Program-made: the position numbers and the translations under genes
Source of the DNA: Pseudomonadota bacterium
GTDB taxonomy: Bacteria > Bdellovibrionota > Bacteriovoracia > Bacteriovoracales > Bacteriovoracaceae
Reading direction: 5' to 3'
Length of the DNA stretch: 35,566 nt
Assembly: GCA_027487685.1 (NCBI GenBank)
Contig: JAIYDC010000065.1
Span: 1 to 35,566 of the forward strand
Part shown: positions 1 to 35,566 of the stretch, one piece after another
Position numbering within the stretch: the first letter of the stretch is position 1
How the letters are laid out: every line of letters starts with the position of its first letter
Notes under the pieces: model-generated
What the model was told of the DNA's origin: nothing
The model's database searches: none
Seen by the model: only the letters and a program-made list of their open reading frames with translations

Positions 1-38
1 CGAAGAGAAAATACGAGTAGGGAGAAAAATCCATACTC

Positions 39-1976
39 TTAGAGGTCATCTTGAATCGCACCATCCACTGGTGGGAAGTAGCGCTGTTTCTGACCGATAG
101 CGTGCCGCACTGCTACACCAGTTCCGAGTTCGTTCAAGTTCCAGACTGTCTCGGGAAGGTTCAGGCTCTGCCGAACGCGATCCATCGTTTGAGGGGCGAA
201 AGGATAAAGCATGATCATCAGATTTTTCAGAACATAGAAAGAACTATAGAGACCATCCTTGCGGCCCTGAAGGTCGGCGCGGTCGTCGTGGGGCTTGTGC
301 TGCACGAAGAGGCCATTGATGAGGCGAGCGTAGTTCTCGATTTGCCCTAGGAGGGTGAGGTACTCGGCCTTCTCCATATTCTTCACATAAAGCTGGACGA
401 TTTTAAGGGTCTCTTTCTCGACCTTCTCGAGAAGTTGCCCATCCGGCACCAAGCCATCAAACTTAGAATTGGCGGCAGCGATAGGCTTCTCGATGGCAGC
501 ATTCATGGGTCCGGCGAGGAACTTGTTGCGCTCTTTTAAGGTCTCGAAGTCAAAGTTCGACTGTTTCTCCGGGAGGCCTAGGGTTGAAAGATAGTAGCGT
601 ATCTGATCCGGGTCGTGGCCAAACTCTTCCAGCAGCTGGTCTCCACTGTAGAAGTTCCCACGTGACTTACTCATCTTCTCACCGTCGACCATCAGGTGGA
701 AAACGCTAAAGACATCCGTCAGCGCGAGCTCCCCAGCAACCGGCATGCGGTGGATCTCACTCTGCGTACCGAACCACATCGCCCCTTGCATGAGGACATA
801 GAAGTAGACGTTGTCCTGACCTAGGAACTGGTAGATACGAGCTTCGGGGTCTTTCCAGAAACGTTCAAACTCTTGTGGGTCCCGGCCCTTTTGCTTGAGC
901 GCAAGCTTGGTGAAGGAGATCGGCGCAATGAGCGAATCAGGCCAGACGTAGAGAGTCTTTCCCAATAGCTCGGGGTCGATCTCCGGGGGTACAGGGATTC
1001 CCCAAGTCACGTCCCGCGTGATCGACCGATGGGCCCAGCCGTCCAAGAGTTGGCACGGGATACCCTTCTCTTCAAGCAGCTTCAGCCCGACCGCGAAGTC
1101 GGTTTTGGTCTCGAACTGAACGACGACTTTTTTTCCGGGTGCATACCGACTTTTATGGGCGGGCAGAGTCGATCGGATTTCCTTAAAGAGAGGCTCATGC
1201 GTATTGTCGAACTGAAACGCAGGTCGGACGGTTTCAAAAACTTCGTTAAACACACCCTTGCGCCACTTGTTCTGCTTAGTCTTAATCCAATCGGTCAACT
1301 GGTCAGAGACTTTCCAGAGATCAAGCCACCAGTGAACCGTATCCCGAAGTTCTGGAGTTGCATCAGAAAGGCTGGACTTGGGATTGATCAGTTGCGCCGG
1401 ATCGTACTGGATGCCACAAACTTCACAGGAGTCGCTGTAGGCACTTTCGTTCGTGCATTGCGGATTCGGGCACTTCCCTGTGACGTTCCGGTCTTGAAGG
1501 AAGCGACCCAGTTTTGGATCGAACCACTGCTTAGAGGATTTCTTGACCAGCATTCCGTTTTTCCAGAGCTTTCGAAGAAAGTCCTGGCAGAGCTCTGCAT
1601 GCATCGGATAAAGGTCGGGTCGGGAGGTTCCGGAGAAGACATCAAAGGAAATTCCGTAGCGGTTAATCGTCTGCTTCTGCCGCTCATGGATGAGGTCGAT
1701 GAACTCGCGCACCGGAAGATTATTTTTGAGTGCGGCCACTTCTGACGTTGAGCCATGGTCATCATTGCCGCTGACGAAAAGAACGTTCTCATTTCCGATC
1801 AGCATCCGAAGGTAACGGGCGAGGATATCCGGCGGAACCATCGCTCCGGCCAGATGTCCTAGATGGAGTGGTCCATTGGCGTAAGGCATGCCCGCTGTCA
1901 CTACGGCGGATTTTGGCCGCGGGAGGCGTTCGAGGATTTCTTTGACAGTAGTAGGAGGTGTAAAGGGCTTATTCAT
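39..1976 (-). CDS. metG: Methionyl-tRNA synthetase
   Basis: This class I aminoacyl-tRNA synthetase charges tRNA-Met (including initiator) with methionine in the cytoplasm. The 645-residue product has the HIGH-type motif as HLGH (residues 38-41), the KMSKS motif exactly (434-438) and a Cys4 zinc knuckle (C169, C174, C184, C187). These mark the zinc-containing MetG type. The ITRDVTWGIPVP block (319-330) is the conserved region before the tRNA-binding helices. It ends after the anticodon-binding helical domain and has no C-terminal Arc1p/EMAP-type tRNA-binding domain. One oddity: about 60-70 extra residues (roughly 240-312) separate the usual end of the connective region from the ITRD block. It starts at ATG with no clear Shine-Dalgarno sequence, and a TACAAT hexamer lies only 7 bp upstream, so a very short leader is possible. 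The gene is transcribed away from the SbtA-family gene. Confidence 0.97.
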   Translation of the reverse strand: MNKPFTPPTTVKEILERLPRPKSAVVTAGMPYANGPLHLGHLAGAMVPPDILARYLRMLIGNENVLFVSGNDDHGSTSEVAALKNNLPVREFIDLIHERQKQTINRYGISFDVFSGTSRPDLYPMHAELCQDFLRKLWKNGMLVKKSSKQWFDPKLGRFLQDRNVTGKCPNPQCTNESAYSDSCEVCGIQYDPAQLINPKSSLSDATPELRDTVHWWLDLWKVSDQLTDWIKTKQNKWRKGVFNEVFETVRPAFQFDNTHEPLFKEIRSTLPAHKSRYAPGKKVVVQFETKTDFAVGLKLLEEKGIPCQLLDGWAHRSITRDVTWGIPVPPEIDPELLGKTLYVWPDSLIAPISFTKLALKQKGRDPQEFERFWKDPEARIYQFLGQDNVYFYVLMQGAMWFGTQSEIHRMPVAGELALTDVFSVFHLMVDGEKMSKSRGNFYSGDQLLEEFGHDPDQIRYYLSTLGLPEKQSNFDFETLKERNKFLAGPMNAAIEKPIAAANSKFDGLVPDGQLLEKVEKETLKIVQLYVKNMEKAEYLTLLGQIENYARLINGLFVQHKPHDDRADLQGRKDGLYSSFYVLKNLMIMLYPFAPQTMDRVRQSLNLPETVWNLNELGTGVAVRHAIGQKQRYFPPVDGAIQDDL

Positions 1977-1983
1977 AGGGATT

Positions 1984-1989
1984 ATTGTA
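1984..1989 (-). promoter_or_regulatory. Possible -10 box for metG
   Basis: On the minus strand this reads TACAAT, a 5/6 match to the sigma70 -10 consensus. It ends 7 bp before the metG ATG, which would put the transcript start at or next to the start codon. I see no convincing -35 box. It fits the lack of a Shine-Dalgarno sequence, but the call rests on one hexamer. Confidence 0.3.
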
Positions 1990-2088
1990 AAGGATCAGAA
2001 ACAGGGAAGACATGAAAATGTCGCGAGATCGCGCATTCAACAGTATGAAATTGCCCCAAAAAGAAGTATGTTTTCCCCTTTTCATAGC

Positions 2089-2150
2089 GCCAGACCACAA
2101 GCACTGATTCTTTCTTTGCTGCGATCTGGCAAATCATCATCCAGGTCTGG
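2089..2150 (+). promoter_or_regulatory. Leader with competing inverted repeats before the SbtA-family gene
   Basis: Three short segments can pair in alternative ways: GCCAGACC (2089-2096), GATCTGG (2123-2129, followed by C) and CCAGGTC overlapping GGTCTGG (2141-2150). The first can pair with the second (6 bp) or with GGTCTGG at 2144-2150 (7 bp). The second can pair with CCAGGTC at 2141-2147 (7 bp with one G-U). The last segment ends 8 bp before the ATG and merges with the weak ribosome site TGGGGAA, so pairing could hide or expose it. No known riboswitch class is recognised; the regulatory role is inferred. Confidence 0.3.
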
Positions 2151-2158
2151 GGAACATC

Positions 2159-3121
2159 ATGAATGTTGAACTTCTTCTAAGTACTCTGACAAACCCGACT
2201 CTCCTCTTCTTCCTTCTGGGGATTGTAGCAACAGCAATAAAAAGTGATCTTGAGATTCCGGCACCGTCCGCAAAATTTATTTCCCTGTACCTTCTCTTCT
2301 CTATTGGCTTCAAAGGCGGCCAGGAACTCGTCCACGGCGAGCTCACTCCGGAGATTTATCTTTCGCTTTTTTTTGGGCTTCTGATTGCTGCGGCAATTCC
2401 ACTCTACTCATTCTTTCTTCTGAAGAGGAAGCTTGGGGTCGTTAATGCCGGCGCCATCGCCGCAACTTACGGCTCGGTCAGTGCCGTGACCTTCGTGGCC
2501 GCCGCTGGCTTCCTCGAGGCCCAGGGAGTGACTTTCGGTGGCCACATGGTCGCTGTGATGGCGCTGATGGAAGTTCCCGCGATCGTCGTAGGTGTCCTCT
2601 TAATCAAGCTCTTTCAGAAACAGCGCCAGCGTCCCGAATCCATGGGAAGCATCATTAAGCACGCTTTCACCAATGGCAGCGTCGTCATGATTCTCGGAAG
2701 CCTCGTGATCGGAATCCTCTCGGACTCCAAGCAGGCCGAGGGCATCAAGCCTTTCACCACCGATATTTTCAAAGGCTTCCTGGCCATCTTTCTTTTAGAA
2801 ATGGGCATGCTCACGGCCAAACGAATCCGCGGGGCCTTCCACTACGGTGCCGTACCGTTTATTTTCGGTATCCTCGCTCCGATGGTTAACGGTTGCGCCG
2901 TAGCGTTCTTGAGCCAGTTCGTCACTTCGGATCCAGGGAACCGTTTTATGTTCTCCATCCTAGCAGCAAGTGCATCCTACATCGCTGTACCAGCGTCCTT
3001 GAAGCTCGCGGTTCCTGACGCCGATCCTGGTCTTTACGTGCCATTGGCGCTGGGGATCACTTTCCCCTTCAATATTACCATTGGTATGCCGCTCTACTTG
3101 CACCTCATCACCCAGTTTTAG
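2159..3121 (+). CDS. SbtA-family sodium-dependent bicarbonate permease
   Basis: A 320-residue integral inner-membrane protein with about ten hydrophobic segments in two inverted halves, the fold of the SbtA family (formerly DUF897). Family landmarks can be read directly: the first half has LEIPAPSAK and IGFKGG, then GSVSAVT (105-111) and MEVPAIV (137-143). The second half has FKGFLAIFLLEMGM and SYIAVPAS (273-280). In cyanobacteria SbtA imports bicarbonate with sodium. In heterotrophs the substrate is usually assumed to be bicarbonate, to supply carboxylases, but this is not proved. The cytosolic loop between halves is short (about residues 150-170), as in non-cyanobacterial members. No PII-like SbtB gene lies beside it. 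The start is the ATG at 2159 behind a weak TGGGGAA. An 8-T run lies at 2367-2374 in the gene. Confidence 0.88.
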   Translation: MNVELLLSTLTNPTLLFFLLGIVATAIKSDLEIPAPSAKFISLYLLFSIGFKGGQELVHGELTPEIYLSLFFGLLIAAAIPLYSFFLLKRKLGVVNAGAIAATYGSVSAVTFVAAAGFLEAQGVTFGGHMVAVMALMEVPAIVVGVLLIKLFQKQRQRPESMGSIIKHAFTNGSVVMILGSLVIGILSDSKQAEGIKPFTTDIFKGFLAIFLLEMGMLTAKRIRGAFHYGAVPFIFGILAPMVNGCAVAFLSQFVTSDPGNRFMFSILAASASYIAVPASLKLAVPDADPGLYVPLALGITFPFNITIGMPLYLHLITQF

Positions 3122-3281
3122 GCCACTGCTCCACCCTGAGACGTATTCTTAAGAACATAAATAGCGGCGTCATTATCGGGATAAGGAACTCCCGACAGAG
3201 TAAAACACTCCAGCTTAACATGAGTCATTATCCGTGCGGAAAAGACGATAAGAAACTTTGAATCGTTCACCCAGGATTCGT
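3122..3281 (+). other. Intergenic region before the GLUG-like lipoprotein
   Basis: This 160-bp gap follows the permease gene. It holds a 10-bp palindrome TTCTTAAGAA near 3147-3156 and an inverted repeat TCGGGA-8 nt-TCCCGA at 3176-3195. The latter lacks a following T-run, so it is not a convincing intrinsic terminator. No small ORF with a ribosome site and no RNA gene is evident. Confidence 0.4.
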
Positions 3282-6200
3282 ATGTTAAAGACCACTAACC
3301 TCCTTCTTCTGTTTCTGGCACTGGCGACCGTAGCTTGTAGCAAGAAATCCTCAGATGTCCGACTAGAAGTAAGCCACAATTTTGTTTTTGGTAGCGCTGG
3401 GACGTCGGAGCTTGCGAAAGGCGGCCTAATGGTCTGGGGAACGAGTTCGACCGGGGCCGCCTTCGGTCGAGTCGTCGGTGACGGCTCAGCGGTCAATCTC
3501 CAGTTACAGTCTGGAAGCTGGACATTCTTCGCAATGGCCTGGGATGGAACAAAAAACTATTTCAACACGACACTCTCTCCAGGGGACCGCGACGTCTTTG
3601 GTGGCATCGTCCGCTGCGGAAGAAGTGCGCCGACCCAGATCGAGGGCGAGAGAGCAACGGTCAACCTTACCCTGACGGATGTCGGTTGCGGAGATCAAGC
3701 CTTCAAAGGGACCGCGGCCTTTACTCCCGGAACTCTCCGTCCCTTCCGTCCTGTTTTCTGCAACAGCGTTACCAACGTCACGGACGCGACGAAAGTCTGC
3801 GCCGATACGATCGGAGAGCCTAGAAAGGTTGCCGAACGAGCGCCCATAGGGAGCTTTCGGATCGTCCTAAAAAACTTTTTCACGACGGGAGGCCCGAGAG
3901 TCCCAGGCCCCGACGGACTCAGGGGTGAATGTGTGCCCTTTTTTGGCCACGCCGATGGCGGAGTTGAAGCAGATCCCTATTACGGCCTATCCAAAAGGAC
4001 TGTTCCAAATCTCCCTGCAGGTGGCCCCGGTCTGCCTTTTTTTACAGAGATCGAAATGTTTCCTGGAAATGGGGACTGTAATGCCGCTGGCATCAATGCC
4101 CGAGCACCGATACTTAAGGCTTTTCCGGATGGCATCGCCAACAATACATTCAACAGTAAGAACTTCGTCACGGCGGCCGAAAACCGTCACTACCTCACCG
4201 TGCCACCGACGACAGTCTGCGCCGGGCGAGAGGATCCCTCTCCCGATGGTGCAGCCTTCGCCGCTGGGGACGGAAGCGTTGACCGACCTTACGCCATCTG
4301 TAACGTCACCCAGTGGAATGCGATTAGCGACCTGACGAAGGCATACAAGCTCCAGGCCAATTTGAACTTCAACCCTTTCTCTAAGGGGATAGGGATGGGG
4401 ATGCCCACAAGTCACCCGCTTTATCATTGCCTCGACTTCGGCACGAACTTCGTTCCTCTGGGCGCTATTGCCAGCTGCGCCGGTCCCGAAAGCGATCTCG
4501 TATGGAACACCTCAACACCCTTCACCGGATTCCTAGAAGGCGGTAGCTTTACCCTTAAAGGACTGCGCTTTCGTAATGACGTGGCCAACGACGTGGGTCT
4601 CTTTTCACAAATCGCCGGGAACGCTCGCATCCAGAACTTAAAACTCGACTCGTTGGAACTCGAAGGTAAAAGCTTCGTTGGGGGTCTGGCGGGATCAATT
4701 GCAGGGACGTCCACGCCGCCAGCTATTGTTAAGGTAGATAACATTCAAATCATCAACAGCGAGGTACGGGCCCGGCAGGTCTCAGGTAATTCGAAGGCTG
4801 GAGGCCTGGCAGGATCCATCGCCTACGCTACCGTCGGCAACATCTGGATTGATCGCTCTCGGCTTAAGGCCGATGGGAAATATGTAGGTGGGATTGCAGG
4901 TGACGCTACAAACTCGACAGTAAGAAATATCTCCGCTGACATGGAAATCAGAGCGGATTTTCAGGGAGTTCAAAAGATCGGTGGTATTTTTGGGCTGACA
5001 AGTTCGACATCAATCGATAACGCGAAATTTGAAGGGTCAATCACTGCCACAGGGGACATGATCGGCGGAATTATCGGTGTGGCCAACACTGGTACCCAGG
5101 CGAGGAATGTCTATTCAATCGCCTTTATCAGAAACTCTAGTACTGGCAGTAACCTCAAGACCGGCGGCCTCTTCGGATTCTGGAATAGCACGGCCAATGT
5201 CGGCCCGGGGTACTCTCTCTCCTATCTGTCGTCTCCCTGTATGACTGGCTGCCAGCTAGGGGCGATAGTTGGGATGACAAATCCCGCGACTTGGACTCTT
5301 GTGACAAGCGGCAAACTCTATAAGTTAAGCGCAACAGAGACTGGAGAAAACTCCGGGGGGACGTTCGGCAGTCAAGAGATGGTTCTCACTCTCGACCAAT
5401 TTAAAGCTCCGGCCACCTCCATTGGAGGAAACTTCCCAAACACCGGCATCAACGATTGGGAGTACAAAACCAGCGTCTACCCGCGGCTGGACTTCGAAAA
5501 CCACGTCTGCACCGGAAGCTCCGTGCAGACTAGCGTAGCGACCCAACTCACGGCGAAACGTATCTGTAACGACAACGAATACTTAGCTATGGAAAGTGAC
5601 ACCGGAACCTTCTTTAAACTTGCCGCGAACATCCGTTTACCGAACCCCACCAGCGCTGCGACTAGAATCGCAACCTTCAGTAAACAACTAGACGGCGATC
5701 ACTTCGCCCTTATTGGTGGCATAGGACAGGACGTAGGCCACATCGGCACGAACAACGGCACTCTAAAAAACCTCAGGCTCCTGGGGCTGACCAGAAACGA
5801 TACAACCGCTGGAACGGAGACGAATCCAGGCGCCGTCTTCGTTGCTATCAATAACGGAAATTTGGAAGACATCACCGCTGATCTCTACGGAAACTTCCAC
5901 AGCTACGCTGGTCTCCTCGTTGGGAAAAATGCAGTAAACCTAGGTAAGATAAGAAACGTCGAGGTCCAGGGGGCACTGGCCGCCGGTGGTTCCGTCGCCC
6001 CAATCGCTTACCTCAACGAGGGCCTCATTGAAGGCTCAATCTCGTCCACAGAAATGCGAAGCAACACAGCGACAGGCTCCATCTACGCAGGCTTTGTGGT
6101 CAAGAACCAAGGGACAATCATTCGCTCGAACTCCAAGTCTCGGCTTCACGACAGCGCCACACAAACAGCTAGCGAAGTTTCGATGCTGGTCTACAACAAC

Positions 6201-6977
6201 GAGGGGATCATCCAAGACGTCTCCGTCTCGGATGAGTCCTACTACAGTATTCACGGGACCAATGCTTATTACTTTTATAAGACTAATACTACTGGTTTGG
6301 GAAGAATCGACCGCCTCACAAATTTTGGCTCGATCTTCCGCAATCCCGCCAATTATACGACTGCCATTACGACTTTTCCAACTGACAACGGTGCCTCTGA
6401 GGGAACAATCGGAGTCCTCCTCCGGCAGGGCGGAAGATCCGGCATAAGACTCTTAGACCGTCAGCCGTTCACTTGTACCAATGCAGACGATAATGAGCTT
6501 GAGATTCCAAGCTGGAGTTCGATACCGGATTTCGCTAACTGGGACAGTGCACTCGGCTTAGGGGGGGCCTATAACGGTTTTAGCCCTAATGCTAAGCGCC
6601 TCGTCGTCGACGCGGAATTAAACTCCGGAATCCGCTTCATTCAGCAAGTTATCAACTTCGACTCAATTGCAAAGAAATTTAGCATTCCTTCGGAAGACTG
6701 CCCCGACTCCAAAACAGGAAAGGTCTCTCTCTACTGGACGAATGATATCCCAGTCGGTTCTTCAGGTGTTGCGGCCGCCGGCGTTCTTCTTCCCCAGGAC
6801 TCATTATCCGCAAGTAACGCCGGAGAAGAATGGTACTACAACACCTACATCTTGCCCAATGACGATAGCGAGGTACTCGCCTACTACGCTTACTACTTAG
6901 GCATAACTTCCACGGCCGTGACTCCAAGACTGTGGGAATATAATGACGAAGGTCTAGAACTCTTCGAAATGAAGTAG
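3282..6977 (+). CDS. Large surface lipoprotein with GLUG-like repeats
   Basis: The ATG at 3282 has AGGA five bases upstream and gives a 19-residue lipoprotein signal ending in ATVAC. A TTG at 3258 in the same frame lacks a ribosome site and would only add eight polar residues. The mature protein (about 1213 residues) should be lipidated at that Cys and exported. After an N-terminal beta-rich region comes a stretch (about 4677-5190) with six G-G-(L/I)-(A/F/I)-G motifs, such as VGGLAG, AGGLAG, VGGIAG and IGGIFG, spaced 84-121 bp apart. These resemble GLUG repeats, which form beta-helices in secreted adhesin-like proteins. A second series around 5840-6320 shows N-x-G-x-I repeats of a similar kind. 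Many Cys suggest disulphides outside the cytoplasm. The function is unknown; surface binding is an inference. A 7-G run lies at 6561-6567. The receiver gene follows after 63 bp but is probably independent. Confidence 0.85.
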   Translation: MLKTTNLLLLFLALATVACSKKSSDVRLEVSHNFVFGSAGTSELAKGGLMVWGTSSTGAAFGRVVGDGSAVNLQLQSGSWTFFAMAWDGTKNYFNTTLSPGDRDVFGGIVRCGRSAPTQIEGERATVNLTLTDVGCGDQAFKGTAAFTPGTLRPFRPVFCNSVTNVTDATKVCADTIGEPRKVAERAPIGSFRIVLKNFFTTGGPRVPGPDGLRGECVPFFGHADGGVEADPYYGLSKRTVPNLPAGGPGLPFFTEIEMFPGNGDCNAAGINARAPILKAFPDGIANNTFNSKNFVTAAENRHYLTVPPTTVCAGREDPSPDGAAFAAGDGSVDRPYAICNVTQWNAISDLTKAYKLQANLNFNPFSKGIGMGMPTSHPLYHCLDFGTNFVPLGAIASCAGPESDLVWNTSTPFTGFLEGGSFTLKGLRFRNDVANDVGLFSQIAGNARIQNLKLDSLELEGKSFVGGLAGSIAGTSTPPAIVKVDNIQIINSEVRARQVSGNSKAGGLAGSIAYATVGNIWIDRSRLKADGKYVGGIAGDATNSTVRNISADMEIRADFQGVQKIGGIFGLTSSTSIDNAKFEGSITATGDMIGGIIGVANTGTQARNVYSIAFIRNSSTGSNLKTGGLFGFWNSTANVGPGYSLSYLSSPCMTGCQLGAIVGMTNPATWTLVTSGKLYKLSATETGENSGGTFGSQEMVLTLDQFKAPATSIGGNFPNTGINDWEYKTSVYPRLDFENHVCTGSSVQTSVATQLTAKRICNDNEYLAMESDTGTFFKLAANIRLPNPTSAATRIATFSKQLDGDHFALIGGIGQDVGHIGTNNGTLKNLRLLGLTRNDTTAGTETNPGAVFVAINNGNLEDITADLYGNFHSYAGLLVGKNAVNLGKIRNVEVQGALAAGGSVAPIAYLNEGLIEGSISSTEMRSNTATGSIYAGFVVKNQGTIIRSNSKSRLHDSATQTASEVSMLVYNNEGIIQDVSVSDESYYSIHGTNAYYFYKTNTTGLGRIDRLTNFGSIFRNPANYTTAITTFPTDNGASEGTIGVLLRQGGRSGIRLLDRQPFTCTNADDNELEIPSWSSIPDFANWDSALGLGGAYNGFSPNAKRLVVDAELNSGIRFIQQVINFDSIAKKFSIPSEDCPDSKTGKVSLYWTNDIPVGSSGVAAAGVLLPQDSLSASNAGEEWYYNTYILPNDDSEVLAYYAYYLGITSTAVTPRLWEYNDEGLELFEMK

Positions 6978-7040
6978 GTCGTGCTACCAGCAGAAGCTTG
7001 TCTTTACCTAATGAACCTGTATGTGACAGAATAGGATTCA

Positions 7041-7439
7041 ATGAATAATGCCCTCCCCCCTTCCGACTACATTCTCATCGTCGATGACGAAGCTGACATC
7101 ATAGCTCTGCACGAAATTGTCGTTCGAGTTTTCTTCTCCGGTACAATTGTTACAGCAGAATCGGGCAAGGAAGCGTTGGATAAGATTCAAATGCTCGGAG
7201 ATCCGATGATCATTATTTCGGACCACAAGATGCCTAACGGTGATGGTCTTTTTCTGTTCGAATCTTTAAAAGTTCAGGGGAGTAGAGGTCATTTCATCCT
7301 CTGCACTGCTACCCCTTGTGCCGAGGTCAAGGCCATTTACTCAGAGTGCGTCACGGTCATCGAGAAGCCTCGGACGGCGCCTGAACTTGCAAAGCTTATT
7401 CCCGTTCTCCTCGCTCAGTCGAATGCCAAAAAAAGCTGA
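7041..7439 (+). CDS. Single-domain response regulator (receiver protein 1)
   Basis: A 132-residue stand-alone REC domain with no output domain. The phospho-acceptor pocket is complete: D15, D16, E17, acceptor D61 in SDHKMP, T89 and K109 in EKP. Such proteins act by protein-protein contact, as in CheY and Spo0F. The start ATG has AGGA about five bases upstream. It is the first of a tandem pair; a hand alignment with the next gene gives about 50 identities over some 116 positions, including I-S/T-DH-x-MP-x-GDG and FILCT, so the pair arose by duplication. Only 24 bp separate the two, so they are probably one operon. The likely kinase is the PAS-PAS histidine kinase encoded convergently at 8623-10032, though this pairing rests on proximity. 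Confidence 0.93.
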   Translation: MNNALPPSDYILIVDDEADIIALHEIVVRVFFSGTIVTAESGKEALDKIQMLGDPMIIISDHKMPNGDGLFLFESLKVQGSRGHFILCTATPCAEVKAIYSECVTVIEKPRTAPELAKLIPVLLAQSNAKKS

Positions 7440-7463
7440 TCAACATTAAACGGAGAAAACACC

Positions 7464-7835
7464 TTGAGTGACCTTAGTTATATCCTTCTTATAGACGACG
7501 AAGAAGATATTCTCGAGCTCCACGAAGCCGTCATCAGGCGCTATTTCAAAGGCCGCATTGAACTCTGCTCCTCCGGACGCAAGGCCATGATCCGAGTCGA
7601 AGAGCTCGGTGATCCATCAATCGTAGTGACTGACCACACGATGCCTGACGGCGATGGTCACTTCGTCTACGAGGAACTGATAAAGCTCCAAAGCAAAAGC
7701 CGCTTCATTTTGTGTACTGGAACTGCACCCGAAACTTTATTACCTCTCTTCCCGAGTGCCGTCGCTATCCTTGAGAAGCCCAACACCCTGCGAGGACTCG
7801 AAGGGGTGATTCCAAAGCTCCTTCCCGAAATTTAA
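7464..7835 (+). CDS. Single-domain response regulator (receiver protein 2)
   Basis: A 123-residue REC domain, paralogous to its upstream neighbour. It starts at TTG (7464) with GGAG eight bases upstream. Active-site residues are D11, D12, E13, acceptor D57 in TDHTMP, T85 and K105. There is no DNA-binding or enzymatic output domain. Residues that usually set partner choice (alpha1, alpha4 and the loop after the Thr) differ from receiver 1, so the two may talk to different partners or form a relay. The TAA stop overlaps the stop codon of the convergent hydrolase within a shared TTAA, leaving no room for a terminator between the two units. Confidence 0.92.
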   Translation: MSDLSYILLIDDEEDILELHEAVIRRYFKGRIELCSSGRKAMIRVEELGDPSIVVTDHTMPDGDGHFVYEELIKLQSKSRFILCTGTAPETLLPLFPSAVAILEKPNTLRGLEGVIPKLLPEI

Positions 7836-8626
7836 GCTCTCAGTGGCAGGTGGGCCCGGAGGACTTCGACAAACTCAGTTGGTGCCGTAAGGTGCGGGCA
7901 GTGACCGTTGGACGCCAATTTAACAAAGTGACTTCCCTTAATCTGGCGATGGACATAATCGCCTACAACTTCCGGGGCTATGACATCGTCTTTACACTGA
8001 AGGATAAGAGTTGGAAGATCTAGCTTAGGAAGTTCACTTCGGGAATCGGATGTGAAGGTCACGCGAGCGAAGTGCTTAGCAATGTCCGGACGGATTTGAC
8101 AAAAGCTAGTCGCGATCATCTTACCCTGCTGGGGATCGTTTCCGGTGAGGACGGGGGCAATGGCCTCTGCCCATCCAGCGTAATTGGACTCGAGGGAGCG
8201 GATCAACCCTTCGATGGCCTCACTCGTGAATCCTCCCACATAATCGCCGGAGTTAACATAGCACGGAGAGGGTGTGACAAGAATGAGTGCCTTAAAGAGG
8301 TCAGGACGTTTGACCGCAGCGCTAACACCGATCATCGCACTGACCGAATGGCCGACGAAAGTCACTGGACCGATGCCAAGGTCCTCAATAACCTCAATCA
8401 CGTCGTCAGCATAGCCGGCAAGACTGCCGTACTTTCCCTTATCGTAATAGGCCGCCTCTGATGCACCAGAGCCCATGTGATCAAAGAGCACCAGACGGTG
8501 AGTCTTCTCCAGCTCGGGGCTGACCAGACGCCACATCTCCTGACTGCAACCGTAACCATGGGAGAGCATCAAGACCTCGTCTCCGGATCCAAGGAGGTTG
8601 ACGTTATTTCGCTTGATGATGTTCAT
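7832..8626 (-). CDS. RsbQ-like alpha/beta hydrolase
   Basis: A 264-residue single-domain alpha/beta hydrolase of the RsbQ/KAI2/D14 clade. The oxyanion region reads SHGYGCSQEMW (22-32). The nucleophile elbow is GHSVS with S94, the acid is D213 or D214 in CKDDVIAP, and the His is H242 in NGHCPH. Blocks TPSPCYVN, NYAGWA and LQCKDD are hallmarks of Bacillus RsbQ, which is needed with the PAS phosphatase RsbP to signal energy stress. Related hydrolases are known to work with PAS domains joined to other outputs. Here the ATG overlaps the stop of the PAS kinase gene (ATGA), so the two are translationally coupled. The likely role is to make or deliver a small ligand to the kinase PAS domain; the ligand is unknown. 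An ordinary esterase is less likely given this clade and context. Confidence 0.92.
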   Translation of the reverse strand: MNIIKRNNVNLLGSGDEVLMLSHGYGCSQEMWRLVSPELEKTHRLVLFDHMGSGASEAAYYDKGKYGSLAGYADDVIEVIEDLGIGPVTFVGHSVSAMIGVSAAVKRPDLFKALILVTPSPCYVNSGDYVGGFTSEAIEGLIRSLESNYAGWAEAIAPVLTGNDPQQGKMIATSFCQIRPDIAKHFARVTFTSDSRSELPKLDLPTLILQCKDDVIAPEVVGDYVHRQIKGSHFVKLASNGHCPHLTAPTEFVEVLRAHLPLRA

Positions 8627-10032
8627 GGTGACTCCTCAGTTTGCGGAAAATCGAGAATGAAAGTAGTTCTTAAACCAGATGGCCCAAGGTAGAGTTCGGC
8701 GCCATTGGCAGAGATCAGAGTCTTAGAAATCGAAAGGCCAAGGCCCGATCCCTTACCAGGTGCTTTGGTCGTAAAGAACGGGTTAAAGATAGATACTCGA
8801 ATGGCCTCTGGAATGCCCGGCCCACTGTCGCTAACCTTGAGCAAAAACTTTTTAGGGTGAACTTCGATCTCAAGTTTGACCCATTTCTCTTCGGATTCTT
8901 GGACTGCGTCGAGGGCATTATTCAAGAGATTAAGAAGCACTTGCTCGATCTCGCTCACCCGACAACGGATAGGTACCAGAGCAAGGTTGCAGTGGAAGGT
9001 AAGAGCAACTCCGTGCTCGCAAAACTTTGGTTCAGCGATTAAGAGAACCTCATCGCAGATCCGGCGCAGGTCATGAGACTCGAGCTCATCACAAGAGCCA
9101 TCTCGCGCGAGGGTCTTCATGGAGCGGATAATGCTAGAGATTCGGCCCACGTTCCGCTTAATCCCCTCGAGCTTGGGACGAGCATTCGGAAATGCCACTA
9201 ACTCATACCCTAAGACTTCGGCCATCCCGTCAATGATGGTCAAAGGATTATTAATTTCATGTGAAATCCCGGACGCCATCACTCCGAGGGCCGCGAGCCT
9301 AGCACTTGCCTCGATCTGGGTCCGCTGATGCTCCATCTGCTGATCACGCAAGATCAGGGGTGTCAGGTCATTTTCCAAGCGGAAAATCTGAGGAACTCCG
9401 CTGATGTTCATCATCACGGCCTTGGCGAAAACATAGGTCGTGGACTGGGAAGATCGCTGGTAACGATATTCCCTTTCAAATGAGAGCTCACCAAGTTTAA
9501 AACTATTCCAGTCTTGGGTGACACTTTCCCGGTCCTCCGGATGAACAGCATTTAGCCATCCATCCCCGATGGCCTCGTAGAGCTTGAGCCCCGTCATCTC
9601 TTTCCAGCAATCATTCACACTGAAGCAGCTTCCAAGCTTGTCGGCGAGAAAGACCCCAACGGGTGACTGTTTGATGAGCTGATCTCGAAACTCAAGCTGC
9701 TGAAGAAGTTTCTTTCGGACAAGGGCCTGTTCGGTCACATCAATTCCAATGCCCGCGTACCCCGAATCTGTAGGATAGACCGAGATCTCCGCGTAAAGAA
9801 TCCCGAGCTTCGTCGGGAATGCGACCTCGCCGGACCATTCAAGGTTCGCGCCCAGCGCAGCCCTAAGGCCATCAACCATACCGGTTGAATTCTCGTAGGC
9901 GAGAAGATCATGGAAGCTTTTACCGGGGGTGAGGTAGCGTTCGAAGTTTGCATTACATGAGCGCACAAGGAAGCTTCGCTCGAGTTCGAACGTTAGTGCG
10001 CGGTCTTCTATAAAACGTTTTAGGTGCATCAT
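8623..10032 (-). CDS. PAS-PAS sensor histidine kinase
   Basis: A 469-residue kinase without membrane segments, so probably cytosolic. Two PAS-like regions come first: about 15-103, ending in IGIDVTEQ, and about 112-228, with SPVGVFLAD and the W-x-x-x-VHPEDR motif. The dimerisation/phosphorylation helix follows with H258 in [11 protein letters not shown]. The ATPase domain shows the N box near [12 protein letters not shown] (365-377), G1 DSGPGIP (402-408), an F box FNPFFTTK and G2 GSGLGLS (428-434). It has no fused receiver, so it must phosphorylate a separate one; the twin receivers just beyond the hydrolase are the obvious candidates. It opens with two adjacent ATGs and no clear Shine-Dalgarno sequence. 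It is first in a two-gene operon with the RsbQ-like hydrolase (4-bp overlap). One PAS domain may bind a ligand supplied by that hydrolase. Confidence 0.94.
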
Positions 10033-10178
10033 ATTTATCGTAATAGTTTACAGAGGATCTGTCAGGGAGGTGTCAAATTCTGAACTTTCGCCAGAGACTC
10101 AATTAAATAATGCGTTTTGATAGGCTGGATTAACAAACCTTAATGTGTTGTAAGCAACGGAGAAATCTAACGGTCAAA
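10033..10178. other. Intergenic region upstream of the PAS kinase
   Basis: This gap lies upstream of the minus-strand kinase and must hold its promoter. The best minus-strand candidate is TTGTTA followed about 18 bp later by CATTAT (roughly 10105-10136 in plus coordinates), a weak match. No small ORF or RNA gene is apparent. Confidence 0.3.
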
Positions 10179-10217
10179 AAGTAAACTCCGTCCCCTTTAG
10201 AGGGACGAAGTTTACTT
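10179..10217 (-). terminator. Intrinsic terminator of the DEAD-box helicase gene
   Basis: Two 16-nt arms (10179-10194 and 10202-10217) pair with one mismatch around a 7-nt loop. Read on the minus strand, the stem ends in a run of five T (two inside the stem). It sits about 45 bp past the helicase stop codon. The plus strand shows no T-run after the stem, so it acts in the helicase direction and insulates the downstream kinase operon. Confidence 0.8.
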
Positions 10218-10260
10218 ACCAAGTTCAAATCTAAGTTAATTGTTAAGGTGGTGCCGAAGC

Positions 10261-11883
10261 TTAAAAGCCCAGGCGACTAAGAAACTTTCTGATAAGGCCT
10301 GGCTTCGCCGGTGCCGCTGGCGCTGGGACTGAAGGAGTAGCGGTTGATGACCTGCCCTGAGTTGCGGCATTTGAGGCGTTGCGAGTTTCCTGATGAGGCC
10401 TGCGCTCAGAGCGCTCACGGCCACCACCCTCTCCTCTCGGCCGGCGGTCTCCACGCCCCTGCTGATCGCTTCTCGGACCGCGTTCACCACGGGGTCCTCT
10501 TTCGGATCTTGGTCCACGCTCGGCACCGTCACCGTTAGCGGCCTGTTCCGGACGATCTCCCCGAGGTCTGCGTTCGCGTCCTGAACGATCACCCGGAGTC
10601 TGCTCCCGATTTCTGCCGTCGCCACCACGACCTCGGCCTCGCTCGCGGCCTTCATCGCCCTGATTCTCAGGCCGCTCAGGTGCCGGAACTCCACGTAAGC
10701 GAGCGATGGCCTCGATCGCTTTATCGTCCTTACCAGGAATAGCAAAAGTCGTAGCAAAGCCTGTTAATCCACGTCGGCCTGTGCGACCAATACGGTGGAT
10801 ATAGTCTTCCGGCTCCTTAGGCACATCGTAGTTAACGACGTGAGCAACGTCATCAACGTCGATCCCGCGGCCCATAACGTCAGTCGCGATAATAATCCGG
10901 GCCTTCCCAGACTTGAACGTTGCCACCGCTTCCTCCCGGTGCTCCTGCTGGAGGTCCGAGTGGATATAGGTCACATCGTGAATTCCTTTATTGGCGAGAA
11001 GCCGGGAGAGCTGGAACGTCGTCTCTTTTCGGTTCACGAAAATAAAGAAGGTTCCTTTTTCCCGTTCAAGAAGACGCACCAGCTTAAGAAGCTTGCGCTC
11101 CTCAGGCACCCAGTGGAGTTCCTGGTCAATTTTGGGAGTGGTTTTAGCACTCTTTTCGATCACCACTTCCTCAGGGGCATTCATCGCCTTCCGAGCAAGT
11201 TTTTCCACCTGTGGCGCGAAAGTTGCGGAGAGCATGAGGGTCTGGCGCTCTTTAGGAATTTGCTCCGTGATGAGATCGATTTGTTTGGCAAAGCCCATCT
11301 CGAGCATCCGGTCCGCCTCGTCGAAGATAAGACACTGGATGAACTCAAGCCAGACATTTCCGCGCTCGAGGTGGTCACAAAGTCGACCAGGAGTTGCAAC
11401 AATGATCTGAGGTGACTGGGCCAGGGCCTCTTTCTCGGCCTCAAGATTCGCACCGCCAATGCAGACAGCGACTTTCATCCCGAAAGGAGATGCAAAGTTC
11501 CGGAAGACCTCTCCGGTCTGGAGCGCGATTTCCCGCGTCGGTGAAAGGGCCAGGATAAAGGTTCCGTTCTTACCTTTGAAACGCTCTACACTGGGAATCA
11601 CGAAGCTGGCGGTTTTACCACTCCCGGTCTGGGAAGAGACGAGAACGTCTTTCCCGGTAAGGGCGACGGGTATTGTTTTGTGCTGAACTTGGGACGGGAA
11701 CTTATAGCCGGCCTCTTGGACAAGCTTGAGCATCTCTGGCGATAGGCCGAGCTCGGTCCACTCGATGGGGGCAGCAATAAGCGCTGCCTCTACCGGGGCT
11801 TCTGACATGGTGTCAGGCATCGATTCAGGCGCGGTCGACGTCGAGTTAGGCGTCGTTTCAGGGGTCGTGTTCGTATCGTCCAT
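10261..11883 (-). CDS. DEAD-box RNA helicase with RG-rich tail (RhlE-like)
   Basis: An ATP-dependent RNA helicase that remodels RNA and ribosome-assembly intermediates. With the ATG at 11883 it has 540 residues. All core motifs are present: I SQTGSGKT (84-91), Ia PTRE (115-118), Ib TPGR (164-167), II DEAD (188-191), III SAT (219-221) and VI HRIGRTGR (363-370). Residues 412-500 form an Arg/Gly-rich RNA-binding tail (repeated RGPR, RGER and RGD-like units), ending in the amphipathic segment GLIRKFLSRLGF. The start was chosen because AAGGA lies eight bases upstream. The frame stays open 75 codons further to 12108, but that stretch lacks a ribosome site and helicase homology. An intrinsic terminator follows. 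RhlE is the closest class by layout; other DEAD-box classes cannot be excluded. Confidence 0.95.
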   Translation of the reverse strand: MDDTNTTPETTPNSTSTAPESMPDTMSEAPVEAALIAAPIEWTELGLSPEMLKLVQEAGYKFPSQVQHKTIPVALTGKDVLVSSQTGSGKTASFVIPSVERFKGKNGTFILALSPTREIALQTGEVFRNFASPFGMKVAVCIGGANLEAEKEALAQSPQIIVATPGRLCDHLERGNVWLEFIQCLIFDEADRMLEMGFAKQIDLITEQIPKERQTLMLSATFAPQVEKLARKAMNAPEEVVIEKSAKTTPKIDQELHWVPEERKLLKLVRLLEREKGTFFIFVNRKETTFQLSRLLANKGIHDVTYIHSDLQQEHREEAVATFKSGKARIIIATDVMGRGIDVDDVAHVVNYDVPKEPEDYIHRIGRTGRRGLTGFATTFAIPGKDDKAIEAIARLRGVPAPERPENQGDEGRERGRGRGGDGRNREQTPGDRSGRERRPRGDRPEQAANGDGAERGPRSERGPRGERGPRSDQQGRGDRRPRGEGGGRERSERRPHQETRNASNAATQGRSSTATPSVPAPAAPAKPGLIRKFLSRLGF

Positions 11884-12111
11884 TAAAAAATCCTTCAAAG
11901 CTTTATGTTTCAGAATGGGTATTATGGACAATTTTCCACCCTTTTGGAACGTTGAAATGACCTTAAGGAGTAAGTCTGAATGCACAACGCAGCAAAGAGG
12001 GTAACGATTGCAGCGAAGAGACGGGCCAAGACCCGGAAATCCCACAGGCAATTTCAATCGCGGGTGAGTGTTTTGTGGTGATGAGGACCACATAAGGTGT
12101 AAGCTCATAGG
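11884..12111. other. Divergent control region and long leader of the helicase
   Basis: This 228-bp region lies between the divergent helicase and rhomboid-like genes. It holds the helicase ribosome site AAGGA, a small inverted repeat TTCCA-6-TGGAA near 11927, and a CATAAT hexamer on the minus strand near 11923. The rhomboid-like gene has only AAGG about 14 bases before its ATG. Long 5' leaders are common on bacterial DEAD-box genes and often carry autoregulation, but I see no specific known element. Confidence 0.35.
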
Positions 12112-12693
12112 ATGAAACAGCGACCGCTAGTGACCATTGGACTGATCCTTTTTTGTCTTTTAGTCACGCTTATGATCCCGACACTCGACACGTCGATCTA
12201 CGGATTCAACGGTGATCCACTCAGCTGGTTAAGCTTCTCCCCTACTGACCCCTGGCGGATTTGGGGTTTATCGATCCTACTCTCGCCCTTCGTTCATCTC
12301 AACCTCTGGCACCTTTTCACAAACCTTATCTTTCTTGTGCCTCTGGCCCTGATTATCGAGCGCCGGCGATCGCCGGCCCAGCTGGTTATCATTTTGGTCT
12401 GTATACACCTCGCGGGCCTCTTATGCCTCCTCGCCTTAGGAGCGGGCATCCCTCTGGAAGGGAAGCTATTCCTCGGGAGCAGCCAAGTGCTGGCCGGGCT
12501 CTACACATTTTGGGCGCTGGAAGAGAAGAAGTTCGCTTATCTTCTTATCCCAGGAGGCATCTTGCTTAGCGGTTTATGGCAGGGCCAGGATCAGTTAACA
12601 ATCCTGGCCCACGGCGCTGGCGTCATAGGCGGAGTGCTACTCATTTTTAGCAACGCTCTCCGGAAGAAGCTCGGGGCGAAGCGCACGAATTGA
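12112..12693 (+). CDS. Rhomboid-like intramembrane serine protease
   Basis: A 193-residue protein with about six membrane helices, the size of a minimal rhomboid. Family features can be read in order: H62-L-N-L-W-H67-L-F-T-N71, matching the H-x4-H-x3-N pattern of helix 2; the nucleophile motif L-G122-S-S124-Q; and H167 in LAHGAGVIGGVLL, matching the catalytic His helix. S124 and H167 would form the dyad in the inner membrane. The residue after the Ser is Gln, where Gly or Ala is usual, so activity is less certain than fold. No GlyGly-CTERM-type substrate is encoded nearby. The last 57 bp overlap the 3' end of the convergent propeller gene. The charged C-terminus RKKLGAKRTN should be cytoplasmic. 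Confidence 0.8.
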   Translation: MKQRPLVTIGLILFCLLVTLMIPTLDTSIYGFNGDPLSWLSFSPTDPWRIWGLSILLSPFVHLNLWHLFTNLIFLVPLALIIERRRSPAQLVIILVCIHLAGLLCLLALGAGIPLEGKLFLGSSQVLAGLYTFWALEEKKFAYLLIPGGILLSGLWQGQDQLTILAHGAGVIGGVLLIFSNALRKKLGAKRTN

Positions 12694-14106
12694 GCCATCG
12701 TCATCTGAAAGGATCCAGAAGTCCCCCGCCACAGCGACGTCTGCGTAAGTTTTTTTCCATGCGCCCTCGGTCACGGAGGGATTCCAGTGGAAAAGGACTC
12801 TCCCATCGTTAGCATCGAGCACGAAGAGTCCCTTGGTCATCGCTGGATAGAGGATGACGTGAAGCCGCGGATCGTAAGTTGCACCAGCGAGGGAAAAATC
12901 TTTCTCCCCGGCGTCAAAGCACCAACGGTTTAATTTCGTATCCAGGTCGAAGCGGCAGACCTTCCCGTGAATTGAGGCGTAGAGTATGGAGCGATCCAGG
13001 ACTTTCGGAGTTGCGGCGAGGGGATCCGTTGTATTGTGCGCGATCGTGTGTTCTCCTGTTTTGCGATTAAAGCACGTGACGTGTCCCCGTTCGGTTGGAA
13101 AGTAGATTTCGCCAGCGATGTAGCACACGTCTTGTGCTACCACCACGGGTCTCATCCAACTCGAGGCCGCGAGCTCCCTTTGCCAGAGAATCTTTCCGGT
13201 CTTAAAATCCAAAGCGGCGGCGTAGCATTTATTCTTTTTATCGTCATTCTTCTCCCGACCTGTACCGATATAGACCACTCCGTCTTCCACTGCGACACCA
13301 GCGTCCATGTGACCTATGTTCACCTGCCACTTGGGAGTCATGCTGATAGGGTCGATGGCGTGAAGCCCATCGATCCCTGCCACCGCCAGGAGCGTAGACT
13401 CACCGTTATGGGTACCAATCACTGCCTGGGCCTCCGTATGGCCCAGGGTCTGATGGCTTCCCTTGAAAGCACCAGAAGTCAGATCAAACCGATAGACGCG
13501 AGCGTGATGCGTATCGTGGAGACCTTCTCCAATGTAGATGGACTGGTTCCAGACAGTGATCTCCGTTGAAGCGGGAGTTCCGATATAAAATGTCCTAAGG
13601 ACCTTTCCGCTCGAGAGCTCAAGCTCGCTCACGACACCAAGATCGTTTCCTGAAAATACTCGGTCCGCAGTGATCACTGCGGACCGAAACGATCCTTTGC
13701 CGGTATGGATCCGCCAGACCTGCTCGATCCGCTGAAGGCCGAGGCTCCGATCGCGCAGCGACTGGAAGTTTGTCGGGACAACTGGAACGTCGGGGTATTT
13801 GAGGGCAGAGGGAGTGGCACGCAAGGTACTTTCTCGCTCGATGGTAGATAGGAGTCGAGGATAGTTTTTCCACCACTTCCAACCCCAGACGCCGCCGATG
13901 ATGATGAGGTTCAGGGCAAGAGCAGTTGCGAGGACCCGAGGCTTTAAGAGAACCTCGAGAAGCTTCCTCGGTCCCTCGAGCTTAAGCTGGATCCCGAAGA
14001 GGGCGGCGATGAAGCTTGCGACCACCGAGAGGGCCACCGTCACCATGGTGAGAGGAATCATGACGGTGGGAAGAATCATGGGAACGAGTTCATGGGACGG
14101 TGACAT
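12637..14106 (-). CDS. Membrane-anchored PQQ-type beta-propeller protein
   Basis: With the ATG at 14106, preceded by GGAGGAG seven bases upstream, the product has 489 residues. A longer frame to 14130 lacks such a site. Two hydrophobic helices (about 11-39 and 58-79) anchor it in the inner membrane. Residues from about 110 on form repeated blades of the type V-V-Y-I-G ... A-L-D-F-K-T-G-K-I-L-W-Q, typical of PQQ-like or quinoprotein-type propellers. Examples are DPISMTPKWQVNIG, DFKTGKILWQREL and NRKTGEHTI. These domains often act as scaffolds (for example BamB) rather than enzymes; PQQ binding is not shown. The start overlaps the upstream phosphotransferase-like gene by 17 bp, indicating translational coupling. 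The 3' end overlaps the rhomboid-like gene by 57 bp. A perfect 28-bp palindrome lies within the coding region at 13660-13687. Confidence 0.85.
   Translation of the reverse strand: MSPSHELVPMILPTVMIPLTMVTVALSVVASFIAALFGIQLKLEGPRKLLEVLLKPRVLATALALNLIIIGGVWGWKWWKNYPRLLSTIERESTLRATPSALKYPDVPVVPTNFQSLRDRSLGLQRIEQVWRIHTGKGSFRSAVITADRVFSGNDLGVVSELELSSGKVLRTFYIGTPASTEITVWNQSIYIGEGLHDTHHARVYRFDLTSGAFKGSHQTLGHTEAQAVIGTHNGESTLLAVAGIDGLHAIDPISMTPKWQVNIGHMDAGVAVEDGVVYIGTGREKNDDKKNKCYAAALDFKTGKILWQRELAASSWMRPVVVAQDVCYIAGEIYFPTERGHVTCFNRKTGEHTIAHNTTDPLAATPKVLDRSILYASIHGKVCRFDLDTKLNRWCFDAGEKDFSLAGATYDPRLHVILYPAMTKGLFVLDANDGRVLFHWNPSVTEGAWKKTYADVAVAGDFWILSDDDGSIRALRPELLPESVAKNE
13660..13687. repeat. Perfect 28-bp palindrome inside the propeller gene
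   Basis: The half-sites TCGGTCCGCAGTGA and its exact complement abut with no spacer. A second pair, GATCGTTTC (13641-13649) and GAAACGATC (13686-13694), flanks it and could extend a cruciform or RNA hairpin across a 10-nt one-sided bulge. It encodes the blade segment SFRSAVITADRVFSGND, so it is in frame and uninterrupted. Its role, if any, is unknown. Confidence 0.9.
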
Positions 14107-16408
14107 TTTTAACTCCTCCGTGGTGGCCATCGAGCCAGATGCGATCGCCAGTTTTAAGCACCTGCGTCGCCCGTGGCAAGTTGATGCTGGGAACTCCTAG
14201 CTCCCGTGCCAGGATCGCACAGTGACTCAAGATCCCTCCCCGCTCGACAATAACGCCTTTGGAGCGAGTGAAAAGGGCGGTCCAGCCCGGATCGGTGGAG
14301 GGTGCTACGAGGATCGCATCCTCAGGCCAGGTAGAGAAATCGACCTCAGAGGGATCGGTCACCACATAGACAGTGCCTTTCACGATCCCGTGGCTTAGAG
14401 GAACACCCATGAGCGTGCTGGTGGTGAGATCATTCTGCTTCAGGCACGAGGCCATTTCTTTTTTCTTCAGAACGTCCGGGAGATAAACTCCCTTGTAGGC
14501 GTCAAGCTCAGCTTTACGCTGCCTGATCTTCACCTTCAACTCTGGAAAGAGACTCATGTTGAAGGAGAGTGCCTCAATCTCCTCGACCGTGAGAGCGAAG
14601 ATATCATTTCCTAAACCTAGCCGCTTACCGATCTCTAGGGAGAGGTAGCGGATATGGGCATAGGGACGCAGGATTTCCATTTTCCACTGCTCCCGCAGCT
14701 CCAGGAGTTCTTTCAGTAAGCGCCACTCTTCGACCAGGACAGAGTCTTTAAAGGTTTTCAAGGTATGAATTTCGGCCTCAACGTCAATCGTCGCGTGCGG
14801 CCCCGAGGTACGCGCCCTACCACCTCCGAAGGCCGCGTCCCCTAGCTCTTCCCAGCGCGGGTGAGAAAGGTCAAGCTCACCTGGACCCCGGTGACCAAAA
14901 CGCGAAAAGAAAAACTCTCGCTTGAGAGGTTCCTCAAGGGCGCGACCGAAGTAACGACCCATCTCAAACGTCGCAGTCTGAAGGCCTGCGCCCATCCAGC
15001 GCTGAAGATACGGGTCAGTCTCATCTTTACCCACCACGCTGCTGAGAACGGCCCGCAGACTCTGGTGTGTGGCCTCGATGAGAACCACCAAAACCAATGG
15101 CCACTTAAGACTTAAGCGGGAGAAGTTGGCGACTTCTTTCTGCCACTGGTTGATGAGATCGGCCTGATCCCATTCGCGGTAAACTGAACCGTTCCCAGGT
15201 CGTTGGAGCTTATGCTTAAAGTCCACCAGTTCTTTGCGGGATTTTTCAATCCAGCTGCGCCGGTTCGTGGACATGTTCCACCCTACACGGAGCATCCGGG
15301 ATACGCTGGTTGGAATGTGGATGATTCCGGTAGCAGAAACTTTGTGCCATTCGAATTTCAGGTGCGGCCTTGGCTCAGGATCTATCCGGTAAGGGATAGG
15401 CCCAAAGTAGAGGGGCACCATCTTGGACATATTTATAAAGGCCCGACCGAAGAGACGCTCCATGATCGTGTCATGAGGCGAGTATGCCTTCTCGGAGAAT
15501 CCAAGGTAACCAAGTTCATGGAGAGCAGCATCGAAGGCACCCCCGGGAGCGAAGGCGCGTTTCCAGACTTCAAACGTCAGACGGCTCGGCTGGCCTGTCC
15601 ACTCAGCAAATGTTTGACCATCCCACCAAGTATCCTCGCCAAATGAAGCCTCGATGCGCCGAAGCTCTTCCTCGAGAATCGCGGTCTGCTTTTGCTCGGA
15701 GTGCGCCACCGTAATGGGTCTGGCCTGGAGAAGAGAAACTCGGCCTGCATCATCTACAGCCCACTCCATATCGATCTGCTGTCCCAGCTTTTTCTCGACC
15801 GCTTCGCCCAGAGCGAAGATCGAATCCAGAATCTCGCGGCTTAAAGGGCCCTCAAGCGCCTGGGTCTCATTTTTATGAACACGAAAGGGATTGACCTGGC
15901 CCGAGACCAGAGCTTCACCGAGCCCCTCGATGTACTCGAGGACTGCACCGGCCTCGGCCCGTGTCGGATTAACAGAGAAGTAAACCCCAGCGTAGCGCGC
16001 TTTCACCATCACCTGAAGCACAACGTTCATCGGGACTTCGGTCTTCTCCCCAAGGAAGAACTGCCGGTAGCTCTGGGAATTCTCACGGTGAATCGATTGA
16101 AAGCAAGCGCTGACGGCTTCGCGCAGGGCCTCAGGTGTGGCCACATTGAGAAAGGTTTGATTCTGGCCCGCAAAACTCATATCTTCAGAGTCTTCTCCAA
16201 AGGCTGAGGAACGAACGGCCAGAGGGGCGAGTTTTTGCTGAGACCACCAAAGGTGGATCTTTTCCCAGTCGGGATCAGCCTCCGGAAAATGCGAGAGAAC
16301 CATACCTGCAGGAACCGGTAGATTCTCCTGCGCCATCATGGCCAGAACATAGGCCTTGGAACCGACGAAGGTGTTGGCCTTGGCGAGCTCCATAAAATCG
16401 AGAATCAT
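14090..16408 (-). CDS. PEP-synthase-like / rifampin-phosphotransferase-like enzyme
   Basis: A 772-residue dikinase-type protein. An N-terminal ATP-grasp (about 1-235) shows LAVRSS (63-68), SFAGQ (78-82), GVYFSVNP (141-148), DMEW (213-216) and LQARPI (227-232). A middle domain (about 240-660) carries FGHRGPGELDLSHPRW (504-519), a block known from rifampin phosphotransferases. The C-terminal swivelling phosphohistidine domain has catalytic H729 in RGGILSHCAILARE. PEP synthase and PPDK carry a TIM barrel after the His; this protein ends there, so its layout is ATP-grasp / acceptor / His, as in RPH. The expected chemistry is ATP-driven phosphoryl transfer via phosphohistidine to a small molecule held by the middle domain. 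The real acceptor is unknown and rifampin need not be it. The start ATG has AGGAG about seven bases upstream. It is first in an operon with the propeller gene (17-bp overlap). Confidence 0.85.
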   Translation of the reverse strand: MILDFMELAKANTFVGSKAYVLAMMAQENLPVPAGMVLSHFPEADPDWEKIHLWWSQQKLAPLAVRSSAFGEDSEDMSFAGQNQTFLNVATPEALREAVSACFQSIHRENSQSYRQFFLGEKTEVPMNVVLQVMVKARYAGVYFSVNPTRAEAGAVLEYIEGLGEALVSGQVNPFRVHKNETQALEGPLSREILDSIFALGEAVEKKLGQQIDMEWAVDDAGRVSLLQARPITVAHSEQKQTAILEEELRRIEASFGEDTWWDGQTFAEWTGQPSRLTFEVWKRAFAPGGAFDAALHELGYLGFSEKAYSPHDTIMERLFGRAFINMSKMVPLYFGPIPYRIDPEPRPHLKFEWHKVSATGIIHIPTSVSRMLRVGWNMSTNRRSWIEKSRKELVDFKHKLQRPGNGSVYREWDQADLINQWQKEVANFSRLSLKWPLVLVVLIEATHQSLRAVLSSVVGKDETDPYLQRWMGAGLQTATFEMGRYFGRALEEPLKREFFFSRFGHRGPGELDLSHPRWEELGDAAFGGGRARTSGPHATIDVEAEIHTLKTFKDSVLVEEWRLLKELLELREQWKMEILRPYAHIRYLSLEIGKRLGLGNDIFALTVEEIEALSFNMSLFPELKVKIRQRKAELDAYKGVYLPDVLKKKEMASCLKQNDLTTSTLMGVPLSHGIVKGTVYVVTDPSEVDFSTWPEDAILVAPSTDPGWTALFTRSKGVIVERGGILSHCAILARELGVPSINLPRATQVLKTGDRIWLDGHHGGVKNVTVP

Positions 16409-16433
16409 TGATCGCTCCTAGTGAATGGGAGCT

Positions 16434-16439
16434 ATTGTA
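16434..16439 (-). promoter_or_regulatory. Probable -10 box of the phosphotransferase/propeller operon
   Basis: The minus strand reads TACAAT (5/6 match), placing the start of transcription near 16427, about 20 bases before the ATG. The -35 region (GTTTAA-like at 16 bp) is weak, suggesting an activator may be needed. Confidence 0.45.
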
Positions 16440-16459
16440 GCTAACGGATCATGAGTTAA

Positions 16460-16472
16460 ACCTGATTCAGGT
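16460..16472. promoter_or_regulatory. Palindromic operator candidate ACCTGA-T-TCAGGT
   Basis: A perfect 6-bp dyad around a single T, centred about 39 bp upstream of the inferred transcript start at about 16427. It covers the weak -35 region of the phosphotransferase-like operon. This position suits an activator or repressor dimer. The cognate regulator is not identifiable here. Confidence 0.45.
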
Positions 16473-16537
16473 CATATTAGGAAGAGGTATTGCGCATGTT
16501 GGTACAGAAGAGCGTGGCAGATTGACTGTGATTGCGA

Positions 16538-17116
16538 TTAGGGTTCCTGGGAGAAATCGCGGATGATATCGCGCAGTTCCTGGTCTCCCGTACGCACGAG
16601 AAGTTCGCGCAGCAATCGTTGCCTTTCCATCTGATCAAGCGGTTCGGAATGAATTTCCAAGGCCCTCCGGAAAAGCTGCGGCGTTGCTCGTCCTGGCCGA
16701 CCTAAAATCTCACGGGTAAAAAACTTAAGATCTTGACGGTCGAAATCGCTCTCAAACAGTCGTTCAAGGAGATCCTCTTTCACGTCCAAAGGTACTTCCC
16801 GGTTAAACATCAACAAGCGCAAGTGTTCAAGGCCCTTATCTCGGTCACTGCTGACCTTGAGGAGAACTTCATCCACTGCTTCATCGGCGGTGATCATATT
16901 AAGAGCTCGCTGCGGCTTAGCAACAGGGGTCGGGACATTTTGAAGACGAGTGAGGACCTTGTCGAATGATCTGCGCAAGAGGATATTTTTCGCGGAACGC
17001 TTTCCCAAGACATGTTGAAGTTCCCGTCCTTCAAGAGGTTCGACGGAAGATCCTTGGTAAATCAAAAAACTAAACGAACCTAGAGCGATAATGAGAATGA
17101 TGACCAGGATCTTCAT
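16538..17116 (-). CDS. Membrane-anchored hypothetical protein
   Basis: A 192-residue protein I do not recognise. Residues 3-20 form a hydrophobic helix (VIILIIALGSFSFLIYQ) without a good cleavage or lipobox site, so it is probably a signal anchor with the rest in the periplasm. The soluble part is charged and helical, with Leu-rich stretches such as GLEHLRLLMFNR and LLRELLVRT that may form helical repeats. The ATG overlaps the stop of the upstream HAMP-like gene by 4 bp (ATGA), so the two are translationally coupled and probably act together. No catalytic motif is seen. Confidence 0.8.
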   Translation of the reverse strand: MKILVIILIIALGSFSFLIYQGSSVEPLEGRELQHVLGKRSAKNILLRRSFDKVLTRLQNVPTPVAKPQRALNMITADEAVDEVLLKVSSDRDKGLEHLRLLMFNREVPLDVKEDLLERLFESDFDRQDLKFFTREILGRPGRATPQLFRRALEIHSEPLDQMERQRLLRELLVRTGDQELRDIIRDFSQEP

Positions 17117-17553
17117 GGCGAATTTTCACGAGATTCCAAATAGGAGTTGATAATCTCAGGAAGTTCTACGAAGTAATCACCCTTTCGGAACGAGAGTTTT
17201 CCCTTCCCACCGGACTCACGCAGATGGATGAAAAAAATCTTTAACCTATGAATCGGTCCTGCAATTTTGTGTGAGAGAGTAAGGCCGAGGATTGCAACAA
17301 GAATCATCGCTAGGAAAGAGCATGCTAAAAAGATGAGAAGGAGCTGCTGGCTCTGACCTTCGATAAAACGGAAGTAGATGTGGCCGGGTTCGAGCTGAAT
17401 CTCCTGGCCGAGAACTCGAAGCTTCCAAAAAAAATAATAATGGGCCGCGAAGAAGATCGTTATTGGGGCAAGCGAGATCCCCATCATCCAGGCAATGGCA
17501 CGTAGCTGGAATGCGGGATTAATGAGGTAAACCTTTCGGTTATTATTCTTCAC
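17113..17553 (-). CDS. Two-helix membrane protein with HAMP-like segment
   Basis: A 146-residue protein starting at GTG with AGGAG seven bases upstream. An overlapping ATG four bases before it is out of frame. Hydrophobic helices lie at about 18-43 and 70-93, enclosing a short external loop. The sequence LTLSHKIAGPIHRLK (91-105) after the second helix has the conserved Pro of a HAMP linker, and PEIINSYLESR fits the second HAMP helix. No kinase, cyclase or chemotaxis signalling domain follows, so it is a HAMP-only module that could pass a signal to a partner. The coupled 192-residue protein is the natural candidate. It is transcribed divergently from the Ser/Thr/Pro-rich lipoprotein, from an extended -10 promoter. 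Confidence 0.85.
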   Translation of the reverse strand: MKNNNRKVYLINPAFQLRAIAWMMGISLAPITIFFAAHYYFFWKLRVLGQEIQLEPGHIYFRFIEGQSQQLLLIFLACSFLAMILVAILGLTLSHKIAGPIHRLKIFFIHLRESGGKGKLSFRKGDYFVELPEIINSYLESRENSP

Positions 17554-17583
17554 GCATAGTCTCCTGATATTGGGTTGCCATTA

Positions 17584-17589
17584 ATTATA
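17584..17589 (-). promoter_or_regulatory. Extended -10 promoter of the HAMP-like operon
   Basis: The minus strand reads TGGTATAAT: a perfect TATAAT with the TGn extension. This places the start near 17577, leaving a leader of about 24 bases that holds AGGAG before the GTG. The -35 position has no good match, as is usual for extended -10 promoters. Confidence 0.65.
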
Positions 17590-17593
17590 CCAG

Positions 17594-17621
17594 AACCGAC
17601 AAAATTATGTGCCTATCGGTT
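17594..17621. promoter_or_regulatory. Inverted repeat between divergent promoters
   Basis: AACCGA (17594-17599) and TCGGTT (17616-17621) form a 6-bp dyad with a 16-bp spacer. It lies just upstream of the extended -10 box, between the HAMP-like operon and the Ser/Thr/Pro-rich lipoprotein gene. It could be a shared operator; short dyads also occur by chance. Confidence 0.3.
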
Positions 17622-17716
17622 TCTCAATCCCTAAAAACAACAGCCGTAAAGTACTGAAAACACATTGGCGTAATAAATTCAGTCAAGTGCTCAAAAGACT
17701 CACCGATACTGTCAAC

Positions 17717-20695
17717 ATGACAATAAGACCTCCATTGGGCCTAAGTATACTTATCCTCACAGTTATTCTTAGTGCATGTTCTAAGGAGGGAGCAAGCACG
17801 TTATCTGAAACAACGGAACCCCAAACCGATTTTGGCCCAAGCTCGAATAGGCCATCAACGGCCACACCATCCCGAGATGAGGAAGCAGGCACGGTAACCT
17901 CAGAAGGCAGCAAGAACCCTTCCTCCGACCCCATAGGAAGCGAGAATAGCGGCTTAGAGTCCTCAATCCCTGATTCACAGGTGTCAACTCCGGGAGTATT
18001 ACCCTCAAATCCCTCTGTCGCCCAGACCACTTCGGGTGCATTTAATGGGGAATCAAGCACATCATCTCAAACTCTGCCACCGGCACCAGCTCCTACCACG
18101 CCGACTAATGAGGCTACAATATCTCCATCAACCGATCCTCTAGCGGGCACGCTAATCTCCGCCAGTGCTTCAAATCCCAAAGCGTTAGAACCTCAATCTC
18201 CATTAGAAACCGCCAGCTTCTCCCCTTCGACATCTTCAGAGGAAAGCACTTCGGTGACTACTTCTAAAGAAGTTGATCCGCTGAAGGGTACACTCATCGC
18301 GGCCAATGAATCAGATACCGTGAACCAAACTCCTTCGCTTCCCAAGTCATCTCTAACGTCAGAATCTCCGACAACATCTCCAACCGAGGCAATAGCTTCA
18401 ACCGCTCCATCAATAGCTGAAGAAAATGAGGCTATGACTTCGCCGTCGTCTTCAGAATCAAAGATTGTTAGAGAAAAGAATGCTGACTCTGAAACAGTAG
18501 CACAAGCCTTGACGAATCCACAGGCGACATCGTCGCAAACTGGAGTAAGCGCGACATCAAACCATTCGGCAGATGTGAACCGGCCATCAACTGGTGTGGC
18601 ATCAATTCCTGAATCATCAACTGCCCCACAGTCCGATCTTAAAGATAGTCCTCAAAATCTGATCAGTCATGAGTCAACATCTCAGAATTCACCCGATCCT
18701 CTCGCTGGCACCTTCATCGCTGCCAGCGGTTCGAAGTCGGAAGCAAGTGCTGATAGCATGAATGCCGGGAGCACTGTAGCAGTGCCACAAGCTTCGTCGA
18801 ACACTGGGACAATAATCGGAAATAGCACTTCATCTTCTCCAAGTTCATCTCCGGAAGCTGAAATAGGCGCTCATTCGAATGGATCGCTAGCTGTGAACCA
18901 GGCACCAACTAGCGTACCATCAATTCCTGAATCATCATCAAAGAACTCAACAGATCCCCTTGCCGGCACACTCATCGCAGCCAGAAGTTTGGACTCGGCA
19001 CCAAATCACGTTGAAACAACAGAAAAAACTCCAAATGTAACCACTGCCACATCCTCAATAACTCCTGAAACATCAGTCACCGAAACAATGACGGCCAAAG
19101 GCCCATCGGTAGATGTTGGAGGAGGATCTTCTAATGGACCGAAGGCATCTGAATCGCTTCCCAGCAGTTCCTATGTCGCAGAATCTCGGGATCTAAAACA
19201 AGCGCCGTCGAATCCAGGGACAACATCTTCGGAATCTGGAGTAAGCCCTCATTCAAATGGATCGGCAACTGTGAACCAGGCGCCAACGACAGTCGCATCA
19301 GTTCCTGATTCATCAGCTGCGCCACAATTCGATTTAAGAGATGGAACTCAGAGTCCGACAACTAGTGGTTCCTTATCACCAACTTCAACCGATCCTCTCG
19401 CCGGCACTTTGATCGCTGCCAGTGGTTCGGGTTCGCAATCCACTGCAATTCAATCTCCATTTGAAAACCCTGCTTTTTATTCTAAGCCAACGAATGTCGA
19501 AAGTACTCCGAAGGCCGAAACAGCAGTATTGACTCAGACACCAACATCCGTCGCATCACCAGTTGCGGCAATAGAGGCAACGACTCCTAACTCTTCATCA
19601 ACCATTGATTCTCCTCAACAAAAAGTCACAGGGTCTGGGTCGGCAACTGAATCACAAACAGTTGCTAATGGACCCTCACCCGCCACAAGCGACCTACTAG
19701 CAAAGACTCCAACAAATGATGCAAACCGAGGATCAGAATCTTCGAACCACGCGGTAGATCGGGCCCCGGCCTCAGAAGATAAAAATGTAGCACTTGAAGA
19801 TCCAGGTCCTACCATAGCATACCCGGATCCCATCTCTCCTGAGATCCCTGTTACAAAAGAGAATACGCTCGTCGCTCCAATCATTCCACCGCCTAAGTCT
19901 AATCTCACGTGGGTTCATCCCTCTATGATAGAGCTTCCTCCCCACTCGGAGACAGTTTGCTCAAACCTTTCCAATGCGACCAAGACCTTGACTCCGGGGA
20001 GAGGTCTCCTGGCACGAATTTTTGACGGATCGAAAATCAGAAGGGTAGTCCACACAAGCCAAATCATCCGCAGAGGTAACCTTCTTGATACTGCTCTCAT
20101 AATCCCGGATCTTAACTTCTCTCGTCTTGTCCATCCTGGATACCTCCGGACGGATGGCGCCCCTATCCTTAACAGCAAAGGCTTGCCGCTTAGGGATAAG
20201 TTCTCTCTCCACATCAAAACCCACCTTGAACTTGCTCCAGAAGACGAAGAAGGCCTATACCAACTATCAGTAATCGCCGACGATGGGATTCGAATCTTCT
20301 CAGGTCGCAGGAGAATTGTTTCCGTCGATCGAGTCACTTCGACCATCTTTGAGTGTAGTGCTCGCCCTTTCATAAGAATGGAGCGCGGCAAACCAATCCC
20401 GCTTACGATAAGAACTCTTAGCGGACCTGCAGGCCAGAGCGCTGTGATTCTACTTTGGAGAAAAGTTCGACACCTAAATAGAAAGACCCTTACTGGTAAA
20501 AGAAATAATGACGATATAGAACTTCGCTGCAAAGAAGAAGGAAATCATTTCTTCCACGATCCAACAACAAATCTAGCGCCGACTTCAGATTTTCTTGAGC
20601 TGCTCGATCCGAAGAAACGGAAAATTCCATGGAAGATAATCCGGCACGAGAATTTCAAGCTGCCTGAGAATGCTGGAAAAGGCTGCGGCATCTAG
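17717..20695 (+). CDS. Ser/Thr/Pro-rich repeat lipoprotein with PA14-like C-terminus
   Basis: The ATG at 17717 gives a 21-residue lipoprotein signal ending in VILSAC. A GTG at 17609 in frame would bury that signal behind 36 polar residues, so I reject it; neither start has a strong ribosome site. The mature protein is about 970 residues. For about 700 residues it is Ser/Thr/Pro/Ala-rich, almost without aromatics or Cys, so probably extended and disordered. Within it the motif DPLAGTLIAAS recurs five times. The last 250 residues are folded and contain four Cys. The pattern GLLARIFDG ... EEGLYQLSVIADDGIRIFSG ... AVILLWRKV matches the strand order and the DDG signature of PA14 domains, which bind carbohydrate or act in adhesion. 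A lipid-tethered stalk holding a PA14-like head is the likely layout; the ligand is unknown. Confidence 0.82.
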   Translation: MTIRPPLGLSILILTVILSACSKEGASTLSETTEPQTDFGPSSNRPSTATPSRDEEAGTVTSEGSKNPSSDPIGSENSGLESSIPDSQVSTPGVLPSNPSVAQTTSGAFNGESSTSSQTLPPAPAPTTPTNEATISPSTDPLAGTLISASASNPKALEPQSPLETASFSPSTSSEESTSVTTSKEVDPLKGTLIAANESDTVNQTPSLPKSSLTSESPTTSPTEAIASTAPSIAEENEAMTSPSSSESKIVREKNADSETVAQALTNPQATSSQTGVSATSNHSADVNRPSTGVASIPESSTAPQSDLKDSPQNLISHESTSQNSPDPLAGTFIAASGSKSEASADSMNAGSTVAVPQASSNTGTIIGNSTSSSPSSSPEAEIGAHSNGSLAVNQAPTSVPSIPESSSKNSTDPLAGTLIAARSLDSAPNHVETTEKTPNVTTATSSITPETSVTETMTAKGPSVDVGGGSSNGPKASESLPSSSYVAESRDLKQAPSNPGTTSSESGVSPHSNGSATVNQAPTTVASVPDSSAAPQFDLRDGTQSPTTSGSLSPTSTDPLAGTLIAASGSGSQSTAIQSPFENPAFYSKPTNVESTPKAETAVLTQTPTSVASPVAAIEATTPNSSSTIDSPQQKVTGSGSATESQTVANGPSPATSDLLAKTPTNDANRGSESSNHAVDRAPASEDKNVALEDPGPTIAYPDPISPEIPVTKENTLVAPIIPPPKSNLTWVHPSMIELPPHSETVCSNLSNATKTLTPGRGLLARIFDGSKIRRVVHTSQIIRRGNLLDTALIIPDLNFSRLVHPGYLRTDGAPILNSKGLPLRDKFSLHIKTHLELAPEDEEGLYQLSVIADDGIRIFSGRRRIVSVDRVTSTIFECSARPFIRMERGKPIPLTIRTLSGPAGQSAVILLWRKVRHLNRKTLTGKRNNDDIELRCKEEGNHFFHDPTTNLAPTSDFLELLDPKKRKIPWKIIRHENFKLPENAGKGCGI
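18134..19426 (+). repeat. Five degenerate copies of a DPLAGTLIAAS-encoding repeat
   Basis: Copies begin at 18134, 18275, 18695, 18953 and 19391. They read DPLAGTLISAS, DPLKGTLIAAN, DPLAGTFIAAS, DPLAGTLIAAR and DPLAGTLIAAS. Codon choice differs between copies while the peptide is kept, which suggests selection on the peptide rather than recent DNA duplication. Copies 3-5 sit in longer units that also share a V-N-x-x-x-(S/T)-x-V-x-S-(I/V)-P-(D/E)-SS segment upstream. Confidence 0.85.
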
Positions 20696-20716
20696 ATAAT
20701 AGTACCGCCTAAAAAG

Positions 20717-21592
20717 TCACTTCACTCTACGGTAACACCGGAACGATTTATCAACAGAAAAACCTTGTCGCTCATAGAGACTTAGAGCTGATTTATTCTG
20801 AACCGCTACGGTGAGATGACACCGGTCCATTCCCTCCTCACTTGCAAGGCCGAGAGCACTCTGGAGGAGCGCAGAACCCACGCCACGATTGCGCGCTGTT
20901 TTAACGACACCGAGAGTCCGAATCTCCGCTGAGAGATGACTTCGATCCATAACTAGATTCACATACCCAAGAAGTTCCCCATCCCGTTTCCACAGAAGAA
21001 AAGATGAGTCTGTCGAGGCGAGGAAGTTCTCCTTCCAGCTCTTTTCCTCGGGCATACTCGTATCTGGGTTACCTGCAAATGCTTCGACAGCAACTAGGTA
21101 AATCGGATCACAATCGCTGAGTTCGCCGATTATGATTGAGGGATCTTTATGAAAAGGCTTTTCTGGAACCACGCAGCTCATCTCGAAGGTATCGTAATAG
21201 GGAATGAGGCCATGCAGCTGAAGCTCATCAGTTGACAGGGGGGCAGGATCAGAAAATGCTATCTGGAATCCACTCTTAGAGGCCGGCAGTTCCAAGGCCG
21301 CGAGGGCCAAAAGCTCAATGATGAGTGAACGCTCGTCAGCTCCCTTCCTTAAGGCGAGGAGTTCAAAGCAGGCGTCGTTAGCAGGATTGTTTAATTTGTC
21401 TAACAGAAGGGCAAGCGCCACCCGGCCTTGAGAATCCCAAAGGTCGAAAACCAATTTGTCATGGGAAATGAATTCCGTAAAAAAACGTCGGATCAGGTCT
21501 GGGCCATAGGTACTACCCCATCTCTGTGCCAAGGCAAAGGCTTGCAAGTCATCAATCTTAGCGCCCATATGTCGCTTGTATCCACTCATCAT
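20717..21592 (-). CDS. GNAT-family N-acetyltransferase
   Basis: A 291-residue protein from the ATG at 21592. Four in-frame start codons crowd here; AAGGG abuts the first at 21598 but is six bases from this one. The C-terminal half is a full GNAT fold. The acetyl-CoA loop is ARNRGVGSA in TLGVVKTARNRGVGSALLQSALG, and the closing block is VAVQNKSALSLYERQGF, typical of RimI-like enzymes. The N-terminal half is probably a degenerate second GNAT-like domain with a lost cofactor loop, as in tandem GNAT proteins. The substrate is unknown. It is convergent with the PA14-like lipoprotein gene (21 bp between stops) and divergent from the secreted hypothetical protein. Confidence 0.88.
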   Translation of the reverse strand: MMSGYKRHMGAKIDDLQAFALAQRWGSTYGPDLIRRFFTEFISHDKLVFDLWDSQGRVALALLLDKLNNPANDACFELLALRKGADERSLIIELLALAALELPASKSGFQIAFSDPAPLSTDELQLHGLIPYYDTFEMSCVVPEKPFHKDPSIIIGELSDCDPIYLVAVEAFAGNPDTSMPEEKSWKENFLASTDSSFLLWKRDGELLGYVNLVMDRSHLSAEIRTLGVVKTARNRGVGSALLQSALGLASEEGMDRCHLTVAVQNKSALSLYERQGFSVDKSFRCYRRVK

Positions 21593-21736
21593 GGTCATCC
21601 CTTGTATTTGGATTTTCGTATAGCACAGAGAAAAGACTTTAGAACATTGTCAAAAATTCAGGCCCATCGTTTTTATCTTGCGTTTGCGAACTTACAGCAG
21701 CTAAGAAGTGGGATCACCCTAACGTAAAGGATTTGT

Positions 21737-22336
21737 ATGAAATGGTTAGCTCTTAGTGCCATCTTGACCGTCGTTTCGACCCAGTCTTTCGCAGCGACCT
21801 GCTCGGCCCCTGTGTTTAAAGAACAGCCAAAGATTGAAAACAACCGCTTCATCAGTAAGCTCGAAAGTGAATGCCGCCTCGCTATCACAGGATCTGATGT
21901 TCGACTTATCGAGAAATTCTTCAATGACACTGTTCTCGATAATGTTCAGCGCAAGATCGAAGGGCCTGTGAGCGATACATCTCTAGAAGTTCCAGGAACG
22001 CGCTATGACCTCGTCTACAAGCGTCCAGAAGGCACGATCCGCATGATCGTAAAGCTCGCGAGTGATGGCCGGGATCTCGTGATCTCTGACTCTCAGTCAA
22101 AAGAGGTTAATTTCTCAGGGGTTGGCCGGTACTTCAAGAAAATCGACAACAATATACGCGTCAGCCGTTCGGCCGACGGTGTGTTCACGCTGAAGTTTTA
22201 TAACTCGATTCAAATCGAAAAACCCTCTCTTGCTCCGGCCGGTGTATTCATCAGGATTGGTAGTGAGCAATCGGTGAAGCAGTACACTGAAGAGCGTGGA
22301 CGCCTGGTCAAGTCCCTCGAAGCGGCGAATAAATAA
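21737..22336 (+). CDS. Secreted hypothetical protein
   Basis: A 199-residue protein with a Sec signal peptide (cleavage likely after residue 19, QSFA-ATC) and no lipobox, so probably periplasmic. ATG at 21737 is preceded by AAGGA five bases upstream. The mature part has two Cys close to its start (C22 and C46), likely a disulphide, and a beta-rich middle (YDLVYKRPEGTIRMIVKLASDGRDLVISDSQ). I do not recognise a family or catalytic motif. Its stop lies 8 bp from that of the convergent giant lipoprotein gene. Confidence 0.82.
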   Translation: MKWLALSAILTVVSTQSFAATCSAPVFKEQPKIENNRFISKLESECRLAITGSDVRLIEKFFNDTVLDNVQRKIEGPVSDTSLEVPGTRYDLVYKRPEGTIRMIVKLASDGRDLVISDSQSKEVNFSGVGRYFKKIDNNIRVSRSADGVFTLKFYNSIQIEKPSLAPAGVFIRIGSEQSVKQYTEERGRLVKSLEAANK

Positions 22337-22344
22337 GTTCTCCT

Positions 22345-25300
22345 TTAGTGGTAGAGCACGTACTCGTAGATCTCACCTTGGTATGTACTTACGTACAAGG
22401 TGAGATCGTCTTTCCATGTAAACTGATTCGGACCACGAGAGATGGTGGTCAGTCCAGTAGGCGGGCCTAAATTAATGTGACTGGCGGGATTGTTTTTGCA
22501 AATCGCAGACTCGTCGACTACGTTAATCGCGTGACAATATAGGCGGCTCCCCATGGTGTAGACAATGTACTTATTGTTAGGGCTGACCGTGAATCCCTCG
22601 ATCCAAGCACCCGTTGTTGTAAAAACAGTTCTCAGCGTGTGCTGTGACGGGTTTTCCGGATCAGTAATGTAACGGAGCTTGGTGTTTTCACTAAAATAGA
22701 GCCGATCCTGCGAGGTGACATAGTTAAGGTTACATAACTGGTTAATACATGCTCCATCAAGGGATGCAGTTTCAAGACTTCCAGGGGTCGTTTGATCAGG
22801 AGTTGAGGTGGTCCCAGTGCCACCCATAATGTGACGAATCACATTGTTCTCATAGTCGAACATTCGGAGCACAGGCCTAGTATCTGTAAATCCGAAGGCG
22901 GGTTCGAAATGAATCCCCATAAGAAACGCCTTGGCCGACCCTTTGATAGTAATATTCTGAAAGCAACCATATCGGTCCCACCGCGAGTTTCGAGGGTCAG
23001 CTCCCACAGTTGCTTGCTCCCACCAAGTCCAAGTCGTCGTGGTGACTCGAGACTCTATGGTTAAGGTCGAACTCAGGTTAATAGGGATATTGAAATTGTA
23101 CTTAAACCAAGGCCTGCCTGTAGGATCAAAAGACATGCAAGTTCCCGCTCCCGCCCAGGTCATGTTCTGTGGTCCCATACTCGTGAGGGGGGAAACAGTT
23201 GCCCCCCCCGCAGGTGTATTTTTACCAGATTGATTTCCCCAAATACGCACTGTTGTAGTGGGAGTAAAGTAGCCAAAGACTCCTCCCTGATTTTCGAGGA
23301 AATAAAGTCCTTCAGGGAAAGTGGTCGCAAGCGGTTCAGAAGCTTTCTTATAATAAATACCGCCAAAGTTTCCTTTGGCCAGAGTGGGTCTCATCCCGTC
23401 ACCGGTGAAAGCAGGAGTCCCAATTAATGTCTGAATGTTGCCGGTATCATCAAGGTAGCGGAGCTGATTATAGAGACCAACTTGCTGGGTGAAAAAGACT
23501 CTGCCTGTTGAATTTAGGAAGCCACCGACATAGCTACCGCAAGCGCTCGCCGCAGGAACACCATCATTAAAGCACGTCGCCCCGGTCGCCGTACCTAGGA
23601 TTCGCTTGCTCGTATCTTCGGTTTCTCCGTTTGCACCCGAGAGGTTTGGGATAAACGCCCTCACGGAATCGGAAATCACATAGAGCCTTTGGTCTATACT
23701 GCTCCAATTCAGAGTTCCGTCACCCATAGTGAACGCGGAAACTGGATAGCTAAGACCATTGATAATCTTCACAATCACCCCTCCACCAGAGGAATAGTAA
23801 ATCACATTGCCATTATCCCAGGCGGCAATCGAGATACTCCAAGGATTGTCGGTGGCATTGGTCATAGGACTGGTCGCGGCAACAGAGCCAGAAGTCGGTG
23901 TCGCTCGGACGCAGTTTCCTGCCACGACACTTACTGTCCCTGCTGTACCATCTGAATTTTGAGTTACTTTCATCATCCGAACCGTAGAGCCACCGTTCCG
24001 GATGTAATTTGTTCCTGGCGTACAGCTAGTTAAGAAATAGAGGGTATTCGATTCATCAAAAGACTGGGCCCCAGTTTGGAGGACAAAGACGTTAGAGGCA
24101 GTGGCGGTCGCGTCGTTTAGAAGTCCACCTGCAAGGTATGTGGTGTATTGCCAGGTGGCAGGATTAATTCGTAAGACACGGCTCGTGTTAGTGAGAGTAG
24201 TAATTCCACCGGGAGCGATGAATAGGTACATGAAGCCGTTGCGATCAAAGATGACTTTGTCAAAGTAAGTGTGGACTCGGTGACTTGCAGTGATGGTGCC
24301 ACTCCCAACTGGAATGTTATTAGTCCCCTGGGGGATGACCAGTGTCGCGATACCTGTTGCCGCACTCACCCGGACCAGGCCGTTCCCACCATCCATATAA
24401 TAAATGTCACTGTTCGTTGGGTTCGAGTGAAAGAATGGCCACTGCTGCTGAGGTCTCATCGCCCAAACACTTTTAGCACTGCCTCCAATGCCTCGCCCCC
24501 GGCTCCCAGCAAAGACGGACCATGGGGTCGTATTGAAGGATTTTGAGATAAGCTCCGAGCTCGTATTTCCCGCCATGTCCCTGACGCGGATTCGGACCCG
24601 GAAGAAAGTGTTAACTGGTGCCGAAAAACCAAGGTATGTATCTGAGTAAGTGGTAGGATTGCTGCTGAGATTCGAGCCATATCCTGCCTCGATCGGAATC
24701 CAGGTGGAGCCATTGGTTGTATAATCCAGGAAAATGGGTGTATTCGAGAGTCCCTCTACATCGGATACGGACCATGTTATGCGAAGAGGATCATTAACGT
24801 TGGTGCGGGTGGTTCCATAAAAGGGCCCAGCTTGGTCGTTAGCGACGTCGAAGCTTGCGATCTGAGGTGGGTTCCCAGAACCAAAACTGATCGTATCCAT
24901 ATCCACCCCTGCGCTACCGGCGCTCGGAGTAATGACAGAAATGTTGCCGGCGAGATCACCAACCCAGGCGCAGATTTTCTTCGCGCCATCCCCTGATGAG
25001 AGAACGTGGTTATAGCTCACGGTTGTACTTGAGTGAAGGTTCCAATTGGTATTCGAATATTCTGCTTGGCAACTTGCTCCCGTAGAAGCAGCATTGGCAA
25101 GGCGAATGTAAACATTCGCTTCGGATGTCGTGACGCTCACAGAGACCGTGGGAACTGGAGTGAGTGCGTCGCCGGAATTAATCACCACTGCCGTGACCGA
25201 AGGTGTAGTCGTGTCTCGGATCCAGCGCGCTGTGCGAGTAGTGGTCAAGACACCATTGAACTGGGTAAACGTATAGGTCCTATCATCATCCCCCGATATC

Positions 25301-28300
25301 GTTGCTGTTGACCAGGTCCATGTTCCTGCAGGGCAAGCTACGGTTGCACTTTCCGCGCCGGATACAGTGACGTTGAACCCCGCGGAGCAGGATCCTCCAT
25401 AGCTAACACTCGTCGCTGAATTCGAGTAAAACGGAGTCACACTCCCCGTCTGGGTCAGATTGGGAGCGGAAGAAGCTACGACAAAATCCGATGAAGACGC
25501 GGCGATCGTGCTATTGCCTGCCAGATCTGTGACCCTGACTCGAATCCTATAGTTATTCCCGTCGGCCACGGCGACGCCCCAGCTAAAGCTTCCAGAGTTC
25601 GCAATATTCGACGCAATTCCGGACCAGGTGCTTCCACTGTTGCTAGAGAGGTCGATTGAAACCGGAGATCCACCTAAGTTTGTATCACTCGCACTCCACG
25701 TAATATTTTGTGGGGAATTTCCAACAAATGCCTGCCCTCCAGTGAGAGAAGTTAATGTCAGTGCGGGGGCAGTAGAATCAATGATAAGGTTTGAGGTCGA
25801 TTGAACCGTGGTTGATTGGCCAACGGAGTCCGTTGCAATTATTCGAACCCTGACCGCTGAGGAATTGATAAGGGGTACAGTCCATGAATGGGTTCCTGTA
25901 TTGGTGAGCGTCGTTATCGCCGTCCATGTTCCACCGCCGTCACTCGAGTAAGAAAGAGCTATCCAGTTTCCAGAAGCGTTAGCATCGGTAGCGGTCCAGT
26001 TTAGTGCATAGGCGACTCCACCTCGCAGAACTTCTCCTCCGGTGAGGCTTGTTAAGGTCAGGAGGGGGACCGAGGAATCGATGGTAAAATTGGATACCGA
26101 CGCGGAAGTCGCGGTGTTGCCTGCAAGGTCGGTTACGATCGCTCTGACACGAGCGGTGCTGGAGTTAAATCCCGGCACTGACCAAGAGTAGGTTCCGTTG
26201 TTTGAAGTGGCGGCGACGATCGCGGTCCAGGAGCCTCCGCTGGTCAGGGAGTACTCCAGACGAATGGGGTTCGTCTCAAGGGCCACGGCATCACTTGCAC
26301 TCCAGGTGATATTGGAATTTTGACTACCTCTTATGAGCTGGCCTCCGGTCAAGGCTGAGAGAGTGATCGAAGGAGGAACCCTGTCTAAGACGTAAGCGAG
26401 CGAACTTGAGCAAGACTGGTTGCCGGCAGGGTCTATGACTTTGACATAATAGGCATAGGCACCATCAGCGGAGAGGGCGGAGGTCGTTAAAGAGAACGCC
26501 CCACCACCGGTAGCGGTTCCAGAAGCTACGGAGGCCGAGGCACAGGTCGCGGAGTTTAAGTGGATCGTAACCGTTGAGCCACCTTCAGTGCTGCCCAAGA
26601 TGTTCGGAGTAGTGGTGTTGCCACTGCTTCCTGGATTGAGAGCAAAACCGCTGGTCGGAGGTGCCGTTAGGTCAACTTGCCAGGTGAAGCTTTGAGTCCC
26701 TATGTTACCGACACTGTCCAGGGCCTGAATTTGAACTGTATGCGAACCTTCAGATAGAGCTGTAAATGAGACAGGGGAAGAACAAGATGAAAAGGCGGCC
26801 CCATCAAGCCGGCAGTTGAAGCTCGCAACGCTGCCTCCCCCACTATCGGTACCTGAGAAACTAATGCTTGCCGAAGTCTGGTTTGTAACCGCGTTTGGCG
26901 TCGATACCAAAGTAATCGAGGGCGCGGTCAGATCGAGAACCCAGCTAAAGCTTACGCTGGGAGAAACGTTTCCAGCAGAATCGATAGCACGCACGGAGAA
27001 GAGGTGCGTGCCTTGGGTTAGCCCGGTGTAAGTGACCGGACTCGAACAGCTCCCAAAAGCGGCACCGTCGATCTGACACTGAAACCCACTCACACTTCCT
27101 CCGCCTGCATCAGTTGCCGCCAGCACGAACGTCGCAGACGTGCTTTGCGTGACACTCGCAGGGCCACTGGAAATGCTCGCAGTGGGAGGTGTTACGTCAA
27201 TGATCCAGGAATAAGACTGGGCCGCAGAAAGATTACCGGCCGTGTCGAGGGCCTGAACGGAGAACGTGTGTGACCCGGGCGAGAGGGCGGGCGCATAGGG
27301 AGAAGTGCAAACAAATGCAGCTCCACCATCAAGCTGACACAGGTAGGTCAGACCATTGGAATCCGTTCCGGAGAAAACGAAATTCCCGGCGAGCACATTC
27401 GTCACCGCCGAAGGCGTTGTGGTCAGAGCTAGCGTTGGCAGTGTCGAATCGATGCTCCAGCTGGCGGTCACAACGGAGGAAACGTTTCCGGCCGCGTCCG
27501 TCGCCATGACCGATACTGTATGATTGCCTTCGGCAAGGCCGGTGTATGTTTTTGGGCTCGAGCAAGAAGAATAGGCACCGGCATCGAGCTTACATTGATA
27601 GCTCAAATCCGATGCATCGCTGCCCGAAAATGTGATCGTCTGGGAAGTCGAAGTGCTGAGCGATGTAATCGAAGAAATACTGACTACAGGTGCCGTGGTG
27701 TCGAGTGTGACTTGAACGGTCACAGGCGTAGAGGACACCGTCCCCGACGAATCCCGCGCCCACAGGCGAAGCACTTTCAAACCATCACCGGCCGAGGTCA
27801 AACTGTAGGCCTGGGCCTGAGAACCATCGACATAACAACTGATCGTAAAGGCACTCGAGGGCGGAATCGCGCCCGTTTCGGTGATTGCGAGGTCAGTTAA
27901 ACTCGCGCAGTTGACTAGACCCGCGCCGGTTGCAAGGGCCAGAGTTAAATTTCTTTGGGCAGATGGACCTGGGCCTGCGGGTGCCGTCACTGATAGCACA
28001 GGCGGAGTCGGAGGGAAGGTATTTTGCACGACTAAAGCAGTGGTTAAAATCTTATGGGGTTTTCCAAAGTCGATTTCGCCGGTCCCATCATTTCGACCAA
28101 GAAGAAGTGTGACGCCGTAAGTTCCTTGCGCATTTCTCCCGGGCGTCCAGGCATAGGTTGCGTTGCGAGAAACAGTCGCCCCATTAAGACGCCATTCATA
28201 GGCCAGCGGGTACGACTGCAGCCAATGCTCACCGACTGCTCGAAACGTGACTGATGAAGCCTCGGGTGCCGAGGTAGGTACGACATGAGTCGTAATGTTT

Positions 28301-28896
28301 GGAGCAGCGTCGGACAAGAGGGCGAGATCGAGACCCAGGACAGTTGAAAGCTGAGGTAGACCATTGATAGCATCGGCCACGTCGTCATTGGCTGTCACGG
28401 TCATCAACTTTCCAAAGATCTGGTCCACCGCTTTGAGATTATTTCGAAGGGCCAGAGAAAGTCTCTCTTTACTCGCGGTATTGAGACCGTAACTAAAGAC
28501 CGTTGTCGCCACAGACATGTGCTGGTCTCGATTTCCAGTCACGGGCCTTGAGTACTGCTTAGAGCAACCTTCGATGACGACGATCAATGGTACTGAGGGC
28601 ACCTCTTGCTTAAAGGTGACCCCTGTCCCCCGGAGTTGAAAAATGTATGAACCATCAGAGGCCAAAGGCACTCGACTAATCGCTGGCCTTAATTTATCGC
28701 CTTCATCCGTGAGTTTGTAGAGGACCGCTTCTGGATCAGTACAAGAATCAGTCCCAAGCGCTGCGATCAGCGATGAGCTCGAAGATGACGAGAACAGCTT
28801 TCCGCCTAAAGTGGTTTGACCTCCGGATTTCCAACTTAGCTGAGAATCTTGGCAGCCAAGGGCAAAGACAAGGAGGACGAGATATCCCAATTTCAT
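22345..28896 (-). CDS. Giant Ig-repeat / beta-propeller lipoprotein
   Basis: A 2183-residue protein with a lipoprotein signal (VFALGC; Cys at 15). In order: a Ser-rich linker and a small beta-rich region (about 30-200), a PKD/Ig-like domain (about 200-290), then about twelve Ig-like domains to residue 1457. Four are type A (403-744: Cys-containing, SCSSP-x-x-YTGL then G-x-H-x-x-S-V-x-A-x-D-x-AGN). Three are type B (842-1144: LTLTSLTGG then NITWSASD then RVRVTDLAGN). Residues 1460-2183 carry NHL/propeller-like strands. Such proteins are surface adhesins or stalks that project a propeller. The start lacks a clear ribosome site, but the signal peptide fixes it. It lies 53 bp behind the LysM-barrel gene on the same strand. 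An 8-G run (23202-23209) and a 12-bp hairpin near the stop are noted separately. Confidence 0.9.
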   Translation of the reverse strand: MKLGYLVLLVFALGCQDSQLSWKSGGQTTLGGKLFSSSSSSSLIAALGTDSCTDPEAVLYKLTDEGDKLRPAISRVPLASDGSYIFQLRGTGVTFKQEVPSVPLIVVIEGCSKQYSRPVTGNRDQHMSVATTVFSYGLNTASKERLSLALRNNLKAVDQIFGKLMTVTANDDVADAINGLPQLSTVLGLDLALLSDAAPNITTHVVPTSAPEASSVTFRAVGEHWLQSYPLAYEWRLNGATVSRNATYAWTPGRNAQGTYGVTLLLGRNDGTGEIDFGKPHKILTTALVVQNTFPPTPPVLSVTAPAGPGPSAQRNLTLALATGAGLVNCASLTDLAITETGAIPPSSAFTISCYVDGSQAQAYSLTSAGDGLKVLRLWARDSSGTVSSTPVTVQVTLDTTAPVVSISSITSLSTSTSQTITFSGSDASDLSYQCKLDAGAYSSCSSPKTYTGLAEGNHTVSVMATDAAGNVSSVVTASWSIDSTLPTLALTTTPSAVTNVLAGNFVFSGTDSNGLTYLCQLDGGAAFVCTSPYAPALSPGSHTFSVQALDTAGNLSAAQSYSWIIDVTPPTASISSGPASVTQSTSATFVLAATDAGGGSVSGFQCQIDGAAFGSCSSPVTYTGLTQGTHLFSVRAIDSAGNVSPSVSFSWVLDLTAPSITLVSTPNAVTNQTSASISFSGTDSGGGSVASFNCRLDGAAFSSCSSPVSFTALSEGSHTVQIQALDSVGNIGTQSFTWQVDLTAPPTSGFALNPGSSGNTTTPNILGSTEGGSTVTIHLNSATCASASVASGTATGGGAFSLTTSALSADGAYAYYVKVIDPAGNQSCSSSLAYVLDRVPPSITLSALTGGQLIRGSQNSNITWSASDAVALETNPIRLEYSLTSGGSWTAIVAATSNNGTYSWSVPGFNSSTARVRAIVTDLAGNTATSASVSNFTIDSSVPLLTLTSLTGGEVLRGGVAYALNWTATDANASGNWIALSYSSDGGGTWTAITTLTNTGTHSWTVPLINSSAVRVRIIATDSVGQSTTVQSTSNLIIDSTAPALTLTSLTGGQAFVGNSPQNITWSASDTNLGGSPVSIDLSSNSGSTWSGIASNIANSGSFSWGVAVADGNNYRIRVRVTDLAGNSTIAASSSDFVVASSAPNLTQTGSVTPFYSNSATSVSYGGSCSAGFNVTVSGAESATVACPAGTWTWSTATISGDDDRTYTFTQFNGVLTTTRTARWIRDTTTPSVTAVVINSGDALTPVPTVSVSVTTSEANVYIRLANAASTGASCQAEYSNTNWNLHSSTTVSYNHVLSSGDGAKKICAWVGDLAGNISVITPSAGSAGVDMDTISFGSGNPPQIASFDVANDQAGPFYGTTRTNVNDPLRITWSVSDVEGLSNTPIFLDYTTNGSTWIPIEAGYGSNLSSNPTTYSDTYLGFSAPVNTFFRVRIRVRDMAGNTSSELISKSFNTTPWSVFAGSRGRGIGGSAKSVWAMRPQQQWPFFHSNPTNSDIYYMDGGNGLVRVSAATGIATLVIPQGTNNIPVGSGTITASHRVHTYFDKVIFDRNGFMYLFIAPGGITTLTNTSRVLRINPATWQYTTYLAGGLLNDATATASNVFVLQTGAQSFDESNTLYFLTSCTPGTNYIRNGGSTVRMMKVTQNSDGTAGTVSVVAGNCVRATPTSGSVAATSPMTNATDNPWSISIAAWDNGNVIYYSSGGGVIVKIINGLSYPVSAFTMGDGTLNWSSIDQRLYVISDSVRAFIPNLSGANGETEDTSKRILGTATGATCFNDGVPAASACGSYVGGFLNSTGRVFFTQQVGLYNQLRYLDDTGNIQTLIGTPAFTGDGMRPTLAKGNFGGIYYKKASEPLATTFPEGLYFLENQGGVFGYFTPTTTVRIWGNQSGKNTPAGGATVSPLTSMGPQNMTWAGAGTCMSFDPTGRPWFKYNFNIPINLSSTLTIESRVTTTTWTWWEQATVGADPRNSRWDRYGCFQNITIKGSAKAFLMGIHFEPAFGFTDTRPVLRMFDYENNVIRHIMGGTGTTSTPDQTTPGSLETASLDGACINQLCNLNYVTSQDRLYFSENTKLRYITDPENPSQHTLRTVFTTTGAWIEGFTVSPNNKYIVYTMGSRLYCHAINVVDESAICKNNPASHINLGPPTGLTTISRGPNQFTWKDDLTLYVSTYQGEIYEYVLYH
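22369..22407. repeat. Perfect 12-bp inverted repeat at the 3' end of the giant gene
   Basis: GATCTCACCTTG (22369-22380) and CAAGGTGAGATC (22396-22407) are perfect complements around a 15-nt loop that can pair further (TATGT with ACGTA). It lies in coding sequence (DLTLYVSTYQGEI) 25 bp from the giant gene's stop codon, and 32 bp past the stop of the convergent secreted-protein gene. It could serve as that gene's terminator, though only a weak T-rich stretch (GTCTTTCC) follows. Confidence 0.75.
25465..26373 (-). repeat. Three type B Ig-like repeat units
   Basis: These encode residues 842-1144 of the giant lipoprotein as three units of about 100 residues. Each opens with (S/T)-L-T-G-G, passes through (N)-W-(S/T)-A-(S/T)-D and a W-x-x-I strand, and closes with R-V-R-x-(I/R)-(A/V)-T-D. 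A diverged fourth unit follows near residues 1345-1457. Confidence 0.8.
26665..27690 (-). repeat. Four type A Ig-like repeat units
   Basis: These encode residues 403-744 of the giant lipoprotein as four units of about 84-88 residues. Each has a Cys pair in C-(K/Q/R)-(L/I)-D-x-x-x-x-x-x-C, probably a disulphide in each domain, and ends in W-x-(I/L/V)-D-x-T-x-P. Confidence 0.82.
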
Positions 28897-28949
28897 ATAG
28901 TTGATTTAACGGCTTTTTCTGTGAAAAACTTTAAGGCCGACTGGATAAG

Positions 28950-29984
28950 TTAGAAGGTATAACCAGCGCGAAATTGAAGACTTGAGGATGTTAGGCCCTG
29001 CTCGCCCTCACGATCTAAAGAGTCACTTGAAAATTTATAAGAAAGATCAATGAGTTGGAGCTTTCCATAAACCCCAAGAACAAGATCCTCTGAGACTTTC
29101 CTAAACACTCCTGCCCCGAGGTCGTAAATGCCCTTACCTTCGGCTTCGTAAGTATGCTTGTCTGTTTCAGCACTCAAGAGGTGATGGTAGCGGAGGGCCG
29201 CTTCGTACTTCCAACTGCCCCCACTCTCTTTAAAATATCGAACCCCAAGTGTTCCCGTCCGGAGCTTGGTCGTTAACACATCGACTCCACCGGAAGCGGA
29301 ATCGGCCAGGAAGGGTCCTGAGAGTTCCTGAACACCAATGCCAACTGAAAATGTGGAAGACTGATGCTGATAGATCCTCGTGAAAAATTCTGCGCTCAAA
29401 GTATCGATCGAAGTAGAGCTCTGGTTCAACTCTGTCTCGGCCGGGGCCTCGATGTTGGCCATGATCCTTTGAAATTCTAACCGAACATCAAACCGATCAC
29501 TGATTCTCATCTCACCGCCTAATGAGTAAGCTAGTTTCGCCTGGTTTGAAAAATCTCCAGATTCGGAGTCTGAGTCAGTCTTTTGCGAATAACTCATCGA
29601 TCCAATCCCGCCCCCGGCCCACATCAAAAATCGAGGCGTCCATGAGTGGGCTTCCTCAATCGGATCTTCCTGGATGACTCCTAGCTCTTTCGGGGACTCG
29701 AGTGGTTCAGGGGACTCCGGGGGTTCAGAAGATTGATTGAGTTCAGGAGAATCTGTAGAGTTCGAAGACTGCGGTATAGTGAGAGTCTGACCCGGAAGTA
29801 AGGAATTGGGATCTAAAAGCTGTGGATTGGCCTCTATAAGGCGTTTTAGGGAACCACGTTTACCATAGATGGGCTCTCCGACAAGTCGCTGGGCGATCGT
29901 CGACAGGACCTCCCCCGGTTGAACGACGTAGGCCTCCAAGGCCAAGGGAAAGACTCCCAAGAGGATAGGAAATAACTTTCTCAT
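28950..29984 (-). CDS. LysM-domain outer-membrane beta-barrel protein
   Basis: With the ATG at 29984 the 344-residue product starts with a Sec signal (MRKLFPILLGVFPLALEA) cleaved near residue 18. The frame stays open to 30065, but that stretch would hide the signal. A LysM module follows (19-71: VVQPGEVLSTIAQRLVG ... LIEANPQLLDPNSLLPGQTLTIP), which binds peptidoglycan glycan. A Ser/Pro/Glu linker (72-110) comes next. Residues about 117-344 show alternating amphipathic strands ending in QFRAGYTF, with the terminal Phe recognised by the Bam complex. The protein should sit in the outer membrane with the LysM in the periplasm, tying barrel to cell wall. It precedes the giant lipoprotein gene by 53 bp on the same strand and may share a transcript. 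Confidence 0.88.
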   Translation of the reverse strand: MRKLFPILLGVFPLALEAYVVQPGEVLSTIAQRLVGEPIYGKRGSLKRLIEANPQLLDPNSLLPGQTLTIPQSSNSTDSPELNQSSEPPESPEPLESPKELGVIQEDPIEEAHSWTPRFLMWAGGGIGSMSYSQKTDSDSESGDFSNQAKLAYSLGGEMRISDRFDVRLEFQRIMANIEAPAETELNQSSTSIDTLSAEFFTRIYQHQSSTFSVGIGVQELSGPFLADSASGGVDVLTTKLRTGTLGVRYFKESGGSWKYEAALRYHHLLSAETDKHTYEAEGKGIYDLGAGVFRKVSEDLVLGVYGKLQLIDLSYKFSSDSLDREGEQGLTSSSLQFRAGYTF

Positions 29985-30068
29985 GATGAAATCATAGAGG
30001 GAAAAAAGAAATCCACAATCAAAATTTGCGACCTCCCTTGATGATCTGCTCAGTTTAGGTGACACGGC

Positions 30069-30085
30069 ACAACTCTAGGAGTTGT
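30069..30085. promoter_or_regulatory. Operator-like dyad between LysM-barrel and ABC genes
   Basis: ACAACTC-TAG-GAGTTGT is a perfect 7-bp dyad with a 3-bp centre in the short divergent region. A second weaker dyad (TTGTC at 30082-30086 with GACAA at 30094-30098) overlaps it. The position suits control of either flanking gene; no regulator gene is nearby. Confidence 0.45.
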
Positions 30086-30123
30086 CCCCTTGCGACAATT
30101 AGACAAAACCCACCCTCTAGTCT

Positions 30124-31902
30124 ATGTTCTCCTGGGCAAATCCCACTCAAATTATGACTAAAAACTACCCCTTCCTCCGCTTCGTCTGGGGCCTTATCTT
30201 AAGGCGACCCTGGCACTACGCCGGGGGAATTCTCTGTGTGATTGTCCTAGACGGCGTCGACATGCTTCCAGCGTTGATCGTCAAAGAAGTCACCAACCGG
30301 GTCCAGGCCGACCCGGCCTCCGTCGATGTCACCTACTGGGCACTAGCACTCGGGGCCTGCTACCTGACGATCTCTATCCTTCGTATGGGCTGGCGCTTTT
30401 GCCTCATGATCCCCTCCCGAGCGATTGAAGCGGAACTCCGGAAGGACGCCTACGAGAAACTCCTCCACGCCGATTTCGCCAAGGCTTCAGGTCTTAAGAC
30501 CGGTGACGTGGTGAGCACACTCTCTCAGGACCTGAGCAACATCCGCATGTTCATGGGGCCCGGGATCCTCGTGCTCTTCGACTCTGGTGCCTATCTCATT
30601 TTTATCCCCTGCACTCTCTTTGCTGTGCTCGGACCTGGGGCCCTCTGGGTGCTTCTTCCCTTCCTCGCACTCCTGACGGCGGTGATCATTGTGCAGAATC
30701 CCCTAGAGAAGGCCTTCGGAGTGGTCTCAGACACTTTGGGAGATGTTTCTCAGTACGTCCATGAAGAATCCCAAGGGGCACGGTTCTTCCGCTCCGAGGG
30801 ATTACTCGAACTCCGGCGCAAAAAATATGACCTCCTCCTGCGAGGACTTTTTGGGAAGCAGCTCGAGATTTCCCGCTGGGAGCTGGGCCTCGATGGAACC
30901 CTTCAGATGGTGATCCAAACCAGCTACCTGGTTGTCCTCACTCTTGCATTCAAGGGCGAAGGAGCGATGGCGGGCAACCTCGGCGCCCTCACGGTTTCCC
31001 TCCAGCTCCTCGATAAACTGCTCTGGCCTCTCATGAGCATCAGCTATCTCATGAATCTTTTCCAGCAGGCCCGTACCGGGGCCCGACGCTTCCAGGCCAT
31101 AGAGGCCCTACCGCACAAAGAAATAGGCACCGCCGAACTCACCGTGCCCCTTGGGGAACTGCAGCTCAAGAACTTCGGCGTGAGCTCTCCAACAGGTGAA
31201 ACGATTCTCAAAGGAATTAACTTTCACGCTCGCTCAGGCGAGCACATCGCCCTGGTCGGCGCCGTGGGAAGCGGAAAGACAGTGCTCCTTCAAAGTCTCG
31301 CGGGGCTTTGGGAGAATAGCTACCTCACCTATGACGAATTCAAGGTAGGCGGCATCTCCTACCAGGACCTCGACCGGCGCTCCCTCTGGCGTCAGCTTTC
31401 ATTTATTCCCCAGACGCCGCAGATCTTTGGGCGCTCTCTGGCGGCCAACGTTTCACCACTGGGACTCCTTCACGGGCCGTCCCTCGTCGCGGCCTTAGAG
31501 AAGGCCGACCTTATCGCTGACCTTGGAACTTTTCCGGAAGGGCTTCAGACGCTCATTGGGGAGAAAGGCATCAACCTTTCCGGAGGCCAGAAACAGCGGA
31601 CACTTATTGCTCGCTCTTTCCATTCGAATGCCAGGCTTTTTCTTTGGGACGATGCGATCAGTGCCCTGGATCCTAACACTGAGAGGAAGGTCATCCAGAA
31701 TTTGCGGCAGCTCGATCCCGGCGCCATCCTGATCCTCGCGACCCACCGGTTGAGTTCCCTTAAGCACTTTGACCGGATCGTGGTCCTTGAGCATGGCGAG
31801 GTAGTGCGCTCTGGGACTTTTGAGGAAATTAAAAGCGATCATGCTCTCTTTGCGGGCCTTCTTCGAGATGAAAAAGAAGCGCTGGCCTGGGAGACCTTAT
31901 GA
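30124..31902 (+). CDS. ABC exporter half-transporter with degenerate catalytic site
   Basis: A 592-residue fusion of a six-helix membrane domain (about 20-325) and a nucleotide-binding domain: Walker A GAVGSGKT (379-386), Q-loop at IPQ (428-430), canonical signature LSGGQ (485-489), Walker B LFLWDD (505-510) and H-loop H541. The catalytic Glu after Walker B is Asp (D510), a mark of the non-hydrolysing site of heterodimeric exporters. A second ATG at 30154 (MTKNYPF) is an equally good start; neither has a Shine-Dalgarno sequence. The stop overlaps the next gene by 4 bp (ATGA), which encodes the partner. The substrate is unknown; lipid or drug export is typical of the class. Confidence 0.93.
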   Translation: MFSWANPTQIMTKNYPFLRFVWGLILRRPWHYAGGILCVIVLDGVDMLPALIVKEVTNRVQADPASVDVTYWALALGACYLTISILRMGWRFCLMIPSRAIEAELRKDAYEKLLHADFAKASGLKTGDVVSTLSQDLSNIRMFMGPGILVLFDSGAYLIFIPCTLFAVLGPGALWVLLPFLALLTAVIIVQNPLEKAFGVVSDTLGDVSQYVHEESQGARFFRSEGLLELRRKKYDLLLRGLFGKQLEISRWELGLDGTLQMVIQTSYLVVLTLAFKGEGAMAGNLGALTVSLQLLDKLLWPLMSISYLMNLFQQARTGARRFQAIEALPHKEIGTAELTVPLGELQLKNFGVSSPTGETILKGINFHARSGEHIALVGAVGSGKTVLLQSLAGLWENSYLTYDEFKVGGISYQDLDRRSLWRQLSFIPQTPQIFGRSLAANVSPLGLLHGPSLVAALEKADLIADLGTFPEGLQTLIGEKGINLSGGQKQRTLIARSFHSNARLFLWDDAISALDPNTERKVIQNLRQLDPGAILILATHRLSSLKHFDRIVVLEHGEVVRSGTFEEIKSDHALFAGLLRDEKEALAWETL

Positions 31903-33689
31903 AGGCACTCGAGCTCAAGGAGCAGGAAGATAGAAAATATCATTGGCGGCCCTTTAGTTTTCAGTTTTTAAAGGCCTCAGAATGGGACGGGGCCCTGGCA
32001 GACACTCGTTGGCTCTGGCCTTGGATTAAACCTCACCGCACAATTTTGGGCCTTGCCCTCGTTCTCTTCGCCGTAGCGACTCTGATCGCTGTGGCCGTTC
32101 CACGTCTCGTCGCCAAGATCGTCGATGACGTCCTCGTGACCAAAACTCATTCGTTCTACCTATGGCTTGGCATCCTTGCGGGTCTCATGCTTCTCAAAGT
32201 CGTCGCCGACCTGACCTATAAGTGGATCGTGACAAAAATTGGTCAGGGGATCATTCGCCGGCTTCGGAGTGACGTCTTCTTTGAACTGGGCGAGTTTCCG
32301 CTGGCATTCTTCGACACGAACTCCTCCGGCCGCCTCATCTCCCGCTGCGTGAACGACATCTCAAACCTCTCCTCATTTTTTACGGCAAGCTTCTTTACGG
32401 TCATCAGTGATATCACCCTCATTCTCGGTGCTGTCCTCTTCATGTTCAGTCTCTCGTGGAAAGCGGCCCTGTTAGTCCTTCTGACACTGACTCCGATGGC
32501 AATCTATATGCTCAACGTCTCCCAGGCCCAGATGCGCTGGGGCCGCGTCGCAAGGAACATCCTCTCACGCCTCTCCGTCCATACCGGAGACACGATGAAT
32601 AACCTGGCGGTCCTCCACTCGCAACCCTTTGCCGGGAAATGGGCGCGCCGGCATGAGAAACTGCAACGCCAATACTCGGCCGTACTCATTCGAAACATCC
32701 TGACTTGGGGAAGTTTCTCGTCACTCCACGTCCTAGTGATGGGCGTAACCTATGCTTCGATTATTACTCTCGGTGTTTATCAGCTTAAGAATGGTGAAAT
32801 CACCATTGGGAAACTCATCGCAAGCTTCACTTACGTAGGTCTGATTTACGGGCCATTTTTCGATATCTCAGAGAAGCTCAACGTCCTGGTGACCGCACTC
32901 GGGTCTGTGAAAAGGCTCCGCACCATCGTTCCGGTCCCCGCAGAGCGCAGGTCGATCCCCCAGACCCTTGATCTAGCACCACCGAAGGGGCCAATTCGGT
33001 TTGAGAACGTCACCTTCTCCTACCGCCCAGATTCAGAACTTTTCCGGCACTTCTCCCTCGAGCTTCCGGAAGGAGAGGTCACCGCCCTCGTAGGCCGAAC
33101 GGGTTCAGGCAAAACGAGCCTGGCCCATCTTCTCCTCGCTCTCTATCCGTTAAAAGTTGGACGCATCATCTGGGGTGATGAGGATCTCGCTGAGATCTCC
33201 GTCGACCGCCGCGCTCGGTGGATAAGCCACGTTTCCCAGGACCTCTTTGTCTTCACTGATACAGTCCGCGAGAACCTGCGCCTCTGGCGCGAGAGCATCA
33301 CTGACGATGAGATCTGGCAGCAGCTCAATCTCGTGGGTCTTCAAGAGAAAATCCAACACCTCCCCGGGGGGCTCGACCACGTCATTAGGCCAGAGACGCT
33401 TCCGCTATCTCAAGGAGAGAAGCAGCTCCTCCTTCTTTGCCGCGCTCTCCTCCAGGACCCAAGACTCCTTGTTTTTGATGAGGCGACAGCAAGCCTGGAC
33501 CAATTGACCGAAGAAGAATGGCTGGGCCATGTGGCGAAGCTTTTCCAGGGCCGCACGACCCTCTTCATCGCTCACCGCCTAGAGACGCTCCGGCTCGCGA
33601 CGAACATTGTAGTGCTGGAAAATGGGCGGGTTAAGAAGTCCTTCCGGAAGCCTGCGGGGGTATCAGTGGGCTTCGAGGAGATCCACTAA
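31899..33689 (+). CDS. ABC exporter half-transporter with catalytic Walker B
   Basis: A 596-residue partner of the upstream half-transporter. A six-helix domain (about 45-335) carries the coupling stretch FFDTNSSGRLISRCVND (138-154). The nucleotide-binding domain has Walker A GRTGSGKT (399-406), Q-loop at VSQ (445-447), signature LSQGE (503-507), Walker B LLVFDE with catalytic E528, and H559. The signature departs from LSGGQ. Because sites form across the dimer, this weak signature faces the Asp-type Walker B of the partner, while E528 faces the partner's perfect LSGGQ. That yields one dead and one live site, as in TM287/288 and BmrCD. The ATGA overlap supports one-to-one synthesis. The stop overlaps that of the convergent hypothetical gene. 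Confidence 0.94.
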   Translation: MKALELKEQEDRKYHWRPFSFQFLKASEWDGALADTRWLWPWIKPHRTILGLALVLFAVATLIAVAVPRLVAKIVDDVLVTKTHSFYLWLGILAGLMLLKVVADLTYKWIVTKIGQGIIRRLRSDVFFELGEFPLAFFDTNSSGRLISRCVNDISNLSSFFTASFFTVISDITLILGAVLFMFSLSWKAALLVLLTLTPMAIYMLNVSQAQMRWGRVARNILSRLSVHTGDTMNNLAVLHSQPFAGKWARRHEKLQRQYSAVLIRNILTWGSFSSLHVLVMGVTYASIITLGVYQLKNGEITIGKLIASFTYVGLIYGPFFDISEKLNVLVTALGSVKRLRTIVPVPAERRSIPQTLDLAPPKGPIRFENVTFSYRPDSELFRHFSLELPEGEVTALVGRTGSGKTSLAHLLLALYPLKVGRIIWGDEDLAEISVDRRARWISHVSQDLFVFTDTVRENLRLWRESITDDEIWQQLNLVGLQEKIQHLPGGLDHVIRPETLPLSQGEKQLLLLCRALLQDPRLLVFDEATASLDQLTEEEWLGHVAKLFQGRTTLFIAHRLETLRLATNIVVLENGRVKKSFRKPAGVSVGFEEIH

Positions 33690-34150
33690 AAAAGATTCCT
33701 AAATCCATCAAACCACACCTGAAGCACTGGAGCATTTATCCCCAGCTTATCGCACTCAGAGCAAGCCTTTTGAGTGTTAAGGCGAAAATACAAGTCCTCC
33801 ATGGCACTGGTGTCGGCAGGATTCACAAGACGCGCGATCTTCCGCGCCATGATTCCCTCGAGGATTTCCGCTCGTGTAAAATCAAGTCCGCGTTCCGGAA
33901 GATACTCAAGCCGAAGTTTTTCCCACATGAGCTGATAGCGCGGCGTCCGGTTGTCAGCGTGAACACCCACGTCTCGATAGACCTCAGGCCACTCCCAGGG
34001 ATCGCGAAGATACCCCGGATCAAGGAGGTGCTTTAATAGCCTTGCCTCCCTTAGATTTTCAGCGGTGATAAGGTAAGTCCGCTCCTTATCGACAGGGGTT
34101 GGATAAAGAACAGTTCCATGCGTCGATGTTGTTATCTTAAAATTCTTCAT
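33686..34150 (-). CDS. Hypothetical protein with C-terminal CxxC
   Basis: A 154-residue soluble protein I do not recognise. It is rich in Arg, Glu and Leu, with the motifs DPWEWPEVYRDVG and TPRYQLMWEKLRLEYLPERG, and a CSEC pair near the C-terminus that could bind metal or form a disulphide. It has no signal peptide or membrane helix. AAGG directly abuts the ATG, so the start is not certain. Its stop overlaps that of the ABC gene by 3-4 bp. Base composition matches its neighbours, supporting a real gene. Confidence 0.7.
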   Translation of the reverse strand: MKNFKITTSTHGTVLYPTPVDKERTYLITAENLREARLLKHLLDPGYLRDPWEWPEVYRDVGVHADNRTPRYQLMWEKLRLEYLPERGLDFTRAEILEGIMARKIARLVNPADTSAMEDLYFRLNTQKACSECDKLGINAPVLQVWFDGFRNLF

Positions 34151-34225
34151 CCTTGATATCGTAGCCGGTATAGGGACAATCTGTACAAGGCATATTAAAC
34201 TCTGACTACCTTAGGAGGCCTAACT

Positions 34226-34891
34226 ATGATCACTCTCCACCACCTCAATAACTCCCGCTCTCAGCGTATTTTGTGGCTTCTCGAGGAGCTCGGTCTTACC
34301 TATGAGATTAAGCGCTACGACCGTGATCCAAAGACCATGCTTGCCCCACCAGAACTAAAGGCCATCCATCCCCTGGGAAAGTCCCCGGTCATTACTGACG
34401 GCCGCATCGTCGTTGCAGAGTCTGGTGCGATCATTGAGTACCTCCTGGATACTTACGGACAGAACCGACTCCGGCCGGCAGCAGGAACACCAGAACGCCA
34501 GCGCTTCACCTACTGGCTCCACTTCGCCGAGGGCTCGGCCATGCCACCGCTCCTTCTCTCACTCATCTTTCACAAGATTCGAACGGGCCCTGCCCCCTTT
34601 TTCGTTAAACCCATCCTTAAGGCCGTAGCGGACAAGGTGATGTCTTCCTTTGTCACACCGAACCTTAAGAATAACTTCTCTTTTATTGAGGCCGAACTCA
34701 CTCATTCCGCTTATCTCGCTGGCACGGATTTCACGGCCGCAGATATTCAAATGAGCTTTCCCATCGAGGCCGGGGGAGTTCGTGGAGATCTCTTAGGACC
34801 TCAAACCAAAATCTACCTCAAGAGGCTTCACGAAAGGGAGGCCTACCGCCGCGCCCGGGAGCGGGGGGGCGACTTTGAAATCCTGTCTTAG
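34226..34891 (+). CDS. Glutathione S-transferase family protein
   Basis: A 221-residue cytosolic GST. The N-terminal thioredoxin-like domain (about 1-80) has HHLNNSRSQRILWLLEEL with the likely thiol-activating Ser (S10 or S12), the cis-Pro at SPV (P54) and the glutathione-binding E65-S66 pair in VVAESGAIIEYL. The helical C-terminal domain carries the N-capping motif near FTAADIQMSF. It would conjugate glutathione to electrophiles or act as a peroxidase; the substrate is not known. The start is sure: AGGAGG sits seven bases before the ATG. A 7-G run falls near the C-terminus (34863-34869). It appears to be a single gene. Confidence 0.94.
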   Translation: MITLHHLNNSRSQRILWLLEELGLTYEIKRYDRDPKTMLAPPELKAIHPLGKSPVITDGRIVVAESGAIIEYLLDTYGQNRLRPAAGTPERQRFTYWLHFAEGSAMPPLLLSLIFHKIRTGPAPFFVKPILKAVADKVMSSFVTPNLKNNFSFIEAELTHSAYLAGTDFTAADIQMSFPIEAGGVRGDLLGPQTKIYLKRLHEREAYRRARERGGDFEILS

Positions 34892-34971
34892 AAGCGTCTG
34901 CTCACACGCCATTGTCACGAAATGTTTTATGTTCTCTTGACGGCCAGAACTCTTGTCTAAATACTTGTGCT

Positions 34972-35310
34972 ATGTGGCCCTTTATTGTTTCATGCACTAT
35001 AGCTCTGTTCGTTATGTCTCTTTATCGATTTCGAGTCATACCAAAGCTTGAGTATACACCAATAGTTTTATCTATCGGTTTCTGCCTACCTGCATTTGGT
35101 GCTGAATCCGTGATTGAGCTTACACAAATGCTGGCCCTCACTTTACTTACCTACTTCGTTTTGGCGTCAATTAATCTGGCCTCACAAAAAGAAGAAAGCC
35201 TAAAAGATTCTCTCATGTTTAGCTTTTTTTTTACAATGCAAGGGGCGTTTTTTAGTAGTTTGACCGGATGCTTAATCTACTGGGTTCGCGGTCTTTCACA
35301 AATTTTATAG
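34972..35310 (+). CDS. Small integral membrane hypothetical protein
   Basis: From the ATG at 34972 the product is 112 residues with about four hydrophobic helices (near 3-20, 29-47, 52-72 and 86-106). I do not recognise a family. An in-frame TTG at 34912 would add 20 polar, Cys-rich residues and is less likely. No Shine-Dalgarno sequence is seen. A TTGACG (34937-34942) with AATACT 17 bp later (34960-34965) may be its promoter, giving a nearly leaderless transcript. The base composition is visibly more AT-rich than the flanking genes, and a 9-T run lies at 35224-35232, so it may be acquired or poorly expressed. Confidence 0.6.
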   Translation: MWPFIVSCTIALFVMSLYRFRVIPKLEYTPIVLSIGFCLPAFGAESVIELTQMLALTLLTYFVLASINLASQKEESLKDSLMFSFFFTMQGAFFSSLTGCLIYWVRGLSQIL

Positions 35311-35329
35311 TTTGGGGTTCTACTAAAAC

Positions 35330-35566
35330 ATGAGCGATTTAAAATCCCGACTCGAAGAGGCCCGCCAATCCCTCGGCCCCTGCATCCCCCCTTTCTGGGC
35401 CTCCTCTGGGCATGGCCAGACCATTTGGGGTCACCTTCTCCCGTCACCTCGCGTCCAGGAGGAAGGCGAGACTTTGAGCATCACTTTGGAGAAGGAAGCG
35501 GAGCGACTCCAGTGCACCTACCTTCACGGGACAACTAAAGTCGTTGTCTATTTTTTCCACGGTCTA
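35330..35566 (+). CDS. YheT-like alpha/beta hydrolase, 5' part
   Basis: The frame opens at ATG 35330 and runs off the window; 79 residues are visible. The start reads MSDLKSRLEEARQSLG, followed by PPFWASSGHGQTIWG, the N-terminal signature of the YheT/EMB8 group of alpha/beta hydrolases (a P-P-x-W stretch then G-H-x-Q-T-I). The last residues VVVYFFHGL match the first core strand and the oxyanion HG motif. The nucleophile Ser and the catalytic His lie beyond the window. These enzymes are predicted esterases of poorly known substrate. Confidence 0.75.
   Translation, partial: MSDLKSRLEEARQSLGPCIPPFWASSGHGQTIWGHLLPSPRVQEEGETLSITLEKEAERLQCTYLHGTTKVVVYFFHGL

Follow-up and report, generated by a model that had tools for sequence, protein, structure and literature searches.

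In a 35,566-nt stretch of Bacteriovoracaceae DNA (hereafter the window), an alpha/beta hydrolase gene of the RsbQ clade lies directly behind the gene of a cytoplasmic PAS histidine kinase outside the RsbP class, and this hydrolase-kinase pairing is conserved in four genomes. We regard it as evenly balanced whether the two genes make up a sensory operon in which a re-partnered RsbQ-clade hydrolase gates the non-RsbP PAS kinase, which would then phosphorylate one or both of the adjacent receivers. The novelty lies in the changed PAS partner and the gene order and is modest; the second receiver is a local detail of one species.

All four genes outlined in a preliminary description of this DNA were recovered from the sequence, each at or adjoining the position given there, and the two overlaps that it had reported, ATGA between kinase and hydrolase and TTAA at the convergent stops, are present as well. 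The features of the locus are as follows:

7041–7439, plus strand: receiver 1 (RR1), stand-alone; ATG start; Pfam Response_reg, 46 bits; ortholog of the sole receiver at the locus of the sister genome, G088
7464–7835, plus strand: receiver 2 (RR2), stand-alone; TTG start; Pfam Response_reg, 40 bits; paralog of RR1, missing at the sister locus
7832–8626, minus strand: alpha/beta hydrolase of the RsbQ/KAI2/D14 clade, 264 aa, from PDB search and alignment; triad S94-D214-H242
8623–10032, minus strand: cytoplasmic sensor histidine kinase, 469 aa, from Pfam, alignment with relatives and a negative RsbP-PAS HMM search
8623–8626, minus strand: ATGA, overlap of kinase stop and hydrolase start, read from the sequence; likewise in G088 and G114
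7832–7835, unstranded: TTAA common to the stops of the convergent RR2 and hydrolase genes, read from the sequence

On the minus strand the kinase gene precedes the hydrolase gene, and both receivers, spaced by 24 nt, run on the plus strand and converge on this pair. The ATGA overlap predicts translational coupling of kinase and hydrolase. The counterpart of the shared TTAA in G088 is a 12-nt overlap between receiver and hydrolase. A promoter and terminator scan of the locus gave signals at or below shuffle level, and an Rfam search returned no match.

The RsbQ-clade hydrolase is rare, occurring in nine of 369 phylum genomes and in two of 26 genus genomes. In four of the nine it is encoded directly behind a kinase of the window type, namely in the window's own genome (G000), G088 and G114, each with the ATGA overlap, and in G217, where an 18-nt gap separates the genes; the overlap persists across genera whose hydrolases are about 52% identical. 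G124 and G035 show the canonical order of hydrolase followed by RsbP-PAS kinase, G004 and G142 carry orphan RsbQ-clade hydrolases, and G093 harbors a similar kinase with no hydrolase. The gene order common to the window and the G088 locus is metG, SbtA-like permease, one receiver, hydrolase, kinase and DEAD-box helicase; the window additionally has RR2 and a large gene of no known family (3258–6977), which lies between the permease and RR1 and is absent at the G088 locus. The genes common to both are under purifying selection, with window-versus-G088 dN/dS values of 0.05 for the hydrolase, 0.10 for the kinase and 0.17 for RR1. Conservation of the four genes as one block has to be divided: the kinase-hydrolase pair is present in G000, G088, G114 and G217 and at least one convergent receiver in G088, and the receiver pair was not found at the other loci. 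A genus-wide ancestral block found no support, the hydrolase being confined to the two genus genomes and the helicase neighbours differing in all others checked.

Pfam recognizes the hydrolase as an alpha/beta hydrolase, and a PDB search bore out its earlier placement in the RsbQ clade: its best solved structure is Bacillus subtilis RsbQ (1wom, E 1e-74), followed by KAI2 and D14, the plant smoke and strigolactone receptors, at about 1e-50 to 1e-62, with the next hydrolase families at ~1e-14. The triad residues S94, D214 and H242 are invariant across 25 aligned relatives. In the hydrolase tree, the enzymes of the window, G088 and G217 are grouped (94/88) within the bacterial RsbQ clade, and that of G114 forms a long branch whose position varies between trees; one clade of all four kinase-linked hydrolases was not rejected (p-AU 0.43). 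The MGNPDRPEL region (about 165–177 in RsbQ numbering), conserved in RsbP-linked enzymes, is altered in the window, G088 and G114, and is mostly retained in the aligned hydrolases of G178 and G004. In all four kinase-linked hydrolases, an aspartate next to the GFGCDQ loop has changed as well. These altered segments, known from few sequences, would fit a different partner surface.

Pfam recognizes PAS_3, HisKA (9e-11) and HATPase_c (5e-19) domains in the kinase, with the phospho-acceptor H258 in a HEINNPL motif, and no receiver domain. The preliminary description had credited the kinase with two PAS regions and no receiver, of which the missing receiver and PAS2 (PAS_3 type, about residues 115–224, with the Pfam match covering about 115–213; the sole kinase PAS to reach the Pfam cut-off) hold, whereas PAS1 lies below the Pfam cut-offs and is visible through relatives only. 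This degenerate region (about residues 12–103, ending in DVTEQ) is supported via alignment to relatives in which it is detected (G217 and G093); the window PAS1 is shortened in that alignment and as a lone query gave no PDB match. PAS1 of G217 matches the PAS domains of 3ewk, which we take to be MmoS, at 4e-10 and the aerotaxis receptor Aer at 1e-5, and the profile of the kinase family matches 3ewk at 2e-19. The PAS domains of MmoS and Aer are flavin PAS domains. A flavin in the window PAS1 appears doubtful, since this region gives no match and is shortened. A single-sequence AlphaFold model of the sensor region reached a pLDDT of 36, too low for use. Among same-class kinases outside the sister genome, the sensor region is closest to those of G093 and G114 (6e-30 and 4e-27, respectively), the rest matching at 2e-16 and weaker, and the best full-length kinase match outside the genus is G217 (2e-79).

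In the RsbQ-PAS module, the RsbQ gene immediately precedes that of a protein whose N-terminal PAS domain is of the RsbP class and devoid of a DIT motif (Nadezhdin, Brody and Price, 2011; PMC3183031), and whose output is a PPM phosphatase, a histidine kinase or a diguanylate cyclase. This PAS class is marked by an hPCG motif and a conserved F-alpha, of which F55 and Y59 are required for RsbQ contact, and signalling is the sole known bacterial role of the RsbQ clade (PMC3183031). The window resembles the histidine kinase version of the module in that an RsbQ-clade hydrolase with a conserved triad adjoins a cytoplasmic PAS histidine kinase, but its gene order is reversed, with the kinase upstream, and its kinase has no RsbP-class PAS, contains a DIT motif and carries HEINNPL in place of the usual HDLRNPL. 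Likewise, the likeness to B. subtilis RsbQP, the energy-stress branch of the sigma-B pathway, lies in the PAS signalling partner and in the close match of the hydrolase to RsbQ, while the output in the window is a histidine kinase rather than a PPM phosphatase and the PAS falls outside the RsbP class. As the published search demanded RsbQ upstream (PMC3183031), a reversed operon could not have turned up there. In the literature, chiefly open-access papers, we found neither a description of a reversed kinase-RsbQ operon nor a paper joining RsbQ with Bdellovibrio.

An HMM of the RsbP-PAS domain was built from 13 domains (11 partners from plasmid loci, plus G124 and G035), for which leave-one-out controls gave 2e-9 to 5e-46. 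Even with filters off, the window kinase yielded no match, and the values for the kinases of G217 (8e-4) and G088 (4.6) are at the level of general PAS similarity. No RsbP-PAS was found anywhere in the G000 or G088 genome, while the same search detected those of G124 (9e-50) and G035 (1e-34); thus, no partner of the known type was found in trans. These searches ruled out a concealed RsbP-PAS, both within the kinase and in the rest of the genome. In the alignment, the window kinase contains neither APCG nor ETHxxPLLxMQG and is devoid of the motif in which the RsbQ-contacting residues of RsbP-PAS domains lie. The DIT-type motif after PAS1 reads DVTEQ in the window and G088 and EITEQ or EITER in G114 and G217, whereas RsbP-PAS domains have none. 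Moreover, a 100/99 branch separates the HEINNPL transmitter from the mostly HDLRNPL transmitters of canonical partners, and by sequence the window kinase is assigned to another histidine kinase subfamily. The direct analogy to RsbQ-RsbP drawn in the preliminary description is not borne out, in view of the missing RsbP-class PAS in kinase and genome, the DVTEQ motif and the reversed order.

Outside the phylum, 23 plasmid loci served as the comparison sample. In 18 of them, the gene directly downstream of the hydrolase encodes a PAS-bearing partner, and each of these partners matches the RsbP-PAS model; 11 had gone into building it, and seven are independent (1.7e-20 to 2.3e-50). Of the remaining five loci, four show no evident signalling partner next to the hydrolase, and the fifth is from Deinococcus. 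How often the reversed order occurs outside the phylum can be gauged only from these 23 loci and one Rhizobiales locus.

RR1 (132 aa) and RR2 (123 aa) are each covered for the most part by Pfam Response_reg and have no output domain. Their active sites, counted from the sequence, are complete (D15, D16, D61, T89 and K109 in RR1; D11, D12, D57, T85 and K105 in RR2), their identity is 42.6%, and together with the G088 receiver they form one clade (95/98), so that the earlier account of paralogous, convergent receivers with full active sites stands. Within this clade, RR1 pairs with the G088 receiver (90/81; 61–66% identity), and RR2 would therefore be either older than the species split and lost in G088, or fast-diverging. 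Across the class, receivers of this stand-alone type are limited to G000 and G088, the two full-block genomes. Outside the block, the nearest kin of RR1 and RR2 are the receiver domains carried by receiver-HD_5 proteins, whose genes follow aspS. The G088 locus has a single receiver, and none was seen beside the pairs in G114, where the contig starts inside the kinase and the upstream side of the locus lies off the contig, and G217; on these grounds, it was rejected that twin receivers are a conserved component. Nor are they the new feature for which they had been taken, as the pair was found once and the RsbQ-PAS-kinase operon of Eleftheria terrae is also flanked by two.

Stand-alone receivers beside RsbQ-PAS-kinase operons have precedents. 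In Paraburkholderia caledonica, one receiver gene lies upstream of such an operon and another, in convergent orientation, some 20 nt beyond the kinase; Bradyrhizobium barranii has one receiver upstream. On the E. terrae plasmid NZ_CP106953.1 (L158, 2588–5683), the genes run receiver, hydrolase, RsbP-PAS kinase and receiver, with the kinase overlapping both neighbours by 4 nt, and adjoin chemotaxis genes (CheA, MCP); this is an independent two-receiver RsbQ operon. It shares with the window the combination of RsbQ-clade hydrolase, PAS kinase and two stand-alone receivers, but it differs in its canonical order, its RsbP-PAS (1.7e-20) and its receivers, which are co-directional, lie on either side and are only 34.5% alike.

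The linkage of hydrolase and kinase could instead reflect shared expression only, the hydrolase being a co-transcribed enzyme or downstream effector with no input to kinase sensing. The window-type kinase of G093, which occurs without a hydrolase, the orphan RsbQ-clade genes in G004, G142 and several plasmids without an adjoining signalling partner, and the missing RsbQ-docking PAS are in line with this explanation. We nevertheless consider it rather unlikely, given the persistence of the ATGA overlap across genera despite the divergence of the hydrolases, the clade's restriction to signalling roles in bacteria as known so far (PMC3183031), and the presence of a PAS in the partner in most sampled loci having a neighbouring signalling gene. 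It is highly improbable that the window holds a canonical RsbQ-PAS module after all, with PAS1 as a strongly diverged RsbP-PAS. Such a module would agree with the position of the hydrolase within the RsbQ clade and with the general PAS similarity that RsbP-PAS shows in hhalign to the kinase family's second PAS domain (probability 77%), yet the HMM that recovered every left-out member found nothing in the window kinase, which moreover has the DIT-type motif, lacks APCG and ETHxxPLL, is encoded in reversed order and belongs by its transmitter to the other side of the 100/99 branch.

The receivers, for their part, might serve another kinase, e.g., that of the receiver-HD_5 protein after aspS, and be neighbours of this one by chance, as sinks or cross-talk parts. 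Their nearest non-block relatives are indeed receiver-HD proteins found across the genus, and the pairs of G114 and G217 have no receiver seen alongside; still, this assignment is unlikely, as within the class this stand-alone type is restricted to the pair of genomes whose block at this site is complete, and forms a clade distinct from the receiver-HD domains (95/98).

For the proposed sensory operon, we surmise that an RsbQ-clade hydrolase was re-partnered with a PAS histidine kinase outside the RsbP class. The hydrolase would bind or hydrolyse a small molecule and alter the autophosphorylation state of the kinase, either by contact, as the gene linkage would suggest, or by product hand-over. 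The kinase would then hand phosphate to the adjacent output-less receiver or receivers, a linkage seen in the two closely related genomes G000 and G088, and these may work through protein contacts in the manner of CheY, Spo0F or DivK. RR2, putatively a lineage-specific extra receiver, may serve as a phosphate sink or as an additional output, and a sink or branched circuit of two receivers is possible. Receivers that have no output domain and rely on a separate kinase also occur among single-domain response regulators described as hubs or phosphate sinks (e.g., MrrA, PMC5964349), which belong to another phylum and are not known to be linked to an RsbQ hydrolase.

More broadly, we tentatively suggest, with somewhat less confidence than for the operon itself, that RsbQ hydrolases are portable ligand-sensing subunits, here moved off the RsbP-PAS to gate another class of PAS kinase, with a signal readable without the RsbP docking helix and a like small-molecule input rewired to a receiver-only phosphorelay. 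The RsbQ ligand, its route to the PAS domain and the plant KAI2 ligand are unsolved questions of the field, and a natural RsbQ-clade hydrolase without the usual PAS partner separates two models of signalling. Should this hydrolase nonetheless control its kinase, then signalling can also proceed by a route other than delivery to the RsbP F-alpha helix or docking on that helix. The operon is small, cytoplasmic and amenable to in vitro work.

Several other genes came to notice. In the window, the gene at 3258–6977 encodes a predicted lipoprotein of 1239 aa with a TTG start, a lipobox-like LATVACS near the N-terminus and no Pfam match, and a 1028-aa ORF at 17609–20695 has no Pfam match at 1e-5. 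In G178 (L062, 1213–2869), an RsbQ-clade hydrolase gene overlaps the 3' end of the gene for a 287-aa protein, which has no Pfam or PDB match and is possibly a new type of hydrolase partner. On a Deinococcus psychrotolerans plasmid (L161, 195–5753), the gene of a remote hydrolase relative (32%) overlaps those on either side, which encode a 929-aa PAS protein and a diguanylate cyclase; neither neighbour has an RsbP-PAS, and the locus is maybe another non-RsbP pairing. The receiver-HD_5 gene directly after aspS (L058, 1858–3183, on contig C4 of the window's own genome; also L066 and L059) is conserved in the genus, and G080 has two receiver-HD_5 genes in tandem, one with a degenerate receiver.
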